From Pedobacter glucosidilyticus DSM 23534 (GTDB lineage: Bacteria > Bacteroidota > Bacteroidia > Sphingobacteriales > Sphingobacteriaceae), in the NCBI RefSeq assembly GCF_000425145.1, contig NZ_AULF01000006.1, positions 124,001-188,000 on the forward strand: 64,000 bases of DNA. The letters are read 5' to 3'. This document shows, piece by piece, positions 1-64,000 of the stretch. Every line of letters begins with the position of its first letter. Positions within the stretch are counted from its first letter, which is position 1. The notes beneath the pieces were generated by a model. It did not search any database. It had not been told where the DNA came from and saw only the letters and a list, made by a program, of their open reading frames with translations. The position numbers were made by a program, and so were the translations under genes.

Positions 1-2570
1 GTTCAGGTGCGGCAGGCGGAAATTCAAACATCGTGATTAGAGGGAACAGATCTATAACCAGCAACAGAGACGATATTGGCAGTAGAAATGGGCCTCTTAT
101 CATTGTAGATGGTTTCCAAGGAAATAGCATTGACGCCATCAATCCTAATGACATAGAATCTATTGAGGTATTAAAAGACGCATCATCTACAGCTATTTAT
201 GGCGCTCAAGGCGCAAATGGGGTTATTATTGTAACCACTAAAAAAGGAACTGCCGGAAAAGTTAAAGTTAATTACGATGCTTACTATGGTATCAATACTT
301 ATGATTTTCCATCGTCAAGAACTGGCGAAAGCTACATCAAATTAAGACGTGAAGCCGCAAGAACAATTGGTATTACCGATGACCAATTAGTTTTTGATGG
401 ACCAGGAGAATTAGACGCTGTACAAGCAGGACAGTTTGTAGACTGGATGGATTTAGTGATTAGAGATGGCTCACAACAAAGTCATAATGTTTCTATCACC
501 GGAGGTTCAGAGAAAACGGCTGTATTTGGTTCTGCCGGATACTTCAAGGAAGACGGTATGTTAAGAGGGAATGATTTTAACCGATACAACCTGAGGTTAA
601 ATTTAGACCAAACGGTTAACAACTGGATGAAAGTGGGCTTCAATACACAAATTGTTTATTCTGCACTTAATAACCGACAAAACCCATTGGGGCAGGCTAC
701 ACAAATTAGCCCTTTAGGTACTCCGTTTAATGAGGATGGTACCATCAGGTTATTTCCTTTACCAGACGGAACAACCATAAGCCCCCTAGCAGATGAGCGT
801 AGTGAGTTTATTGCTAGAAACAACACCCTTAGAAACAATATTGTAGCTAATGCTTATGTGTCTATATCGCCTTTAAAAGGATTAAATTTCAGGTCTAATA
901 TTGGCACTAATTTTAATAACTCCAGACAAGGTATTTTTAACGATAGAACATCCTTAGCGCAAAACGGACCACGTATTTCTGTGGCTTCTCAAAACACCGC
1001 CTTTAACCGTTACATTAACTGGGATAATATTTTAACTTATACAAAGAATATAAACAATCACAACTTCGTCTTAACAGGTATCACCAGTTATCAGCAGAGT
1101 GATCAGGATCGTTTATCTGCATCCGGACAAGGACAAATATTGGCATCTCAACTGTTTTACGACCTAAATTCTTCAAGCACCTCTATCACTAGAACCATTG
1201 GTTCTGCTTATGAAGGTTGGAGCAATATGGCTTATGCTGCAAGACTTAATTACAGTTTCAAAGGCAAATATTTGTTTACCGCATCAGGCAGGTATGATGG
1301 TGCTTCCAGATTATCGCCTGGAAATAAATGGGATTTCTTCCCATCAGCAGCTATCGGTTGGAATATTTTTGAAGAATCCTTTATGAAAAATATCCGCCAG
1401 ATAAACAACCTGAAACTTAGAGCTAGCTATGGCGTTAGCGGAAACTATAATATTGGTGTTTACAGCACACAAAATACGCTAAACTCGGCATCTAATATGA
1501 GCTTTGGCGATGTCCCGGTAAACTCATTTGTTTTTAGAGGTACAGTTGGAAATACAAATTTAGGTTGGGAAAAAACAGCTTCTTTAGATATTGGTTTAGA
1601 TTTTGGCTTCTTTAATAACCGCATTAGTGGTTCTGCCCAATGGTATGAAGCCAGTACATCAGATATTTTATTGAGTAGAACTTTACCACTATCTACCGGG
1701 ATGGTTGATGTTACCCAAAACATTGCCAGCACCAAAAACAGGGGTATAGAAATAGAAATTACAAGTAGAAATATACAAACTAAAAATTTCAGTTGGTCAT
1801 CTACACTTACTTATAATAGGAAAAGAGAAAAAATTACCGAGTTGATTGACGGTAGAGATATTTTCCCTAGCAGTGGTTTTGAAAGAAGCTCTTTATTGCT
1901 TGGTCGCCCTATTACTTCTTTCTATACGTATGATAAACTAGGTATTTGGCAGCTAAACGAAGCCGAAGAAGCTGCTAAATATAAAGTTGGAGGTTATACT
2001 TTCCAACCTGGGGATATCAAAGTAAGAGACCTTAACGGTGATTTCTTAATTAACGCTTCTGATTTAACTTATGTGGGTTCTACCGTACCAGATTGGATTG
2101 GTGGTTTACAAAATAATTTTACCTACAAAAACTTTGATTTAGGTGTTTTCTTAGTAGCTCGTTATGGCCAAACCATTGATGCCGAATTTTTAGGAAGATT
2201 TAACCCGGCTGGCACTGGAAACGGACCAGAAATTTTAGATTACTGGACACCAGAAAATCCAACTAACGATTTCCCTAGACCAAGAAGAGGCACCACACTA
2301 AGCTCTTATGCTGGTTATACCGGCTATCAAGCTTTAAATTTTGTTGATGGCTCTTTTTTCAAAGTTAAAACTGTTACCCTAGGTTATACGCTACCTAAAA
2401 TAAAATCAGGACCATCATTCTATAACCGGGTTAGGGTGTATGCTACAGCCAATAACTTACTTACTGTAGCTAAAAGCTCACTCATCAGAAACTACGACCC
2501 AGAGCGTGGTGGTGCAGAAAACAGCCCATTAAGCAGAACTTTTGTATTTGGATTAAATGTTGGTTTTTAA
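1..2570 (+). CDS. SusC/RagA-family TonB-linked outer membrane protein (5' end outside window)
   Basis: Outer membrane TonB-dependent transporter that moves oligosaccharides or other nutrients together with its SusD lipoprotein lid. The frame is open from base 3 to the stop at 2568-2570, so the signal peptide, carboxypeptidase-like domain and TonB box lie upstream of the window. Seen: the plug signature NIVIRGNRSI at the start, then VDGFQG, IESIEVLKDASSTAIYG and GANGVIIVTTKKG, which are hallmark plug motifs of the SusC family, followed by about 700 residues of beta-barrel sequence. It ends in an aromatic residue (NVGF), usual for outer membrane barrels. The susD gene follows immediately. The substrate cannot be read from the sequence, and no glycoside hydrolase follows the pair. 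Confidence 0.95.
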   Translation, partial: SGAAGGNSNIVIRGNRSITSNRDDIGSRNGPLIIVDGFQGNSIDAINPNDIESIEVLKDASSTAIYGAQGANGVIIVTTKKGTAGKVKVNYDAYYGINTYDFPSSRTGESYIKLRREAARTIGITDDQLVFDGPGELDAVQAGQFVDWMDLVIRDGSQQSHNVSITGGSEKTAVFGSAGYFKEDGMLRGNDFNRYNLRLNLDQTVNNWMKVGFNTQIVYSALNNRQNPLGQATQISPLGTPFNEDGTIRLFPLPDGTTISPLADERSEFIARNNTLRNNIVANAYVSISPLKGLNFRSNIGTNFNNSRQGIFNDRTSLAQNGPRISVASQNTAFNRYINWDNILTYTKNINNHNFVLTGITSYQQSDQDRLSASGQGQILASQLFYDLNSSSTSITRTIGSAYEGWSNMAYAARLNYSFKGKYLFTASGRYDGASRLSPGNKWDFFPSAAIGWNIFEESFMKNIRQINNLKLRASYGVSGNYNIGVYSTQNTLNSASNMSFGDVPVNSFVFRGTVGNTNLGWEKTASLDIGLDFGFFNNRISGSAQWYEASTSDILLSRTLPLSTGMVDVTQNIASTKNRGIEIEITSRNIQTKNFSWSSTLTYNRKREKITELIDGRDIFPSSGFERSSLLLGRPITSFYTYDKLGIWQLNEAEEAAKYKVGGYTFQPGDIKVRDLNGDFLINASDLTYVGSTVPDWIGGLQNNFTYKNFDLGVFLVARYGQTIDAEFLGRFNPAGTGNGPEILDYWTPENPTNDFPRPRRGTTLSSYAGYTGYQALNFVDGSFFKVKTVTLGYTLPKIKSGPSFYNRVRVYATANNLLTVAKSSLIRNYDPERGGAENSPLSRTFVFGLNVGF

Positions 2571-2587
2571 TGATAAACAGGAAAACA

Positions 2588-4333
2588 ATGAAAACTAAAA
2601 GATATTTAAAATTAAGCTGCTTAGCAGCAAGTATTACATTAACTATTTCTTGTAACAAACTGGATGAATATAATCCATCTGGCGCTACCGCAGACGCTGT
2701 ATGGTCTACCCCGGAAGGTTTTGTTACCAATGTTAATGCAGCCTATTCTGAGCAAAGAGCATGGTATGGTAAAGAAGACGGCATCTTTATGTCAGAATCT
2801 GGTACCGATTTATGGTTTAACCGAGATAAAAATACCTATGCCGGTCAATTAACTCAATATGCAGGTTTAACCCCTTTACAGGGAAATCCGGTTAGAGCTG
2901 CATGGAGAGATTTGTGGAAAGCCATTAATATATGTAATGCAGGTATTAACCGTATTAACGATGCTGGCTTTACCAACCAAGCAGAAAAAAACAGAAGAGA
3001 AGGAGAACTACGCTTTTTAAGAGCTTTTTACTATTGGCATATTGTAGAAACTTTCGGTGGCGTGATGTTACGTACAGAAGAAACCAAAACACCATTATTA
3101 ACAGCCCAAAGAAGCCCTGTGGAAGACTTTTATAACCTTATCATTTCTGATTTAGAGTTTGCAGCAGCCAATCTTCCTTTACAAAGCTTTTGGGGTAATG
3201 AATACAGCAGAGCAAGTAGAAAATCTGCCATGGGCTTTTTAGCAAGAGCTTTACTATCCAGAGCTTATTATTCAACTGGTACTGAGGCTCAAACCTATTT
3301 TACCAGAGCCAGAGACGCTGCAAAAGCCGTAATTGACAACAAAGCAGCTTTGGAAGTAGATCTTTGGGCAAATTATGCCGATATGTGGAACCCAGCCAAT
3401 AACAAACGCAATAAAGAAGCCCTTTATGTAGTCAGTAATTCTACCAACCAAGCTATTAATTATGATGCTAATGGAAACCGTTTATATCAAGTTTTTCAAG
3501 CTCGTTACAACGGCAAACCTGGTTTGGTTCAGAGTTTAGAGTATGGCTTTGAAAATAGCAGACGTTTAATGCCTACACTAAGCTTTTTAGATTATTTTAA
3601 TGAAAATATTGATAGTCGTTACGAGACTTCTTTCCAAGAGGTATGGATTGCAAATACCAATTTTACATGGACAGCATCTTTAGCCGCTACCCATCGTAAA
3701 GACCCTAGCGTTATTGGTAAAGTTATTAGAGCAGGTATTGATACTGCTTTATATATTACTAAAAAAGTTGTTCCTAATGATAGGTTAAAACCCTATATCG
3801 TTATTGATAGAGATAGTGTTTACAATACCAACGGAACTATTATTACTGGTGCAGATCATATCAATTTCAAGAAATTTAGAGATCCAGACCGTACCGCAGC
3901 TAATGCGCAGCCAGGTTTTAAGGATGTTATTGTGATGCGTTTAGCAGAGATGTATTTAATAGCTGCCGAGGCTGAGTGGAAATTAAATAACCCTAGTGCA
4001 GCAGCAGATTATATCAATGTTTTAAGAACCAGAGCTGCCCAAAAAACTCCGGTTAACCAAACAGCAGCTATGCAAGTAAGTGCAGCCAACATCAATGAAG
4101 ATTTTATATTGAAAGAAAGGGCAAGAGAATTGGCTGGCGAGCATCTTCGTTGGTTTGATTTAAAAAGAATGTTAGGCGCTAACAACGGACAAGCATTTGT
4201 TGATTTTATAAAAGCACAAAACCCTGATATTACGCAGGTACAACCTTTTCACCGCCTACGTCCAATTAGGCAGGAAGAGTTAAATGCTTTATTAAATGCA
4301 GAAGAATTCGGACAAAATCCGGGATATGATTAA
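2588..4333 (+). CDS. SusD/RagB-family nutrient-binding outer membrane lipoprotein
   Basis: Surface lipoprotein that binds ligand over the SusC barrel encoded just upstream. An in-frame ATG at 2570 overlaps the susC stop (TAATG), but the ATG at 2588 gives a normal lipoprotein signal: MKTKR, a hydrophobic run, then LTISC with the acylated Cys at residue 22. I therefore use 2588. The protein (581 residues from this start) shows the SusD helical core (EGELRFLRAFYYW), the C-terminal SusD_RagB region with VIVMRLAEMYLIAAEA, and the usual ELAGEHLRWFDLKRM near the end. Length is typical of the family. It is translationally linked to susC. The ligand is unknown. Confidence 0.95.
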   Translation: MKTKRYLKLSCLAASITLTISCNKLDEYNPSGATADAVWSTPEGFVTNVNAAYSEQRAWYGKEDGIFMSESGTDLWFNRDKNTYAGQLTQYAGLTPLQGNPVRAAWRDLWKAINICNAGINRINDAGFTNQAEKNRREGELRFLRAFYYWHIVETFGGVMLRTEETKTPLLTAQRSPVEDFYNLIISDLEFAAANLPLQSFWGNEYSRASRKSAMGFLARALLSRAYYSTGTEAQTYFTRARDAAKAVIDNKAALEVDLWANYADMWNPANNKRNKEALYVVSNSTNQAINYDANGNRLYQVFQARYNGKPGLVQSLEYGFENSRRLMPTLSFLDYFNENIDSRYETSFQEVWIANTNFTWTASLAATHRKDPSVIGKVIRAGIDTALYITKKVVPNDRLKPYIVIDRDSVYNTNGTIITGADHINFKKFRDPDRTAANAQPGFKDVIVMRLAEMYLIAAEAEWKLNNPSAAADYINVLRTRAAQKTPVNQTAAMQVSAANINEDFILKERARELAGEHLRWFDLKRMLGANNGQAFVDFIKAQNPDITQVQPFHRLRPIRQEELNALLNAEEFGQNPGYD

Positions 4334-4355
4334 AATTTGGTTGGGTTAAGTTAGT

Positions 4356-4387
4356 AAAGGGGGAGGATTAATTTCTTTCCCCTTTTT
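4356..4387. terminator. Bidirectional hairpin terminator between susD and the convergent gene
   Basis: Inverted repeat AAAGGGG with CCCCTTT, loop about 16 bases, followed by a T-run on the plus strand. It sits between two convergent genes and overlaps the stop of the minus-strand gene by a couple of bases. Confidence 0.6.
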
Positions 4388-5210
4388 AGTTTATCAATTC
4401 AAATTTGATACTAATCATAGTTTTTAATAAAGAGTTTAATTGATAAACCCTTACCTGATTATTTGATGTAACTTCTATAGTTGCGGTATTTGGCGGATAA
4501 TTTCCTTCACTTAAAACAAATATCTGCATCACATTACTACTACTCTGCCCTAGCTCTAGCTCAAAAATATTCCCCTCATTATTAAGATTTAGTTTTTCAC
4601 TTATCACTTTATTATTATAGATAATTTTAAGCTCATCACCATCCAACTTACCATTATCAAATATTCTTACCTTCACCATTTTGCTTGTGCAAGGTATAGT
4701 ATTAACTAAATGATTAGATAACCTCTCTATAGAGGTAGAAGTATTTGCAATAGAAAAGTTGTTAGACAGTTGTTGGATATTAGAAACTTTCTTTAATAAT
4801 CTAATAGTTCCACTGCCACAAATATTTTTTCTTTTATCTCTTCCTATAAAAGTTCCCTCTAAGAAATCGATACCATCAACATTTTTCCTTTTTAATGTAG
4901 CCTCTACAAAACAAATAATAGATTTATCTTCTTTAATTTTAGTTTTAATGATACTGGTTTCTTTGAATTTTATAGCTCCATCTTGACTTATTGAACCTGT
5001 AATATTAACAACAGCTTCGTCTTTATTACCACTATTAGTTACTGATGTACCTGTTAGTTGCTCTCCATTTATGAGCAGAATTAATTTATAGGTATAATCT
5101 CCTACACCTTTTACAGTTATAGTACCTAGATATTCTTCTTCTACGGGTGCAGCATAAGCTAATGTCTTGAAAATTGAAAGAGTAATAAAAAAAATAAGAA
5201 ACTGCTTCAT
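4386..5210 (-). CDS. Secreted protein of unknown function, third gene of the TM2-DUF2752 operon
   Basis: 274 residues with a signal peptide (MKQFLIFFITLSIF... cleavage near LAYAAP, about residue 20). The first half reads as a beta-rich domain (VEEEYLGTITVKGVGDYTYKL, later FLEGTFIGRDKRKNICGSGT). The last ~95 residues (KVRIFDNGKLDGDELKIIYN ... LSEGNYPPNTATIEV) match a C-terminal module I recognise from many secreted Bacteroidota proteins, with the DGD and PPNTA signatures. The start ATG overlaps the stop of the DUF2752 gene by 4 bases (ATGA), so the two are translationally coupled. No catalytic motif was recognised and I assign no function. Confidence 0.8.
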   Translation of the reverse strand: MKQFLIFFITLSIFKTLAYAAPVEEEYLGTITVKGVGDYTYKLILLINGEQLTGTSVTNSGNKDEAVVNITGSISQDGAIKFKETSIIKTKIKEDKSIICFVEATLKRKNVDGIDFLEGTFIGRDKRKNICGSGTIRLLKKVSNIQQLSNNFSIANTSTSIERLSNHLVNTIPCTSKMVKVRIFDNGKLDGDELKIIYNNKVISEKLNLNNEGNIFELELGQSSSNVMQIFVLSEGNYPPNTATIEVTSNNQVRVYQLNSLLKTMISIKFELIN

Positions 5211-5539
5211 GAAGATTGGTATGCTTTATAAAATTTTTTGCTTGTTATGATGAATTCCTGAAGTAGCAAAAAACATAAAATAGGAAAAACGATGAAAGAA
5301 ACTTTATTAAAGTTCCAAGCGCCCACAAAATCTAAATTAATCAATCTGATACAGGCTCTTGTTAAGCCACAACCGTAGCATTCTATATCCGTTAATAAAG
5401 TAAACAAACATAAGGTTTGACTATGGTCATCAAAAGATGATTTAGGAATTGAAATTAACCATAAAGGAAAAGCCGCTAAGCAAACTAACTTAGCGGCTAA
5501 AAAATACTTATTATGCTTTAAATTATAGCGTTTTATCAT
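5207..5539 (-). CDS. DUF2752 small membrane protein
   Basis: Small protein with two to three hydrophobic segments and the DUF2752 signature (CLFTLLTDIECYGCGLTRA; Cys-x2-Cys-Gly-Leu-Thr-Arg-Ala) in its middle. The reading frame opens further upstream (to 5566), but I prefer the ATG at 5539 (MIKRYNLKHNK), which overlaps the 3' end of the TM2 gene by 17 bases; a start at 5548 is also possible. The 3' end overlaps the following secreted-protein gene by 4 bases. DUF2752 has no established biochemical role. Its genes often sit beside TM2-domain genes in Bacteroidota, which suggests a shared membrane function. Confidence 0.8.
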   Translation of the reverse strand: MIKRYNLKHNKYFLAAKLVCLAAFPLWLISIPKSSFDDHSQTLCLFTLLTDIECYGCGLTRACIRLINLDFVGAWNFNKVSFIVFPILCFLLLQEFIITSKKFYKAYQSS

Positions 5540-5978
5540 AAGGACCATTCTTTGGTTGAAGATCACCTAAAATAATTCTAATAAAATCAATCAAAGACCA
5601 AATACCACAACCGCCTAAAGTTAATAGTTGAACAACACCTTGCCAAGTATAACCTAAATAAAAACGGTGAATACCTAAACCACCAACAAAAAATGCAAGT
5701 AATAGTGCTATAAGCTGACTTTTACTACCAGCAGCCATAACACGCTCAATAAAAGATTTCTTTTCTTTTTTAACCTTCTTTTTAGTGTCTGATTTAAGAT
5801 TTTCTTTTGCAGTTTCTGAACTAACAACTTTTTCTTCTACAGCAACCGGAGTAGCCGAAGTATTTATTACTTTAGAAGCTTCGTTTGATTTTTGCGCTAC
5901 AGGGAATGCAGCTCTTGTTTGATTAAAAGTTAGCGTTATTAAAACCGCTGTTAACAAAGTAAAAATTATTTTTTTCAT
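5523..5978 (-). CDS. TM2-domain membrane protein
   Basis: 151 residues: an N-terminal signal or anchor segment (MKKIIFTLLTAVLITLTF), a charged Lys/Glu/Ser-rich linker (residues about 30-75, ending KKKVKKEKKSF) and a C-terminal TM2 domain (about 85-145). The TM2 domain shows the two-helix pattern LLAFFVGGLGIHRFYLGYTW then GVVQLLTLGGCGIWSLIDFIRI; the GxxGxHRFYLG motif is diagnostic. First gene of an overlapping three-gene operon with the DUF2752 and secreted-protein genes. About 145 bases of AT-rich leader separate it from gldD. TM2 proteins have no settled function in bacteria. Confidence 0.9.
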   Translation of the reverse strand: MKKIIFTLLTAVLITLTFNQTRAAFPVAQKSNEASKVINTSATPVAVEEKVVSSETAKENLKSDTKKKVKKEKKSFIERVMAAGSKSQLIALLLAFFVGGLGIHRFYLGYTWQGVVQLLTLGGCGIWSLIDFIRIILGDLQPKNGPYDKTL

Positions 5979-6123
5979 ACAATTAAGTTTATTGAAGCTA
6001 AACTATTAATTTAATTTATAATACAAACTAATTTTTAATAAAAATAAATAATTTTCTTACTTATCCGTATTATCCCTTCATTTGTTTTTCAAAAAGAAAA
6101 TAAATGTTTATTAAAAATATTTT

Positions 6124-6705
6124 TTATCTCCATTTAAACGTTCTAATCATTTTATCCATATCTTTTTTGATAAAATCTATCACAGGTTGTATAGAGTCTT
6201 GCTGTGGCTTTTCATTAAAATATAAAGCTGCCCGAAGATAATGCTGACTACTATCTGTTAAGAAAAATTGGCTGGACGATGCGGTATTACCGCTTATGGT
6301 GTAATAAATGCCGTAAACTTTATCTTGCTTGTTAGTAATTAAAGCTTCATCTATCCCTGTAGCTTTAACGGTATGTTTAAAAGCTAATTTTCTTGAGTCT
6401 TCTGTTAGTTGTATAAACTCTTGCGGAGAACCAATAGAGTAATAGCTAATATGTAAACGGGCATTAAAAGCCGGAAAGGTTAAATTGTACCAATATGGCT
6501 GAGCATTTTTGGAACTATCGGGATACATATTGGCGTATACCGGATACTCAAATTCAAATGGTGCTGTTGATGAAAAAGTTTGATATTGCTTTTCTGGAAA
6601 TGCTATCCTGAAATATCCTCTTGGTTTTGGACTATAATGAGGCTGATTACATGCAAGTATAAATGCTACAAAATTTATACAAATACCTATTTTTACTAAC
6701 CTCAT
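6124..6705 (-). CDS. gldD: Gliding motility lipoprotein GldD
   Basis: 193-residue lipoprotein matching GldD, needed for gliding and type IX secretion in Bacteroidota. Seen: a lipoprotein signal with the acylated Cys at residue 19 (FILAC), then the family signature YSPKPRGYFRIAFPEKQY, PFEFEYPVYA and the C-terminal FIKKDMDKMIRTFKWR. Length is normal for GldD. It is the last gene of the apparent operon TPR protein-comA-aroE-gldD, with only 9 bases between aroE and gldD. GldD acts at the cell envelope; its exact biochemical role is not known. Confidence 0.93.
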   Translation of the reverse strand: MRLVKIGICINFVAFILACNQPHYSPKPRGYFRIAFPEKQYQTFSSTAPFEFEYPVYANMYPDSSKNAQPYWYNLTFPAFNARLHISYYSIGSPQEFIQLTEDSRKLAFKHTVKATGIDEALITNKQDKVYGIYYTISGNTASSSQFFLTDSSQHYLRAALYFNEKPQQDSIQPVIDFIKKDMDKMIRTFKWR

Positions 6706-6714
6706 GCTGTGGGA

Positions 6715-7509
6715 TTATTTAGAATTCCAGATTTCCCAAGATTTCTCTGCTTGTAGTTCTAGCATTTCATAACCGTTCTTAATCTGCGCTCCTTTTTCTT
6801 TACCTTTTTTTAAGAAGGTAGTTTCCTCCGGATTGTAAATTAAATCGTAAAGCAAATGCTTATCATCTATAAAATCATAAGGAATATCAGGTGCTTCTTC
6901 CGTATTGGGGTAAGTGCCAACTGGGCTAGTGTTGATGATAATTTTATGTTCTTTAACGAGTTCTTTACCCAAATCTTGGTAAGAAATGATATTACCATAA
7001 GGCTTGCGAGAAACAAAAGTGTAATCTATTTTCAATTTCTCTAGCACATATTTAACGGCTCTTGCAGCACCTCCATTACCCAAAACCAAAGCTTTTTTGT
7101 GGTAACTTTTTAACATCGGTTTTAAGGATTGCTCAAAACCATAAACATCCGTATTATAGCCTTTTAATTTGGGTTTATGCGCATTCATGGTACATAACTC
7201 TCCAGAAAATAATGACCTCACTGCATGGTGGTGCGTTACTTTAATACAGTTTACCGCATCAACTTCTTTGGCTACGGGGTCTATTTCATCCAGATAATAC
7301 ATGATGCCTATTTTATGCGGAATGGTTACATTTAATCCACAAATATCTTTATCATCTTTTAGTAGTGCCGGAAAATCACTTAAATTTTGAAGCGGATAAA
7401 GCTTATACTCATGCGCTGCTAAATCTAATTTCTCAAATTTTTCTGTAAAATATTTCTCAGAAAAAGAGTGGCCTAAAGGGTAGCCAATTAATCCAAATTT
7501 CTTCATCAA
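6715..7509 (-). CDS. aroE: Shikimate dehydrogenase
   Basis: Cytoplasmic NADPH-dependent enzyme reducing 3-dehydroshikimate to shikimate in the aromatic amino acid pathway. 264 residues, normal for the family. Seen: the substrate-site motif GHSFSEKYF near the N-terminus, GLNVTIPHK carrying the catalytic Lys, GYNTDVYGF with the Asn-Thr-Asp substrate contact, the nucleotide-binding loop VLGNGGAARAV, and INTSPVGTYPN. Two adjacent ATG codons (MMKK) could serve as start. It lies between comA (30-base gap) and gldD (9-base gap), so it is probably co-transcribed with them. Confidence 0.95.
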   Translation of the reverse strand: MMKKFGLIGYPLGHSFSEKYFTEKFEKLDLAAHEYKLYPLQNLSDFPALLKDDKDICGLNVTIPHKIGIMYYLDEIDPVAKEVDAVNCIKVTHHHAVRSLFSGELCTMNAHKPKLKGYNTDVYGFEQSLKPMLKSYHKKALVLGNGGAARAVKYVLEKLKIDYTFVSRKPYGNIISYQDLGKELVKEHKIIINTSPVGTYPNTEEAPDIPYDFIDDKHLLYDLIYNPEETTFLKKGKEKGAQIKNGYEMLELQAEKSWEIWNSK

Positions 7510-7539
7510 TCTGTCTGGAACGGTTTTATACCGTATCCT

Positions 7540-8304
7540 TTACTTCTTATTCAAAAAATGACTAAATGTATCGCCACGTAAACCTAATCTGATGGTTTCT
7601 AGCGGGATAACTTCTGCCGGAGCAATATTTCCTAAATTTACATTAGTACCTATTAACTCTATAAACCAAACTTGTTGTGCTTTTTGAGGAGCTTCCCAAA
7701 TGATAGTTTCTTCTGGTATTTGAGTTAGTATTTCATCAACTAAACCTTGTCTTACTTCGCCAGAATCACGATAGATACCTACATTACCACCTTCTCTTGC
7801 TTCTGCAATTACTTTCCATGAACCGGCTTCAATTTCGGTTTTCATGAGTTGTATCCACTTATAAGGAGCAAAAATTTTGGTAGCATCTTTAGAGCCTACT
7901 TCAGAGATTACCGTAAAATCTGCACTTAGCTTTCTTATGTATTCGCATTTTTCATCCTGTTGGATTTCTATAGAGCCATCAGAAACTTCTACATACTCCA
8001 TACCGTATTCTTGTAAAACACGACGATAATCATCAAACTGGTCTCTTACAATAAAGGCTTCAAATAAAGTACCACCAAAATAAACAGGTATACCGGCTTC
8101 TTTATAAAGTTTTAACTTCTCTTTTAAATTAGGTGTAACATAAGAAGTAGCCCAGCCTAATTTAACAATATCTGTATGTGTACCCGAAACTTCCAGAAAG
8201 TCTTCTACCTGGCGAAGGCTTAAGCCTTTATCCATGACCATGGTTAATCCTTTCTCACGTGGCTTTTGCGTACGCTCAGGAATATTTTTAAGTGTGTAAT
8301 TCAT
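7540..8304 (-). CDS. comA: Phosphosulfolactate synthase (ComA family)
   Basis: About 254 residues. ComA enzymes add sulfite to phosphoenolpyruvate to give phosphosulfolactate, the first step of archaeal coenzyme M synthesis; homologues also occur in bacteria that do not make coenzyme M. Seen: KLGWATSYVTPNLKEKL, GIPVYFGGTLFEAF, EYVEVSDGSI, VISEVGSKDA, EAREGGNVGIYRDSGEVR and LGLRGDTF, the conserved blocks of the (beta/alpha)8 fold. The frame opens at a TTG at 8316, but ATG 8304 is the better start. No comB, comC or other sulfonate gene is nearby. Neighbours are a TPR gene, aroE and gldD. Family call is confident; the product's fate in this organism is unknown. Confidence 0.88.
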   Translation of the reverse strand: MNYTLKNIPERTQKPREKGLTMVMDKGLSLRQVEDFLEVSGTHTDIVKLGWATSYVTPNLKEKLKLYKEAGIPVYFGGTLFEAFIVRDQFDDYRRVLQEYGMEYVEVSDGSIEIQQDEKCEYIRKLSADFTVISEVGSKDATKIFAPYKWIQLMKTEIEAGSWKVIAEAREGGNVGIYRDSGEVRQGLVDEILTQIPEETIIWEAPQKAQQVWFIELIGTNVNLGNIAPAEVIPLETIRLGLRGDTFSHFLNKK

Positions 8305-8381
8305 ATTCGGGTGCAAAAATTCAAAAAAAAATTCAAAACTCTATTAACTAGATGCTTTTGATTTTACTAATTCTTGAAATC

Positions 8382-9788
8382 TTATTTAGAGAATCTGTTA
8401 ATGATATCGATAATTACCTTATTATCTTGCAACTGAGGCAGATATTCGAACAATAAATAATGTTTATCAACATCAGTATGTAATGCCAGCTGCAATTGCG
8501 TTAAAGCCTCATTATACTGCCCATCAGCAAATAAATAAGCTACCAACCGATAATAAAGCTCAGCAGCATCCGGATTATTTTTAATCCCTTCTGCAATAAT
8601 TTCGATACATAGTTTAAGATTACTCTGCTCAAAAACTATTGACGAATAATCTAACCATGCTTCTACATCCAAAGGATTAAGCTCAACCACTTTTTCATAA
8701 GCTTTAACAGACTCTTCTAAGTTATTTAACTTATAATAAGCATCAGCCATAGCGAACCAAAAATCTGGGTTTTGATCATCAAGATGGAGGGCCTTTTTAT
8801 AAAAATGTAATGATTCGAAATAGCGTTCTTCAAAATCAAGCGTTACACCAATACCATACCAAGCATCTGCTAGTTTAGTATCCATTTTAACAGCTTTTTT
8901 ATAGTAAGAACGAGCCTCGTCCATTTTCTCTAACTTCTCGTAACACTCGCCAATAGCACAATAAGTATCCGCATTTGGTGGTTCGTACTCGAAAGTTTGT
9001 TTATAAACCTCTATGGCTTCGGCATATTTATCTAATTGCACCAAAGCATTCCCTTTATTAAAATAAGCCGATGAAAAGTTTTCTTTAATTAAAATGGCAT
9101 AATCATAAGCATCAATAGCCTTTTCAAAAAGGCCAATTTTATGGTAAGCATTACCCAAATTGTACCAGGCGGCAAAAGAGTAAGGCTCGTTGTCAATATA
9201 TTGTTTATAAAACTGTATGCTTTCATCTTGTTTATCCAATACATCATAGCAAAATGCCAACTCGTAAAGTGCATCTTGATTTTCCATATTGTTTTCTAAA
9301 CAGCGCTTGAGGTAATTTACAGCCTCTTCATAATCGCCCATGTTTTGGTATACATAAGCAATCTGCATCAATACCTCATCTTTAGACTCAGCCATATCTA
9401 AGGCAATTAAAAGATTTTCTAAAGCGTCTTCATGGTGTTCTAAACTTTCATAAATATTTCCTCTAATCAGGTATATGTCGCCTTCTGAGGGCTCTAGCAA
9501 CTCTGCTCTTTCTAAAGAAGCAAAGGCTTTATCAATTTCATTGGTAAAAACATATAATTGTGCCTGTTTAATTAAAAACATAGCTGCAAAAGGATGCTGC
9601 AATACGGCATAATCTATCACCTGTAAGGCTTTTACAGGGTCGTTTTTCTCTATGTAGTAATCAATGATATTTTCAAAAACGTGGGCATCAAAAAAATACT
9701 GATCCTGGTTACGAACCATTTCCTCATAACGCTCTACGGATTGTTTTGGATCCTCAGAAAATTCAAAGTCAAATTCTTCTTCTTCCAT
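8382..9788 (-). CDS. Tetratricopeptide repeat protein
   Basis: 468 residues with no signal peptide, an acidic start (MEEEEFDFEFSEDPKQS) and about twelve TPR-like units covering the rest, for example AWYNLGNAYHKIGLFEKAID, AYFNKGNALVQLDKYAEAIE and DAWYGIGVTLDFEERYFESL. TPRs form a helical scaffold for protein binding, so the likely role is as a cytoplasmic adaptor; the partner is unknown. It is the first gene of the minus-strand set TPR-comA-aroE-gldD (77 bases to comA). The first repeats are degenerate, and the last ~30 residues fall outside clear repeats. Confidence 0.9.
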   Translation of the reverse strand: MEEEEFDFEFSEDPKQSVERYEEMVRNQDQYFFDAHVFENIIDYYIEKNDPVKALQVIDYAVLQHPFAAMFLIKQAQLYVFTNEIDKAFASLERAELLEPSEGDIYLIRGNIYESLEHHEDALENLLIALDMAESKDEVLMQIAYVYQNMGDYEEAVNYLKRCLENNMENQDALYELAFCYDVLDKQDESIQFYKQYIDNEPYSFAAWYNLGNAYHKIGLFEKAIDAYDYAILIKENFSSAYFNKGNALVQLDKYAEAIEVYKQTFEYEPPNADTYCAIGECYEKLEKMDEARSYYKKAVKMDTKLADAWYGIGVTLDFEERYFESLHFYKKALHLDDQNPDFWFAMADAYYKLNNLEESVKAYEKVVELNPLDVEAWLDYSSIVFEQSNLKLCIEIIAEGIKNNPDAAELYYRLVAYLFADGQYNEALTQLQLALHTDVDKHYLLFEYLPQLQDNKVIIDIINRFSK

Positions 9789-10059
9789 GACTGTTAATAT
9801 TATAGAGAACGTAATTTTCTGTACAGTATTGGATAATGCCTAGTATACAGAACAATAATTACTCTCAAATTATAATTTATGATATTAATTAAAGCATTTA
9901 TTTTTCAACAAATAGACACCTCCTATCTTAATTATTTGATAATTAACGCTATACAAAGCCTTTTTACGGCCATATATTTTTAAACATTTTGGTTTATGAT
10001 TGTTAATTAAAGAATGCAAAAATTTAGCCCGATATTTAATCATCTTCAAATTGTACATC

Positions 10060-11595
10060 ATGGAAAATAAAATTCAGCATATTTTAGATGCCCTAAATCT
10101 TAAAGAAATTAATAAAGGAAGTAGCACAGGCAGCCATTGGTTTTATGGCGAAAACCTGACAAGTATTTTATCACCAGTTGATGGTGAAGAAATTGCTAAA
10201 GTAAGTTTTGCCTCTACAGATGTTTATGATAAAACTGTTAAGCAAGCGGAAAAAGCTTATTTAACTTGGAGAAATTGGCCAGCACCCAAACGTGGTGAAA
10301 TAGTAAGACAAATTGGAGAAGCATTAAGAGTACATAAAAACGCTTTAGGCACTTTAGTTTCTTATGAGATGGGAAAAAGCCTACAAGAAGGTTTGGGAGA
10401 AGTACAAGAGATGATTGATATTTGTGATTTTGCTGTGGGCTTATCCAGACAATTATATGGTTTAACCATGCACTCTGAAAGGCCACAACACCGTATGTAC
10501 GAGCAGTGGCATCCTTTAGGTGTGGTTGGTATCATCTCGGCTTTTAACTTCCCGGTTGCGGTTTGGAGTTGGAATGCTGCCCTAGCCTGGGTTTGCGGCA
10601 ATGTTTGTATTTGGAAACCATCAGAAAAGACACCTTTAACGGCAATCGCTTGTCAGCAAATTATCTCAAAAGTTTTTGAAGAAAATCAAGTACCAGAAGG
10701 TGTTTCTTGTTTATTATGTAGTGATAGTATTTTAGGAGAAAAACTGGCTCACGATAGTAAAATAGCCTTATTATCTGCAACAGGTTCTACCAGAATGGGT
10801 AAAGCGGTTGCGCAGGCTGTGGCTGGTAGACTGGGTAAATATCTATTAGAATTAGGAGGTAATAACGCCATCATCATATCTGCTGAAGCAGATTTAGATA
10901 TGAGCCTTATAGGAGCAGTATTTGGTGCTGTGGGTACAGCCGGACAAAGATGTACTTCTACCCGTAGGTTAATCATCCACGAAAGCGTTTATAATACTTT
11001 TAAAGAAAAACTTATTAAGGCATATCAGCAACTTAATATTGGCAACCCTTTGGATGAAAAAAACCATGTTGGTCCGCTCATAGATAAGCAAGCCGTAGCA
11101 AATTATTTGGCTGCCATAGAACAGTGTAAAGCACAAGGCGGAAATTTTATTGTTGAAGGTGGAGTTTTAACTGGCGAGGCTTATACTTCTGGCTGTTATG
11201 TTAAACCTTGTATTGCCGAGGTAGAACCTCATCTTGATATTGTTAAAACAGAAACCTTTGCGCCCATTTTGTATATCATGAAATACAAAAGTTTAGATGA
11301 AGCTATAGCTATTCAGAATGATGTTCCACAAGGTTTATCATCAGCTATCATGACCACTCATTTAAGAGAAGCCGAGCAGTTTTTAAGTGTTAATGGTTCT
11401 GATTGCGGAATCGCTAATGTAAATATTGGAACCTCAGGAGCAGAAATTGGAGGTGCCTTTGGTGGCGAGAAAGAAACAGGCGGAGGCAGAGAGTCTGGCT
11501 CTGATGCCTGGAAAGCTTATATGAGAAGACAAACCATTACCATTAACTACTCCCATCAACTTCCTTTAGCACAAGGCATAAAATTTGATATATAG
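10060..11595 (+). CDS. Aldehyde dehydrogenase, ALDH7 (antiquitin / aminoadipate-semialdehyde) type
   Basis: 511-residue NAD(P)-dependent aldehyde dehydrogenase. Catalytic features are complete from the ATG at 10060: Asn163 (AFNFP), cofactor Lys186 (WKPSEKTP), Glu264 (LELGGN) and nucleophile Cys298 (GTAGQRCTSTRR). The N-terminal region, the GSTRMGK segment and the C-terminal GGAFGGEKETGGGRESGSDAWK resemble the ALDH7 family, whose members oxidise alpha-aminoadipate semialdehyde in lysine breakdown. The open frame extends upstream to 10000, but that extension does not look like protein start sequence and I reject it. It is followed after 53 bases by a lipoprotein gene. No other lysine catabolic gene is in the window. 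Confidence 0.9.
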   Translation: MENKIQHILDALNLKEINKGSSTGSHWFYGENLTSILSPVDGEEIAKVSFASTDVYDKTVKQAEKAYLTWRNWPAPKRGEIVRQIGEALRVHKNALGTLVSYEMGKSLQEGLGEVQEMIDICDFAVGLSRQLYGLTMHSERPQHRMYEQWHPLGVVGIISAFNFPVAVWSWNAALAWVCGNVCIWKPSEKTPLTAIACQQIISKVFEENQVPEGVSCLLCSDSILGEKLAHDSKIALLSATGSTRMGKAVAQAVAGRLGKYLLELGGNNAIIISAEADLDMSLIGAVFGAVGTAGQRCTSTRRLIIHESVYNTFKEKLIKAYQQLNIGNPLDEKNHVGPLIDKQAVANYLAAIEQCKAQGGNFIVEGGVLTGEAYTSGCYVKPCIAEVEPHLDIVKTETFAPILYIMKYKSLDEAIAIQNDVPQGLSSAIMTTHLREAEQFLSVNGSDCGIANVNIGTSGAEIGGAFGGEKETGGGRESGSDAWKAYMRRQTITINYSHQLPLAQGIKFDI

Positions 11596-11648
11596 CTGTT
11601 TTTAACGTTAGTGTTTAACTACAAATAGGCTATCAAACAATTAAAATC

Positions 11649-12458
11649 ATGAAATTAAATTTAAAATCCACGTTATTAGGCGCCATAACCCTTTTTATGG
11701 CCACCACAGCTTGCAACCAAGCAAACAACAAGGCAGATGCCGAACATCAAGATTCTGTTCAGAATAGCAGTTTAAGCATAGAGGCTCTGCAAGAAAACAA
11801 TGATTTTCCTGATGCTCAGCTCACTATCAAAAATGTATCTACACAGCCTGCTGGTACAGACTCTGTTAAAGTAATTTTTAATTTTGATGTTAAAAATTAC
11901 GAGCTTACCAAGCAAACAGCAAATATGCCAGCAGAACATTGTGCAAACTCTGCCGAAGGACAACATATACATTTTATACTAGATAATCAGCCTTATCAAG
12001 CATTATATAAACCTACAAATACCATTACTTTAGCTAAAAATACCGAACATATTTTACTTAATTTCCTATCCAGATCTTACCATTTATCGGTCAAATCTGC
12101 CGGAGCATCTGTTTTAACTAAATTTAAAATTGATGAAAATGGTAAATATGTAGCGCTTCCTGCGCCTAAAGAACCAATGCTATTTTATAGCAGACCAAAA
12201 GGCGATTATAAAGGAAAAGATACTGAAAACGTATTGTTAGACTTCTTTGTAAGCAATGCTAAAATTTCTCCGAATGATTATAAAGTTAAAGTTGGTGTAG
12301 CTGATACTTCTTTTATAGTAGATAACTGGACGCCTTATTTTATTAAAGGTGCACCTGCTGGAGATTTAAAAATCAGAATAGAACTGGTTGATAAAAACGG
12401 GAAAACCGTTAGTAATGCCTTTAACCCCACAGAAAGAACTGTTGCTATACAGCCATAA
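11649..12458 (+). CDS. Lipoprotein of unknown function
   Basis: 269 residues with a lipoprotein signal (LLGAITLFMATTAC, Cys at residue 22) and a polar linker. The body has two beta-rich parts. The first (about 60-150) contains MPAEHCANSAEGQHIHFILD, a His/Cys-containing stretch that may bind a metal or be structural. The second (about 175-265) has PMLFYSRPKGDYKGKDTENV and ends PTERTVAIQP. Probably anchored in the envelope. It follows the aldehyde dehydrogenase on the same strand (53 bases) and is closed by a strong hairpin terminator. No family name is certain. Confidence 0.8.
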   Translation: MKLNLKSTLLGAITLFMATTACNQANNKADAEHQDSVQNSSLSIEALQENNDFPDAQLTIKNVSTQPAGTDSVKVIFNFDVKNYELTKQTANMPAEHCANSAEGQHIHFILDNQPYQALYKPTNTITLAKNTEHILLNFLSRSYHLSVKSAGASVLTKFKIDENGKYVALPAPKEPMLFYSRPKGDYKGKDTENVLLDFFVSNAKISPNDYKVKVGVADTSFIVDNWTPYFIKGAPAGDLKIRIELVDKNGKTVSNAFNPTERTVAIQP

Positions 12459-12463
12459 AACAA

Positions 12464-12496
12464 AAAACGGGTTGAGGTAAAATCTCCACCCGTTTT
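12464..12496 (+). terminator. Intrinsic terminator after the 11.6-kb lipoprotein gene
   Basis: Stem AAAACGGGT with ACCCGTTTT (plus a further partial pairing), followed by a T-rich tail. The same stem sequence recurs at 13449-13486, on the other side of the decayed toxin-antitoxin island. Confidence 0.8.
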
Positions 12497-12665
12497 CTTA
12501 TATAGCATAACAAAACATAAAAATATTTACATAGACTTATACTGTCAATTCACCATCCTATAGGATAATTTTTAGGTTTTAGTTGATTTATATTATATTT
12601 ATCTTACATGTTCGAAATAGATGAGGATGTTAAAAACAAAATTTAACTACGATATAGAATAAGTT

Positions 12666-12875
12666 ATGATAGCAATAAAACCACAATACATTACAGATAA
12701 TGCAGGTAAAAAAATATCTGTAGTACTTCCTATAAAGGATTTTAAAGCTATTATGGAAGAGCTAGAAGAGTTAGAAGATATAAAGCTTTATGATGAAGCT
12801 AAAAAATCAAATGAACCTTCTGTTCCTCTTCATGAAGCCTTTGAAATGATTGAAGCCAAACGCAAAGCTAAATAA
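12666..12875 (+). CDS. Phd/YefM- or RelB-like antitoxin
   Basis: 69-residue acidic protein (MIAIKPQYITDNAGKKISVV ... PVPLHEAFEMIEAKRKAK-type ending) that looks like the short antitoxins preceding RelE toxins in Bacteroidota: an N-terminal PQYITD...KKISVVLPIKDF segment for dimerisation and DNA binding and a charged C-terminal helix that would wrap the toxin. Its stop overlaps the toxin start (TAATG at 12873-12877), the usual coupling in type II modules. The toxin reading frame downstream is broken, so this antitoxin now has no intact partner in the window. Confidence 0.75.
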   Translation: MIAIKPQYITDNAGKKISVVLPIKDFKAIMEELEELEDIKLYDEAKKSNEPSVPLHEAFEMIEAKRKAK

Positions 12876-13128
12876 TGGCTTATCAGGTAAACTTAAAGAA
12901 GAGCGTTATTAAAGCTCTTGAGAGAATTAACGAGCCTTATTATTCTAACATTAAGGAAGCCATTTATAGCCTTGCCGATAATCCAAGACCAACAGAATAT
13001 AAAAAGCTAAAGGGTAGAGATGGTTTAGGATACGCATAGCTGATTACCGGATTATCTATGATATTTTTGATGATGTACTTATAGTAGATGTTATTGACTT
13101 AGGACACAGAAAAGATATTTATCAATAG
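12875..13128 (+). pseudogene. RelE/ParE-type toxin, frameshifted
   Basis: Read from ATG 12875 the frame gives MAYQVNLKKSVIKALERIN ... EYKKLKGRDGLGYA and stops at 13037-13039. Shifting frame at about 13028-13030 continues without a gap as IRIADYRIIYDIFDD ... VIDLGHRKDIYQ to a stop at 13126-13128. Together they give a complete RelE-family toxin of about 84 residues: the KLKGRDG turn, the R-x-x-DYR-I-IY strand and the C-terminal GHR-x-x-IY motif. At the junction, where a Trp/Tyr-Arg pair is usual, the DNA has lost either one or four bases. Both halves are too short to act as toxin alone. Confidence 0.8.
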
Positions 13129-13132
13129 AAAC

Positions 13133-13404
13133 ATGTATAAAAAAGTATCAATTTATCATTTAATTCCTGTTTTTTTTATTGCGATATTATTTCTTATGAA
13201 AAATAAGGTACAAACTTAATTCTAGTTTGTACAGCGTTTTATATTTTATTAGAAATCTTCGTTACCTTAAAGTATATTAGAATTAAGTTTGATAGAACAG
13301 GCTTATATTTAAATATTCTAATCTCGGTAATACATTTGATATCTGGATTAATAATTAGTTACGTTAATTTAGCTATGAATGTAGGTGCTAGTTCTATATT
13401 TTAA
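13133..13404 (+). pseudogene. Possible broken small membrane protein
   Basis: ATG 13133 opens a frame with MYKKVSIYHLIPVFFIAILF that stops at 13217-13219. From about 13222 another frame runs uninterrupted to 13404 with hydrophobic segments (FYILLEIFVTLKYIRIKF, LNILISVIHLISGLIISYV) but no start codon. Joined, they would make a three-helix membrane protein of about 90 residues, so one frameshift would explain the gap. Codon content is AT-rich like the neighbours. No homologue is recognised and chance open frames in AT-rich DNA are possible. Confidence 0.35.
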
Positions 13405-13448
13405 TTTTCTAGATAACACAATTAAGTTTTTATCAAAAGTCATAAACA

Positions 13449-13486
13449 AAAACGGGTTGAAAATTTACTTCAACCCGTTTTTTTTA
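13449..13486. terminator. Hairpin terminator with T-run
   Basis: Stem AAACGGGTTGA with TCAACCCGTTT, a 9-base loop, then eight Ts on the plus strand. It lies between the decayed island and the convergent DUF4920 gene and shares its stem sequence with the hairpin at 12464. Confidence 0.8.
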
Positions 13487-13500
13487 CTAAACTAAGCACC

Positions 13501-13986
13501 TTACATCACCACAACTCCCTTAGCTTCAAAGCTAAGCTTTACTTTAGAAGTAGTTATTTTATTGATTTCTTCCTGAGACTTTCCGGCATCTTCTGCATAA
13601 TGTCTTTGGGTTTCTACAGAAACAGTATCTATCTTTGCAACACCATCTAAAACAACAGTTTTTCCAGCGATATCTTTAGGAACAAAAAACGCATAATCCT
13701 TAAAAGTCACATGTAAGTCTTCGCCATTTGCTGATTTTAATTTTAACCAACAGCCCTTTTTCTGACAAACCTCTGCAATCTCGCCTTTAATTTTGGCATT
13801 GGTAGCGCCAGATTTTTCTGCAATTGCTTTTACAGCCTCTAAACTTTGTATATTATTATCAAAAACAGAATCGCCGTAGGTAGTGCCATTAACTAATTGT
13901 GGCCCTTTTAATTCTACTTTTTGTGAGATAGAATTACAAGAAATAGCAAAAAGCGCTATAAAAGAGAGTTGTAATATTCTTTTCAT
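13501..13986 (-). CDS. DUF4920 lipoprotein
   Basis: About 161 residues from ATG 13986; a longer open frame reaching 14058 lacks signal-peptide character and is rejected. Lipoprotein signal MKRILQLSFIALFAISC with Cys at residue 17. The DUF4920 core shows KIKGEIAEVCQKKGCWLKLK, containing a conserved pair of Cys, then DLHVTFKDYAFFVP, TVVLDGVAKIDTVSVETQRHYAEDAGK and ITTSKVKLSFEAKGVVV. The fold looks like an OB-type beta domain. The family has no proven function; the Cys-x4-Cys pair could bind a metal or be redox active. Monocistronic, with radA upstream. Confidence 0.88.
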   Translation of the reverse strand: MKRILQLSFIALFAISCNSISQKVELKGPQLVNGTTYGDSVFDNNIQSLEAVKAIAEKSGATNAKIKGEIAEVCQKKGCWLKLKSANGEDLHVTFKDYAFFVPKDIAGKTVVLDGVAKIDTVSVETQRHYAEDAGKSQEEINKITTSKVKLSFEAKGVVVM

Positions 13987-14106
13987 CTTTAATATATTAT
14001 AACTTGTTTGGTAGCACAAGATTTTATGATGTACAAAAATGAGTTTTTTCTTTCTCATTTAAATCCTACCTATGAAGAAAAATATAAATTTTTACGATAA
14101 AACAAC

Positions 14107-15489
14107 TTATCCAAACAATAAGCTAAACATCTCTTCTACTTTGGCTACTGTTTTAATCTCGATATTAAACTTACTAATATCTAGACCTTTTTTGTTGTAT
14201 TTAGAGATAAAGATTTGCTCGAAACCCAATTTCTGAGCCTCTGCAATACGTTGTTCTATACGGGTAACGGCTCTAATCTCTCCTGATAAACCTACCTCGG
14301 CAGCAAAACAAACTTTATAAGAAACCGGAATATCCTCATGCGAAGAAATAATTGCCGCTACCAAGCCTAAGTCTATACTCGGGTCTTCTACCCTAATACC
14401 ACCGGCTATATTAAGAAAAACATCTTTTGCGCCCAATTTAAATCCGCACCTTTTCTCTAAAACAGCTAAAAGCATATTCATACGTCGGGTATCAAAACCT
14501 GTGGCAGAGCGCTGTGGCGTACCGTAAGGCGATGTACTTACTAATGCTTGGGTTTCTATCAACATGGGGCGCATACCTTCCATAGTGGCTGATATGGTAA
14601 CACCACTTAAAGGTTCCTCCCTTTGTGATAATAGTATTTCTGAAGGATTAGAAACTTCTCTAAGCCCTGTGCCTTCCATTTCATAAATGCCCAATTCTGA
14701 TGCTGAGCCAAATCTGTTTTTTATAGCTCTTAATATCCGGTAAACATGATGCCTATCGCCTTCGAACTGCAAAACGGTATCAACCATGTGCTCTAATATT
14801 TTTGGTCCAGCTATCATCCCATCTTTGGTAATATGCCCAATTAAAAATACAGGAGTTGATGATTCTTTAGCAAAACGTAAGAGTTCTGCCGTACATTCTC
14901 TCACTTGCGAAACACTTCCTGGTGTTGATTCTATATGTGATGAATGTAAGGTTTGGATAGAATCGATAATGACCAAATTAGGCTCAAGAAGCTCTATTTG
15001 TTTAAAGATATTTTGTGTTGATGTTTCTGTAAGAATATAACAATCTGATACAGGTTTAGACAAAATACGCTCTGCCCTGAGCTTAATTTGCTGCTCGCTT
15101 TCCTCACCAGATACATAAAGTACTTTTAGATTAGGAACAATAAGAGCCAATTGCAACATCAAGGTAGATTTACCTATGCCGGGCTCGCCACCTATCAATA
15201 CTAAAGAACCACCTACAATACCACCGCCTAATACACGGTTTAATTCTTTGTCTGGAGTTACCAAACGGTGTTCTTCTGTATATACAATTTCTTGAACTTT
15301 AGAGGGCTTGTTTACTCTGCTGAGTGATGTGCTTCCGGCACTTTTCCAATCGGGTACACCACTGGATTTTTTCTCTACCACTTCTTCAACAAAAGTGTTC
15401 CATTGCTGGCATGCAGGACATTTTCCTAACCATTTTGGAGATTCGTATCCACAACTCTGACAGAAATAAGAAGATTTAGTTTTAGCCAA
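14107..15489 (-). CDS. radA: DNA repair protein RadA
   Basis: 460 residues. RadA is a RecA-like branch-migration helicase that processes recombination intermediates in the cytoplasm. Seen in order: a Zn finger (Cys10, Cys13, Cys24, Cys27 in YFCQSCG...GKCPACQQW), Walker A GGEPGIGKSTL, Walker B LVIIDSIQT, the RadA signature KNRFGS, and a C-terminal Lon-protease-like domain (DVFLNIAGGIRVEDPSIDL). The start codon is TTG (15487-15489): no ATG or GTG lies in frame before an upstream stop, and the TTG gives the standard MAKTKSSYFCQ beginning. Terminal gene of its strand block, facing a long non-coding spacer upstream. Confidence 0.97.
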   Translation of the reverse strand: MAKTKSSYFCQSCGYESPKWLGKCPACQQWNTFVEEVVEKKSSGVPDWKSAGSTSLSRVNKPSKVQEIVYTEEHRLVTPDKELNRVLGGGIVGGSLVLIGGEPGIGKSTLMLQLALIVPNLKVLYVSGEESEQQIKLRAERILSKPVSDCYILTETSTQNIFKQIELLEPNLVIIDSIQTLHSSHIESTPGSVSQVRECTAELLRFAKESSTPVFLIGHITKDGMIAGPKILEHMVDTVLQFEGDRHHVYRILRAIKNRFGSASELGIYEMEGTGLREVSNPSEILLSQREEPLSGVTISATMEGMRPMLIETQALVSTSPYGTPQRSATGFDTRRMNMLLAVLEKRCGFKLGAKDVFLNIAGGIRVEDPSIDLGLVAAIISSHEDIPVSYKVCFAAEVGLSGEIRAVTRIEQRIAEAQKLGFEQIFISKYNKKGLDISKFNIEIKTVAKVEEMFSLLFG

Positions 15490-15662
15490 GACAATTTTGT
15501 TTTGTTCCTCTACGAAGTACGAGGTTTATTGCCACAGTTGCAAGGGTTGATGTTGCTTTAGTAAGAGAGATGTGAGTTATGCTGAGTCTACTACGAATAA
15601 CCGAATAGTTCATAACATCTTTAATGATAATAATTCTCCGCCTCTATCGCCGGCGAGGCTCG

Positions 15663-15686
15663 TTCCTTTTTAGGGACCAAAAGGAA
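15663..15686. repeat. Hairpin repeat, copy 1 (TTCCTTTT ... AAAAGGAA)
   Basis: Eight-base arms with an 8-base loop, followed by CCAAAAGTCC. The layout (TTnCTTTT, short loop, AAAAGnAA, then a CAAAA-type or related tail) recurs at 16310-16333 and 18839-18863. Confidence 0.55.
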
Positions 15687-15984
15687 CCAAAAGTCCTGAT
15701 CAATCCCACAGGAGCCTTTGTCGCACATCCCTTACCCACACTCAAAAACAATTAGCGCTTATTTTTGCTCGGTTGTGCTTTATGAATGCTTTTACAAACT
15801 CGAACACAAAACCGCATGCGCTATAGGCTTGGTTGTGCTAACTTTTTTGTTCCTGCTCCTGTTTTTTCGTCTTTCCGGCTCTGGGGGATTGCTCATGCAC
15901 TTCGGGATAGTCTGTTTTTTATGAATGTTTGTTCCTTTCTGGAAGTAGAAAGTAAAAAGAACCTCAGAAGTGGAGATTTGAATA

Positions 15985-16020
15985 GTAAAAAGTACAGAGT
16001 ATAAAGTATAAAGACCCTAA
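15985..16020. repeat. AGTATAAAG-type dispersed element, copy 1
   Basis: Begins GTAAAAAGTA and ends AAGACCCTAA, with tandem AGTATAAAG-like units between. The element at 44621-44656 has the same two ends, and 50671-50688 matches its start. Confidence 0.5.
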
Positions 16021-16309
16021 AGAGCGGATTTTTAGGGACTGCCTTAAATAATTAAATAACATTCTCAGAAGAAAGAAGAACAGCCTATGAAGATTTGGAA
16101 GTGTAGGTAAGTAAATCTTTTGCATAAACTTTCATAAAACAGTATCGGAAAACAATCCGACGGTTGTTTTAGAAACCTTCATCAAGTAAAACCATTCACA
16201 CCACTCAGGATTGTGCATAAAGATTTATTTAGACGAAACGACAAATATTCATCAGCCTTGATTTGTTTATTTTTTTCTTAGGCATTCATGAACTCGTTCC
16301 TCGTTTTTG

Positions 16310-16333
16310 TTTCTTTTCATCAAGGAAAAGAAA
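16310..16333. repeat. Hairpin repeat, copy 2 (TTTCTTTT ... AAAAGAAA)
   Basis: Eight-base arms around an 8-base loop, 125 bases upstream of pnuC. Same layout as the hairpins at 15663 and 18839. Confidence 0.5.
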
Positions 16334-16458
16334 GAAGCCACTACCCGGCTAGGGTAAGAAAGCCTCTTTTAATATATTTACCTCAATTATTAGATTGCAA
16401 TTAAGACGTCATTTATTTAACTATATCTTGGCTAAAATGATTTAATCAAAGATTTTTT

Positions 16459-17073
16459 ATGCAGGTACTTCAAGAAATCATACATCAGTTTAAAGCTATT
16501 GGCTATCTAGAATGGTTTGGGGTAATTACTGGTGCGCTATGTGTGTATCTGGCAGCTAAAGAAAATATCCTAAACTGGCCTATTTCTATTTTAAGTATTG
16601 TTACTTATATCTATATTTTTTATGAAGCAAAACTTTACGGAGACACTATTTTACAATTCTATTTTCTTTTTACGGCTATTTATGGCTGGTATTATTGGGG
16701 TTTTGGAAAAAACAAAACCTTTATATCAGAAAGGCCTATTACCAAACTCACTAAAAATGAATGGCTTGTTGCTATTATAGTTCTTTTAAGTGCCAGTATA
16801 ACTTTTGGATATCTGCTTGATAATTTTACCGACTCTGATGTTCCTTATATTGATGGTTTTTGTACAGCTACCAGTTTTATAGCACAGTTTCTTATGACGC
16901 GTAAAAAGTTAGAAAACTGGCTCATTTGGATATGGGTTGATGCCGTTTATATCCCTTTATATATTCATAAAAATTTAATGGCAACCGCATTACTTTATTT
17001 TGTTTTCTTGTTTATAGCTTTAAAAGGTTATATAGATTGGAAGAAAAGTTATAAAGATTTATCAAGGGCATGA
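16459..17073 (+). CDS. pnuC: PnuC-family vitamin transporter (nicotinamide riboside type)
   Basis: 204-residue inner membrane protein with about seven hydrophobic helices. PnuC proteins let nicotinamide riboside across by facilitated diffusion, trapped by phosphorylation inside. Seen: the family pattern WFGVITGALCVYLAAKENILNWP, FFYLFTAIYGWYYWG-like central segment and NWLIWIWVDAVYIPLYIHKN near the C-terminus. The 3' end overlaps the nadR start by 4 bases (ATGA), which supports nicotinamide riboside rather than thiamine as substrate, because the partner is a ribosylnicotinamide kinase. No riboswitch could be recognised in the leader. Confidence 0.92.
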   Translation: MQVLQEIIHQFKAIGYLEWFGVITGALCVYLAAKENILNWPISILSIVTYIYIFYEAKLYGDTILQFYFLFTAIYGWYYWGFGKNKTFISERPITKLTKNEWLVAIIVLLSASITFGYLLDNFTDSDVPYIDGFCTATSFIAQFLMTRKKLENWLIWIWVDAVYIPLYIHKNLMATALLYFVFLFIALKGYIDWKKSYKDLSRA

Positions 17074-17612
17074 ATAAAAAAATCATCAAAATAGCCATTG
17101 TAGGGCCAGAGTCTACCGGGAAAAGCACTATCTCCAAAGGCTTAGCACAACATTATAAAACGCTTTGGGTGCCAGAGTATGCCCGTTATTATTGTGCGGC
17201 CTTAACAGCACCTTGTACTTTACAGGATGAGCTTAATATGTTTTATGGGCAAATTGCCTTAGAAGAAGCTATGGAAGTGGCTTGTCATACAGATTTATTG
17301 ATTTGCGATACTACTTTCTTAACCGTTAAAATCTGGAGCGATTACCAATTAGGAGAAACTCCGCAACCTGTATTAGATGCTTTGAAAAGACATAAGTACG
17401 ATTTTTATATTCTTCTAAAAAATGATATCCCTTGGGAACCAGACCCGCTAAGAGATTTTGAGGGCTTGAGTGATTATTTTATGGAGGTATGGCGTAAAGA
17501 GTTAAAAGCTTTACATGCTAACTATGTAGAAGTTGGTGGTGTAACCAACCGACTGCATAATGTTATCTATGCTATTGATGCGTTTTTAAAGAAAAGCCAA
17601 TACACCCCTTAG
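17070..17612 (+). CDS. nadR: NadR-type ribosylnicotinamide kinase (single domain)
   Basis: 180 residues. Phosphorylates nicotinamide riboside to NMN in NAD salvage. Seen: P-loop GPESTGKST (residues 12-20), VPEYARYY, LLICDTTFLTVKIWSDYQ and PWEPDPLRDF, all typical of the NadR C-terminal kinase domain (AAA_28). The N-terminal regulator and the NMN adenylyltransferase domain of enteric NadR are absent, so this is the kinase alone. It is translationally coupled to pnuC, forming an uptake-and-trap unit. Confidence 0.9.
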   Translation: MNKKIIKIAIVGPESTGKSTISKGLAQHYKTLWVPEYARYYCAALTAPCTLQDELNMFYGQIALEEAMEVACHTDLLICDTTFLTVKIWSDYQLGETPQPVLDALKRHKYDFYILLKNDIPWEPDPLRDFEGLSDYFMEVWRKELKALHANYVEVGGVTNRLHNVIYAIDAFLKKSQYTP

Positions 17613-17694
17613 TGTATTTTTATGATGAAAACACCAAATTTAATGCCCTATTTAAACGCTGGAAATGCACTTTTTGAAAAATGTTTTTGAGGGG

Positions 17695-17738
17695 GTAGCT
17701 GTAAGGTTGCCGTAAGGTAGCTGTAAGCTAGCTCTAAG
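17695..17738. repeat. 11-base tandem repeat, four units
   Basis: Units GTAGCTGTAAG, GTTGCCGTAAG, GTAGCTGTAAG and CTAGCTCTAAG follow one another without gaps, downstream of nadR. Confidence 0.8.
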
Positions 17739-17877
17739 CAAGGGGCTTAGTGTATTTTTTGAATAAAAATTACTAATTTTCTAAAAAATATTTTAAGATA
17801 TTTAAAGCAGAAATTTTAATTGTTCTGGTTACCTGCTAGACGACTTCTAAAGCCTTGATTATTTTTTAAAAGAGCTA

Positions 17878-17920
17878 AACAAACAAAGCCTGCATGAAAT
17901 TCATACAGGCTTTGTTTGTT
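17878..17920. terminator. Strong bidirectional hairpin
   Basis: Perfect 15-base stem (AACAAACAAAGCCTG and its complement) with a 13-base loop that can pair further (ATGAA/TTCAT). It lies between nadR and the convergent ahpD-like gene. Confidence 0.7.
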
Positions 17921-18095
17921 AACAATTAAAACTTATTTGTCCTTAAAGTAATTGATGTGTGTGTACTGCTTTAAGGGATGATTAACCTTAATACTAATTT
18001 AAGAAAAATATGCACTTACAAGCAAATCATTTAAACAATTTTGTTAAAATAGTTTTCCACAATTTCTAAAATTGTAAAATAATTAATCGTAAAGC

Positions 18096-18677
18096 CTAAT
18101 AAATAACTTTACCGGTGGCTGTAACTAAAGAGGCAATTCTTACTGCATCAAAAATTCTTTCTTCTGTAGTACCCAATTTAATTAAAGAGTCTTCGTGAGC
18201 ATTAACACACATTTCGCAACCATTAACGGCCGATATGGCTAAACTTAATAGCTCAAAAAACTCTTTCCCGGTTACGGGTTTCATCATAATTTGCATTCTG
18301 ATACGGGCAGGAATTTGAGTGTATTTCTCTTTTTGAGTAAAATGACGGAAACGGTAAAAAATATTATTAGATGCTAATAAGGAAGCGCAAGAAACTGCCT
18401 CAGCCAATTCATCTGCTGTAGCGCCATGTTGTACAGCATAGCTATGGTAAAAATCAATTAAAATAGCATTTTGGTTGTTTGTTGCCACACTTAAACCTAT
18501 TAAGCCGCACTCTTTTTCTGATAAGAACTCTGATGTTAAAGTGCTATTTAAGTTTAACTTTAAATCTCTTAAATACTTAAATTCGGTTTCATTTAATAAG
18601 GCTAATGCTTTGTTATCTAAATTAGATAAACCAAAAATTGCTAATAACTCTTGAGTAGTTTCTTTAATATTTTCCAT
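18096..18677 (-). CDS. ahpD: AhpD-like alkylhydroperoxidase (carboxymuconolactone decarboxylase fold)
   Basis: 193 residues from ATG 18677 (MENIKETTQELL); the longer open frame to 18788 is not protein-like at its start. AhpD reduces oxidised AhpC and carries its own peroxidase activity. Seen: catalytic Cys154 and Cys157 in NGCEMCVNAHE with His161, and Glu/His neighbours of the proton relay. In mycobacteria AhpD serves AhpC with dihydrolipoamide as electron source. Here an AhpC of the mycobacterial type is encoded about 480 bases upstream on the same strand, and pyruvate dehydrogenase E2 (a lipoyl protein) is elsewhere in the window. Confidence 0.88.
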   Translation of the reverse strand: MENIKETTQELLAIFGLSNLDNKALALLNETEFKYLRDLKLNLNSTLTSEFLSEKECGLIGLSVATNNQNAILIDFYHSYAVQHGATADELAEAVSCASLLASNNIFYRFRHFTQKEKYTQIPARIRMQIMMKPVTGKEFFELLSLAISAVNGCEMCVNAHEDSLIKLGTTEERIFDAVRIASLVTATGKVIY

Positions 18678-19161
18678 TCTTCTGATTCTTAAATGATGAT
18701 GATATGAAGCAACAAAAAAAGCTGTTTCATAAAGGCAGTTTATCTTGTTTCCTTCGACTCTCTTACTACTGACGTTAAAATATTTCAAAATCAGGCATTA
18801 ACGCACAAGCTTTCCGGCCTCTTGACCGGCCATGTCAAGTTACTTTTTTCCGCAAAAAGTAACCAAAAACTCTCCGCTGCGCCGCTTGCTTCTAAAGGTT
18901 CTGCTAGGGCTAGTCCTGTAGATTCCGCAACCGCCAAGGCGGAATTGGAAGTAAACGGTTGTTAATGCTTGGGCTCGACTATCGAACTACCTAAAAACGT
19001 CAATTCATATTGATTTATATCAAATATCTTTCTATAACAAGAAGTTATTAAACTTCAGAAGATACAACTAAGTGTAACTAAGCTGAGTTGGAAACCGACA
19101 AGAATAAAATCTTGGCAAATAAGATAAAATTGTTTGCTATGAAACAGCTTAAAAAAATGTC
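18678..19161. other. Spacer between ahpC and ahpD-like genes (484 bases)
   Basis: Contains the hairpin repeat at 18839-18863 and a GC-richer stretch (about 18800-18970) unlike the surrounding AT-rich DNA. No gene was recognised. Confidence 0.6.
18839..18863. repeat. Hairpin repeat, copy 3 (GTTACTTTTT ... AAAAAGTAAC)
   Basis: Ten-base perfect arms, 5-base loop, followed by CAAAAACTC. It is the longest-armed of the three similar hairpins (15663, 16310, 18839). Confidence 0.6.
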
Positions 19162-19710
19162 TTAAACAGTTAATGTTTCTTGTCCTTTTTCCCAATTGCA
19201 AGGGCAAAGTTCATCAGTTTGTAAACCGTCTAACACACGTAAAACTTCTTTTACGTTACGTCCTACGCTTAAATCGTTTACACATACCCAACGGATGATA
19301 CCTGTTGGATCTATAATAAACGTTGCTCTGTAAGCTACTTTCTCATTATCATTAGTTAGGATGCCTAAATCCTGAGCTAAAGATTTAGAAGTATCTGCAA
19401 GCATTGGAAATTTAAGACCGCGTAAATCATCGTGATTATTTCTCCAAGCTAAGTGAACAAATTCTGAATCTGTAGAGGCACCAATTAAACGGGTTTCTCT
19501 GTCTCTAAACTCACCAAAGTTTTTATTAAACTCAGCAATTTCCGTTGGGCAAACAAAAGTAAAATCTTTTGGCCACCAGAACATTACTGTCCATACGTTG
19601 TCATCGTTTACTAAATAATCTGAAGTAATGGTTTCAAATTCTTTGCCTTTTTCTAGGCTGGTTACTGCTAATTTTGAAAATGTTGGGAATTTTTCTCCTA
19701 CGCCAATCAT
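19162..19710 (-). CDS. ahpC: Peroxiredoxin AhpC (mycobacterial-like 2-Cys type)
   Basis: 182 residues; reduces hydrogen peroxide and organic hydroperoxides in the cytoplasm. Peroxidatic Cys54 lies in KDFTFVCPTEIAEF, Thr and Arg of the active site are in place, and resolving Cys169 or Cys171 sits in DELCPCNWEKG. The sequence, including DSEFVHLAWRNNHDDL and SVGRNVKEVLRVLDGLQ, is close to the actinobacterial AhpC type that is recycled by AhpD, and an ahpD-like gene lies downstream. A good Bacteroidota promoter sits just upstream (19738-19768). Confidence 0.95.
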   Translation of the reverse strand: MIGVGEKFPTFSKLAVTSLEKGKEFETITSDYLVNDDNVWTVMFWWPKDFTFVCPTEIAEFNKNFGEFRDRETRLIGASTDSEFVHLAWRNNHDDLRGLKFPMLADTSKSLAQDLGILTNDNEKVAYRATFIIDPTGIIRWVCVNDLSVGRNVKEVLRVLDGLQTDELCPCNWEKGQETLTV

Positions 19711-19737
19711 GATATATATGTTTTAGATTTGAAGCCG

Positions 19738-19768
19738 CAAAGATAGTTTCTTATAAAGGCAAAGGCAA
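19738..19768 (-). promoter_or_regulatory. Promoter of ahpC (TTG-N20-TATCTTTG)
   Basis: On the minus strand TTG and TATCTTTG are separated by exactly 20 bases, matching the Bacteroidota sigma-ABfr consensus (TTTG/TTG at -33 and TAnnTTTG at -7). The predicted transcript starts about 20 bases before the ATG. Confidence 0.65.
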
Positions 19769-20018
19769 TAGTTTTGATATATATAATAACTATAATCAAA
19801 TAGATGAAAACAATAACATAATCAAACACTATTTCATGAGAATTTTAGTTAGTATAATATAAAAGACACGCTACTGCCGTTAAATTATCATTTAAAGCAT
19901 TTTAGTATGGAAGCATAGTAAATCATTAAAAAAACTTATGAATACTATATCTTATATAAATAATAATTAATGAATAATAATCTACAAATTTGCAGTGTTC
20001 ACTAATTCAATAAGCATA

Positions 20019-21452
20019 ATGAAAAAAATAACTATCGCAAAAGGAGACGGGATTGGTCCAGAAATTATGGATGCTACATTAAAGATTATAATGGCTGCCG
20101 GTGCCCGCATTGAGGTTGATGAAATTGCTATCGGAGAACAGGTTTATCTTTCAGGAAATACTTCTGGTATCTCTCCCGAATCTTGGGATATTGTAAGAAG
20201 AAATAAGGTTTTCTTAAAAGCTCCTATTACCACGCCGCAGGGTGGTGGCTATAAAAGTTTAAATGTAAGTACCAGAAAATTTTTAGGCTTATATGCTAAT
20301 GTACGCCCTTGTATAAGTTTACATCCCTTTGTAAGCACCAAACATCCTAAAATGGATTTGGTTATCATCAGAGAAAACGAAGAGGATTTGTATGCAGGTA
20401 TAGAGCATCAGCAAACTGATGAAGTTGTACAATGCCTAAAATTGATTAGCAGACCAGGATGCGAGAAAATTATCCGTTATGCTTTTGAGTATGCAAAACA
20501 ACAAAACAGAAAGAAAGTAACCTGCTTTTCAAAAGATAATATTATGAAACAAACTGATGGATTATTTCATCAAGTGTTTAATGAAATAGCTGCTGAGTAT
20601 CCAGAAATTAAAAACGAACATTGGATTGTTGATATTGGCGCAGCTAAGGTTGCAGATTCTCCGGAAGATTTTGATGTGATTGTAATGCAAAACCTTTATG
20701 GTGATATTATATCAGACATTGCAGCGCAAATAACAGGTTCGGTAGGCTTAGCAGGCTCATCTAACATTGGAGAAGAATGCGCTATGTTTGAAGCCATACA
20801 TGGTACAGCACCAGATATTAAAGGTAAAAACATCGCGAATCCATCGGGTTTACTACAAGGCGCCGTAATGATGTTGAACCACATTGGGCAAACAGATGTT
20901 GCAGAGAAAGTACATAACGCTTGGTTAAAAACTATTGAAGAAGGTACTCATACACCAGATATTTATGTAGAAGGTGTAAGTAAGAAAAAAGTAGGAACTA
21001 AAGAGTTTGCAGATGCTGTAATAGAAAATCTAGAGCAAAAGCCTAAAGTATTTAAGCCTGTTAATTATGCCAATAGCTCGGCTTTAAGCCTACCAAAATA
21101 TCAGCGTAAAGCACCTGCTAAAAAAGAACTTGTTGGGGTTGACGTTTTTGTAGATTGGAAAGGTCTTAACCCTGATGAATTAGCTACTAAACTTAAAAAC
21201 ATGGAAAACGAGCAGGTTTACTTGAAGATGATTACCAACAGAGGTATTAAAGTATGGCCAGAAGGTTTTAAAGAAACTTTTTGTACAGACCACTGGAGAT
21301 GCAGATTTCAAACTCAAAAAGACAACATAAATAATGCGGCAATTGTTGATTTATTAGCAAGCGCAATTGCACATGATATTGAAGTTATTAAAACAGAAAA
21401 CCTTTACCATTTTGATGGAAAAGCAGGATTCTCATTAGGGCAAGGACAGTAA
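20019..21452 (+). CDS. icd: Isocitrate dehydrogenase (NADP type with long C-terminal extension)
   Basis: 477 residues from ATG 20019; an upstream GTG at 19995 adds eight residues without merit. Oxidises isocitrate to 2-oxoglutarate in the TCA cycle. Seen: GDGIGPEIM, substrate-binding STRKFLGLYANVRPC, the IRENEEDLYAGIEH block, catalytic-lysine region VTCFSKDNIMKQTDG, metal-binding QNLYGDIISDIAAQ and GSSNIGEECAMFEAIHGTAPD. The extra ~140 C-terminal residues place it with the Thermus/Rickettsia-like group rather than the E. coli type. A small coiled-coil gene follows closely. Confidence 0.93.
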   Translation: MKKITIAKGDGIGPEIMDATLKIIMAAGARIEVDEIAIGEQVYLSGNTSGISPESWDIVRRNKVFLKAPITTPQGGGYKSLNVSTRKFLGLYANVRPCISLHPFVSTKHPKMDLVIIRENEEDLYAGIEHQQTDEVVQCLKLISRPGCEKIIRYAFEYAKQQNRKKVTCFSKDNIMKQTDGLFHQVFNEIAAEYPEIKNEHWIVDIGAAKVADSPEDFDVIVMQNLYGDIISDIAAQITGSVGLAGSSNIGEECAMFEAIHGTAPDIKGKNIANPSGLLQGAVMMLNHIGQTDVAEKVHNAWLKTIEEGTHTPDIYVEGVSKKKVGTKEFADAVIENLEQKPKVFKPVNYANSSALSLPKYQRKAPAKKELVGVDVFVDWKGLNPDELATKLKNMENEQVYLKMITNRGIKVWPEGFKETFCTDHWRCRFQTQKDNINNAAIVDLLASAIAHDIEVIKTENLYHFDGKAGFSLGQGQ

Positions 21453-21469
21453 ATTTAAATCATAAAGAA

Positions 21470-21724
21470 ATGAATACATCAATTTTAAAAGGAGTATATT
21501 CATCGCAAGAAGCGGAGGATTTATTAACGCAAATGATTCAGGTTAAGATTAAATTTCACGAGAATAAAATCAACAATATCCATGCAAATGAAGAGGATAT
21601 AAAAATGCGTGAAAACTGTATCAAACAATTACAAAAAGAGTTGTATGATTTTCGTCAGCATATCCAAAAGCAAGCTTATAAAGTAAAATTGAATACAGAA
21701 ATTAATATAGAATTGGTTAATTAA
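21470..21724 (+). CDS. Small helical protein of unknown function
   Basis: 84 residues, almost wholly alpha-helical and likely coiled coil (YSSQEAEDLLTQMIQVKIKF, MRENCIKQLQKELYDFRQHI). No signal peptide. It starts 17 bases after the icd stop, so it is probably co-transcribed, and it is closed by a terminator hairpin. No family recognised. Confidence 0.7.
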   Translation: MNTSILKGVYSSQEAEDLLTQMIQVKIKFHENKINNIHANEEDIKMRENCIKQLQKELYDFRQHIQKQAYKVKLNTEINIELVN

Positions 21725-21747
21725 AAAAGAGTAAATTCAATACTATA

Positions 21748-21786
21748 AAAGGCTCGAGAAAATTATTAAAACAGGCTCGAGCCTTT
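21748..21786 (+). terminator. Intrinsic terminator after the icd operon
   Basis: Perfect 11-base stem AAAGGCTCGAG / CTCGAGCCTTT with a 17-base loop and an AT-rich tail. Confidence 0.8.
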
Positions 21787-21845
21787 AATTTTTATTCATT
21801 ATATAAAGATTTTTGTATATTTAATAGTCGTTACAAAATCTAGGA

Positions 21846-22568
21846 ATGAAAATTAATCCAATTTATTTTTTGAAGTTTTTAGTGCTTATCAGCTTCAAAA
21901 GTTTTGCTCAAGATGCAGATACATTTGCCACGAATAATGTGATGAGTATAGCACCAAAAAACCATCAAGAAGTAGCATATCATCTACAACAATTCTCAAG
22001 AACTACTAAAAACTTGGTTATTCCTATAGCATTTACAACTTATGGTTTTATGGCTATTCAAAGTCATCCTTTGAGACAAATTAACTCAGAATTTAGAGAA
22101 GAAATTTTAGAGCATCATCCACAATTTGGAACTAAGGTTGATAATTACCTACAATTTTCTCCTTCTTTGCTTGCATTTTCTATGAAATTAGCAGGTAACA
22201 AAGGTGAGCATGATATGTTGCAAACGTTTAAATTGCATGCAGCTTCTACTATATTGATGGCTGGTACAGTTTATCTTTTAAAAACCAATACCCATTTATT
22301 AAGACCAGATGCTAGTGCTAGAAATTCTTTCCCATCTGGACATACTGCAACTGCTTTTGTAGGAGCTGAAATTTTACATCAAGAATTTAAACATACAGCA
22401 CCTATTTTAAGTTATAGCGGATATTTAGCTGCCGGAGCAACTGGAGCTTTAAGAATGTATAATAACAGGCATTATTTTAGTGATGTGATTACTGGAGCCG
22501 GAATAGGTATATTAACCACTAAAGCTACTTATTGGCTAGATAAAAAATTACATGCTAAACATCATTAA
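21846..22568 (+). CDS. PAP2-superfamily phosphatase, exported
   Basis: 240 residues with a signal peptide (about residues 1-21, ending SFAQ). It carries the three PAP2 motifs: KTNTHLLRP, PSGHTATAF and RMYNNRHYFSD, with the two catalytic His and the phosphate-binding Lys/Arg. Such enzymes dephosphorylate lipid or isoprenoid phosphates, for example lipid A or undecaprenyl pyrophosphate, on the periplasmic side. Hydrophobic segments around the motifs suggest a membrane-associated form. Monocistronic, followed by the long nested hairpin. The substrate cannot be assigned. Confidence 0.9.
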   Translation: MKINPIYFLKFLVLISFKSFAQDADTFATNNVMSIAPKNHQEVAYHLQQFSRTTKNLVIPIAFTTYGFMAIQSHPLRQINSEFREEILEHHPQFGTKVDNYLQFSPSLLAFSMKLAGNKGEHDMLQTFKLHAASTILMAGTVYLLKTNTHLLRPDASARNSFPSGHTATAFVGAEILHQEFKHTAPILSYSGYLAAGATGALRMYNNRHYFSDVITGAGIGILTTKATYWLDKKLHAKHH

Positions 22569-22570
22569 AT

Positions 22571-22701
22571 AAAAAAGAGGCTGTCTCATAAATCATATTT
22601 GTCACATTGAGCGGAGTCGAAATGTTCTCTGATATACTCAGAAAAGGCTTCGACTCCGCTCAGCCTGACACAAAGTGGTGATTTGAGACAGCCTCTTTTT
22701 T
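22571..22701. repeat. Nested palindromic element and terminator
   Basis: Outer perfect 18-base arms at 22571-22588 and 22684-22701 (AAAAAAGAGGCTGTCTCA and its complement) form a terminator between convergent genes. Inside lies a second inverted repeat, TGAGCGGAGTCGAA at 22608-22621 with TTCGACTCCGCTCA at 22649-22662, extended by TGTCA/TGACA. The inner sequence resembles a dispersed palindrome common in Bacteroidota genomes. Confidence 0.75.
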
Positions 22702-22716
22702 ATTAAAAGTCAGAAG

Positions 22717-24138
22717 TTAATTCCAACCGCCGCCTAATGCTTTGTAAATATTTACTTGTGCATCTAGCTGTTTCAACTTGATTTCTATTAAATCTATTTT
22801 AGCATCTAAAGCTTCTCTTTGTGTAGATAAAACCTCTATATAATCTGCCCTAGCAGAACTAAATAAATTGTTTGAAATAGTTATTGATTGTGTTAAAATA
22901 TCTACTTCTTTTGCTTTAGTTTCATAACTTTTACTAAAATTATCAATTCTAGAAAGTTGATTCACCACTTCTATATGTGCATTTAAGATAGAACGCTCAT
23001 AATTAAAAACCGCTTGTATTTGCTTTTCATTTGCATTAAAATAAGTTGCTTTAATAGCATTCTTATTTACCAATGGCGCTACCAAATCGCCAGTCAGATT
23101 ATATATTAATGATTCTGGCTTTAGCAAATAAGTTGGGTTAAAACCCTGAAAACCTAAACCGGCTTGTATACTAAATGATGGGTAAAAATTAGCTCGAGCG
23201 ACTTTTACGTCTAATTTTGCTGCTTCAAGTTCTAACTCAGCCTGATGAATATCAGGACGATTTTGCAATAATTGCGATGGAACACCAGCAGCAATAAAAT
23301 CAATAGTAACATGATTAAATACGGCTGCATTACGAGTTACCTTTTGCGGAAAACGTCCGGTTAAAAAGTTAATTCTATTTTCTGTTTCTATCACTTTTTG
23401 CTGAATCTCAAATTGCAGATTTTTGGTATAGAGCAATTGCGCCTCGAAACGGTTTACAGCTAATTGAGATACTTTTGCAGCTTCTTTTTGTAATTTAACA
23501 ATTTGAAGTGCATTGTCTTGCAACTCTATATTTTGCTTGATAATTCCTAATAAATTATCTAAAGCCATCAATTCGTAATAAGAACTCGCTATCTCTGAAA
23601 TGAGATTAGTAACCATAAAGTTTTTCCCTTCGATAGTTGCTAAATACCTTAAAACAGCCGCCTTCTTAGCATTACGAAGCTTTTTCCATACATCTAATTC
23701 CCAAGATAAAAAAGAACCTATTTTAAAATCGCCAACATATTTGGGTCCTTTTTCAGGATTTTCTTTTAAATCATCTTCAGAGAAACCGTCCCAAGTGAAT
23801 TTACCCGCTTTGTCTAAACCGGCAGCACCTCCTAAATGTATAAATGGTAAATATTCTCCTTTCCTAGCTCTAACCTCGTTTTTACTTATTTCTATCTCAC
23901 GTAAAGTGATGTTTAATTCTTGGTTATGAGCAAGGGCAGTATCAATAAGGGCTATCAATTGAGGCTCTTTAAAATAGCTTTTCCATTTCATTTTTGCCGA
24001 GTTTAAAGTATCCTGAGAACTGTTATAGGTAATAGGAGTTACTTTATTTTCTTGTTTACTGCTTACAACTGGTACTTTACACGCACCAAGCCATACTATA
24101 CAGATGACAAGTACAACATATTTAGCTGTTATTTTCAT
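22717..24138 (-). CDS. Outer membrane efflux lipoprotein (TolC/OprM family)
   Basis: 473 residues, third component of a tripartite RND pump. Lipoprotein signal with Cys20 (CIVWLGACK). Two OEP repeats: the first contains ALAHNQELNITLREIEISKN, the second QNRPDIHQAELELEAAKLDV and VARANFYPSFSIQAGLGFQG, both typical of NodT/OprM proteins. The start overlaps the 3' end of the RND pump gene by 17 bases, so the two are translationally coupled. Confidence 0.95.
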   Translation of the reverse strand: MKITAKYVVLVICIVWLGACKVPVVSSKQENKVTPITYNSSQDTLNSAKMKWKSYFKEPQLIALIDTALAHNQELNITLREIEISKNEVRARKGEYLPFIHLGGAAGLDKAGKFTWDGFSEDDLKENPEKGPKYVGDFKIGSFLSWELDVWKKLRNAKKAAVLRYLATIEGKNFMVTNLISEIASSYYELMALDNLLGIIKQNIELQDNALQIVKLQKEAAKVSQLAVNRFEAQLLYTKNLQFEIQQKVIETENRINFLTGRFPQKVTRNAAVFNHVTIDFIAAGVPSQLLQNRPDIHQAELELEAAKLDVKVARANFYPSFSIQAGLGFQGFNPTYLLKPESLIYNLTGDLVAPLVNKNAIKATYFNANEKQIQAVFNYERSILNAHIEVVNQLSRIDNFSKSYETKAKEVDILTQSITISNNLFSSARADYIEVLSTQREALDAKIDLIEIKLKQLDAQVNIYKALGGGWN

Positions 24139-27100
24139 CGTCTTTTTTATTTCTAATGCGTTTAATAATTTTTTGGATTTTCTTGCTTAATGCAGAATCA
24201 GAATGGCTTTCTACAAAGTCTTCACTTAATGGGTTTTCATCTTCATCTTTAATCAAATGCTTACCTTCTTGTAGCTTACCAAAAATGAAATAGAGGCCAG
24301 GCACTATTATAACACCGAAAATGGTTCCGAAAAGCATACCACCTAATGCAGATGCACCAATAGTATGGTTACCCACAGCCCCAGGACCAGTAGCTATTAC
24401 CAGAGGAATTAAACCGGCAATAAAGGCAAAGGAAGTCATTAATATTGGTCTGAAACGAGCTTTCGCCCCTTCTATAGCAGCTTCTAATACGGTAGCGCCT
24501 TTATGATGTTTCTGGACGGCGAATTCTACAATTAATACAGCATTTTTTCCTAACAAACCAACCAGCATAATTAAACCAACCTGTGCATAAACATCATTGG
24601 CTAAGCCCATAGCTTTTAACAAGAAAAAAGAGCCAAATATACCCGGAGGCAACGATAGTAGAACCGCCAAAGGCAGAATAAAACTTTCGTACTGTGCAGC
24701 TAAAATCAGATAAACAAAGAATAATACTACTAAGAATAAATACAAAGCTTCGTTTCCTCTTCTTGCTTCATCATAAGAAAGACCTTCCCAGGCAATGTCA
24801 TAACCACGAGGTAAAGTTTTTGCTGCTACTTCTTTAATAGCTTCTATAGCATCGCCAGAAGAATAACCGTTTGCCGGAACACCACTTATTAAAGACGATA
24901 TATACAAGTTGTAACGAGCTATCTCATTTGGTCCTTGTGTTTTCTTAATCTTCATAAATGCAGAATAAGGAACCATTTCTCCACTCTCGTTTTTAATAAA
25001 CATATTTAAGATATCTGATGGTTGTTTCCTAAACTCTGGACCTGCCTGGGTATAAACCTTGTAATAATTATTAAAGCGAATAAAGCCTTGCTCATAGGTA
25101 CTACCAATCATTACATTTAAGTTCTCCATAGCATCTCCTACAGAAACTCCTTTTTGCATAGCCAATTCATTATCAACCAGAATTTCATACTGCGGATATT
25201 TTGCAGAATAGAAAGAAAATAAGCCACTTAGCTCTTTTCTTTCTTTTAAAGCCGCTAGAAACTCAGCATTAATTTTATCAAACTCTTGATAATCTACATC
25301 GCTACCTTTATCTAATAAACGTAAAGAAAAACCATCTGATGTTCCGTAACCCGGTACAGCAGGAGGTTCAAAATACTCGATATTAGCAGGAAGATCTTTT
25401 GATTTTTCTTCTAACTCTTCAATAACCTCTTTAACAGATTGCTCACGGTCTGACCAATCTTTCAAATTGATTAAACAAGTACCAGCATTAGAACCACGCC
25501 CTTCGGTAAGTATTTCATAACCAGCTAATGAAGTAACTGATGAAACCCCCTCTATCTTTCTTGCTATAAGCTGAAGCTTTCTTGAAATCTCATTTGTACG
25601 CTCAAGCGTGGTACCCGGAGGGGTTTGAATAATTGCGTAAATCTGCCCTTGGTCTTCACTTGGGATGAAACCCGCCTGAAGAATTTTATTTACACCTACT
25701 ATCCCAAAAGCAAATAAAATAAGGATACCAAAAGTTACAACTCTTCTGTTGACAATAAGGGTTAAGAATTTGGTATATTTTCCGGTAATACGCTCAAAAG
25801 TTTGGTTAAACCAATCTATAAACATATTAATAGGTGTTTTTCTTTTGGGCTTACCATGTGTGTTTTTAAGTAACATGGCACACAAAACAGGTGTAAGTGT
25901 TAGTGCTACAAAACCCGATATCACAATGGCACTTGCCATAGTTAAAGAAAACTGACGATAAAGTACGCCCACAGGTCCGGTCATAAAAGCAACAGGAACA
26001 AATACCGAAGTCATCACCAATGTAATAGCAATAATAGCCCCGCTAATTTCTCTGATTACTTTCTTTACAGCATTACAAGGGGAGAGGTGTTCTTCTTCCA
26101 TTTTCACGTGGACGGCCTCTACCACAACAATAGCATCATCAACGACTACACCAATGGCCAACACTAAGGCAAAAAGTGTAATGAGATTGATACTGAGGCC
26201 GAAGAAATTCATTAGTGCAAAGGCACCAATAAGAGAGACCGGTACGGCAAGAATAGGGATAATGGTAGAGCGCCAATCGCCAAGGAAAATAAAGACAACA
26301 ATAGCTACCAAAATAAAGGCTTCTACTAAGGTATGTAGCACTTTATCTATAGAGGCATCAACAAACTTTGAAACATCATAGTTAATCTCATAATCAACAC
26401 CCGAAGGGAAATCTTTTTTAAGCTCTTGAAGCTTTGCCTTTACCTCATCAATAACCATATTGGCATTACTGCCTGGGTTTTGTTTAAGTACGAGTGATGC
26501 TGAAGGATGGCCGTCTTTATTAGAATAAATATCCACAAACTCACTACCTACCTCAACCTCGGCTACATCTTTTAACTTTAGTATTTCACCATCGGCATTA
26601 GCCTTAATCACAATATTCTGGTATTGTTCTGGTGTATTATACCATCCTTTATAGGTAAAAACATATTCTTGTGATTGTGCGGTTTTACCGGAGCTTAAGC
26701 CAACCCTACCTGGTCTGGCCAAAACACTTTGTTCGTCTATAGCTTTTAAAACTTCATCGGCAGAAATGCTATAAGCTCTCATACGCTCGGGATTTAACCA
26801 AACTCTGATAGCAAAAGACCTACTACCTATGGCTTGGGCAAAACCCATCCCTTTTATACGTTGTAATTCTGGTAAGATGTATGTGTTAGCATAATTGAAT
26901 AAGAACTTTTCATCTACATTTTTTTCTTTACTGTAGAGGTTCAGATACATCAACATGCTGGGTTGTAAAGGCGAGATAATTACACCTTCTCTTTGCACCA
27001 ATGGAGGCAAATTGGTCATGATTTGATCTACCCTAGATTTTACTCTTACTGCTGCAAGTGTGGGATCTGTACCTGGCTCAAAAATTACTTCAATAGTTGC

Positions 27101-27361
27101 TTCGCCGGCACTTGTTGCATCAGAAAGAATGTATTGCATACCTTGTACACCGTTAATAGCTCTTTCTATAATAGTTAAAGTGGATTTTACCAAAACATCG
27201 GCATTAGACCCCGGAAATTCTATAAAGATATTTACCCTTGGCGGTGCTATTTCTGGAAACTGTGCAACTGGCGAAGAGTTAATGGCCAATAGTCCCATGA
27301 AAACAATTACCACAGAAAGGGCAATTGCCAGAACCGGCCTTTTTATAAACTTGTTAAACAT
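24122..27361 (-). CDS. RND efflux transporter, HAE1 (AcrB/MexB) family
   Basis: 1079 residues, inner membrane proton-driven pump for hydrophobic or amphiphilic compounds. Seen: MFNKFIKRPVLAIALSVVIV start, RPGRVG porter region, the intramembrane proton-relay pair in GVVVDDAIVVVEAV, GFIPSEDQGQ, and C-terminal AALGGMLFG-like final helices. These features and the length place it in the drug-exporting HAE1 group rather than the heavy-metal HME group. The C-terminus has an extra charged tail of about 45 residues. It lies between the adaptor and outer membrane genes in one operon. Confidence 0.96.
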   Translation of the reverse strand: MFNKFIKRPVLAIALSVVIVFMGLLAINSSPVAQFPEIAPPRVNIFIEFPGSNADVLVKSTLTIIERAINGVQGMQYILSDATSAGEATIEVIFEPGTDPTLAAVRVKSRVDQIMTNLPPLVQREGVIISPLQPSMLMYLNLYSKEKNVDEKFLFNYANTYILPELQRIKGMGFAQAIGSRSFAIRVWLNPERMRAYSISADEVLKAIDEQSVLARPGRVGLSSGKTAQSQEYVFTYKGWYNTPEQYQNIVIKANADGEILKLKDVAEVEVGSEFVDIYSNKDGHPSASLVLKQNPGSNANMVIDEVKAKLQELKKDFPSGVDYEINYDVSKFVDASIDKVLHTLVEAFILVAIVVFIFLGDWRSTIIPILAVPVSLIGAFALMNFFGLSINLITLFALVLAIGVVVDDAIVVVEAVHVKMEEEHLSPCNAVKKVIREISGAIIAITLVMTSVFVPVAFMTGPVGVLYRQFSLTMASAIVISGFVALTLTPVLCAMLLKNTHGKPKRKTPINMFIDWFNQTFERITGKYTKFLTLIVNRRVVTFGILILFAFGIVGVNKILQAGFIPSEDQGQIYAIIQTPPGTTLERTNEISRKLQLIARKIEGVSSVTSLAGYEILTEGRGSNAGTCLINLKDWSDREQSVKEVIEELEEKSKDLPANIEYFEPPAVPGYGTSDGFSLRLLDKGSDVDYQEFDKINAEFLAALKERKELSGLFSFYSAKYPQYEILVDNELAMQKGVSVGDAMENLNVMIGSTYEQGFIRFNNYYKVYTQAGPEFRKQPSDILNMFIKNESGEMVPYSAFMKIKKTQGPNEIARYNLYISSLISGVPANGYSSGDAIEAIKEVAAKTLPRGYDIAWEGLSYDEARRGNEALYLFLVVLFFVYLILAAQYESFILPLAVLLSLPPGIFGSFFLLKAMGLANDVYAQVGLIMLVGLLGKNAVLIVEFAVQKHHKGATVLEAAIEGAKARFRPILMTSFAFIAGLIPLVIATGPGAVGNHTIGASALGGMLFGTIFGVIIVPGLYFIFGKLQEGKHLIKDEDENPLSEDFVESHSDSALSKKIQKIIKRIRNKKDDENNS

Positions 27362-27384
27362 GATTTTAAATTTAGATGTAGGCC

Positions 27385-28470
27385 TTATTCGGCATGTAAA
27401 TGATTTAACTCGGCCATTTCTTTCTCAAAAGGCACAAACTCGCCTTTTATTTGCTCGTTATTTTTAACCTTTCCTAAACCTTCAGCAAGAATTCTATCTT
27501 TTACACTTAAGCCAGACTCTAGAATGTATATATGAGGTAATTCATAAGCAACAGTAATTTGCTTGGCTTTTAAGACATTATTTTTATCTACGATGTAGAC
27601 AAACTTTTTGTCTAAAACATCAAAAGTTGCTTTTTGAGGAATGATAATAGCACTTTTAAGTACCACAGGCATCATGATGTTGCCTGTTTCACCATGTCTA
27701 AGAATACCTTTAGGATTTTGAAAAGTGGCTCTGAAAGCGATATTACCTGTCTCGTTATTAAAATCGGCTTCAATAGTTTCAACAAAGCCCGGGTAATCAA
27801 AAGTTTCTTTATTTGCCATTTGCAGATATACTTTTTGCGCATCTTTGGTTTTAGCAAGCTTTACGTAATCTAGATACTCGGCTTCAGGCACATTAAAATA
27901 CACCCACATTTTACTATTGTTAGATAGGGTAGTTAATAACTCACCCTCTTCTATCAAAGAGCCTAAACGGGTATGAAATCTATCCATAATTCCATCAAAT
28001 GGGGCTCTTATTTCTGTAAAACCTAAATGTGCTTGCGCTAAAGAAAGTTCGGCTTTTGCTTTATTAAGTTTAGCTTTTGCCAGAGCAAGCTCATTTTCAG
28101 AAACAATGTTTTTATCTCTAAGGCTTTTGGTATTTCTATACTCTATCTCCGTAAAATTCATTTCGGCTTTTGCTTTTTCAACTTCGGCTTCATAAATAAG
28201 TGGCATAATCTTAAACATCAATTGCCCTTTTTTAACAAACTGACCTTCGTCTACAAAGATTTTTTCTAAATATCCTCGTTCTTGAGATCTTAATTCTATA
28301 TGACTAGCAGACTGTACCTGACCCACATATTCTTTATACACAGAGGTATCTTTTTGAATTGGACTAGTAATAGTAAAATTGGTATCTTCTGCTTTTTCAT
28401 GTTCATGATTTTGACAAGCAGAAAATAAAGCAATGCCTACAATAGCGGTAAGCATGAATAATTTTTTCAT
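27385..28470 (-). CDS. RND efflux periplasmic adaptor lipoprotein (MFP)
   Basis: 361 residues bridging the inner-membrane pump and outer-membrane channel encoded next. Lipoprotein signal with Cys19 (VGIALFSACQNHEHE). Seen: lipoyl-like half-motifs VKKGQLMFKI and ELTFTEIRAPFDGIMDR-type region flanking a helical hairpin (about 95-150), then beta-barrel and membrane-proximal domains. A short His/Glu cluster (NHEHEKAED) follows the lipid anchor. 23 bases separate it from the pump gene. No TetR or MarR regulator is adjacent. Confidence 0.94.
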   Translation of the reverse strand: MKKLFMLTAIVGIALFSACQNHEHEKAEDTNFTITSPIQKDTSVYKEYVGQVQSASHIELRSQERGYLEKIFVDEGQFVKKGQLMFKIMPLIYEAEVEKAKAEMNFTEIEYRNTKSLRDKNIVSENELALAKAKLNKAKAELSLAQAHLGFTEIRAPFDGIMDRFHTRLGSLIEEGELLTTLSNNSKMWVYFNVPEAEYLDYVKLAKTKDAQKVYLQMANKETFDYPGFVETIEADFNNETGNIAFRATFQNPKGILRHGETGNIMMPVVLKSAIIIPQKATFDVLDKKFVYIVDKNNVLKAKQITVAYELPHIYILESGLSVKDRILAEGLGKVKNNEQIKGEFVPFEKEMAELNHLHAE

Positions 28471-28621
28471 TCGATTTTTTTGATAATAAGTGATTAAAAA
28501 AAGGAAGGATATAGCAATAAGTTTCTAATTTCTACGTAGTGAGAAAGACTAGAATTGTTAAATAAATTGCGATGATCCCTTTAAAAGATTGGCTTAAATG
28601 AAATATTTAAACCTTAAAGTA

Positions 28622-28999
28622 CTAAGCTATTAAATAGCTTTTCCAGGAATGGTGTAAAATAAATAAAGCAACCTGAGGCTGGTTTTGGTAGGACTGTAAA
28701 AGTTGAGTAAATAACCTTTTAACGGATGAGCTGCTGTAAGAATCAATAGCTGTTGTTATATTCCAATTTAAAAGCCCAATATGGTCATTGATATGCTCAA
28801 AACGCTCTTGATTATCAGCAGCTTCTTCCTGATAAGGTTTGGGAAAAGACTCTGATGGTAAGTGAGGATGATATTGTTTAACGTAAGTACCGCTATGAGT
28901 TAAATACTGATGCGTTAAAATCTCATATTTATCATTAGCGGATGACTCTTTTAACTGGAGGCTTGTTAGAAGCGTAAGAAAGAATAAAAAGAGTTTCAT
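28622..28999 (-). CDS. Small secreted His-rich protein of unknown function
   Basis: About 125 residues from ATG 28999 (MKLFLFFLTLLTSLQLKESSA, a clear signal peptide); the open frame extends to 29071, but the extra part is not signal-like. The mature part is rich in His and aromatic residues (HQYLTHSGTYVKQYHPHLP, ERFEHINDHIG, LFILHHSW). No known domain. It lies 150 bases upstream of the RND adaptor gene on the same strand and downstream of a DoxX gene, so it could belong to the same regulon. Confidence 0.6.
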   Translation of the reverse strand: MKLFLFFLTLLTSLQLKESSANDKYEILTHQYLTHSGTYVKQYHPHLPSESFPKPYQEEAADNQERFEHINDHIGLLNWNITTAIDSYSSSSVKRLFTQLLQSYQNQPQVALFILHHSWKSYLIA

Positions 29000-29156
29000 G
29001 TTTAAGCTGAGTAATTGGTTTACCTTACTTTTTAAACTCTCGTTTTTATTTCTCTTCAACATGATGTGCAAAGTTAGAAATATTAAAAGAATAAAAGCAA
29101 CTTAATATCCTGTTGGAAAAGAAGTTATTTTCATTAATAGGCATTAAGAAATTATC

Positions 29157-29534
29157 TTACTTTAGCATAGGGATATATTTCTCTCTGCACTCAAACAATA
29201 ACCAAACATTTACAGCAAAAAAGACTAAAGCTATAGGTAAACCCGATGGCTCGTTAAAGATATGGGTAAGTAAAATACCAACAGTTATGGGTAATACCAT
29301 GATAGCTGCCAATGCTCTAAACCTTGGGATGATAATTAGAATACCTCCAACAATTTCTACAACCGCTACTAATGGCATCAGCCAAACGATGGTTGTGTAA
29401 GCCACCATGACTTTTATCATACTTTCGGGCATATCTTCTGGCATAGGCATATAATTTAAAAATTTATTTAATCCTGCATTGATAAACATTAACCCAAAAA
29501 GAAGACTTAAAATAAATAGTATTTTACTTTTCAT
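29157..29534 (-). CDS. DoxX-family membrane protein
   Basis: 125 residues with four hydrophobic helices. DoxX-type pattern: LFGLMFINAGLNKFLNYMPMP in the first helix, MPLVAVVEIVGGILIIIPRF in the second and third, and VGILLTHIFN later. DoxX proteins are small quinol-related or redox-associated membrane proteins of uncertain role. Probably first gene of the minus-strand set leading to the RND pump, but an internal promoter is possible. Confidence 0.85.
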   Translation of the reverse strand: MKSKILFILSLLFGLMFINAGLNKFLNYMPMPEDMPESMIKVMVAYTTIVWLMPLVAVVEIVGGILIIIPRFRALAAIMVLPITVGILLTHIFNEPSGLPIALVFFAVNVWLLFECREKYIPMLK

Positions 29535-29687
29535 AATGTTGGTTTTACTTGGTTTAGATTTTTTAGTAATACAAACTAAATATATTAAATATTAGTAGGA
29601 ACGTAAAGAACAAATTACAATCAAATGCTGAAACATTTACAACTGTTTTAATCGTAGATGGTTAATATTGTCTAAAATTAAAAATAG

Positions 29688-30899
29688 ATGAACAGCAGAG
29701 AAAGGATTATTTTATTATTACTTGCGGCTTTAAACTTTACTCATATTCTTGATTTCATGATTATGATGCCTTTGGGAAATTATTTGATGCCTTATTTTAA
29801 CATTTCTTCTCAGCAATTTTCTATGCTGGTAGCAGCTTATACTTTTAGTGCAGGTGTATCGGGCTTTTTGGCTGCTTTTTTTGTTGATAAATACGACAGA
29901 AAGCAAGTATTATTAAGAGCTTACGCTGGCTTTTTAATTGGGACATTATTTTGTGCGCTATCACCAACCTATAGTTTACTATTAGTTTCCAGAATTGTTG
30001 CTGGTATTTTTGGAGGTTTAATTGGGGCACAAGTTTTATCTATTGTAGCAGACTTGATTCCTTACGAGAGAAGAGGAATGGCTATGGGGGTTATTATGGC
30101 TGCATTCTCAGTTGCTTCGGTTTTTGGTGTTCCGTTTTCTTTGTATTTAGCTAATATTTTCAATTGGCATGGTCCTTTCTTTTTTGTTGCAGGTTTAGGC
30201 GTCATACTAGTACCATTTTTAATGAAATATTTACCTAAAATGGATACACATATAAAGCCCGCTGGAAGTGAAAAAGTTGGTCCTTTAAGATTAATAAAAG
30301 ATATTGCTAAAGATAAAAATCAAATGCTGGCTCTTGCTTTATCAGCAACTATTATGTTGGGTCATTTCATGATTATCCCTTTTTTAAATCCTTTTATGGA
30401 ATTTAATAAAGGGTTTAGTAAAGTACAAACGCCCATGATATACATGGTTGGTGGAGCTCTAACGCTGGTGAGTTCTCCATTTTTAGGTAAATTAGCAGAT
30501 AAAATAGGTAAACATAGGCTGTTTATCATGATGGCTATTACAACCACTATACCTATTGCGTTGATAACTAACTTACCTGATTTCCCTTTTTACCAAGTTT
30601 TATGTATCACCGGTTTTTGGTTTGTTGTATCAAGCGGAAGGATGATACCTGCACAAGCTATGGTAAGTAATGTTGTAAGTACAGAAAGAAGGGGAAGTTT
30701 TATGAGTATAAACTCATCTGTGCAACAGATATTTGTTGGTTTAGCTTCGGTGATATCAGGTTTTATTGTGGTTAAAAGAGCCGACAATGCTATTCTGCAT
30801 TATGATATTACAGGTTATATCAGCATAGCTATTACTTTAATAAGTATCTATTTTGTATCTCAATTACATGTAAGAACCAAAACTAAGAATACACTGTAA
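29688..30899 (+). CDS. Major facilitator superfamily transporter (DHA1-like)
   Basis: 403 residues with twelve hydrophobic segments. Seen: the MFS motif A equivalent between helices 2 and 3 (GFLAAFFVDKYDRKQVLL), RIVAGIFGGLIGAQ in helix 4, and a second-half copy SPFLGKLADKIGKHRLF. The arrangement suggests a proton-coupled drug or metabolite exporter of the DHA1 type; the substrate is unknown. It is divergent from the DoxX gene and closed by a clear terminator. Confidence 0.9.
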   Translation: MNSRERIILLLLAALNFTHILDFMIMMPLGNYLMPYFNISSQQFSMLVAAYTFSAGVSGFLAAFFVDKYDRKQVLLRAYAGFLIGTLFCALSPTYSLLLVSRIVAGIFGGLIGAQVLSIVADLIPYERRGMAMGVIMAAFSVASVFGVPFSLYLANIFNWHGPFFFVAGLGVILVPFLMKYLPKMDTHIKPAGSEKVGPLRLIKDIAKDKNQMLALALSATIMLGHFMIIPFLNPFMEFNKGFSKVQTPMIYMVGGALTLVSSPFLGKLADKIGKHRLFIMMAITTTIPIALITNLPDFPFYQVLCITGFWFVVSSGRMIPAQAMVSNVVSTERRGSFMSINSSVQQIFVGLASVISGFIVVKRADNAILHYDITGYISIAITLISIYFVSQLHVRTKTKNTL

Positions 30900-30904
30900 A
30901 CAAA

Positions 30905-30932
30905 AGGGTAGCTATGAAATAATAGCTACCCT
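30905..30932. terminator. Hairpin terminator between MFS and lyase-like genes
   Basis: Perfect 11-base stem AGGGTAGCTAT / ATAGCTACCCT with a 6-base loop, between convergent genes. Confidence 0.8.
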
Positions 30933-30957
30933 CTGTTTTGAAATAGAAAAATGGTTA

Positions 30958-32124
30958 TTACTGTACTTGCTCTACTCTGATTGAAGATATTCTATCATTA
31001 ACTGAAGAACTGAAGCAGCTTTGATCAGAGGTATAAGTTCCAATAAGAGTATCAAAATTGTTATTTGCGTAAACTCTAACCCTTAAACCTGAAGGAACTC
31101 TTATTGATGAAGCGTCATCGTTAACAAAACCTAAAGCCTGTAATTGTGATAAAGTATAATCACCCACACTTAAACTAGCACTCCAACCTGTATAATTACA
31201 TCCTTGGCGTACTGTTACTTTTGGTATTTCCCAATACCTAACATTAGACCAAGTTACAACAGAATTTGTTTTATTAGCATCTTCATCTTCTCTGCCATAA
31301 TTACCATATTTCATGTAATTAGTCCCATCACCATTTGTTGGCACTTGGTTTTCTTCACAAGAGTATTTTTCATCACCATTTACATATATGACAATACGTC
31401 CTGGTCTTGATGCAATTTCTTGAAAATGCACAACATTAATTGTTGTAGGTGTGTTTAAAATATTTGTAGCAATAGTACGGCTACCAACTTCGTTGGTTAC
31501 TCCATTAGGCACAACTCTCAATTGTCCTCCATTTACAGCTCCATCACCTCTAATTTGCAGTAGTGTAGCTCTTTGCGCACCACTTATGATGATACCTCCC
31601 CATATTTGGAAAACCGCATTATTGGCAAAAACATTATTGTTAATAGTAATAATACCTTCAAATTGACGAATATCACCAGTATCATAATTGTCTTGAATTC
31701 TTATTTCAGAACGGTTTCCTGGAGCTTTGTGCAGTGTAAAAGTATTTCTTTTATTATTACTAGCACTGTAGGTATAACTAGCTGCATTATTAGAGCCATA
31801 AGAGGTACCTGATGTACTTCCACTAACATTTATATACCAAGCATCACCATTATTCCAAGTTCGTGTTTCTACGCCATTACCCTCTTCTAAATGTACCCTT
31901 TGGTTAGCTTCAATGGTAGAAGTTATTTCTGACCAACCAGAACCATTTTCTGCTGCCGCAACAGTAATTGCATTTTTACTTCCTGCATTTGTATTTAGCT
32001 GCTCTACTGATGTTTCTTTGGTGTCTTTTTTACAAGCTACAACTAGGGCGGATGCTGCAATTATGGTTAATAAAGAAGCTTTTTTTACTGAAAAGCTTAA
32101 GATAGAATTTGAATTATTTTTCAT
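30958..32124 (-). CDS. Jelly-roll polysaccharide-lyase-like lipoprotein with beta/gamma-crystallin tail
   Basis: 388 residues. Lipoprotein signal with LVVACKKD (Cys about residue 31). The central domain (about 65-295) resembles alginate-lyase-type jelly-rolls: NRSEIRIQDN (compare RSEL-R), AVFQIWGG (compare QIH), and YMKYGNYG (compare YFKAG-Y). The catalytic His of PL7 enzymes appears replaced by Trp, so activity is uncertain. The C-terminal domain (about 305-388) is a beta/gamma-crystallin with two Ca-binding motifs, NDDASS (335-340) and NDRISS (376-381). Probably surface-exposed. Monocistronic, no SusCD beside it. Confidence 0.7.
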   Translation of the reverse strand: MKNNSNSILSFSVKKASLLTIIAASALVVACKKDTKETSVEQLNTNAGSKNAITVAAAENGSGWSEITSTIEANQRVHLEEGNGVETRTWNNGDAWYINVSGSTSGTSYGSNNAASYTYSASNNKRNTFTLHKAPGNRSEIRIQDNYDTGDIRQFEGIITINNNVFANNAVFQIWGGIIISGAQRATLLQIRGDGAVNGGQLRVVPNGVTNEVGSRTIATNILNTPTTINVVHFQEIASRPGRIVIYVNGDEKYSCEENQVPTNGDGTNYMKYGNYGREDEDANKTNSVVTWSNVRYWEIPKVTVRQGCNYTGWSASLSVGDYTLSQLQALGFVNDDASSIRVPSGLRVRVYANNNFDTLIGTYTSDQSCFSSSVNDRISSIRVEQVQ

Positions 32125-32492
32125 GTTTAACTTTTATGGTTTTTATTGTTTAATTGGAGTTTCGTTAAATTAGATTTTTTGTCATTTGGATTTGTTTTCC
32201 AGCCTCCTTTCTCCCTCTTTCTTTAAGAGGGCTTTAATTTAAAAATAAGTATTATTTATGTTACAATTGGTTAGGCTAATATCTGTATTTGGTCGACTAT
32301 TAAGTAATAACCCAGTTAGTGATACCAAAGGATATTGGAGAAAACAAACATTGGTATTAATAAAAAAGAAAATATATGTTTTATAAAATTATAATATAGA
32401 ATAATTTTTGACGATAATAGTATTATAAAGTTAATTTAATTTCTTTATAAAAACATGAAACGTTTGCGTAAAATAAGATGGCATTTTAATTT
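32125..32492. other. Spacer (368 bases)
   Basis: AT-rich DNA between the lyase-like gene and the PorP/SprF gene. No gene, tRNA or clear hairpin was seen; presumably it holds the promoter of the lyase-like gene. Confidence 0.5.
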
Positions 32493-33518
32493 TCACCAGA
32501 ATCTAATTGGTTGTAATACTTTATATTTATTATTAAGTGTTAACCCTATCATGATTTCTTGAGTACCTTTTGAGACAGCATTTAATGGAGATGTTGTTAT
32601 ATCATAAGCATAGCTGATGTGTACCAAAGAAGATATATTAAAGCCTAACATACCAGAAAAAGCATCGCTCTCTCTATAGCTACCACCCAGCCACAGTTTA
32701 TCTTTAAAAGTAAATTTTACATTATAATCCAACGTAGGTTTTAATGGTTTTATCCATTTTAACATTACCGAAGGTATTAAGGTATAATTATCATCAAACC
32801 AAAATTTATAGCCAGCAGTTATGAAATAGTGAGGCACAGTGGTAGCCTCTTTATAAGTATTATCATCATTAAAAACAATATTTTGTGGCAATACTTGCTG
32901 TATAGATGCCCCAGCAAAATAGGTGGGTGCATATAACCAAACACCAACATTTACATCAGGCTTAAGCCTACTTACTTGGCCACTTGATAAAGCTTGGTCT
33001 GCTGCTTCGCCCGGCTTTAAATCATCAAAATTGATATTACTGTGAGATACCCCAGCACTAAGCCCTACAGCTAAATTTACATGTGCAGATAGACCTAAAT
33101 GATAGGCATAAGTAATATTAAAATTGCTTTGTTTTAATGCTCCTGCTTTATCAGTAGTCGCTACAAAACCCAAACCATGGTGCGGGGCCGAGGTAATATA
33201 TTCATATTGGTATTTGTATACATAGAAACTCTCACCTGTCATATCAAAAGAAGTAGGTGTTAAACGCTCATCTTTTTTACCTAAAGGGAAATGTATACTT
33301 AGATAGCTGGTTTCTGGGGCATCCTTTAAACCAATCCATTGCTTACGATTAGTAAATTTAATATCAATATAGTTTTCTATCCCTGTTAAAGCAGGGTTAA
33401 TGATATAATTATTGAGAATATATTGTGTGTACTGAGGTTTTTGCTGGGCATAGCTAAGCCCTATACTCAATTGTATGAATAACATAAAAATACAATATCT
33501 TCTTCCTTTCCTTTGCAC
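32493..33518 (-). CDS. Type IX secretion membrane protein, PorP/SprF family
   Basis: 341 residues with a signal peptide (ends about residue 24, GLSYAQQ). The family start QKPQYTQYILNNYIINPALTG is diagnostic, followed by a beta-barrel pattern with GLGFVATTDKAG, FAGASIQQVLPQ and a terminal aromatic FW. PorP/SprF proteins sit in the outer membrane and are needed to secrete or attach partner proteins carrying type B sorting domains. The upstream gene encodes exactly such a protein, and the coding regions overlap by one base, so the pair is an operon. Confidence 0.95.
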   Translation of the reverse strand: MQRKGRRYCIFMLFIQLSIGLSYAQQKPQYTQYILNNYIINPALTGIENYIDIKFTNRKQWIGLKDAPETSYLSIHFPLGKKDERLTPTSFDMTGESFYVYKYQYEYITSAPHHGLGFVATTDKAGALKQSNFNITYAYHLGLSAHVNLAVGLSAGVSHSNINFDDLKPGEAADQALSSGQVSRLKPDVNVGVWLYAPTYFAGASIQQVLPQNIVFNDDNTYKEATTVPHYFITAGYKFWFDDNYTLIPSVMLKWIKPLKPTLDYNVKFTFKDKLWLGGSYRESDAFSGMLGFNISSLVHISYAYDITTSPLNAVSKGTQEIMIGLTLNNKYKVLQPIRFW

Positions 33519-36500
33519 TACCTTACAATCATAACCGACCCAGAATATTTTAAATTTCGTTCTTCAATGGTTATGATGTAATAATAAGCGCCAACTGGTA
33601 GATCTTCCCCATTAAATCTACCATCCCAAGCTTGGTTGTAGTTATCACTTTGATAGACAACTTTTCCGTATCTATTGTAAACATTTACATTTACAGATGG
33701 ATAGCTGTCTAAGTATTTAATCTCCCATCTATCGTTTGTACCATCCCCATTAGGGGTAAAAACATTTGGGATTTCAGGCTTTTGCAAAACTTTAACAAAT
33801 ACATCATCTGTAGCAACACATCCTGTAGCACTATTAACCGTTAAGGTGTAAGTTATATCATCTGTAGGATTAGCAACTGGGTTTAATACTGAAGGATTAC
33901 TAAGACCTGTAGCCGGAGACCAGCTATAAGTTAAACCTTCTCCAGAAGCAACAGCATTTAAGATTGCATTACCGCCAATTAATATTGTTTGATTTTCGCC
34001 TGCGCTGATGATAGGCGTCGGATTAACTTTTATGCTTTGGCTTAAAACCTCTATACAACCATTAACCCCTGTAAAAGTATAAGTAATCTGATGTTCGCCA
34101 GGACCAGCCGATGATGGCGAGAACATTCCGTCAGCAGTAACGCCTCTTCCTGTAAAAGTTGCGCTACCTGTGAAACCACTAAGCTCTCTTGCTTGCGTAA
34201 TCCTAAAATTAGCTTGCTCTTGACAAACTTCTGGTATTGGTGTAAAAGAAATTTGAGGAACCGCTTTAAGTGTAATACTCATAATTTTCTCTGAAACACA
34301 AGTTTCAGAATAGACTTTGAGCTTTGCGGTTATAATTTTTGTAAGCGGGCTATGAAAAAGCGGGAAGATAAAACTATACTCGGCACCAGAAACCGGAGCA
34401 TTTACCACCTGATAATAATTTGGATTACTGGATCCTGACGTTTCATTAAAAAACCATTCTATTTTAGTAATGCTACCAAAACTTATGGTTGATAAATCTT
34501 TAAGTATAACAGGTTGGTTACTGCATAAATTATGAACGTTTAACACTTCAAAATTCACCTCAGGTATGGCTGCTATCACATTAAAATTTAATGTGTCTGA
34601 TTTACTACAACCATTAAAAGTTGCTGTTAATATCACTTCATAATTACCTGCTGCTGTATATGGGTGAATAGGATTTTTTTGTGTGGATGTGTTTCCATCT
34701 CCAAAATTCCACACGTAAGTTATCGCCGGATCATCTACTCCGTTTATGGTGGTATTATTGGTAAAAGTAGCTTTGCCTTGAGGTAAGCAAGTAGAAGGAA
34801 GTGTAAAATTTACTTGAGGAACCGCTTTAAGCGTGATGATTTTATCTAAATAACTAGAGCAAGAAATACCAGAATAAACTACCATTCTTATTTTAACTTG
34901 CTTTGTAAGAGGAGTATGAAAAATAGGATAATTAAAACGGTATTGTCTTTTTAAAGAGGTATTTCTTAGTTCCGGAGACTCATCAACTAATTTTAATGCT
35001 GGGTTTTGATCATAATCCCAATACCACTCTATTTTTGTTATTTCGCCAAAATCTACTGAAGCTAAATCTTCAATAATTACTTCTTGGTTAATACATAAGT
35101 TATTTTCATTTAAGACATTAAATCTGGCTAGGGGTGTACTCCCATTTACTATAAAATCCTTTTCCAAAACCGTTTGGCAGCCCGTAATTGTAGAAGTAGC
35201 CGTTAATTTTACCCGATAAACACCTTGCGCACTGTAGTTATGTACGCCATCTTTTTGTATTGATGTATTTAAAGAGCCCGAGGTAGGGTCGCCAAAATCC
35301 CAAACGTAAGACATGTTACTATTATCAGCAATGGTACTTGTGTTGATAAATGTTGCTATAGCATCATTCAAACAAAAATCAGGTGTTATAAAATCGGTAA
35401 TGGGTAAAGGGTTTATCTTGATAACTTTACTGATGGCTTTTGTACAAGCGTTATTTGTAGTTATAGTAAGCGTTACTGTAAAATCTCCTACAGTAGTAAA
35501 CACGTGTTTGGGGTTTTGTAAAGTGGAGGTATTACCGTCGCCAAAATTCCACGACCATGAAGTTATGGTTTGCTCTGTTGCTGTAGAAATATCAGAAAAC
35601 TGAATTTCTTTATTTACACATGCTGTACTAGAAAAATTAAAATCGGGATTAGGAAATGGGTTGATGCTGATGGTATCTTTAAAAACTTCCGACCAACAAC
35701 CTTTATCAACAGCTACAGATAAGGATACTATCTTATCTCCTGGCGTAGCATAAGCATGATTTGGATTTTGTAAGGTAGAAATATTACCATCACCAAAATC
35801 CCAAAGCCATTTATTTACAGTATTTCCTCTGCCATCAGTTATAGGTGTAAAATCAATTGTTGATTCTGGACAAAGTTTATTGTTGTAAATAAAGGATGCC
35901 ATAGGAGGGTTAAAAACTTCAAACTCGGTTGCTATTTCCTCCTCTGCACTACAGCTAGCTGGCGCAGGGTTTAATACCGTAGCTTTTAAATTATACATAC
36001 CACTAGTAGTAATTTCACTAGCGTTTATTTGATAATCATAGAAATAACTGGTAATGCCGTTTACTGTTTCAATTTGCGATGGTGTAACTGAGAATATAGT
36101 ATCTCTTTTTAAGCCATTCTTAAAATCCCAAATAATTTTATTGGTTTGATAGGGGAGTTTAAGTTGAACTTGATAATCTTCCCCGATACATAAATTAGAT
36201 GTTGCATTTGAACTTCCCTTAGGAAAAAAGGAAATATTGGCGTTTAAATTTTTTAAATCAGAGCCAGCTAGATAAGCATAAGATTCTATATTTCCATAAC
36301 CATAGGCTATAGCTACAAAACCTCCACTACAAACTATACGGTGGGCAGGGTTTGTAGCAGATGAACTTGTAACGTCTACGGTGATATAACTATACTCATT
36401 ATCAATAGTTACAAAACTGCCATTAGGTATAGCATTATCTACCCTTAAACTTGGTACATCTACAGTTTTAAGAATGATATTTATATAATGGGCTATAATA

Positions 36501-37648
36501 TTTGTTGGGGCAACCACTGGTACGCTTACTGCCGAGTATAAGGTAATATCAGATAGCGTTTGCTCAACCGGATTTAAAATTGTCATTTCTGGATCTCCTG
36601 GGAACCTTACTGTACCGGTATTATTAGGGTTACAAGACTGTGAGACTTGTAATTGCGCCACACTAATAGGTTTAGAACCTTTAATTACAAAAGCTGTACT
36701 ACCGTAAAAGGTTATAATACTACCTTTTGCATACGGGTTTTGTAATTGGATATTACCCACTTGGGTGGTCGAACCATTTACGGAAACCTCAGTATTATCC
36801 TCATTTACAAAAATTCTAATGATATCTTGCGCACCATTTTGAGCATTATAAAATGGTGCAGTTACATAATTTTTACCCCAAGCTGATATAGGGAAAAGTT
36901 GCTGATAGAGATTATCTTGCGTAGTACCTGCATTATTTGTACAGAAGCCGTTTTGCGTACTTCCAGAAAAAGCTGCCACAGGCTTACAATTACCAATTGT
37001 TTTTATCCTAACACCAGTTACATCCGTTGTTGATTGGTATTGGTAAATATCACCTTTATCTAACCTTACTTGAAATGGCGTTGTTCCAACTCTGTTGCTA
37101 TTATAAACTGTAGCAACTGGTGAGATTTCTATTTGTGTGCTATCTTCTACACCAACCAAAGTAAACTGCGAAACTCTAAAATTGTTATTGCTAACAGGTA
37201 CTTGGTCATAAGCCATAGCAATATATTCATTACCTAAAGCTTTGGTGGGTAAAACCAATGTTGCAGCAGACCTAGCACTTCTAGAAATATGCGAATATAA
37301 AACAATAGGAACATCAGATGTTACATGAATCCCTCGGTCTTGATACACAATATCAGAACCTCCAACATAGGTATTATTATAAATATTTGGGTCTATATAA
37401 ACCGGAACGGCTTGATTAGCCAAAACCGTTACCGGAGGCAAGTTAACTCCTCCAGCATTTATATTTACTATTGCTTTGTTCTGCGAGGTAATAAAAAGTG
37501 TTAATCTAGAGCCTAATCCATCTATATGCCCTGCATAAGCTACCCAAAAATCTATCCCTCTATTAGATGAATTTTGAGCCATAGCATTTCCTGTAACAAT
37601 AAAAAACAATACACTGTATAAATACAATACGCGTTTAAAATGGTTCAT
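33518..37648 (-). CDS. Giant PKD-repeat surface protein with T9SS type B sorting domain
   Basis: 1376 residues. Signal peptide (about 1-24, GNAMAQ). N-terminal ~440 residues match an IgGFc-binding-like domain (GIDFWVAYAGH, PVAAFSGSTQNGFC). Then several PKD domains (about 575-1010) with WDFGDGN or WNFGDGNTST cores, two copies of an unusual unit starting LC-x-NQ-x-VI-x-DL (about 835 and 1035), and a C-terminal CHU_C domain (IPNVFTPNGDGTNDRWEI, then GKVVYQS and VGAYYYIITI, TIGR04131), the type B signal. Likely exported by T9SS with the downstream PorP/SprF and displayed as an adhesin, like SprB-type proteins. Confidence 0.93.
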   Translation of the reverse strand: MNHFKRVLYLYSVLFFIVTGNAMAQNSSNRGIDFWVAYAGHIDGLGSRLTLFITSQNKAIVNINAGGVNLPPVTVLANQAVPVYIDPNIYNNTYVGGSDIVYQDRGIHVTSDVPIVLYSHISRSARSAATLVLPTKALGNEYIAMAYDQVPVSNNNFRVSQFTLVGVEDSTQIEISPVATVYNSNRVGTTPFQVRLDKGDIYQYQSTTDVTGVRIKTIGNCKPVAAFSGSTQNGFCTNNAGTTQDNLYQQLFPISAWGKNYVTAPFYNAQNGAQDIIRIFVNEDNTEVSVNGSTTQVGNIQLQNPYAKGSIITFYGSTAFVIKGSKPISVAQLQVSQSCNPNNTGTVRFPGDPEMTILNPVEQTLSDITLYSAVSVPVVAPTNIIAHYINIILKTVDVPSLRVDNAIPNGSFVTIDNEYSYITVDVTSSSATNPAHRIVCSGGFVAIAYGYGNIESYAYLAGSDLKNLNANISFFPKGSSNATSNLCIGEDYQVQLKLPYQTNKIIWDFKNGLKRDTIFSVTPSQIETVNGITSYFYDYQINASEITTSGMYNLKATVLNPAPASCSAEEEIATEFEVFNPPMASFIYNNKLCPESTIDFTPITDGRGNTVNKWLWDFGDGNISTLQNPNHAYATPGDKIVSLSVAVDKGCWSEVFKDTISINPFPNPDFNFSSTACVNKEIQFSDISTATEQTITSWSWNFGDGNTSTLQNPKHVFTTVGDFTVTLTITTNNACTKAISKVIKINPLPITDFITPDFCLNDAIATFINTSTIADNSNMSYVWDFGDPTSGSLNTSIQKDGVHNYSAQGVYRVKLTATSTITGCQTVLEKDFIVNGSTPLARFNVLNENNLCINQEVIIEDLASVDFGEITKIEWYWDYDQNPALKLVDESPELRNTSLKRQYRFNYPIFHTPLTKQVKIRMVVYSGISCSSYLDKIITLKAVPQVNFTLPSTCLPQGKATFTNNTTINGVDDPAITYVWNFGDGNTSTQKNPIHPYTAAGNYEVILTATFNGCSKSDTLNFNVIAAIPEVNFEVLNVHNLCSNQPVILKDLSTISFGSITKIEWFFNETSGSSNPNYYQVVNAPVSGAEYSFIFPLFHSPLTKIITAKLKVYSETCVSEKIMSITLKAVPQISFTPIPEVCQEQANFRITQARELSGFTGSATFTGRGVTADGMFSPSSAGPGEHQITYTFTGVNGCIEVLSQSIKVNPTPIISAGENQTILIGGNAILNAVASGEGLTYSWSPATGLSNPSVLNPVANPTDDITYTLTVNSATGCVATDDVFVKVLQKPEIPNVFTPNGDGTNDRWEIKYLDSYPSVNVNVYNRYGKVVYQSDNYNQAWDGRFNGEDLPVGAYYYIITIEERNLKYSGSVMIVR

Positions 37649-37827
37649 CTCTTGGATAAAATCCCTCTATAAAGTAAGACTAATTATGGTTTAATTGGTT
37701 TAAGCTATTTTTTGTAATAGTACAGCAATTTAGCATAAAAAATTATTTATTTCTTAATGCCAAAATCTCTTTATAATTTAGAATTTTTTCTGATGCTACC
37801 TTACCAATATTTTTATCCGATACCAAA

Positions 37828-40722
37828 ATGTTAAGAGTAGAAAGCGATAAGCCCTGCAAGTTGGTTTATTCATTAGCCAAACATGATTTTTTAGGCTTTT
37901 TAATAGAGCCTCATGTTGTACAATTGAACCAAAACGGAGGTTTCTCTCTTACTTACCAACGTATTTTTTCTAATACAGCTAATGAGTTTTTGCATATTAT
38001 TGATGCTACTGATGTTAGACTGATTAAGCTACTTGAGGAAATTGAGCAAAATAACATCATCAAAAAGTATTATAAAAAAACCATTAGACCTTTAGAGTTT
38101 TTTGCTAAAAATTGGGATGATAAATTTAGTGATACCGTACGTCCAAAAATAGAAAAGAAACTTACAGAAGCTTTGGCGCTTATCCGCGATAAAGAAATTT
38201 ACTTGATGGGCAAAGAAGGTTGGCCTGTTGAGAAGCAATTGCACTTAGCAGATGAAGCTGCAACTATCCTTTTTCATTTTAGACGAAACGAGACTGAAAC
38301 CCGCTATTTCCCAACCATCAAATATCAGGGTTTAAGGATTGATTTTATGTTTAAAGATGCACAGGTTATCACCAACCAGCCAGCTTTGTTGTTGTTGGAT
38401 AATATGTTGTATCATTTTGACCAAGGTTTGGAAGGTAAAAAATTACAGCCTTTCCTTAATAAAAGATATATCTCTATACCAAAATCATCAGAAACTACTT
38501 ATTTCGAGAAATTTGTTGCCCCACTGATAGAAAAATACCATGTTTATGCAGAAGGCTTTACCATCAATACAGAGAAATACGATGCTAAACCTATTCTTAA
38601 AGTGGTTTATGTGCCAGAAGGCGTATCAGAAATACAACTTTATTTTAAATATGCTGATTATGTTTTTGCTGCCGGTAGCGATAGACAAGTTACCGTAAGG
38701 ATGGAGAAAATAGACGATGATTATATCTTTCATCGTATTAAACGCTCTTTATCATGGGAGAAAAATAAGTTAGACGAGCTTTTAGCTTTAGGCCTTAAAA
38801 CCAATAGCAACCTTTTTGTGCATTTACAAGTAGCGCATCAGCATGATGAAACCGATTTATCTTTTTCTGTTTTTGATTGGATAAGCGAGCATCATGAAGA
38901 CCTTGTAGCTAAGGGTTTTGAGTTTGAGCAAGATAGTAGCGCCAAGAAATATGTGATTGGTAATAGTAAAATAGATTTAGAGATTCAGGAAAAGAATGAT
39001 TGGTTTGATATTAACGCTATTGTGCAATTTGGTATTTATAAAATCCCTTTTATTCAGCTTAGAAATCATATCCTTAATAAAAAAAGAGAGTTTACTTTAC
39101 CTAATGGTGAGATTGCTATCATCCCTGAAAAATGGTTTTCGCAATATGGAAATTTACTTTCCTTTACGGATGGTACAGACAGCTTAAGACTTAAAAAACT
39201 ACATGTAGGTTTGGTTCATGATTTTGCTAACAGCGATTTGGCCAGTGTTACCATGGATAGAAAACTACAACGCCTTGCCGACTTTGAGTTTATTGAAGAA
39301 GTTACCGAGCCCACAAATTTTAAAGGTACTTTAAGACCTTATCAAAAAGCTGGCTATAACTGGTTCCATTTTTTACAGAAATATAATTTTGGTGGCTGCC
39401 TGGCTGATGATATGGGCTTGGGTAAAACGGTACAAACTTTAGCTTTATTACAAAAAGCTAAAGAAGAGCAAGAAGCTTTAGGCATACATACTACTTCTTT
39501 ATTAATTATGCCCACTTCTTTAATTTATAACTGGATTAACGAAGCAAAACGCTTTACACCGCAACTTAAAATTTGTACGCATACGGGCACCAACAGAGAT
39601 AAAGACATCAGTATTTTTAGTCGGTACGATTTGGTGATAACAACGTACGGTATCAGCCGTTTAGATGTTGATGTGATTAAAGAGATGTATTTCAACTATA
39701 TTATTTTAGATGAAAGTCAGAACATCAAAAACCCATCGTCAAAATCTTTTAAAGCGGTTAAGCAACTCAAATCAAAATATAAACTTATACTTTCTGGTAC
39801 ACCGGTAGAAAATACGGTTAACGATTTATGGACGCAGATGTCTTTCATAAACCCAGGTTTATTAGGCTCTCAAACGTTTTTTCAGCAAGAGTTTGTGCAA
39901 CCTATAGAGAAAAAGAAAGACGAGGAAAAAGCACAAAAGCTTCAGGTTTTGATAAAACCTTTTGTGATGCGCCGTACCAAAGAGCAAGTAGCTACAGAGC
40001 TCCCACCAAAAACAGAAAGTTTGTTTTATAGCGAAATGACTGCGGAACAGGCCGATTTTTATGAGAAAACAAAATCAGAATACCGTAACGAACTGATGAA
40101 ATCTTTAGAAGATGGAACTTTCTCAAAATCGCCCATACAAATTTTACAGGGCCTTACCAAACTAAGGCAAATAGCTAATCATCCGGCTTTGGTTGATGGA
40201 GATTATGAAGGCGAAGCTGGTAAGTTTAAAGATGTTATCCATAAATTAAACAGCGTTGTAGAAGCTGGCCATAAAGTATTGGTATTCTCGCAATTTGTAA
40301 AACAACTAGAACTTTACAAGCAATATTTTAATGATAAGAAGGTAAAATACTCTTATTTAGATGGCTCTACCGCTAACCGAGGAAAAGTAGTAGAAGAGTT
40401 TAAACAAGACCAAGACATCCAAATATTCTTAATTTCTATAAAAGCTGGTGGCGTTGGTTTAAATTTAACCGAAGCTGATTATGTTTTTATCCTAGACCCA
40501 TGGTGGAACCCCGCTGTAGAACAACAAGCCATAGACCGTACACACCGTATTGGCCAAACAAAAAATGTTTTCATCTATAAATTTATCACCAGAGATACAG
40601 TAGAGGAGAAAATTATAGCCCTACAAAATAGAAAACTTAGCGTAGCACAATCTTTAATTACGACAGAAGAAAGCTTCATCAAATCTTTATCAGAAGAGGA
40701 TATTAAAGAAATTGTAGGGTAA
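37828..40722 (+). CDS. SNF2-family DEAD/DEAH-box helicase
   Basis: 964 residues, ATP-dependent DNA translocase of the SWI2/SNF2 superfamily. C-terminal half carries all motifs: Walker A DDMGLGKTVQT, LIIMPTSLIYNW, motif II DESQN, LSGTPVENTVNDLW, then the helicase C domain with VLVFSQFVKQLELY, GGVGLNLTEADYVF and PAVEQQAIDRTHRIGQ. The N-terminal ~490 residues form the SNF2-associated region of bacterial forms (a beta-rich part near YIPEKW-like sequence). Motif II reads DESQ rather than DEAQ. Role probably in transcription or repair. Monocistronic. Confidence 0.95.
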   Translation: MLRVESDKPCKLVYSLAKHDFLGFLIEPHVVQLNQNGGFSLTYQRIFSNTANEFLHIIDATDVRLIKLLEEIEQNNIIKKYYKKTIRPLEFFAKNWDDKFSDTVRPKIEKKLTEALALIRDKEIYLMGKEGWPVEKQLHLADEAATILFHFRRNETETRYFPTIKYQGLRIDFMFKDAQVITNQPALLLLDNMLYHFDQGLEGKKLQPFLNKRYISIPKSSETTYFEKFVAPLIEKYHVYAEGFTINTEKYDAKPILKVVYVPEGVSEIQLYFKYADYVFAAGSDRQVTVRMEKIDDDYIFHRIKRSLSWEKNKLDELLALGLKTNSNLFVHLQVAHQHDETDLSFSVFDWISEHHEDLVAKGFEFEQDSSAKKYVIGNSKIDLEIQEKNDWFDINAIVQFGIYKIPFIQLRNHILNKKREFTLPNGEIAIIPEKWFSQYGNLLSFTDGTDSLRLKKLHVGLVHDFANSDLASVTMDRKLQRLADFEFIEEVTEPTNFKGTLRPYQKAGYNWFHFLQKYNFGGCLADDMGLGKTVQTLALLQKAKEEQEALGIHTTSLLIMPTSLIYNWINEAKRFTPQLKICTHTGTNRDKDISIFSRYDLVITTYGISRLDVDVIKEMYFNYIILDESQNIKNPSSKSFKAVKQLKSKYKLILSGTPVENTVNDLWTQMSFINPGLLGSQTFFQQEFVQPIEKKKDEEKAQKLQVLIKPFVMRRTKEQVATELPPKTESLFYSEMTAEQADFYEKTKSEYRNELMKSLEDGTFSKSPIQILQGLTKLRQIANHPALVDGDYEGEAGKFKDVIHKLNSVVEAGHKVLVFSQFVKQLELYKQYFNDKKVKYSYLDGSTANRGKVVEEFKQDQDIQIFLISIKAGGVGLNLTEADYVFILDPWWNPAVEQQAIDRTHRIGQTKNVFIYKFITRDTVEEKIIALQNRKLSVAQSLITTEESFIKSLSEEDIKEIVG

Positions 40723-40724
40723 AA

Positions 40725-40757
40725 AAAGCAGAGTCCGTATTACAAAACCTCTGCTTT
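40725..40757. terminator. Hairpin terminator after the SNF2 gene
   Basis: Nine-base stem AAAGCAGAG / CTCTGCTTT with a 15-base loop between convergent genes. Confidence 0.7.
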
Positions 40758-40777
40758 AAACCCCTTATAGACTAATT

Positions 40778-41566
40778 TTAGTCTAACAACAACCAAGTTG
40801 TTAACTCTTCTGCAGCTTTGTTATTTTCAAAAACGATGGTATTTCCTTTGTAAGTGTTTAGGATATCGTTATCAATATACTCGTTATAAATCCAAGGGTC
40901 GCCGGCAGCAAATACTTTACCTTTTCCGTATCTGGCAGTTGCCATAATAACATCGCCTTTATCGGTAATTAAAGCTTTTGCATTTTTGCTTACGCTGATG
41001 GTTGATATTCCTTTAAGGAATAAATTCTTAGCTGTTTTAAAAATTTCATTACCTGCTTCTGGCACAATTAAGCCTACAGATAAATCTTTCTCCACCGCAT
41101 TTCTTATTTTATCATTAAAATTTATACCAAATACATTGGCTAGTTTATTAAAATGTGGAAGTTCGCAATTGACAGAGTCATTAGCTAATAAAACCAAAGT
41201 ACCGCCAGCTTTAACCCATTTTTTTATTGCTTTTATGGCATCTTTATCAACAAAATTAGGTTTTGCTGTTTCCTTTTTAGTATCAGGATCTGTAATGATA
41301 TAAACATCAGTACCAGCTAAATTTTCTTTAGTGGGTGCAACAGTTAAGCTTTTAAGAGCAGCGCCTTGTTGTTTAAACATTTCTCCCCATTTAGAGTAGC
41401 CTGCCATCGCTTTATCTTCCCAGGTGTAATGAAAACGATTGGTTTTACCATCTTTGGTTTGGTATTCATTATTGTAGAAATAATCTAAAGTAACGGTTTT
41501 CTTGTCTTGGGCGGTAACGGTAATCGCTAAAAAAACAAATAAGCAGGCTAAAATGATTTTATTCAT
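40778..41566 (-). CDS. Exported DUF4350-domain protein
   Basis: 262 residues with a signal peptide (MNKIILACLFVFLAITVTAQ). Rest: a Rossmann-like glutamine-amidotransferase-type fold without the catalytic Cys: GTDVYIITDPDTKKETA, AIKKWVKAGGTLVLLANDS, and GKVFAAGDPWIYNEYIDN. The same fold occurs as a domain in, or next to, unsaturated glucuronyl/rhamnogalacturonyl hydrolases in Bacteroidota, which suggests a sugar-related role. Here it stands alone beside gldH (12-base gap). No enzyme activity is claimed. Confidence 0.8.
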   Translation of the reverse strand: MNKIILACLFVFLAITVTAQDKKTVTLDYFYNNEYQTKDGKTNRFHYTWEDKAMAGYSKWGEMFKQQGAALKSLTVAPTKENLAGTDVYIITDPDTKKETAKPNFVDKDAIKAIKKWVKAGGTLVLLANDSVNCELPHFNKLANVFGINFNDKIRNAVEKDLSVGLIVPEAGNEIFKTAKNLFLKGISTISVSKNAKALITDKGDVIMATARYGKGKVFAAGDPWIYNEYIDNDILNTYKGNTIVFENNKAAEELTTWLLLD

Positions 41567-41578
41567 GATGGATTTTTT

Positions 41579-42046
41579 TTAATGTGCAGGTTCTATTCTT
41601 AAGCCAATGTCAGAAACGGCTTTTAATGGGTTATCTCTCATGTTTTGTTCTATAACAAAACTGTATTTCCCCTTTTTAGGGAAACGATAATTTTCTTTAA
41701 AAATAAGCTGATAGGTATACAAATTTCCAGAGCCTTTGCCTAGCCACTCGCCATCTGGTTTAGCTAGTTGAAACTCTTCTCTCTGAACGTTTTTTTGTTG
41801 GTCAGGGTTGGTAACGCTTACCCGCACCCAAACATTAGCATATTTATAATCATCTGTATGCCTAAAATTAATATAAATATGATATGGCGTATTGATATCC
41901 TGAATATCAACTTGTGCTCTTAAAGGTTTATCATAAGACCAATTTCCGTTTTTAGTAGCTTCAAAAGTATCAATAATAGCATGGTCTGTGCAAGCTTGCA
42001 TAAACCATACTAAAAGTATGATAAGGCCTTTTAAACAGTTTTTCAT
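41579..42046 (-). CDS. gldH: Gliding motility lipoprotein GldH
   Basis: 155-residue lipoprotein (Cys19 in LLVWFMQACTDH) matching GldH. Seen: the N-terminal WSYDKPLRAQVDIQDINTPYHIY stretch split by family-typical positions, INFRHTDDYKYANVWV, and C-terminal FVIEQNMRDNPL. GldH is an envelope lipoprotein required for gliding and T9SS function. The start overlaps the ricT stop by 4 bases, giving the order holB-ricT-gldH. With gldD at 6.1 kb and the PorP/CHU_C pair at 33-37 kb it marks an active type IX/gliding apparatus. Confidence 0.93.
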   Translation of the reverse strand: MKNCLKGLIILLVWFMQACTDHAIIDTFEATKNGNWSYDKPLRAQVDIQDINTPYHIYINFRHTDDYKYANVWVRVSVTNPDQQKNVQREEFQLAKPDGEWLGKGSGNLYTYQLIFKENYRFPKKGKYSFVIEQNMRDNPLKAVSDIGLRIEPAH

Positions 42047-43416
42047 CCTTGTTGATCTGGCTTTTTATCTTGGTTAGGATTTCTCCTTTTTTTAAATTTA
42101 TTCTTTTTAGGTTTATTTTCTCCTGCTACTCCTGGCTCTTGCACCTTAGGCTGCGCTGTCTGCTGCGGCTTAGCTTGCTGTGGTGTTGCAGGCGTGTTTT
42201 GTTTTACTTGAGCTTGAGGATTTTGCTGAGTGTTATTTCTAGTTTCAGGACCGCCATTTTGATTTCTGTTTTTTGATTTGTTACGATTATTTTTCTTTCT
42301 ATTTTTAGATTTTTCGTCTAACCTGGTTAAGCTATCTTGCCCAACAACGTTTTCATAATCAAAAGATTTTTCGGTTTTAACCAATTCTTCTAAAACAGCG
42401 GCATGGTCTTTTAAGTCATCAGGTTTTAAACCTTTTTTATTCATTTCCTGAATTTCCTTAACCCTATCAATAGCTAAAGGAATCCAAGTATTATCTTCAC
42501 CGTAATAGCTAAACCACATCAGTTTCTTAAAGATATCGGTTTTTTGCAAACGGGCTTCGCCTTTTTCGGTACGTAATTTTTCTACATTATCTGGGATATG
42601 CTTTAAAGCATCCATGTAAGAATCAAGCTCGTAGTTAAGGCAACATTTTAGTTTGCCGCACTGTCCGGCTAGTTTTAAGGTATTTAAAGATAAGTTTTGG
42701 TAACGAGCAGCAGCGGTAGAAACAGTTTTAAAATCTGTTAACCAGGTAGAGCAGCAAAGCTCTCTTCCGCATGAACCAATACCGCCTAATCTGCTGGCTT
42801 CTTGGCGCATACCAATTTGGCGCATTTCAATCCTTACCCTAAAAGATTCTGCTAATTTTTTAATCAACTCTCTAAAATCTACCCTACCATCAGCAGTGTA
42901 AAAGAAAGTAGCTTTTGATTTATCTCCTTGATATTCTACATCAGAAAGTTTCATGGCTAAACCCAATTCTAAAGCAATAGTTCTGGCTTTATGCATGGTT
43001 TCATATTCACGCTCTTTTGCGCTTTTCCATTTGTCTACATCTTGCGGTGTAGCTTTTCTTAAGATTTTTAAAGGTGCTTTTTCTTCGGTAACCCTTTTTC
43101 TGTTCATTTGTATTCTTACCAATTCTCCGGTAAGGGTAACATGGCCAATATCATAGCCTCCGGTAGCGGTTTCAACCGCTATCAGCTCACCCGCCTCCAG
43201 ATAAATATTTTCATCATTACGATAAAAATCTTTTCTAGAGCCTTTAAATCTAACCTCAACATAGTTAAAAGGTTTATATGAAGATGGCATATCCATATCG
43301 GAAAGCCAATCGTAAACATCTAATTTGCTGCAACCCCCATCTGTTAAACAAGAGCCATTACTTTTGCAGCCACTAGGCGTACATCCTCCGCCTGAAGAGC
43401 AACTTCCACATCCCAT
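42043..43416 (-). CDS. ricT: RicT/YaaT-like PSP1-domain protein
   Basis: 457 residues. N-terminus is strikingly Cys-rich (GCGSCSSGGGCTPSGC, then NGSCLTDGGC). PSP1 core (about 45-275) with YNVEVRFKG-like start, MKLSDVEYQGDKSKATFFYT, ADGRVDFRELIKKLA, and two Cys blocks GSCGRELCCSTW and GQCGKLKCCLNYE. The C-terminal ~95 residues are low-complexity and basic (KNRNKSKNRNQN, KKNKFKKRRNPNQ). In Bacillus, RicT works with RicA and RicF in an Fe-S-bound complex affecting RNase Y. The gene is 4 bases from holB, the same pairing as holB-yaaT in Firmicutes. ricA and ricF are not in the window. Confidence 0.88.
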   Translation of the reverse strand: MGCGSCSSGGGCTPSGCKSNGSCLTDGGCSKLDVYDWLSDMDMPSSYKPFNYVEVRFKGSRKDFYRNDENIYLEAGELIAVETATGGYDIGHVTLTGELVRIQMNRKRVTEEKAPLKILRKATPQDVDKWKSAKEREYETMHKARTIALELGLAMKLSDVEYQGDKSKATFFYTADGRVDFRELIKKLAESFRVRIEMRQIGMRQEASRLGGIGSCGRELCCSTWLTDFKTVSTAAARYQNLSLNTLKLAGQCGKLKCCLNYELDSYMDALKHIPDNVEKLRTEKGEARLQKTDIFKKLMWFSYYGEDNTWIPLAIDRVKEIQEMNKKGLKPDDLKDHAAVLEELVKTEKSFDYENVVGQDSLTRLDEKSKNRKKNNRNKSKNRNQNGGPETRNNTQQNPQAQVKQNTPATPQQAKPQQTAQPKVQEPGVAGENKPKKNKFKKRRNPNQDKKPDQQG

Positions 43417-43419
43417 AAT

Positions 43420-44565
43420 TTATAATATATATTGAGTCCCCGTAGGGAGCGTATTAAACTTTAATATTTTAACCAAATTCAAAGATACATCTAAAAATAA
43501 TATCTTCGGATTTGCATTTCTTTCTATATGATAATGAGCTTTTTCTAACTCGTTTGCAATAGCTTCTGCTTTTGCAAGGTTTAAAATTTTCGAAAAATTA
43601 CTAATAAATTCTAATTCTTTTGCAGATAAATGTATTAAACCTGGTGTTTCTGCTAAAAATAGCATGCACTCTCGCGTTAAATTAATGCCATAACGCAGTA
43701 AATTCTTCTGATTCTCTCGGCCCATCTTAGAAAAATCATCATCAACAAAAGCAACCAATTTTAAACCCTGGTTACCATAGCAGGCCCTTAACCAATTGCT
43801 CAACAAATCATGATAATCATTCTCTTCATGCGTCATGAAAGTTAACGCTGCTTGCAAGTTTCCATTGCTTAAGTAGGCTAGTTGCATGGCTTTTTCCTCG
43901 CTTAACTGATGTTTTTCTACTAAAAATTTGCAAACATCTGCATTGCTTTGCTTCGGTATCTTAACAATTTGTGTTCTTGAGATGATGGTATTTAAAATTT
44001 GCTCCTGATTTTGGGCTACCAACAAAAACAAGGTTTTTTGTGCAGGCTCTTCAATAATCTTGAGTAAAGCGTTACCTTCTTTCTCCAGATACTCGGGCAG
44101 CCACATAATTAAAACCTTATACTCGGCCTCAAAAGGCTTTAAACTTAACTTTTGGATGATGCTGTGGCACTCGGCAATATTAATATTGGCTTGTTTATTA
44201 TCGGCACTTAAATGGTTACGCCATTCATCTAATCCCAAATAAGGATTTTGCAAAAAGCTAGCTCGCCACTCTTCCACAAAAGTAAGGGCAGTATCTTCTT
44301 TATGCTTTGCAAAAAATGGATAAGAAAAATGTAAATCTGGGTGAACCAGCTTTTGGTACTTTCTACATGATGAACATTCGCCACAAGAATCGTTTTCTAA
44401 AGGCTGCTCACAACAAATATATTGCGCATAAGCAACCGCTAAAGCCAAGCTTCCGGAGCCCTCCGGACCTAAAAATAATTGAGCATGACTTATCCTGCCA
44501 TCTTTAACTGTTTTTATCAGATGAGCCTTAACTGTTTCTTGTCCTACAATATCTTTAAACTGCAT
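43420..44565 (-). CDS. holB: DNA polymerase III delta-prime subunit
   Basis: 381-residue clamp-loader subunit. Seen: FKDIVGQETVKAHL, the P-loop position FLGPEGSGSLALAVAY that lacks the usual Gly-Lys-Thr (delta-prime proteins often do not bind ATP), a zinc-ligand cluster ECSSCRKYQKLVHPD, and sensor-like NALLKIIEEPA with LNTIISRTQ. First gene of holB-ricT-gldH. The upstream spacer holds an AGTATAAAG-type repeat. Confidence 0.9.
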   Translation of the reverse strand: MQFKDIVGQETVKAHLIKTVKDGRISHAQLFLGPEGSGSLALAVAYAQYICCEQPLENDSCGECSSCRKYQKLVHPDLHFSYPFFAKHKEDTALTFVEEWRASFLQNPYLGLDEWRNHLSADNKQANINIAECHSIIQKLSLKPFEAEYKVLIMWLPEYLEKEGNALLKIIEEPAQKTLFLLVAQNQEQILNTIISRTQIVKIPKQSNADVCKFLVEKHQLSEEKAMQLAYLSNGNLQAALTFMTHEENDYHDLLSNWLRACYGNQGLKLVAFVDDDFSKMGRENQKNLLRYGINLTRECMLFLAETPGLIHLSAKELEFISNFSKILNLAKAEAIANELEKAHYHIERNANPKILFLDVSLNLVKILKFNTLPTGTQYIL

Positions 44566-44620
44566 TGCTGCAAAATAAGAAATTGGTAAGAAGTATAAAG
44601 TATAAAGTTTAAAGAAGAGG

Positions 44621-44656
44621 GTAAAAAGTATAAAGTACTGAGTAGAAAGACCCTAA
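44621..44656. repeat. AGTATAAAG-type dispersed element, copy 2
   Basis: Begins GTAAAAAGTA and ends AAGACCCTAA, with an internal AAAGTACTGAGTAG. The element at 15985 has the same ends; 50671-50688 repeats GTAAAAAGTACTGAGTAG exactly. Confidence 0.55.
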
Positions 44657-44782
44657 TATCAGGTATTAAAGATCTCAATTTAAAAATTAAACTAACCTTC
44701 GAAATCATTACTTAAGATAAAGTATTTTGAAATGTGCTAAGAAGTCTTGATACTTGATACTAAATACTCAAATACTTTAGGA

Positions 44783-45202
44783 ATGGCAAGATTAATGGCT
44801 TTTGATTATGGAAGTAAACGTTTAGGAATAGCCGTTACAGACCCCATGCAAATGATTGCTAATGGCTTAACTACCATACATCCAAAAGACATTATCAGTT
44901 TTTTGAAAACCTATTTGCAAACAGAGCAAGTAGAGGCTTTTATTGTTGGCCAACCTAAACAAATGGATGGTAGCGCATCGCAATCTGCACCATTGGTAAA
45001 TGCTTTTGTAAACCTCTTGAAAAAGAACTATCCTGATATTAAAGTAGAAATGGTAGACGAGCGTTTTACTTCTAAAATGGCTTCGGCTGTAATTGCCCAA
45101 AGCGGTATGAGCAAGAAAGCCAAACATAACAAAGCTTTGGTTGATACGATTTCTGCTACCATTATTTTACAATCTTACATGGAGCAAAAATCTCTTTTTT
45201 AA
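44783..45202 (+). CDS. ruvX: Putative pre-16S rRNA nuclease / Holliday junction resolvase RuvX
   Basis: 139 residues from ATG 44783 (MARLMAFDYGSKRLGIAVTD); the reading frame opens at a non-ATG codon at 44747 but its extra residues are not family-like. YqgF fold, RNase H-like: DYGSKRLG with the catalytic Asp, IVGQPKQMDGSAS, and VDERFTSKMA, all conserved. E. coli YqgF processes pre-16S rRNA; a Holliday junction role is disputed. 57 bases separate it from the O-methyltransferase gene. Confidence 0.95.
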   Translation: MARLMAFDYGSKRLGIAVTDPMQMIANGLTTIHPKDIISFLKTYLQTEQVEAFIVGQPKQMDGSASQSAPLVNAFVNLLKKNYPDIKVEMVDERFTSKMASAVIAQSGMSKKAKHNKALVDTISATIILQSYMEQKSLF

Positions 45203-45259
45203 GAGCTCTTCTCAAAGCAACAAATCAAGGAAGCCATCATAAATACTTAAATTAGCCCC

Positions 45260-45895
45260 ATGGAACTTCTTCATGAAACCTTAAAGCTTTACTTAGAGCA
45301 GTATTGCGAGCCAGAACCCGAACTCTTAAAGCATATTGATAGGGAAACTAATTTAAAAGTTTTGATGCCTAGGATGGTATCTGGCCACTACCAAGGTAGG
45401 GTAATTAGCCTATTAACAAAATTGGTAAATCCTAAAAATATATTAGAGATTGGCACTTTTACAGGCTATGCTACGTTATGCTTTGCTGAGGGTTTGGCAG
45501 AAGGTGGTAAAATTATCACTATAGATATTAACGAAGAATTAGAGGATAGGGTAAGAGGCTATTTTGCACAATCTGTTTACGCGGATAAAATAGATTATCG
45601 TATTGGTAATGCTATGGAAATCGTTCCTACGCTAAAAGAAACTTTTGATATGGTATTTATTGATGCAGATAAGAAAAACAACCTCAACTACTATCACTTG
45701 GTTTTTAACCAAGTAAAACCCGGCGGATTAATTATTGTTGATAATGTTTTATGGAGCGGTAAAGTAGTGGCACAAAAAGAAGATAAAGATACCAGCAATA
45801 TTATTAATTTTAATGATGAAATAGCTAAAGACCAACGCGTTGAAAAATTGATTTTACCTGTTAGAGATGGCTTATTTATCATCAGAAAGAAATAG
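45260..45895 (+). CDS. SAM-dependent O-methyltransferase (CCoAMT-like)
   Basis: 211 residues. SAM-binding motif I ILEIGTFTGYATLCFAEGL (Gly-rich loop, about residues 60-78), acidic post-I IITIDINEE, and metal-site VFIDADKKNNLNYY. The family methylates catechol-like hydroxyls with a divalent metal. Substrate unknown. Part of the plus-strand block ruvX-OMT-glucosaminidase-46.8 kb gene, with 3 bases to the next start. Confidence 0.9.
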   Translation: MELLHETLKLYLEQYCEPEPELLKHIDRETNLKVLMPRMVSGHYQGRVISLLTKLVNPKNILEIGTFTGYATLCFAEGLAEGGKIITIDINEELEDRVRGYFAQSVYADKIDYRIGNAMEIVPTLKETFDMVFIDADKKNNLNYYHLVFNQVKPGGLIIVDNVLWSGKVVAQKEDKDTSNIINFNDEIAKDQRVEKLILPVRDGLFIIRKK

Positions 45896-45898
45896 AAA

Positions 45899-46744
45899 AT
45901 GAAAAGATTTAACCTTTATTGTGCTTTATTATTTGTTTGTTTTTCAATGATTTTTTTTCAGGCTTGTTCTCCTAAAACGCAAAGCTATCACAAACAAAAT
46001 AAGCAAATAGAAAAAACGGCTGATAAGAAAACTCAGGGTAACTACACCAATTATAATGCGGCTACTTATATAGAAAGGTTTAAAAATATTGCTATTTCAT
46101 CTATGAATAAGTATGGCATACCAGCTAGTATCACCCTAGCACAAGCTATATTAGAATCGGGCACTGGAAATAGTGATTTAGCTAAATATGCCAATAACCA
46201 TTTTGGTATAAAATGTACCAGTGATTGGAAAGGCAAAGGTTATTATAAGGATGACGATAAAAAAGACGATTGCTTTAGGGTTTACAACAACCCCGAAGAA
46301 AGTTTTAAAGACCATTCTGAATTTTTAAAGCGTAAACGTTATGCACCATTATTTGAGTTGGATAAAAACGATTACCAAGGCTGGGCTTACGGCTTAAAAC
46401 AAGCAGGATATGCTACCAACCCAAAATATCCACAGCTTTTAATTGGTATTATAGAGCGTTATAACCTTACGCAATATGATAGCCCAGAAGGACGATACGA
46501 GAAAATTAAAAGAGAGGATCGCGTTTTAGCAGATATCAACAAAAATATCCCTAAAGAAGCTAGTAAAGAAAAAACTACTAATGCCCCTGTTTTAATAGAA
46601 GGCAATAAATATGTAGTGCAAACAGGAGATACACTATACAATATTTCTAAACGTTTTGGACTTACGGTTGATGATTTAATGGCACTGAATAACTTAAGCG
46701 ATAACCATATTAAAATTGGCCAAAGCCTTATTATAAAGAAATAG
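45899..46744 (+). CDS. Glucosaminidase-LysM lipoprotein (GH73-type)
   Basis: 281 residues. Lipoprotein signal with FFQACSPK (Cys23). Glucosaminidase domain (about 60-195): catalytic Glu in ITLAQAILESGTGNSDLAKY, then ANNHFGIKC, FRVYNNPEESFKDHSEFL and YATNPKYPQLLIGIIERY. A C-terminal LysM domain (about 235-281: YVVQTGDTLYNISKRFGLTV, SDNHIKIGQSLIIKK). It should cleave peptidoglycan N-acetylglucosaminyl bonds at the cell wall. Close operon with OMT and the 46751 gene. Confidence 0.93.
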   Translation: MKRFNLYCALLFVCFSMIFFQACSPKTQSYHKQNKQIEKTADKKTQGNYTNYNAATYIERFKNIAISSMNKYGIPASITLAQAILESGTGNSDLAKYANNHFGIKCTSDWKGKGYYKDDDKKDDCFRVYNNPEESFKDHSEFLKRKRYAPLFELDKNDYQGWAYGLKQAGYATNPKYPQLLIGIIERYNLTQYDSPEGRYEKIKREDRVLADINKNIPKEASKEKTTNAPVLIEGNKYVVQTGDTLYNISKRFGLTVDDLMALNNLSDNHIKIGQSLIIKK

Positions 46745-46750
46745 ACATAG

Positions 46751-47509
46751 ATGTTGAGAGTAACTTTTATCTTAATTTTTAGCTTTATGCTATTTGTAAA
46801 AGGCTCTTTAGCACAAGGTATAGAGGCAGAAGGTATTGTATTTGATAGCGATACTAAATTTAGACTCACCCGAGTAAAAATCACTAACCTTACAACTGCC
46901 ACTTCTATTTTTAATAATTCTAAAGGTGAGTTTAAACTCAATCTATCAGCTGGAGATATAATAACCGCATCTTTATTTGGGTATAAACCAGATACTTTAA
47001 TATTTAACCCATCGCAAGCAGTCCTTATTTTCAATCTTAAAAGGCTAGCCATTCCCTTAGCAGAAGTTTTAATACAAGACTCGGTTATAAGTGCTAGAAA
47101 ACGTTTTGAAGAATTAAGAAAGCAATTTAATAGCCTTAATAGAATAGGAAATAATAAAGATATAATTGCCATAGGCAACCAAGGTGGAGCAGGTTTAAGT
47201 ATTGATGCTTTATGGAGCGCATTTTCCAGAGAAGGTAAAAATGCCAGAAGATTACAAGAAATTATGGAACGAGATTATGTCAATAATTTTATTGATGAAC
47301 GTTTTACTAAATCCTTAGTTACCAAAACTACAGGTTTAAGAGGGGGGAAATTAGAGGTTTTTATGCTCAACTATAGGCCTTCTTACTTTTTTGTTTTAGG
47401 CGCATCAGAATATGATTTAATTTCTTACATCAAAATAGCTTATATACGCTTTCAAAAATATCCACACTTAGAAGATTTATCTAACTTAAAACCTATTCAA
47501 GTAGAATAA
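46751..47509 (+). CDS. Exported carboxypeptidase-regulatory-like protein
   Basis: 252 residues with a signal peptide (ends about residue 22, SLAQG). The N-terminal ~80 residues look like a carboxypeptidase regulatory-like (CarboxypepD_reg) beta domain: GIVFDSDTKFRLTRVKITN, NSKGEFKLNLSAGDIITASL, FGYKPDTLIF. The rest (RFEELRKQFNSLNRIGNN, FSREGKNARRLQEIMERDYV) is a charged, helical part of unknown function, ending with an aromatic-rich stretch. Six bases after the glucosaminidase gene and 2 before the HExxH gene. Confidence 0.8.
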   Translation: MLRVTFILIFSFMLFVKGSLAQGIEAEGIVFDSDTKFRLTRVKITNLTTATSIFNNSKGEFKLNLSAGDIITASLFGYKPDTLIFNPSQAVLIFNLKRLAIPLAEVLIQDSVISARKRFEELRKQFNSLNRIGNNKDIIAIGNQGGAGLSIDALWSAFSREGKNARRLQEIMERDYVNNFIDERFTKSLVTKTTGLRGGKLEVFMLNYRPSYFFVLGASEYDLISYIKIAYIRFQKYPHLEDLSNLKPIQVE

Positions 47510-47511
47510 CC

Positions 47512-47832
47512 ATGTGGTATAAAACCATATATTGCCCCTGGCTTCATGTAAACGGCATGGCTTTATATCCTTTTATTTTGGTTAAAGAAAAGCATAACTT
47601 GAGTAATCAGCAACTCATCAATCATGAATTAATTCATTTTAAACAACAGATAGAACTGCTTATTCTGCCTTTTTACTTCTTTTATATCATCCATTACCTT
47701 ATCAATTTGCTTTATTACCGCCAGCATCAAAAAGCTTATTTTCAAATTATTTTTGAGCAAGAGGCTTATAAATACGATAAGGATTTAAACTACCTGAAAA
47801 GGCGAAGGTTCTTAGCTTTTTTATACCTTTAA
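47512..47832 (+). CDS. Mini HExxH-motif protein (putative metallopeptidase)
   Basis: 106 residues. Contains INHELIHFKQQIELLILPFY: a His-Glu-x-x-His zinc motif, followed by an aromatic hydrophobic helix and, about 45 residues on, FEQEAYKYD, which offers an Glu in the position of a third zinc ligand. No signal peptide. This resembles only the catalytic part of membrane peptidases such as M56, and no longer protein is joined to it. It starts 2 bases after the 46751 gene, so the pair is co-translated. Enzyme activity is inferred from motif alone. Confidence 0.7.
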   Translation: MWYKTIYCPWLHVNGMALYPFILVKEKHNLSNQQLINHELIHFKQQIELLILPFYFFYIIHYLINLLYYRQHQKAYFQIIFEQEAYKYDKDLNYLKRRRFLAFLYL

Positions 47833-47900
47833 AAAGAGAGTTTCCTGTCAAAAAAAGCTTTATAACTTAATATAATTATCAAAATTACGTTCTTTGTGGT

Positions 47901-48902
47901 ATGAAGTTTATCAAAATTGGTATCATTACCGTATTAGCTACTATTTCATTTTGCATGAGCACAACCGCACAACTGCTTGATTTTGAAACAGATACTATAA
48001 AAGTTTCGCCTATTTATCCTAAAAAAAATATGCTGGTAAGCAGATTACCTTTTTTCTATATCAAAAAACAAGATTTACCTTTTTATCTGGTAAACAGGAA
48101 GGTAAATTATTGGAAAAGTACAGGCTCTTTTGGTTTAAATTTAAATCAAGCTGCTTTTAGCGATAATTGGAGTAGTGGCGGGGTAAATTCTATCTCATTA
48201 AGTACTTTGTTAAATTATAAGGCAGAGTATAATAAAGATGGTAAAAACTTTATTTCTGAAGTGATATTACAATATGGCAAGCTCAAAAATAAAGACCAAA
48301 TGCAAAGGAAAACAAACGATCGTATTTTTTGGGATAATAAGGCTTCTTTAAGAATTTCTCAAAACTGGAATTTCTTTGGTTCTTTAAGTTTTGAGTCTCA
48401 GTTTGATTTAGGTTATGTGTATAGTAAAGATGCGCAAGGTAATGAAATTCGTAAACCAATTTCTAGATTTATGTCGCCCGGCTATTTAACAGAATCTTTT
48501 GGTTTTGAGTATAAGCCCGAAAAATACTTTAGCTTACGTTTAGGTACAGGTACTGCCCGCCAAACATTTATGTTAGATACTACTTTATACAGAAATAACG
48601 CAAAAAACTTTGGTGTTCCTATTGGTAAAAACTTTAGAAACGAGCTGGCTTTCCAAGCAGTTATGAATTTTGAGAAAGAAATAGCTACAAACATCAATCT
48701 TAAATCAAGATACCTATTATTTGCCTCTTATGAGCATCTTAATAATATTGACCAAAGGTTAGACATTACCCTTACAGCTAAAGTTAACAGGTTAGTGAAT
48801 GTTACCGTAGCCGGTACAGCCCTATATGATGATGATTTTAGTAGCGAGATACAATCCAGCCAGTCATTAGCGTTGGGTTTAGTTTATAAATTTAAACCAT
48901 AA
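47901..48902 (+). CDS. DUF3078 outer-membrane-like protein
   Basis: 333 residues with a signal peptide (about 1-24). DUF3078 signatures: GSFGLNLNQAAFSDNWSSGG, INYKAEYNKDGKNFISEVILQYG-like run, KTNDRIFWDNKASLRISQNW, and a final beta-strand YKF-P-type end. Pattern of alternating residues fits an outer membrane beta-barrel or a beta-rich surface protein. Function unknown. Closed by a strong terminator. Confidence 0.88.
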   Translation: MKFIKIGIITVLATISFCMSTTAQLLDFETDTIKVSPIYPKKNMLVSRLPFFYIKKQDLPFYLVNRKVNYWKSTGSFGLNLNQAAFSDNWSSGGVNSISLSTLLNYKAEYNKDGKNFISEVILQYGKLKNKDQMQRKTNDRIFWDNKASLRISQNWNFFGSLSFESQFDLGYVYSKDAQGNEIRKPISRFMSPGYLTESFGFEYKPEKYFSLRLGTGTARQTFMLDTTLYRNNAKNFGVPIGKNFRNELAFQAVMNFEKEIATNINLKSRYLLFASYEHLNNIDQRLDITLTAKVNRLVNVTVAGTALYDDDFSSEIQSSQSLALGLVYKFKP

Positions 48903-48906
48903 AAAA

Positions 48907-48927
48907 ATGCCCCACGTTCCGGGGCAT
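48907..48927 (+). terminator. Intrinsic terminator after DUF3078
   Basis: Stem ATGCCCC / GGGGCAT with a 7-base loop, right after the stop codon. Confidence 0.8.
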
Positions 48928-49311
48928 TAATTCTGCATAACACTAACTAACTAACTCTATTTCAAATTTGCAGGGTGAAATAAAGACTTTTTAACTTGCA
49001 AACAAGTTTATATTTTTTTGAAACGGATTTTGTCGATTTATAATCGTAAAAATAATAAAAAAAGGTCTTTGCCAAGCACCTTTTGCAATATTTTTAACAA
49101 ATTTTAACATTAATTTTAGTTAAGTTTAACTTAGCTTCTTTGTCTTATCCAACTATTGATGAACACTTATAAGACGATGAAACAATCAAGTTTGTTACAA
49201 ATATTTTAAAAATAATTTTCTTTTTTATGCAACATAAAAGATTGTAAAATCAAACAGCTTTTTATCCTCAAAATGATAACTTTGTAATCCAAAAATTAAA
49301 AAAGGTTAGCA
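48928..49311. other. Leader of ffh (384 bases)
   Basis: AT-rich, no gene seen. Holds a small hairpin AAAGGT/ACCTTT near 49060-49085 and the -7 element at 49277. I looked for the conserved SRP RNA loop sequence here and did not find it. Confidence 0.5.
49277..49284 (+). promoter_or_regulatory. -7 promoter element of ffh (TAACTTTG)
   Basis: Matches the Bacteroidota TAnnTTTG element 27 bases before the ffh start, but no TTG lies at the expected distance upstream. Confidence 0.4.
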
Positions 49312-50658
49312 ATGTTTGACAATCTACAGGAGAAGCTGGAAGGCGCTTTCAAAGTCTTAAAAGGACAAGGAAGCATTACCGAAATTAACGTGGCAGAAAC
49401 CATGAAAGAGATAAGAAAAGCTCTTTTAGATGCCGATGTTAACTATAAAACTGCAAAATCATTTACGGATGAGGTTAAACAAAAAGCCTTAGGGCAAAAT
49501 GTATTAACGGCTATTTCGCCTGGCCAGTTACTAACCAAAATCATGAATGATGAACTGACTAACCTCATGGGTGGTCAGGTTACAGAGCTTGATTTAAAAA
49601 CAAATCCAACGGTAATCTTAATTGCCGGACTAAACGGTGCGGGTAAAACTACCTTTACCGGAAAGCTTGCGAATTTCCTTAAAACACAAAAAAATAAAAA
49701 ACCATTATTGGTTGCCGGCGATGTTTACAGGCCAGCCGCTATAGACCAATTAGAAGTGTTAGCAGGACAGGTTAATGCTGAGGTTTATACCAATCGTGAA
49801 TCTAAAGACCCAGTAGCTATTGCCTTAGAAGGTATTGCACATGGTAAGAAAAACGGCAATAATGTAATCATCATAGATACGGCTGGTCGTTTAACTTTAG
49901 ACGATGCCTTGATGGATGAAATTGCTGAAGTTAAAAAAGCAACCAACCCGCAAGAAATACTTTTTGTAGTTGATGCCATGACCGGGCAAGATGCCGTAAA
50001 CACCGCTAAGGTATTTAATGAGCGTTTAGATTTTACCGGCGTTGTATTAACTAAATTAGATGGTGATACCCGTGGTGGAGCGGCACTTTCTATCAAATCT
50101 GTCGTAAACAAACCTATTAAATTTGTTGGTACAGGCGAGAAGATGGATGCCTTGGATGTTTTCTATCCAGATAGGATGGCGTCTCGTATCCTAGGTATGG
50201 GAGATGTGGTATCTTTAGTAGAAAGAGCACAACAGCAGTTTGATGAGAAAGAGGCGGCAGCACTACAAAAGAAAATCAGAAAAAATAAATTTGATTTTAA
50301 TGATTTCTTAGGCCAAATACAACAAATCAAAAAAATGGGTAACATTAAAGATTTGATGGGCATGATACCAGGCGTTGGCAAAATGATGAAAAATGTGGAT
50401 ATAGATGATAATGCTTTTAAAGGTATAGAATCTATTATTACTTCTATGACACCTTACGAACGTGAAAACCCAGATGCGATTAACCAAAGCAGAAGAATAA
50501 GAATTGCAAAAGGTTCTGGTAATGATATTACTGAGGTAAATAAATTAATTAAGCAGTTTGAGGATATGCGTAAGGTTATGAAACAATTCTCAGATCCATC
50601 GGCTATGTCTAAAATGCAAAAAATGATGAAGAATATGCCTGGTGGCATGGGTAGGTAA
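49312..50658 (+). CDS. ffh: Signal recognition particle protein Ffh
   Basis: 448 residues; binds signal peptides of nascent membrane proteins together with SRP RNA and targets them to FtsY. Domains: N domain (1-95), G domain with P-loop GLNGAGKTTFTGKLA, DTAGRL, TKLDGDTRGGAAL, and the methionine-rich M domain (from about 300: MGMIPGVGKMMKN, MSKMQKMMKNMPGGMG). All GTPase motifs intact. Presumably monocistronic. Confidence 0.98.
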   Translation: MFDNLQEKLEGAFKVLKGQGSITEINVAETMKEIRKALLDADVNYKTAKSFTDEVKQKALGQNVLTAISPGQLLTKIMNDELTNLMGGQVTELDLKTNPTVILIAGLNGAGKTTFTGKLANFLKTQKNKKPLLVAGDVYRPAAIDQLEVLAGQVNAEVYTNRESKDPVAIALEGIAHGKKNGNNVIIIDTAGRLTLDDALMDEIAEVKKATNPQEILFVVDAMTGQDAVNTAKVFNERLDFTGVVLTKLDGDTRGGAALSIKSVVNKPIKFVGTGEKMDALDVFYPDRMASRILGMGDVVSLVERAQQQFDEKEAAALQKKIRKNKFDFNDFLGQIQQIKKMGNIKDLMGMIPGVGKMMKNVDIDDNAFKGIESIITSMTPYERENPDAINQSRRIRIAKGSGNDITEVNKLIKQFEDMRKVMKQFSDPSAMSKMQKMMKNMPGGMGR

Positions 50659-50670
50659 ATACTGATTAAA

Positions 50671-50688
50671 GTAAAAAGTACTGAGTAG
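50671..50688. repeat. AGTATAAAG-type dispersed element, copy 3 (fragment)
   Basis: GTAAAAAGTACTGAGTAG right after ffh; its last 14 bases (AAAGTACTGAGTAG) occur identically at 44632-44645. Confidence 0.5.
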
Positions 50689-50757
50689 CAGGTAAAAAGA
50701 TAACTTTAAGCCACTCCCTTAGCTATCCTAAATCTTTAAGGTAAATATCGATTTGAC

Positions 50758-50943
50758 ATGAAAAATAAAATTGGCTTTAACTTCTTTTTTGCAATGATTG
50801 CTTTTACATTAGGATTAGCATTATATCGTGAGTTTGATTTTAATACTTTTACATTTAGAAAAACAGCATTAGGTATACTTTACTTACTGGTATTTATAGT
50901 ATCTATTTATCTGACATTTAAGAAGAAAAAAAAAACCGAATGA
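50758..50943 (+). CDS. Small two-helix membrane protein
   Basis: 61 residues with two hydrophobic helices (FNFFFAMIAFTLGLALY and ALGILYLLVFIVSIYLTF) and a Lys-rich tail (KKKKKTE). Good membrane topology suggests a real gene, but no family is recognised. Followed by an imperfect hairpin with T-run. Confidence 0.6.
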   Translation: MKNKIGFNFFFAMIAFTLGLALYREFDFNTFTFRKTALGILYLLVFIVSIYLTFKKKKKTE

Positions 50944-50972
50944 AGGCTATATTGTGCACAATAGCTTGTTTT
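50943..50972 (+). terminator. Imperfect hairpin terminator
   Basis: Palindromic core TTGTGCACAA with flanking pairing (AAGGCTAT/AGCTT) and a following T-run. Confidence 0.6.
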
Positions 50973-50983
50973 TTCACTTTCAT

Positions 50984-51151
50984 TTAGGATTTGGCTTTAC
51001 TATCATTCTGATTGGCTACTTTAAAATCTATCGCTAGATTATATTTGCTATCAACTGTTGCCTGTACATTATAAGCAACCTCTGTAATATTGTTTCGGGT
51101 ATTCAACTGCCGACTGTCTGGGTCTGAGGTTGAAATCTGTACTGTCTTTTC
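50984..51151 (-). pseudogene. Transposase remnant (IS1182/IS5-like DDE segment)
   Basis: About 55 residues (SDPDSRQLNTRNN, ITEVAYNVQATVDSKYNL, AIDFKVANQNDSKA) match the conserved middle of DDE transposases of the IS1182 type, where DPDSR is followed by a YNVQ motif. The frame upstream turns into repeat-derived sequence and downstream it stops at once, so the gene is cut at both ends. It is a remnant of an insertion sequence in a repeat-rich spacer. Confidence 0.75.
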
Positions 51152-51639
51152 AGAACAAGACAAGGAATCTCCTCCCAGACTTGTTCGAGTCTTCTTCGGG
51201 AAAACACCCCTATTTCCCGAACAAGTCTCGAAGAGGTCTCGAACAAGTGTGCAAAAAGACTGGCAAAAGCCAGCAAATGGCGGCAACTGACGGCAAAAGC
51301 CGGCAAAATAGGCTCTGGCTATTGACATGAATTTCGCAAAACACCACCTTTAGCGCAAATAAAAAATAGATAGCATTACAAAAGAAAATTTGGCACCATG
51401 GTTAAATCTCTAAAATGAAAGGATATATACTCTATTATGCATTATTATATTCAAAACTAAATGACGCCCAAATGGCGCAAAGTATGTAGCCTAAGCCTAT
51501 GTATTGGATACTTGTGCCTTGTAATTTCTTTCATTTAGCGCAATATGTCAAAGTTTCTGCTTTATAAGGCACAAGAAGCCTTTGTCCGCTTACCTTACGC
51601 CTCATTGAGCCATTGAGGGGCAATGTGCATTTATAAATT
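51152..51639. other. Repeat-mosaic spacer A
   Basis: Holds a 20-base imperfect hairpin at 51184-51203 and 51213-51232 (two mismatches), GCAAAAGCC/GGCGGCA-like short tandem stretches (about 51250-51310), and an inverted repeat CTTGTGCCTT at 51511-51520 with AAGGCACAAG at 51566-51575. Open frames across it are made of repeat sequence, not genes. Confidence 0.6.
51184..51232. repeat. Hairpin repeat in spacer A
   Basis: Arms at 51184-51203 and 51213-51232 pair with two mismatches. The second arm recurs with one mismatch at 52356-52376 in spacer B. Confidence 0.7.
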
Positions 51640-52143
51640 TTAAAAACTAACACGCAAATATTTTAAGTTTTTTTCATTTGGTTTAATAATAGAAAATTTT
51701 CTATTCTTTAGTTCATGTTCGAGGATGTGTAAAATAATTTCTTTAGAAATACTACTAATTTCACTGCCTTTTACGTCAGTATAGTTGAACCCAACTTTAT
51801 CTCCATCAACAAAAATTATATAATCTTGAACATTTATCTTGTCTTTAAATTTACTATATGTTTCAAATTGAGTGATGAGTACTTCTTTCACTTCACTGTT
51901 GCCGTCTAGTTTGTATACCAATGTAGCTTCTCCGTTTGTAAGTTTATGAGGACTTATAATAGGAAATTCATCGTAATTTAATACTTTTATGGAAAGGGCT
52001 TCTCTCATCAATTCACGATATAAGCTAACAAGCTTTTTCTTTTGATAATAAATAGTCGAAGTATTAAAAGCGCATTGACCCCAACTTAAGCTTATGTTAA
52101 AAGTTAGTAAAATAGTAATTATAAGAAATTTAGATAGTTTCAT
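51640..52143 (-). CDS. Secreted protein of unknown function
   Basis: 167 residues with a signal peptide (MKLSKFLIITILLTFNISLSWGQC, cut near residue 23). Mature part mixed alpha/beta, e.g. LTNGEATLVYKLDGNSEVKE, INVQDYIIFVDGDKVGFNY and IILHILEHELKNRKF. No family known. Isolated between two repeat-rich spacers; its codon use is AT-rich like the neighbours. Confidence 0.7.
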   Translation of the reverse strand: MKLSKFLIITILLTFNISLSWGQCAFNTSTIYYQKKKLVSLYRELMREALSIKVLNYDEFPIISPHKLTNGEATLVYKLDGNSEVKEVLITQFETYSKFKDKINVQDYIIFVDGDKVGFNYTDVKGSEISSISKEIILHILEHELKNRKFSIIKPNEKNLKYLRVSF

Positions 52144-52321
52144 TACATTATGCTTTTCAAAATATTAATGATGATGATTTGTATTTTCAATAAGTTCGAT
52201 TAACCTAAAGTAAACAAATAATTTAAAATACAAAACTTTATTAATACAAGTCCACGTATAGCCCACCTATACCCCACCTTTTATCCACGTTTTATCCACG
52301 TCTCCTTCGGTACTTCTCCGA

Positions 52322-52376
52322 GGCTTCTTCGTAACACCTTCGGAAAAACAGGGCCATTTCCCGAAGAAGTCTCGAA
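52322..52376. repeat. Hairpin repeat in spacer B
   Basis: The 52356-52376 arm matches 51212-51232 with one mismatch and pairs imperfectly with GAGGCTTCTTCG just upstream. Confidence 0.6.
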
Positions 52377-52533
52377 CATGGTAGGGAGGCGGAAAGCAGA
52401 AGGCTGAAAGCAGAAGGGAGAAAGCCTAAAGCAGAAGGCGGAAGGCTTAATCAATCAATCTTGTGAGCGGAAGGCTCTAATCATCATGATATGAATAACA
52501 GTATCAAAGAAGCACAACAGCTAAGGTCATAAA

Positions 52534-52565
52534 AAAAGGAAGTAAGTTTAAGCCTACTTCCTTTT
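52534..52565 (-). terminator. Intrinsic terminator of the kinase-DUF47-pit block
   Basis: Perfect 11-base stem AAAAGGAAGTA / TACTTCCTTTT with a 10-base loop just downstream of the pit stop on the minus strand. Confidence 0.8.
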
Positions 52566-52588
52566 CTAATATTTAGAAAATATACTTA

Positions 52589-53599
52589 TTAAAACACATA
52601 ATGGATAATGGCATATACCAAGCCTGCTAAAGTTGCAGAAACTGGAATGGTTAAAACCCAAGCCCATATTAAACTGTAAGTAACTCCCCATTTTACGGCA
52701 GAGAAACTTTTGGTAATACCGACACCAATAATAGAACCTGTAATAGTATGGGTAGTAGATACCGGGATACCAAAATGCTCGGTAATACCTAAAGTTAAAG
52801 CACCAGCAGTTTCGGCACTTACACCTTCTAAAGCATTAACTTTGGTGATTTTTGTTCCCATAGTTTTCACAATTTTCCATCCACCACTCATGGTACCTAA
52901 AGCTATAGCTGCATAACATACAATAGGAATCCATTCTGGCATGGTGTCTCCGTTTTGCAAAACGCTGCTGGCAACTAAAGATACATAAATGATACCCATA
53001 ACCTTTTGAGCATCATTACCACCATGAGCAAAACTTAACGCTGCTGAAGATGCTAATTGGAGCCTTTTAAACCATCTTTCTGCGGTTGCAGGTCGGGCAT
53101 AACGGGCTATATTGATGATAATTAAAGTAATGATGATGGATATAGTAGCACCTATAAGGGGTGCTAACACAATGAAAGAAACTGTTTTTAATATAGGAGA
53201 GATGTTAATGGCTTGTAATATACCATCGCCTAAAATTAAAGAGTGTGCTATACCAGCCCCAGCAAAACCACCTATAAGGGTATGAGATGAACTAGATGGA
53301 ATACCGTAAAACCAAGTTAACAAATTCCACCCAATTGCGGCAGTAAGGCCAGCTAAAATTACCTCTAGCGTGATATAGTCTTCTACAACTGTTTTAGCTA
53401 TGGTATTGGCTACTTTATGATCTGTAAAGTAAAAATATGCAGCAAAATTAAAGGTTGCTGCCCAAAGCACAGCCTGAAAAGGCGTTAATACTTTGGTTGA
53501 AACTATAGTAGCAATAGAGTTTGCTGCATCATGAAAACCATTGATGTAGTCAAAAACGACAGCCATTATAATAACAATAACAAGAAGTGTAGTTACCAT
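52589..53599 (-). CDS. Inorganic phosphate transporter, PiT family
   Basis: 336-residue inner membrane transporter with about ten helices. Two PiT signatures: FHDAANSIATIVSTKVL near the N-terminus and SFAHGGNDAQKVMG in the second half. It imports phosphate (often with metal) driven by protons or sodium. Downstream of the DUF47 gene (28 bases), which usually partners Pit transporters. Confidence 0.95.
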   Translation of the reverse strand: MVTTLLVIVIIMAVVFDYINGFHDAANSIATIVSTKVLTPFQAVLWAATFNFAAYFYFTDHKVANTIAKTVVEDYITLEVILAGLTAAIGWNLLTWFYGIPSSSSHTLIGGFAGAGIAHSLILGDGILQAINISPILKTVSFIVLAPLIGATISIIITLIIINIARYARPATAERWFKRLQLASSAALSFAHGGNDAQKVMGIIYVSLVASSVLQNGDTMPEWIPIVCYAAIALGTMSGGWKIVKTMGTKITKVNALEGVSAETAGALTLGITEHFGIPVSTTHTITGSIIGVGITKSFSAVKWGVTYSLIWAWVLTIPVSATLAGLVYAIIHYVF

Positions 53600-53627
53600 T
53601 AAGGGATTTGTTTAAGAATAAATAAAC

Positions 53628-54266
53628 TTATGCGTTTTTAACCAATATAGATTCTAGTACATTAGCTACATCCTCGCACATATCTGTTGCGGTTTCTAAT
53701 GCTGATAAAACCTCTTTGTATTTAATGATGGTTTTAGCATCATCTTCGTAATCAAAAAGATCTCCTACTGCTTTATCAAAAACGTAATCTGCTTGATTTT
53801 CTATGCTGTTGATTCTTACGCAAGAATCAGTAATAACACGAATGTTTTTTAAATTCTTAAGCTCTTTAACAGCCTTTTCAACATCTATACAACCTTGTTT
53901 TACCAAATCAGCCAGCTTTTTGATAGGCTCTGTCATTTCAGTAACGTTGTACAGCAACATTCTGTTAGCAGAACCGTGTATGTAATCAGCAATATCGTCT
54001 AAAGCAGAAGCTAAGGCATGGATATCTTCTCTATCAAAAGGGGTAATAAAGGTTTTGCTGAGCTCTAAATAAATTTGATGGGTAATTTCATCACCCTTAT
54101 GCTCTAAATTTTCTATACTTTTATAATAAGGCTCTCTGGATGCTTCTGGAGAGTTTACAAGGCCTTCCAGTTGATTAGCCATTTCTATAAGGTTTGCACT
54201 TGCTTTTTCGAAAAGAGGGAAAAACTTTCTGTCTTTAGGAATGAAATAAGAAAAAATATTGTTCAT
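53628..54266 (-). CDS. DUF47 (PhoU-like) protein
   Basis: 212 residues, all helical. DUF47 pattern: ENLEHKGDEITHQIYLEL, FITPFDREDIHALASALDDIADY, and VLSALETATDMCEDVANVLESI. DUF47 proteins resemble PhoU and are thought to modulate the Pit transporter next door. Between the histidine kinase and pit in the same orientation. Confidence 0.93.
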   Translation of the reverse strand: MNNIFSYFIPKDRKFFPLFEKASANLIEMANQLEGLVNSPEASREPYYKSIENLEHKGDEITHQIYLELSKTFITPFDREDIHALASALDDIADYIHGSANRMLLYNVTEMTEPIKKLADLVKQGCIDVEKAVKELKNLKNIRVITDSCVRINSIENQADYVFDKAVGDLFDYEDDAKTIIKYKEVLSALETATDMCEDVANVLESILVKNA

Positions 54267-54351
54267 TTCTTGTATTGTAGCTTTAGTCTACAAAGCTAAC
54301 ATCCCAATGTTAAGTAATTGTTAATTTTTTGGTTTCCCCTTAACACCAGAT

Positions 54352-55398
54352 TTATGGAAAAACAAGTAAAGAATCTTTTCCTTTTTCTAAAGTAAAACCA
54401 AAAGTAGAACCTAAACCGGTGGTACTTCTTACATGTATTGTTTGATGGTGTGCTTCAACAATGTGTTTAACAATTGCCAAACCTAAACCCGAACCTCCAA
54501 TTTGTCTTGACCGACTTGAATCTGTTCTGTAAAATCGTTCAAATAAACGTGGCAGGTATTTTTCTTCTATACCTATACCATCATCAGTAATTTCTATGAG
54601 TATTTGCTCATGCATCTCAAATATGGTGATAGAAGTACTTCCATACTCTTTGCCATATTTAAAAGAATTATCGATGAGATTTACCAATACTTGCCTAATC
54701 TTTTCCCTATCCGCGTTTACATAGGTTGGCTGTTGATATTTTTCTTTAAAAATCAGGCTGATATGATATTTCTGTGCTTTTAGCTCTAAAGATTCCATCA
54801 CTTCCTTGATGAGGGTAGTAATATCAAATTTTTGATAATTGATAGGAATATCTCCACTCTCTAGTTTAGATATTTCATTTAAATCTTTGATTAAAAAACT
54901 AAGTCTTTCTACATTTTTGGATACTTTATTCAAAAATTGCTTAGACAATTCAGGGTCTTCCAAAGCACCATCCTGTAAAGCATCAACATAGCCCTCTATA
55001 GCAAATAAAGGGGTTTTAAACTCATGGGATATATTAGATAAAAATTCTCGCCTAAATTTCTCCTGTTTTTTTAAATCATCTATTTCTGTTTTCTTATCCC
55101 TTGCCCACTCTTTTACTTCTTGTTCTACATCATTGATAGGGTCCGGACTTACATATTCGCCTAAGGCATCTTTAAGGTCTTTTCCTAATTTTAAGTTATG
55201 TATAAGTTTATAGATGATTTTAATCTTGGAGTAAATGTATTTTTCTAAGAGCACATAAAATACCAGGTAACTTACACAGGTAGATATCCCCATACTGATA
55301 GCAAAGTAATACCAACTGTGCTGAAAGTAATAATTTACAATACCTATAGATACACCAACAGCTAGTGCATTTAAAAATACCAAAGTGCGCAATTTCAT
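54352..55398 (-). CDS. Sensor histidine kinase (PhoR-like)
   Basis: 348 residues. Two N-terminal helices (about 8-50) without a large sensor domain, then HisKA with the phosphorylated His in FLSNISHEFKTPL (about residue 130), N box LVNLIDNSFKYG, G1 DDGIGIEE and G2 GGSGLGLAIVKH. It precedes DUF47 and pit on the same strand (85 bases), so phosphate sensing is likely, but no response regulator is adjacent, leaving it an orphan here. The phosphate link is an inference from position. Confidence 0.9.
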   Translation of the reverse strand: MKLRTLVFLNALAVGVSIGIVNYYFQHSWYYFAISMGISTCVSYLVFYVLLEKYIYSKIKIIYKLIHNLKLGKDLKDALGEYVSPDPINDVEQEVKEWARDKKTEIDDLKKQEKFRREFLSNISHEFKTPLFAIEGYVDALQDGALEDPELSKQFLNKVSKNVERLSFLIKDLNEISKLESGDIPINYQKFDITTLIKEVMESLELKAQKYHISLIFKEKYQQPTYVNADREKIRQVLVNLIDNSFKYGKEYGSTSITIFEMHEQILIEITDDGIGIEEKYLPRLFERFYRTDSSRSRQIGGSGLGLAIVKHIVEAHHQTIHVRSTTGLGSTFGFTLEKGKDSLLVFP

Positions 55399-55456
55399 AA
55401 CTACAAGATACTTAATTTAAAGAGGTTATATGTTAAATTATGGTAAAGATAAAAAG

Positions 55457-55490
55457 AAAGCCCTATCCAGTTGAGACTGAATAGGGCTTT
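55457..55490 (-). terminator. Intrinsic terminator of the pyruvate dehydrogenase operon
   Basis: Stem AAAGCCCTAT / ATAGGGCTTT extended by CCAG/CTGA with mismatch, loop about 6 bases, followed by a T-run on the minus strand just after the E2 gene. Confidence 0.8.
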
Positions 55491-55508
55491 AAGATGATTG
55501 TTAAAATA

Positions 55509-57116
55509 TTATGCCAATAACCTAATAGGCGCTTCTAATAAACCTTTTAAAGTTTGTAAGAAAGCGGCTCCGGTAGCTCCGTCAATTACCCTATGGTCGC
55601 AACCTAGGGTTAATTTCATCACATTTCCTGGAACAACAGCGCCATTTTTAACTACAGGAACTTGTTGTATAGCTCCAACAGATAAAATAGCTCCGTCTGG
55701 AGAGTTAATGATAGATGTAAATTCATCTATACCAAACATTCCTAAGTTAGAAACGGTGAAAGTAGAACCTTCCCAGTCTGATGGTTGTAATTTTTTGGCT
55801 TTTGCTTTTTGTGCATAGTCTTTAACCTCTGCTGATATTTGAGATAAGCTTTTACCATCAGCAAAACGCACTACTGGTACCAATAAACCATCTTCTACAG
55901 CCATAGCTACACCAATATTGGTATGCTCGTTAAAACGGATTTTGTCTCCTCTGAAAGAAGAATTTACAGCAGGGTGTTGTTTTAGCGCTACTGCTACCGC
56001 CTTAATAACGATATCATTAAAAGATACTTTTACTGGCGCTACGGTATTGATTTGCGTACGAGCAGCCATAGCACCGTCCATATCAATACTGATGGTTAAG
56101 TAGAAGTGAGGTGCTGTAAATAAAGATTCGCCTAAACGTTTCGCAATTACTTTACGCATTTGCGACATTGGTTTTTCAGTAAATTTCTCTTCGCCAACAA
56201 AAGTAGGGATAACCACTTGTGGTGCAGAAGCTTCTTTTGAAGCTCCTTCTGATTTTGCAGCTGGTTTATAATCTTCTACATCTTTTTTAACGATACGTCC
56301 GCCTTCTGCGCTTCCTTTAATTTCTGATAAGCTAATACCCTTTTCTTGAGCTAATTTTTTTGCTAGAGGAGAAGCTTTAACTCTGCTATCATCTGATGAT
56401 GATGCTTCTTCTTTAACAGGAGCAGAAGTTGTAGCCTCAGCAGCAGCTTGAGCTGGCTCAGCAGATTTTTCTTTTTTGGCAGCCCCGCCTTTACCTGCTT
56501 TTAGTAAAGGTTGTATATCTGTACCTTCTTTGCCAACAATAGCAATAATATCATTAACCTGGGCAGCTTTACCTTCTTCTACACCAATATATAAAAGAGT
56601 ACCTTCTTCATAACCCACTACTTCCATAGTAGCTTTATCAGTCTCTACATCAGCTAAAGAATCATCAGCTTTAACTTTGTCTCCAACTTTAAAGTTCCAT
56701 TTATTGATAACGCCCTCTGTCATGGTATCACTCAATAGTGGCATACGGATAACAGCGGCTGGTATATCAGAAACATCAACATCTTCGTCTTCAGCTGTTA
56801 CAGGGGCAGCGGCTTCTTCTTTTTGCTCTTCGGCTTTCGCAGTTCCTGAACCTTCTAATACTGATTTATAATCTTCACCAGCTTCACCAATGATTGCAAT
56901 AAGAGCATCAACAGGAACGGCATTGCCTTCCTCAACACCAATATATAAAAGGGTACCTTCTTGGAAAGATTCAAAATCCATAGTTGCTTTATCAGTTTCA
57001 ATTTCTGCAACTACATCACCTGCTTTTATTTTATCACCAACTTTCTTATGCCATTTAGCTAATACCCCTTCAGTCATGGTATCGCTCATTTTAGGCATTT
57101 TTATTGCTTCAGCCAT
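55509..57116 (-). CDS. pdhC: Pyruvate dehydrogenase E2 (dihydrolipoamide acetyltransferase)
   Basis: 535 residues. Two lipoyl domains (about 1-80 and 125-200), each with the lipoylated Lys in ETDKATM, acid/Ala-rich linkers, a peripheral subunit-binding domain (VKASPLAKKLAQEKGISLSE, about 265-300), and the catalytic domain with the DHRVIDG motif near the C-terminus. It transfers acetyl groups from lipoate to CoA in the PDH complex. 77 bases follow pdhA, with an inner hairpin. The E1 beta and E3 genes are not in the window. Confidence 0.95.
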   Translation of the reverse strand: MAEAIKMPKMSDTMTEGVLAKWHKKVGDKIKAGDVVAEIETDKATMDFESFQEGTLLYIGVEEGNAVPVDALIAIIGEAGEDYKSVLEGSGTAKAEEQKEEAAAPVTAEDEDVDVSDIPAAVIRMPLLSDTMTEGVINKWNFKVGDKVKADDSLADVETDKATMEVVGYEEGTLLYIGVEEGKAAQVNDIIAIVGKEGTDIQPLLKAGKGGAAKKEKSAEPAQAAAEATTSAPVKEEASSSDDSRVKASPLAKKLAQEKGISLSEIKGSAEGGRIVKKDVEDYKPAAKSEGASKEASAPQVVIPTFVGEEKFTEKPMSQMRKVIAKRLGESLFTAPHFYLTISIDMDGAMAARTQINTVAPVKVSFNDIVIKAVAVALKQHPAVNSSFRGDKIRFNEHTNIGVAMAVEDGLLVPVVRFADGKSLSQISAEVKDYAQKAKAKKLQPSDWEGSTFTVSNLGMFGIDEFTSIINSPDGAILSVGAIQQVPVVKNGAVVPGNVMKLTLGCDHRVIDGATGAAFLQTLKGLLEAPIRLLA

Positions 57117-57153
57117 TATATTTTAAGTATTAATACGGTTATTTAAAATAGAA

Positions 57154-57184
57154 ACCGGATATAGGATAATCACCTACATCCGGT
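57154..57184 (-). promoter_or_regulatory. Intercistronic hairpin between pdhA and pdhC
   Basis: ACCGGAT / ATCCGGT arms with a 17-base loop that can also form a short inner stem (TAGG/CCTA). May stabilise or attenuate the transcript. Confidence 0.45.
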
Positions 57185-57193
57185 TATAAAATC

Positions 57194-58189
57194 TTAGTCT
57201 TTAATAAATGGATAGTTTTCCTGTGCGTAAACATCAGTAAACAATTCTGATGGGTCTGGCCAAGGAGACTCTTCAGCAAATTTTACTGCTTCATCTATTT
57301 GATTTTTAATTTTAGCGGCAACTTCATCAAACCAAGCTTGATCTGCCCATTTTTCTTTTTCAATTTTAGCCTTTACCACTTCAATAGGGTCTTTAGCTTT
57401 ATATTCTTCAACCTCTTCTTTTGTTCTATATTTTTGAGGGTCAGACATCGAGTGACCTTTATATCTGTATGTTCTTATTTCTAAGAAAGTTGGTCCTTCA
57501 CCTCTTCTTGCTCTTTGAACGGCTTCATCCATTGCGTTGTGTACCGCAACAGGGTCCATACCATCCACTGGAGCACATGGCATTTCATATCCAAGCCCAA
57601 GTTTATAGATGTCTGTAGTATTAGATGTTCTAGCTACAGAAGTCCCCATTGCATAACCGTTGTTCTCAACAACAAATATCACAGGTAATTTCCATAGCAT
57701 AGCCATGTTAAATGTTTCGTTTAATGAGCCTTGGCGTACAGCACCATCGCCCATATAGCAAACATTTACATTATCAGTTCCCAAATATTTCTCTGCAAAC
57801 GCAAGTCCGGCACCTAATGGAATTTGACCTCCAACAATACCATGACCTCCATAGAATTTATTTTCTTTATCGAAGAAGTGCATAGAACCACCTTTTCCTT
57901 TAGAACAGCCGGTTGCTTTACCATACATCTCTGCCATAGCTGCGTTTGGAGACATTCCTTTTGCAATTGGATGAGCATGATCTCTGTAAGCGGTTATTAA
58001 GCTATCATCTTTTTTGGTAGCAGACATGGTACCGGCTATTACAGCCTCTTGCCCAATGTATAAGTGGCAAAAACCTCTTATCTTTTGCTGCCCGTATAAT
58101 TGCCCTGCTTTTTCTTCGAACCTTCTTAGTAGAAGCATTAATTCATACCAATAAAGGTATGTTTCTTTGGTTATCGCAACTGAACTCAT
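57194..58189 (-). CDS. pdhA: Pyruvate dehydrogenase E1 alpha subunit
   Basis: 331 residues. Thiamine-diphosphate-binding motif GDGAVRQGSLNETFNMAMLW ... ENNGYAMG, the phosphate-anchor GHGIVGGQIPLGAGLA and the YRYKGHSMSDPQKYRT loop. It decarboxylates pyruvate and transfers acetyl to E2 lipoate, as alpha2beta2 with an E1 beta encoded elsewhere. A -7 element TAGATTTG lies at 58220-58227. Confidence 0.95.
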   Translation of the reverse strand: MSSVAITKETYLYWYELMLLLRRFEEKAGQLYGQQKIRGFCHLYIGQEAVIAGTMSATKKDDSLITAYRDHAHPIAKGMSPNAAMAEMYGKATGCSKGKGGSMHFFDKENKFYGGHGIVGGQIPLGAGLAFAEKYLGTDNVNVCYMGDGAVRQGSLNETFNMAMLWKLPVIFVVENNGYAMGTSVARTSNTTDIYKLGLGYEMPCAPVDGMDPVAVHNAMDEAVQRARRGEGPTFLEIRTYRYKGHSMSDPQKYRTKEEVEEYKAKDPIEVVKAKIEKEKWADQAWFDEVAAKIKNQIDEAVKFAEESPWPDPSELFTDVYAQENYPFIKD

Positions 58190-58219
58190 TCGTTATTTAT
58201 CTAATTAAATATGGGAAAG

Positions 58220-58227
58220 CAAATCTA
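58220..58227 (-). promoter_or_regulatory. -7 promoter element of pdhA (TAGATTTG)
   Basis: Matches TAnnTTTG about 30 bases before the pdhA start; no well-spaced TTG element was found upstream. Confidence 0.4.
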
Positions 58228-58320
58228 TTAATATATCAACAAATAAAAAACCTATAAGGTGGTAATTTTTACTATTTTACATATCTATTGTTAAAATTTG
58301 TTAAAAGTTTAGTATTATTG

Positions 58321-58351
58321 TTGCAAAGGCAGTAGATAAGGCTTACTTTTG
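58321..58351 (+). promoter_or_regulatory. Promoter of the NlpC/P60 gene (TTG-N20-TACTTTTG)
   Basis: TTG at 58321-58323 and TACTTTTG at 58344-58351, spaced by 20 bases, the same spacing as the ahpC promoter. Predicts a leader of about 65 bases. Confidence 0.6.
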
Positions 58352-58421
58352 TCACGCTGCAAAATAATATTTTGTAAAGGTCGTTAGAGACAAACGTTCA
58401 ACCCTAAAAAAATATATTTGA

Positions 58422-58985
58422 ATGAAGAAAATCATGATTTTAATACTTTTAGCCGCTTTTTCGCTAAATAGTAATGCCCAAAATTCTAAATCTACCTCTT
58501 CAAATAGCGCCTCCAAACAAGAAATTTCAGATCCAGATAACTTAGCAAGTCAGTTTTTCTCGCAAGTAATGGGTGTAGCTATATCTGCTACCTCAAACAC
58601 TAAAATGTACCAATTTATTTATGATTGGTTGGGTACGCCTTACCGTTTAGGTGGAGATACTAAGAAGGGTGTAGATTGTTCTGGTTTTGCTTTCCAATTG
58701 TATGAGAAAACTTTTAATACCATTATTGGAAGTAATTCAAGAAATATTTTTAGTATGGTAAACCCTGTGAGTAAGGTAGAATTAAAAGAGGGCGATTTGG
58801 TGTTTTTTAAAATTAAAAGTAAATCTATTAGCCATGTTGGTGTGTATATTGGTGATAATAAATTTGCTCACGCATCTTCTAGTAAAGGTGTAATGATTAG
58901 TAATTTAAACGAGCCTTATTGGCAAAGGTACTTTTATAAAGGCGGAAGATTACTAGAATCAATAAAAGATAAAATGCAAAACTAA
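58422..58985 (+). CDS. NlpC/P60-family peptidase
   Basis: 187 residues with a signal peptide (ends about residue 19, SNAQ). C40 cysteine peptidase domain: catalytic Cys in KGVDCSGFAFQLY, His in SISHVGVYIGDNKFAHASS, and the TPYRLGGD start. Cleaves peptidoglycan stem peptides in the periplasm or at the wall. Leads with a clear promoter and ends in a terminator before the next gene. Confidence 0.93.
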   Translation: MKKIMILILLAAFSLNSNAQNSKSTSSNSASKQEISDPDNLASQFFSQVMGVAISATSNTKMYQFIYDWLGTPYRLGGDTKKGVDCSGFAFQLYEKTFNTIIGSNSRNIFSMVNPVSKVELKEGDLVFFKIKSKSISHVGVYIGDNKFAHASSSKGVMISNLNEPYWQRYFYKGGRLLESIKDKMQN

Positions 58986-58992
58986 ATATGAT

Positions 58993-59019
58993 AATCCTGC
59001 CTAAACAGCAGGATTTTTT
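58993..59019 (+). terminator. Intrinsic terminator after the NlpC/P60 gene
   Basis: Stem AATCCTGC / GCAGGATT with a 7-base loop and a T-run. It falls inside the longer possible frame of the next gene, which argues for the later start of that gene. Confidence 0.85.
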
Positions 59020-59038
59020 GTTTCTACACTTTTTAATC

Positions 59039-60091
59039 ATGAAAACCCTTAACCTGATATTAGGATATTTATTTATTATTTTTTCTTTCATTCCTTTTAT
59101 CAGACACGACTATTGGATATTTAGAGTATTTGAGTATCCTAGATTTCAAAAACTGCTGATAAGTTTATCCTTATTGTTTGTATTCATCATTTTATTTAAT
59201 GATGATACACTTTCTGACTATACTTTTATTGGTTTATCTGCAATCAATAATCTGTACCTTTTTTATTTGATATGCCCCTTTACTTTAATCAGTAGAAAAC
59301 AAATACAAAGTAATCCGAGGCGTAAAGAATCGCATATCAGCATACTTATTTTTAATGTTTTACAAGATAATACTGACTACAGCATTATTAGTCAGATACA
59401 TAAATTAAACCCTGATGTTTTATGCTTTGTAGAAACTAACCAAAGGTGGACAGCCAAGCTAAAAGCTGAAACCAAGGAAGTGTATCCTTACGAAATATTG
59501 AGTCCGTTAGAAAACACTTATGGAATGATTTTCTTTTCTAAATTCCCATTAGAAGATGCTCAAGTTCATTTTATTGTTAAAAATGATATCCCATCTATAA
59601 GTGCAAAAATTATTTTAACTGACGGAAAGAAAATTCAGTTGTATTGTGTACATCCAGAACCGCCGGTACCACAAGAAAACCCGAGGTCTACGGCTAGGGA
59701 TAAAGAATTACTCATTATTGGGAAGTGGGCTAAGGAGCAAAAATTACCTGTAATTGTGATGGGAGATTTAAATGATGTGGCCTGGAGTTATACCACAGAA
59801 TTGTTTTGTAAAGTAGCTGAGCTTTTAGACCCAAGAAAAGGGAGGGGATTTTTTAATACTTTTAATGCTAAAAGCCATATTTTACGCTTTCCATTAGACC
59901 ATATTTTCTGCTCTAAAGAATTTTTGGTAAATCAAATAAAGCGTTTGCCTTATGCTGGCTCAGATCATTTTCCTATGTATATAGATTTAGCACTTAAACC
60001 CGAATACAGTCAAATGAACGAGCCTGAAAAAGCTAACGCTGCCGAAAAAGAAATGGCAAAAGAGAAAATGAGTAAAGAAGTTAGTTCTTAG
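59039..60091 (+). CDS. Endonuclease/exonuclease/phosphatase-family protein, membrane-anchored
   Basis: 350 residues from ATG 59039 (MKTLNLILGYLFIIFS). An ATG at 58988 is in frame but lies across a terminator hairpin, so I reject it. Three N-terminal helices (to about residue 85), then the EEP fold: ILIFNVLQDNTD, ETNQRWTAKLKAE, CVHPEPPVPQ, MGDLNDVAW and GSDHFPMYID with the catalytic Asp/His set. Related proteins cleave phosphodiesters of DNA, phospholipids or nucleotides; the substrate is open. The last 25 residues are a charged tail. Confidence 0.9.
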   Translation: MKTLNLILGYLFIIFSFIPFIRHDYWIFRVFEYPRFQKLLISLSLLFVFIILFNDDTLSDYTFIGLSAINNLYLFYLICPFTLISRKQIQSNPRRKESHISILIFNVLQDNTDYSIISQIHKLNPDVLCFVETNQRWTAKLKAETKEVYPYEILSPLENTYGMIFFSKFPLEDAQVHFIVKNDIPSISAKIILTDGKKIQLYCVHPEPPVPQENPRSTARDKELLIIGKWAKEQKLPVIVMGDLNDVAWSYTTELFCKVAELLDPRKGRGFFNTFNAKSHILRFPLDHIFCSKEFLVNQIKRLPYAGSDHFPMYIDLALKPEYSQMNEPEKANAAEKEMAKEKMSKEVSS

Positions 60092-60280
60092 TTATTTAGA
60101 AGTATCAGCCGTTGTTCTTACAAGGCTTATACCTGTAAAGAAAAACATAACTCCTAATATACCAACTACAATTAAGCTTCTGGTATCTGCCGATTGCTGT
60201 ATAACATTTACTGCTGTATAAATTAAGCCAATAATTCCTAGAATGGTTAATATAGTTCCGAAAGTTCTTTTAATATTCAT
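60092..60280 (-). CDS. Small two-helix membrane protein
   Basis: 62 residues with two hydrophobic helices (TILTILGIIGLIYTAVNVI and LIVVGILGVMFFFTGISL). Resembles small Bacteroidota membrane proteins of unknown role. Convergent with the EEP gene with no gap, so a short overlap of transcripts is likely. Confidence 0.7.
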   Translation of the reverse strand: MNIKRTFGTILTILGIIGLIYTAVNVIQQSADTRSLIVVGILGVMFFFTGISLVRTTADTSK

Positions 60281-60319
60281 GATGCTATTTTTACAGCATC
60301 ATAAACAAAATATCTGCCA

Positions 60320-63300
60320 CTATTTAATCGCTAATTGTTTACTATCGGCTAAAACAATCTTCTTGTAAGTATTCATGAAATTTTCTACTTCACCTGCTGT
60401 TATCATATCCTTGTTAACGGAAAATTTACGCTCAAATATCAATTTATTATTAACAAGTTTTGAAGTTAATGAATAGCTTAAATAAGCATTTTGATAGGAA
60501 ACTGATGGTATATTTTCTATAATAGTTTTACCAACAGGTAGCTCTAGTGTAATAACTTCTGACTCGTTATCTAAATTATAAATATTTGTAAAGTCTATCG
60601 GAAATTTACGTTCACCTATAATATTAATATCAGAAGCTAATGTTTGATTAGACCAAGGAAGTGTAATTATTTGCATACCACCTATACTTTTAATATCATC
60701 CTTAATTGTGTATTCTATTGATGTAAATACACTATCTCTGTTTAAGGTGTTTTTCTCAATATTTTTGAATTTTAATACGCTTAACTCTGATGTAGGTTTA
60801 GCATTTCTTAACGCTTCTAGCATTTTCTTAGATTTATCTTTTTCGCTTAATTCAGCATAAGTTTCTCTTACAGCCGCTGCTTTAGATGAAACCTTACAAT
60901 TATCTTCTTTAATAAGTAAGTCTGCATGATTAAGTTTTATATCTACTTTTCGAGTGATATTATTTTTCTGCCTACATTCTGGATTAAGATGTTTTATACC
61001 AGTTTCCTTATCAGAGTCGTCAATATCCAGAATTACAGATTGCAAACTTGAGTTATATAAACTTCCAAAAGGTAAATAAGAAGATGTTAATTCTAAATAA
61101 TAAGGTTTATTATTTAGAATTATCTTAGCAATACAATGATTAAAATCTATAGAAGGAAGCATTAGGCTTTTAGTACCGTTATCTCTAGTGTTAACCAATA
61201 CTAAATTTGCATTTAAACCTGCTTCTTTACACATCGTGACAAACAAAGTAGAAACATCTTTACAATCTCCTATTAACGTATTGAGGACGGTTGCTGGCTC
61301 TTGTGGTACTAAACCACTCTGGCGAAACGGCACTGAGCTATAAGTAATATTCTCTGTTATAAAATCATAAATTAGTTTTGCTTTATCATAGTCGTTTAAC
61401 AGATTTTTTTGATTTGATAACAAGTTCTTAACTGTTTCTTTTACCTCATAATTAGGTCTTGCTTTGGCAGAAGCCATATCATAATACCAATTAGAAACAA
61501 AACGCCAATCTGGAATTGTAGTTAAATAAAGAATATTTGCTACATCTTCTATAGAAGGCATTTTATCTTCATATTTTAAGCCTTCTTGATCTTTATCTTC
61601 AAATACCAAAAGTTCGTAATCATCAATTTTAGTTCTTTTTGGTTCAATACTTTTTTGTGAGAACTTATATTGAAGAGGAATATCCTGAGCTACTAACAAA
61701 CTGTATTTAGTTTTTTTGTAGGGATAATAATGTGAGAAGTAGTAAGTATCCCAAAATTTGTTTGCAAGTTGCCCTTGCGAATAGTTTTCTACACGATAAT
61801 TAACATAAATAGCATCGCCTACTTCCAAATTTGTAAAAACAATATCTTGATCATTTATTTCGCCCGGTACTTTTTGACCACTAGCTTTAATAACAACGGC
61901 TTCTTCTATTAAATACCTTTGACGGCTATTGGCTGATACAGTATATTCTTTCCAATTCTCAACACCTTTAGAGTTAAGTATTTTAGCCATCATATAATAT
62001 CTTTCTTCCGAGCCTCCGCTTGCATGTATAATGGTTTGTACTTCATCTATTAAAATAACACATTCGTCATCTGGATAATCACTTTGCTTAGGAGAATCTG
62101 CTAATATTTTAGAAATTTCTACTTTCTCGAAGTAATCAAACAAAGGCTTTTTCCCTTGCATTTCTCTCAGTTCTTTTATAGCGTCATAGTTGTTAGGATT
62201 CAATTCAAGTACTTTTTTGTATGCTGTTATAGCTTCATCTTTTTTACCTAAACTTTTATTTATCTTAGCTATATCTAAATGATAAACATCAGTATAAGGA
62301 GAAAGGTCTAAAACTTTACTTTCAAATTCTTTAGCTTTTGTATAGTTTTGAACTTGATAATATTGTCTTACAATGTCTAAATAAATGTCTTTAGAAATAG
62401 GGTTATTTAAACTTTCTTCGATTAAAACTTCGATACCTTTATCAAATGCACCTGTAGTTATGTATAAATTTGCCAAAAGTTTACTTGCATTGTAATTGTT
62501 AGCAGTTTTAAGATACTTTTTTATGACTGCAAATGCATTGCTATTATTTTTCTTTATCTCTTTTTCTACTAGAAATTTAAGCTCTACAAACTGATATTCA
62601 TTAGGATAAAGTTGATAGCTTTTCTCTACTAAAGAAACTAGCTTTTCTATTTCATTTTTTAAAGAGTGATACCCAATTTTAAAAGCTAAATATGTTTGAT
62701 GATTAGGCCCGTAAAAATCTTCTAATTTTTTCAAATACTCATCCATTTTAACAAAGTTTTTTTTACTTGCGTAAAACTCATAAGCTAAAGTTAATGCTAC
62801 AGGATGCTCGGGGTCATTTGCTTTTATACTTTCTTGTGTACTTTCTAAACCCGTTCTATTATCTGTTCTATTAAATAGTTCGGTAAAAAGGATGTTAACA
62901 TAAGTACTTGTAGGATAATCCCTCTTTAACTGCTCTAGGCTTTTTCTGGCTTCATAGGTTTTATCTTCTCTTAAGAAAGATAAAACTTGTAATATTTGAT
63001 AAGAGACTCCTTTATTAAGATTTGAAGTAAAAAAATCATTTGACTTTGATTTTACCTCTTTGATATTGTATGGTACTGCTTTATTATAAATTTGACTATT
63101 AGAAGTGTGATTTAATGCCGAAAGTGGCTTACCTTTTTTATCTGTTAATCTGACTAAAAAATTTGAACGTCCTGCATAACTTTCTCCAATTTGTACCAGT
63201 ATCCTATTAAACCCCTTGTTTAACTTTACCTCTCTTATATAGCTATCTAAATCATTGTTTCGCTCCTCTTCCTCACTAATGATGAGTAAATCATTTAACC

Positions 63301-64000
63301 AAACTTTTAGAGACCCAGACACGCCAACTCTTAATTGTACTTCTTGGTCTATTGGGCTTTCAACAAAAGTTTGCCCAAACACTATTGCAGACCCTGCAGA
63401 AAAGTAATTTGTAAAATCTATCCACTTATCTTTTCTAAAGTGTGTTGGTGTAAACCATTTTACTTTAGCCCCTCTTTTATCTTTAAAGATAAAATCAGGC
63501 TCTGGATGTAATAAAGCGTCATATTGCTTATCAAAACCACTAGTTGATATGTTTTCAAACTCTCCTAAAACCTGCCATTGGGTTAAACTACCAATCTTGG
63601 TAAACATCTCATCACTTTCTTTAAACATTCTAGTGCTTCTGAAATGATTTCCCAAAGAACTGTAAGCCATAGCAATCAAAGCACCATCTAAATCAGATTT
63701 TTGTGTGATAGATTGATAAAATTCGAGCTCACTTTGGTTCTTCTTACTCCCAGACTTATTAAGAATAGTACTAGACCAAAGTGCTGATAAATACGGTTCT
63801 GGATTAGGGTGTGATTTATAAAAATCATTAAAATAATTAAAAGAAAGGTTATCATCTTTATGATAAGAGGACACAAAAGCCAAACCTAATAAAGCTTCAG
63901 ATTTAAAAGCTGGTAATTCCAGTGCCTTTTTAAAATAAGTATTTGCCTCAGAGGTATTATTACTTAAAAAGGCTTTCCATCCCTTTTCAATTTCATCTTG
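60320..64000 (-). CDS. Large TPR-DUF3857-transglutaminase protein (5' end outside window)
   Basis: The frame is open up to base 64000, so the N-terminus is outside the window; about 1226 residues are present. In order: TPR-type helical repeats (to about residue 60 and 330-620; e.g. YQVQNYTKAKEFESKVLDL), a glycan-binding-like beta region (about 160-280), DUF3857 (about 640-840), and a transglutaminase-like core (about 870-1010) with catalytic Cys in LIGDCKDVSTLF and His in DFNHCIAKI. A DUF3858-like beta end follows. Such proteins are usually exported; the substrate is unknown. The internal TTG at 63883 is not the true start. Confidence 0.85.
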   Translation of the reverse strand, partial: QDEIEKGWKAFLSNNTSEANTYFKKALELPAFKSEALLGLAFVSSYHKDDNLSFNYFNDFYKSHPNPEPYLSALWSSTILNKSGSKKNQSELEFYQSITQKSDLDGALIAMAYSSLGNHFRSTRMFKESDEMFTKIGSLTQWQVLGEFENISTSGFDKQYDALLHPEPDFIFKDKRGAKVKWFTPTHFRKDKWIDFTNYFSAGSAIVFGQTFVESPIDQEVQLRVGVSGSLKVWLNDLLIISEEEERNNDLDSYIREVKLNKGFNRILVQIGESYAGRSNFLVRLTDKKGKPLSALNHTSNSQIYNKAVPYNIKEVKSKSNDFFTSNLNKGVSYQILQVLSFLREDKTYEARKSLEQLKRDYPTSTYVNILFTELFNRTDNRTGLESTQESIKANDPEHPVALTLAYEFYASKKNFVKMDEYLKKLEDFYGPNHQTYLAFKIGYHSLKNEIEKLVSLVEKSYQLYPNEYQFVELKFLVEKEIKKNNSNAFAVIKKYLKTANNYNASKLLANLYITTGAFDKGIEVLIEESLNNPISKDIYLDIVRQYYQVQNYTKAKEFESKVLDLSPYTDVYHLDIAKINKSLGKKDEAITAYKKVLELNPNNYDAIKELREMQGKKPLFDYFEKVEISKILADSPKQSDYPDDECVILIDEVQTIIHASGGSEERYYMMAKILNSKGVENWKEYTVSANSRQRYLIEEAVVIKASGQKVPGEINDQDIVFTNLEVGDAIYVNYRVENYSQGQLANKFWDTYYFSHYYPYKKTKYSLLVAQDIPLQYKFSQKSIEPKRTKIDDYELLVFEDKDQEGLKYEDKMPSIEDVANILYLTTIPDWRFVSNWYYDMASAKARPNYEVKETVKNLLSNQKNLLNDYDKAKLIYDFITENITYSSVPFRQSGLVPQEPATVLNTLIGDCKDVSTLFVTMCKEAGLNANLVLVNTRDNGTKSLMLPSIDFNHCIAKIILNNKPYYLELTSSYLPFGSLYNSSLQSVILDIDDSDKETGIKHLNPECRQKNNITRKVDIKLNHADLLIKEDNCKVSSKAAAVRETYAELSEKDKSKKMLEALRNAKPTSELSVLKFKNIEKNTLNRDSVFTSIEYTIKDDIKSIGGMQIITLPWSNQTLASDINIIGERKFPIDFTNIYNLDNESEVITLELPVGKTIIENIPSVSYQNAYLSYSLTSKLVNNKLIFERKFSVNKDMITAGEVENFMNTYKKIVLADSKQLAIK

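Follow-up and report, generated by a model that had tools for sequence, protein, structure and literature searches.

A RelBE-type toxin-antitoxin cassette between two copies of a local terminator in Pedobacter glucosidilyticus: probable insertion with duplication of the target

The cassette and its neighbouring genes

The window analyzed here is a stretch of 64,000 nucleotides from Pedobacter glucosidilyticus DSM 23534 (contig NZ_AULF01000006.1), the genome of which is a 4.0-Mb draft of 62 contigs. In this window, a cassette of 0.94 kb (12500-13437, plus strand) is located between two convergent genes: a lipoprotein-like gene of unassigned family on the left (11649-12458, plus strand; ORF list and Pfam) and a DUF4920 gene on the right (13501-14058, minus strand; Pfam PF16267). 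The cassette contains an intact RelB-like antitoxin gene, a RelE-type toxin gene with one frame shift and a degenerate membrane-protein frame, and a terminator hairpin is present at both of its ends. According to the ORF list, the cassette holds no transposase or integrase gene, and no further copy of it is found elsewhere in the source genome. A multi-copy repeat or insertion sequence (IS) as carrier was ruled out, since the genome has no additional copies, and the cassette does not qualify as a transposon, IS or MITE, being present once and lacking a transposase frame. A donor for its leader or tail was not found among the fetched loci and congeners.

The locus was compared with 17 other genomes of the genus. 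Among these, only G010, a Pedobacter glucosidilyticus MAG that is the nearest relative and was named through its matching locus, has the island at the same place. The cassette is missing from G012 and G013; the gap between the same two genes is 54 bp in G012 and 151 bp in G013, against 1040 bp in the window and G010.

The last part of the cassette is a membrane-protein-like frame (13133-13404, plus strand) consisting of two pieces, 13133-13219 and 13207-13404. The initial annotation had described a broken membrane-protein frame after the toxin, and the split is indeed present at about 13,207-13,219; the frame is broken in G010 too. No convincing homologue of this frame was found among the fetched loci.

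The antitoxin and toxin genes

The antitoxin gene (12666-12875, plus strand) encodes a protein of 69 aa that matches the RelB-like family PF18506 with 33.2 bits at a cut-off of 27, in agreement with its earlier description as an intact antitoxin-like gene. It lies directly upstream of the toxin gene and touches it, with position 12875 being both the antitoxin end and the toxin start. The 5' part of the toxin is encoded in a first frame (12875-13039, plus strand) that stops 11 nt past the frame shift, and the 3' part in another frame (13030-13128, plus strand), which reads IRIADYRIIYDIFDDVLIVDVIDLGHRKDIYQ, matches the ParE/RelE tail and carries the conserved GHR..IY end. The RelE-type toxin had been reported to break and to resume in a different frame, and this is what a single net frame shift at about 13,023-13,029, within a short T run, produces. 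Through this shift, the first frame is left without the conserved C-terminal half and stops ahead of the invariant C-terminal arginines and tyrosine, which align with those of Escherichia coli RelE. The gene as it stands in the source genome does not qualify as encoding a functional toxin. Each window part alone scores just under the cut-off of 23 bits for the RelE/ParE family PF05016, for which the intact G010 toxin reaches 42.6 bits. Programmed frame shifting at the break was rejected, as there is no slippery heptamer at this position and intact relatives read straight through.

As judged from its layout and family matches, the pair is a RelBE-type (type II) toxin-antitoxin (TA) module. The toxin family matches E. 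coli RelE, which provides the closest solved structures, across its whole length (E 8e-10). Unlike E. coli RelE, it has a length of about 84 aa and forms its own Bacteroidota branch, and the antitoxin, compared with the E. coli RelE system, is nearer to Pfam RelB-like PF18506.

The history of the toxin gene

Examination of related genomes for an intact relE had been proposed, and one was found in G010, although as a different toxin allele beside the same antitoxin. The window and G010 antitoxin genes differ by one synonymous change and encode the same protein, and the flanking genes show a dS of 0.10-0.13, whereas the toxin (12876-13130) shows a dS of 0.96. Because of this contrast with the near-identical antitoxin and the flanks, the toxin alone appears to be a diverged allele, which was most simply brought in by recombination under an unchanged antitoxin. 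The lineage with the swapped toxin could be either that of the window or that of G010. Upstream and downstream of the break alike, the toxin has a dN/dS of about 0.1, and because the ratio is this low on both sides, the break is probably recent and the toxin frame seems to have been under purifying selection until very recently. The island had been called decayed, which is too strong a term for a toxin with such a history.

Alternatively, the frame shift may stem from an error in sequencing or assembly, in which case the pair would be intact and active. Purifying selection on both toxin parts is the pattern of an intact gene, and the shift is located within a short T run of a 62-contig draft genome. 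However, a run as short as this one is rarely misread in short-read sequencing, and toxins of the RelE-type family have been broken repeatedly, which makes an error unlikely. Among distinct loci of the family, which had been located via the toxin, the toxin is broken in 17 out of 124 and the antitoxin in 3 out of 121.

The flanking hairpins and the direct repeat

The left copy of the direct repeat (12451-12499) comprises the end of the lipoprotein-like gene, the last codons of which fall inside the duplicated stretch, and a terminator hairpin, while the right copy (13438-13487) carries the second hairpin. The hairpins have folding energies of -16.6 and -18.1 kcal/mol (z -4.8 and -6.7, respectively), and none of the shuffles folded equally well. 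The sequence AAACGGGTTGA occurs three times in the window, each time within the two hairpins, with 0.01 occurrences expected, and the stem pattern is absent from the remainder of the genome. In G010, the cassette is flanked by perfect direct repeats of 49 bp, which start within the final codons of the left gene and extend through the hairpin. The left copy in the window is identical to both G010 copies and the right copy has diverged. The description of the island as bounded by two near-identical hairpins is confirmed by the folding z-scores, the shared AAACGGGTTGA and the uniqueness of the stem pattern in the genome. The repeated unit is slightly longer than the hairpin itself, and it is target sequence rather than the element's own, as it takes in the final codons of the lipoprotein-like gene and as different repeats occur at other loci.

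The window copies have ceased to match over their full length, and part of the similarity is masked by a flipped loop in the right copy. Over its 23 bp, the core of the right hairpin (13454-13476) exactly matches the reverse complement of the G012 empty-site hairpin (L017 2320-2342), and its flanks keep their orientation relative to that site, so that the difference looks like a flip of the terminator stem-loop. The window copies can be aligned without gaps only in part, which would also fit two unrelated hairpins, one being the terminator of the left gene and the other that of the cassette, alike through a stem that is common throughout the genus. This is hardly credible, as the stem pattern is unique to these hairpins in the genome and the G010 copies are identical over 49 bp that include coding sequence of the left gene.

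Occupied and empty sites in the genus

The empty site of G012 has a single hairpin, and that of G013 has a single terminator with an REP-like inverted repeat as its interior. This long inverted repeat (L018) consists of GCTGAGCGGAGTCGAAGCC and its mate inside the terminator. The deeper congeners (G001, G002, G003, G005, G007, G011 and G017) have no island, and their lipoprotein gene is followed by a single terminator-like inverted repeat. Because the G012 and G013 sites are empty and the deeper congeners are island-free with a single terminator, gain of the island is the simpler reading. The suggestion that the island was inserted between copies of a terminator had been made with an empty site holding a single hairpin as the test, and this is the state of G012. 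The contrary state, two hairpins without an island, was not encountered, with each of the empty G012 and G013 sites showing one terminator.

Through the direct repeats, the island could be excised cleanly with one copy remaining, and it might therefore be ancestral and have been lost from G012 and G013 via recombination between the hairpins. This requires several losses, as the deeper congeners are island-free too, and the G012 hairpin is unlike the left repeat copy found at occupied sites; such a history, already disfavoured, is very improbable.

Long direct repeats at other toxin-antitoxin loci

Related loci were taken from whole-genome searches and a named genome collection. They include loci from metagenome assemblies, and a few cases are non-independent (G403 and G031 represent one event). 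A repeat was counted when a gapped self-match reached at least 38 bits, a threshold picked after the first cases had been seen, and the inner edges of both copies were at most 500 bp from the TA genes. Long direct repeats (30-238 bp) flank 26 of the 120 Bacteroidota loci of the RelE-type family, compared with 12 of 968 control segments of the same size taken off-site within the same loci (p 9e-18). With the same rule, repeats were found at 0/27 cold-shock genes, 2/28 generic ParE loci and 6/26 HigB loci. Because of the HigB and ParE counts, long-repeat flanking is neither confined to the RelE-type family nor general to ParE toxins. A first repeat scan of 30 generic ParE and 30 CspA loci was discarded since its large matches were short-contig artefacts, and short loci were left out of later scans.

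The repeats vary by site, and the clearest ones are pieces of neighbouring genes or terminators. Their sources include the 3' ends of genes that we take to be cinA-, tyrS-, trpC- and rimO-like, the 3' end of a convergent gene and the 5' end of a presumed lhr-type helicase gene. In relatives without the TA pair, the trpC end and the lhr start are each single. In G202, the downstream trpC copy resembles a decaying duplicate and not the gene of the relatives. The identity between repeat copies is often 77-94%. At one locus (L327), a HigB-HigA pair is located near the 3' end of a long gene between 164-bp direct repeats that are 98% identical; this is apparently a very recent insertion, which may have changed the C-terminus of the long gene. 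The repeat of G004 appears to contain a piece of an REP-associated transposase, has partial copies elsewhere in the G004 genome and may have another origin.

In three species, a TA pair lies upstream of the lhr-type helicase gene (L080, L081, L298 and L299). Of the two repeat copies at this site in G403, the far one is similar, together with its left flank, to the TA-less G361, and the cassette-side one carries the kind of promoter seen in other species, which suggests a transfer using the repeat as homology arm.

Hairpins with z below -3 are present in 9 out of 19 repeats, 4 out of 67 random segments and 10 out of 18 convergent intergenic gaps. Hairpins as the insertion target were rejected, as convergent gaps are equally hairpin-rich; the hairpin richness of the repeats therefore points to safe sites rather than to hairpin targeting.

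Probable insertion with duplication of the target

In the proposed course of events, a RelBE-type cassette would have entered the shared terminator of two convergent genes in the common ancestor of the window genome and G010. A target stretch of about 50 bp, which starts in the final codons of the left gene and extends through the hairpin, now lies on both sides, and its duplication would have been part of the insertion event itself, as in 'insertion with long target duplication'. The repeats may afterwards have been usable as homology arms, allowing the cassette to spread to empty sites of related species. Subsequently, a diverged allele would have replaced the toxin gene, and only this gene, in either the window or the G010 lineage, and in the source genome the toxin was probably disabled recently by a one-base frame shift that left the antitoxin intact. 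We estimate the probability of this whole account, with insertion, toxin swap and recent frame shift, at about 0.7. Directly observed are a single terminator at the empty site, two at the occupied one, a repeat that consists of local sequence and a cassette without a transposase or integrase gene. Because the target stretch is now on both sides, each neighbour would keep a terminator and the cassette would be insulated, which may be a benefit.

A fresh duplication is favoured by the identical repeats of G010 and by the 98% repeats at one HigB locus. On the other side, no cassette copy has been caught in the act, the window copies now match only in part and the repeat threshold was set post hoc. 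We know of no mechanism for making such long target duplications. An alternative that needs no duplication in the recipient is homology-assisted import, in which a donor carried the pair beside the same conserved gene, recombination took place in that gene and the other side was closed by illegitimate joining, so that the recipient's own gene end became the second 'repeat'. The unlike types of the two lhr-site copies, one cassette-side and one G361-like, fit such an import and different histories of the copies, as do the repeat identities, which are often 77-94%. The window speaks for it as well, as its left copy matches the G010 type, whereas the right copy is like the G012 empty-site allele and the right flank is like that of G013. 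Import does not, however, account for the first arrival beside the gene, and against it stand the two identical G010 copies, the HigB locus with copies 98% alike over 164 bp and the downstream trpC copy of G202, which is like a decaying duplicate and unlike the relatives' gene. Import is a serious contender, although on balance we doubt it.

Relation to known systems

Insertion with long target duplication was reportedly observed for restriction-modification systems by Nobusato et al. in 2000 and Furuta et al. in 2010. Two papers describe it for these systems, the repeats being on the scale of 100 bp (PMC3874152, PMC3031569). The features that define it are also found at the present locus: the element lies between long direct repeats, the empty site has a single copy and the repeat is target sequence. 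Restriction-modification insertions, as described in these papers, also share with the present case a small addiction-type unit without a transposase, long and variable direct repeats of target sequence, and their recognition from occupied versus empty sites. Unlike the restriction-modification case, the present one concerns a type II TA pair, in Bacteroidota, at many independent sites that are often gene 3' ends or terminators.

The chromosomal pair ccdO157 of E. coli reportedly lies between two core genes, is absent in some strains and is decaying in others (Mine et al. 2009 are said to have described this), and differs in that it is not known to carry a long target duplication. This work is cited in PMC2654758. 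A ParE/ParD-like pair of Microcystis aeruginosa, next to MaOC1, is enclosed by a pair of identical direct repeats of 152 bp, which each contain a 16-bp inverted repeat and of which the first begins 14 bp past the stop codon of a gene (PMC7935541). Like the window pair, it is a TA pair between direct repeats that hold inverted repeats near a gene end. It differs in being, as described there, a single cyanobacterial case with a toxin of another branch that is known from the occupied site. For TA pairs, there is one cyanobacterial precedent for long-repeat flanking in the open papers searched, and an earlier TA report may exist outside these.

TA pairs as possible mobile units

We tentatively propose that type II TA pairs of Bacteroidota might themselves be mobile units, which would enter without their own transposase or recombinase while duplicating 30-240 bp of the target, with the duplicates serving as interspecies homology arms. 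If true, this mode of movement would be common to restriction-modification systems and perhaps to addiction modules in general, with the repeat anatomy as the link between these systems and TA pairs. It addresses the old question of how small chromosomal TA pairs come and go without a visible mobile element. About a fifth of the RelE-type family keeps what would be a scar of arrival, and as neighbours and empty sites can be compared, the process of entry is testable. A usual end of such pairs is seen as well, in which the toxin is the first to break and the antitoxin stays.

Other direct repeats in the source genome

Another ParE-type toxin locus of the source genome (L100, on contig C21 near 55,886) appears to be flanked on both sides by a 138-bp direct repeat of 78% identity. 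In the window, a control segment at about 51,170-52,380 contains an imperfect 64-bp direct repeat (77%), beside which a short frame on the minus strand (50984-51328) resembles a transposase remnant.

Follow-up and report, generated by a model that had tools for sequence, protein, structure and literature searches.

The gene at positions 30958 to 32124 (minus strand) of the window, by which we mean the whole 64,000-nucleotide stretch of Pedobacter glucosidilyticus DNA analysed here, encodes a 388-residue lipoprotein-like protein that joins a PL7-type jelly roll to a beta/gamma-crystallin domain and carries a tryptophan in the slot of the PL7 catalytic histidine. The protein looks like a member of a modified family of sugar-cutting enzymes rather than the product of one broken gene, because the exchange of this His for Trp or Phe is family-wide and the other catalytic residues are intact. 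Likeness to PL7 and possession of an accessory module are ordinary, and what is unusual is an aromatic residue fixed at a catalytic position with all the other residues kept.

Domain organization and genomic setting

The reading frame and its translation come from the ORF list, with an ATG start, and all parts of the protein are given below by their window coordinates on the minus strand. Residues 1–31 (32032–32124) form an N-terminal signal with a lipobox-like VVAC at 28–31, in which Cys31 is the predicted lipidation site; applying the lipobox rule, we take this segment to be a lipoprotein signal. A linker leads to the PL7-like jelly roll (residues about 61–299, 31228–31944), placed by PF08787, hhalign, an AF2 model and PDB matches, and the crystallin domain follows at residues 303–387 (30964–31218). 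The closest named match, in P. glucosidilyticus UBA7667, is 98% identical over the protein. The gene occupies the same place in UBA7667 and in P. puniceum, where blastn alignments are collinear over 10.9 and 13.2 kb. The immediate neighbourhood also aligns in two further relatives, one of which is possibly P. puniceum again (four loci with aligned surroundings: L001, L002, L017 and L018). Against two relatives dN/dS is about 0.13 (0.097/0.756) and 0.27 (0.192/0.723), and the jelly-roll part gives 0.088/0.816 and 0.247/1.017 in the same comparisons; the gene is under strong purifying selection.

Inspected by eye, the neighbours of the gene are of efflux, MFS and PorP/SprF-like types, with no recognised polysaccharide-utilisation locus and no alginate context among them. 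The adjoining segment at 32493–37648 (minus strand) encodes a PorP/SprF-like protein and a large protein of PKD repeats whose C terminus is a gliding-type tail, both assigned by eye. At the start of the window (33–4333, plus strand) lies a SusC-like/SusD-like pair, also assigned by eye, beside which no carbohydrate-active gene was recognised.

Relationship of the jelly roll to PL7

The initial annotation had proposed a profile search and a structure prediction, and both point to PL7. Pfam PF08787 (Alginate_lyase2) matches the protein at E=1.6e-4 and 22 bits and the jelly-roll domain alone at E=4e-5, the 22–24 bits over both searches falling below the curated cut-off of 29.7 bits. The best of 12 family members reached 1.9e-7, and a Chitinophaga member with QVF in the His motif, at 60.8 bits, lies over the cut-off; QVF members presumably resemble plant 'citrate-binding proteins'. 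A profile of the 12 members aligned in hhalign with 27 Bacteroidota PL7 domains at E=1.7e-6 in local and 2.2e-8 in global mode, and the decoys, one reversed and 20 column-shuffled PL7 alignments run in local mode, all gave E values of at least 0.11. The alignment pairs three PL7 motifs in order, RSEIR with SRSELR, QIW with QIH and YMKYGNY with YFKAGNY. RSEIR (residues 138–142, 31699–31713) corresponds to RXEXR, and YMKYGNY (residues 270–276, 31297–31317) to YXKXGXY with Tyr276 in the place of the PL7 acid/base Tyr, as expected from the RSEIR and YMKYGNYG motifs picked out in the initial annotation. The longer YXKAGXYXQ signature is altered, since YMKYGNYGR keeps Tyr, Lys, Gly and Tyr and has Tyr for Ala and Arg for Gln. 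The remaining motif, QXH, reads QIW (residues 173–175, 31600–31608), with Trp175 in the His slot; because hhalign pairs this segment with PL7 QIH, the earlier statement that QIH reads QIW was right, and an aromatic residue is moreover fixed here family-wide.

An AF2 model of the jelly roll built from 10 sequences (pLDDT 72, pTM 0.78; weak at model residues 14–42 and 122–129) was used for structural comparison, and a single-sequence AF2 prediction of the full protein (pLDDT 37.8) was left out. The predicted fold is PL7-like, with PL7 lyases as its best matches at Z 16–17. The model superposes on 7ncz (PsPL7A) with Z 16.9 and rmsd 3.1 over 189 aligned residues, on 7nde (the Trichoderma glucuronan lyase TpPL7A) with Z 16.4 over 195 residues, and on 2zzj (Trichoderma reesei glucuronan lyase) and 6d3u with Z 15.5 each, differences of Z below 1 being ties. 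Each of the top 21 structural matches is an alginate or glucuronan lyase belonging to the PL7 set, and Foldseek matches the model to 1vav at E 3.7e-8. Jelly-roll folds of PL20, PL28, PL18, PL13 and PL36 gave Z 13–15.5, a comparison of fold only. A phmmer search with the window protein found no jelly-roll relative of known structure below E 0.1, hmmsearch with alignments A1 and A3 gave weak PL7 matches at most (best E 0.037 and 0.024), and one search placed 7nde at rank 16 (E 0.69). No family for the protein was found in NCBIfam, and no relatives in the viral contigs and plasmids searched; matches in BFVD were dropped as generic jelly rolls.

An aromatic residue in the catalytic His slot

The family sample comprises 39 proteins and yields 36 distinct domains, which include close relatives and do not represent 36 independent events. 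The His slot of QXH holds Phe in 23 of them, Trp in 13 and His in none. Gln173, His233 (31426–31428), Tyr270, Lys272, Gly274 and Tyr276 are invariant (36/36), and Arg138 and Glu140 are present in all 33 rows that keep their segment; the other three rows were cut there by windowing, and their group reads RSEMK in an earlier alignment. Taken together, positions R138, E140, Q173, 175, K272 and Y276 read REQFKY in 23 family domains and REQWKY in 10, the three cut rows aside. The same six sites read REQHKY in 25 of the 27 Bacteroidota PL7s and KDQGTN in two, L064 and L065, where His is lost together with Arg, Glu, Lys and Tyr; these are sister rows in the tree and count as one event. Such joint loss is what an inactivated site should show. 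We regard the replacement of His alone, always by an aromatic residue and with the other catalytic residues kept, as the best argument that the site still works. In a tree of the 36 family and 27 PL7 domains a 100/100 branch separates all family members from PL7, with the caveat, raised by a warning of the tool, that the grouping of two long-branched sets within the family may be an artefact.

Strand alternation suggests where the substituted residue lies. Gln173 and position 175 share one parity, opposite to the always-hydrophobic position 174, and Trp175 therefore most likely sits in the cleft at the place of the PL7 His.

Distribution and paralogues

The source genome (4.0 Mb in 62 contigs) holds seven family members and is the sole carrier among the 395 genomes of the phylum sample. 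Of 18 genomes in the genus 4 have members, and so do 3 of 147 in a sample of Chitinophagaceae, its centre included. All 7 named Chitinophaga genomes carry members as well, but this set had been selected on the basis of a match. Two of the seven paralogues, one with QLF (C3:86767-87468) and one with QVW (C3:110416-110916), lie within a pectin-utilisation island at 66–130 kb of contig C3 (loci L111, L049, L109, L050 and L110). The island encodes a pectinesterase, a Pel9A-like helix protein, GH43, GH28 and an adjoining GH88-fold hydrolase, GH2, three GH95, GH31 and several GH29, together with tagaturonate reductase, altronate dehydratase, KDPG aldolase, galactonate dehydratase, DgoK and SusC/SusD; a GH88 (E 1.6e-8) stands five genes before the QVW member. 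Enzymes of GH88 and GH105 remove the unsaturated uronate left by lyases, and the GH88-fold genes in the island of the QLF and QVW paralogues thus support catalysis by these two proteins. By eye, the Chitinophaga family loci L005 and L007 have no such pectin island.

Two further paralogues lie side by side on contig C19 and one on C2. Several paralogues are probably exported, because those of 850 and 716 residues end in weak Por_Secre_tail matches. FN3 modules occur in two paralogues, one of which also has a ricin-B-type lectin module. Within the window, a 262-residue secreted protein (40778–41566, minus strand) looks by eye like the C-terminal part, with DUF4350, of the GH88-fold protein at L049:2547-4478, and appears to be the tail domain of an enzyme encoded on its own.

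The crystallin domain

The C-terminal domain matches PDB 3hzb, which we take to be flavollin, at phmmer E=4.8e-19, clostrillins at about 1e-15 and protein S at 2e-12; 3hzb apart, ten bacterial crystallin chains fall below E 1e-6. Both N/D-N/D-x-x-S/T-S motifs of the Ca type are complete, NDDASS at residues 335–340 (31105–31122) and NDRISS at 376–381 (30982–30999), in agreement with the two complete N/D-N/D-x-x-S-S motifs of the initial annotation. Known bacterial Ca-type crystallins (3hzb, clostrillin 3snz, protein S 1prr) differ from the window protein, whose one crystallin unit forms the C-terminal part of a lyase-like lipoprotein.

Among 151 sampled genomes of the bacterial family, a crystallin-type match was the sole match in 11 genomes outside the genus. 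Pfam assigned eight of the proteins concerned as follows: a PF14099 polysaccharide lyase (L019), GH18 (L022), an EndoS-type barrel (L033), a weak M12-type peptidase (L025), LGFP repeats (L029), at most a weak crystallin match (L020), and no domain in L021 and L027; a crystallin-GH76 reading of L020 and L021 was dropped, as Pfam gives no such match. In L019, L022, L025, L029 and L033 the crystallin domain is attached C- or N-terminally to unrelated extracellular proteins of the same bacterial family. Judging from these architectures, crystallin is a mobile accessory shared by extracellular proteins in this bacterial family, and its presence on unrelated partners fits stabilisation or binding rather than catalysis.

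Discussion

We consider the chances about even that the window protein is a surface-tethered uronate-polysaccharide lyase that lacks the PL7 His, uses Tyr276 as acid/base and carries the crystallin as a Ca-stabilised accessory. It would be an extracellular enzyme tethered to the outer membrane, from a family of polysaccharide lyases related to PL7 in which the QxH His has become aromatic. Arg138 and Gln173 would neutralise the uronate carboxylate at subsite +1, Tyr276 would abstract H5 and protonate O4 in a syn beta-elimination, as for beta-D-uronates, and Trp175, lining the cleft, would provide stacking or desolvation and not act as a base. With Arg, Gln and Tyr kept and His missing, syn elimination of beta-D-uronates could still proceed, and guluronate-type anti elimination should be lost because the His base is absent. 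The crystallin module would bind two Ca2+ and stabilise the protein or aid its binding. Alginate would be a less probable substrate than a uronate polymer associated with glucuronate or pectin. Pectin GalA requires anti elimination, and since the pectin context of two paralogues leads to GalA-type substrates, substrate and chemistry do not yet agree. Also counting against a lyase are the setting of the window gene outside any recognised polysaccharide locus, the lack of an alginate context, the altered YXKAGXYXQ and the sub-cut-off PF08787 score.

The role of the PL7 His is itself a matter on which authors differ, with His/Tyr and Tyr-only schemes. The available part of a PL7 review assigns His as base and Tyr as acid, and gives Tyr both roles in PL14 and PL18 (PMC8618178), and QM/MM work quoted in the available part of a second paper has a deprotonated Tyr as base and acid in PL7 syn elimination (PMC13169297). 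AlyV H141N and PyAly H125A served as inactive or trapping mutants, according to the accessible text of PMC9345997, which counts against an active QIW enzyme. PyAly was considered as a natural His-less PL7, as 7w13 reads QVA, and was dropped because that structure is the H125A mutant (same source and part). A bolder reading of the family as a whole, at somewhat less than even probability, is one of PL7-fold lyases in which Tyr alone would serve as base and acid and Trp or Phe would be obligatory at the His slot. Uronate polymers of plant or EPS type would have taken the place of alginate as substrates, and one branch would be surface-anchored with a calcium crystallin.

The initial annotation had left the choice between a lyase with a changed active site and a non-catalytic glycan binder; the former is the better half of that interpretation, and the latter is not favoured, given that the other PL7 catalytic-site residues are invariant and that a PL7 Tyr can be base and acid, on the available part of PMC13169297. 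The binder would be a Ca-stabilised surface lipoprotein, a PL7-derived lectin in which Trp would be a platform for stacking and the crystallin a further module for binding or stability. In favour of this, sugar-binding clefts commonly contain aromatic side chains, His is lost in every family member, the window gene has a lipoprotein-like anchor and no lyase operon, and two paralogues carry FN3 modules, one with the ricin-B-type lectin module as well. The use of PL7 His mutants as inactive forms (PMC9345997, accessible text) agrees with this. However, such a protein would not need the Tyr acid/base, yet Arg, Glu, Lys, Tyr and Gln are all invariant, and the degenerate PL7s of the same sample lose Arg, Glu, Lys and Tyr together. 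The lectin is a serious rival all the same, if less probable than the lyase.

Whether the true catalytic His lies elsewhere, the outcome that the initial annotation had named as fatal to its proposal, turns on His233. This residue, in the motif NV[IV]H, is present in 36/36 family domains and 0/27 PL7s and might have taken over the base role when the QxH His was lost. The corresponding PL7 column is hydrophobic (V15 A5 I4 Y3), as are columns 229 and 231, and 230, 232 and 234 are mostly polar, so that His233 should face the sandwich core, opposite to 230, rather than the cleft, whose parity Q173 and W175 share. An invariant His was thus found, but it is probably core-facing and more likely structural than a replacement base, and a lyase with a relocated histidine is very unlikely. 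Least probable of all is an ordinary PL7 alginate lyase with a merely variable His slot, which would account for the fold and three motif positions but not for the absence of His from all 36 domains, the 100/100 branch between family and PL7, or a PF08787 score below the Pfam cut-off.

Returning to the proposed lyase, PL7 alginate lyases (PF08787; PsPL7A 7ncz, PA1167 1vav, A1-II' 2cws) share its beta-jelly roll, RXEXR, the Gln of QXH and the Lys and Tyr of YXKXGXY at Z 15–17, whereas the window protein has Trp/Phe for the QXH His, the invariant His233, an altered YXKAGXYXQ and a fused crystallin, with about 8–17% identity in structural alignments. The glucuronan lyase 2zzj and the ulvan lyase 6d3u, which we take to be PL20 and PL28, share the fold at 12–13% identity and are likened by fold, not by catalytic site. 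The fungal glucuronan lyases of PL7 subfamily 4 (TpPL7A, 7nde) have the same fold at 13% identity, and beta-glucuronan would suit syn elimination; this subfamily is said to hold glucuronan lyases only (PMC7911691, available part). Among proteins of related genomes, L019 likewise has a C-terminal crystallin on an extracellular enzyme, but one of PF14099 type and not of this family, and the other crystallin-tailed proteins are GH18, EndoS-type or weakly M12-type.

A natural family with a fixed aromatic residue and all else kept would directly test whether the PL7 His is the true base or a helper, the point on which the His/Tyr and Tyr-only schemes part (PMC8618178 and PMC13169297, available parts). 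The family may also hold a new substrate specificity, and the crystallin modules are seen here to be accessories that extracellular proteins of this bacterial family have in common. Literature searches, which covered titles and the start of abstracts, returned neither a crystallin-lyase fusion nor an aromatic QXH slot, though such a description may still exist. Separately, L064 and L065, from Bacteroidota genomes, are likely non-catalytic PL7 paralogues, and the PL7 domain of L064 is close to the alginate lyase 5y33 (E 1.4e-50).
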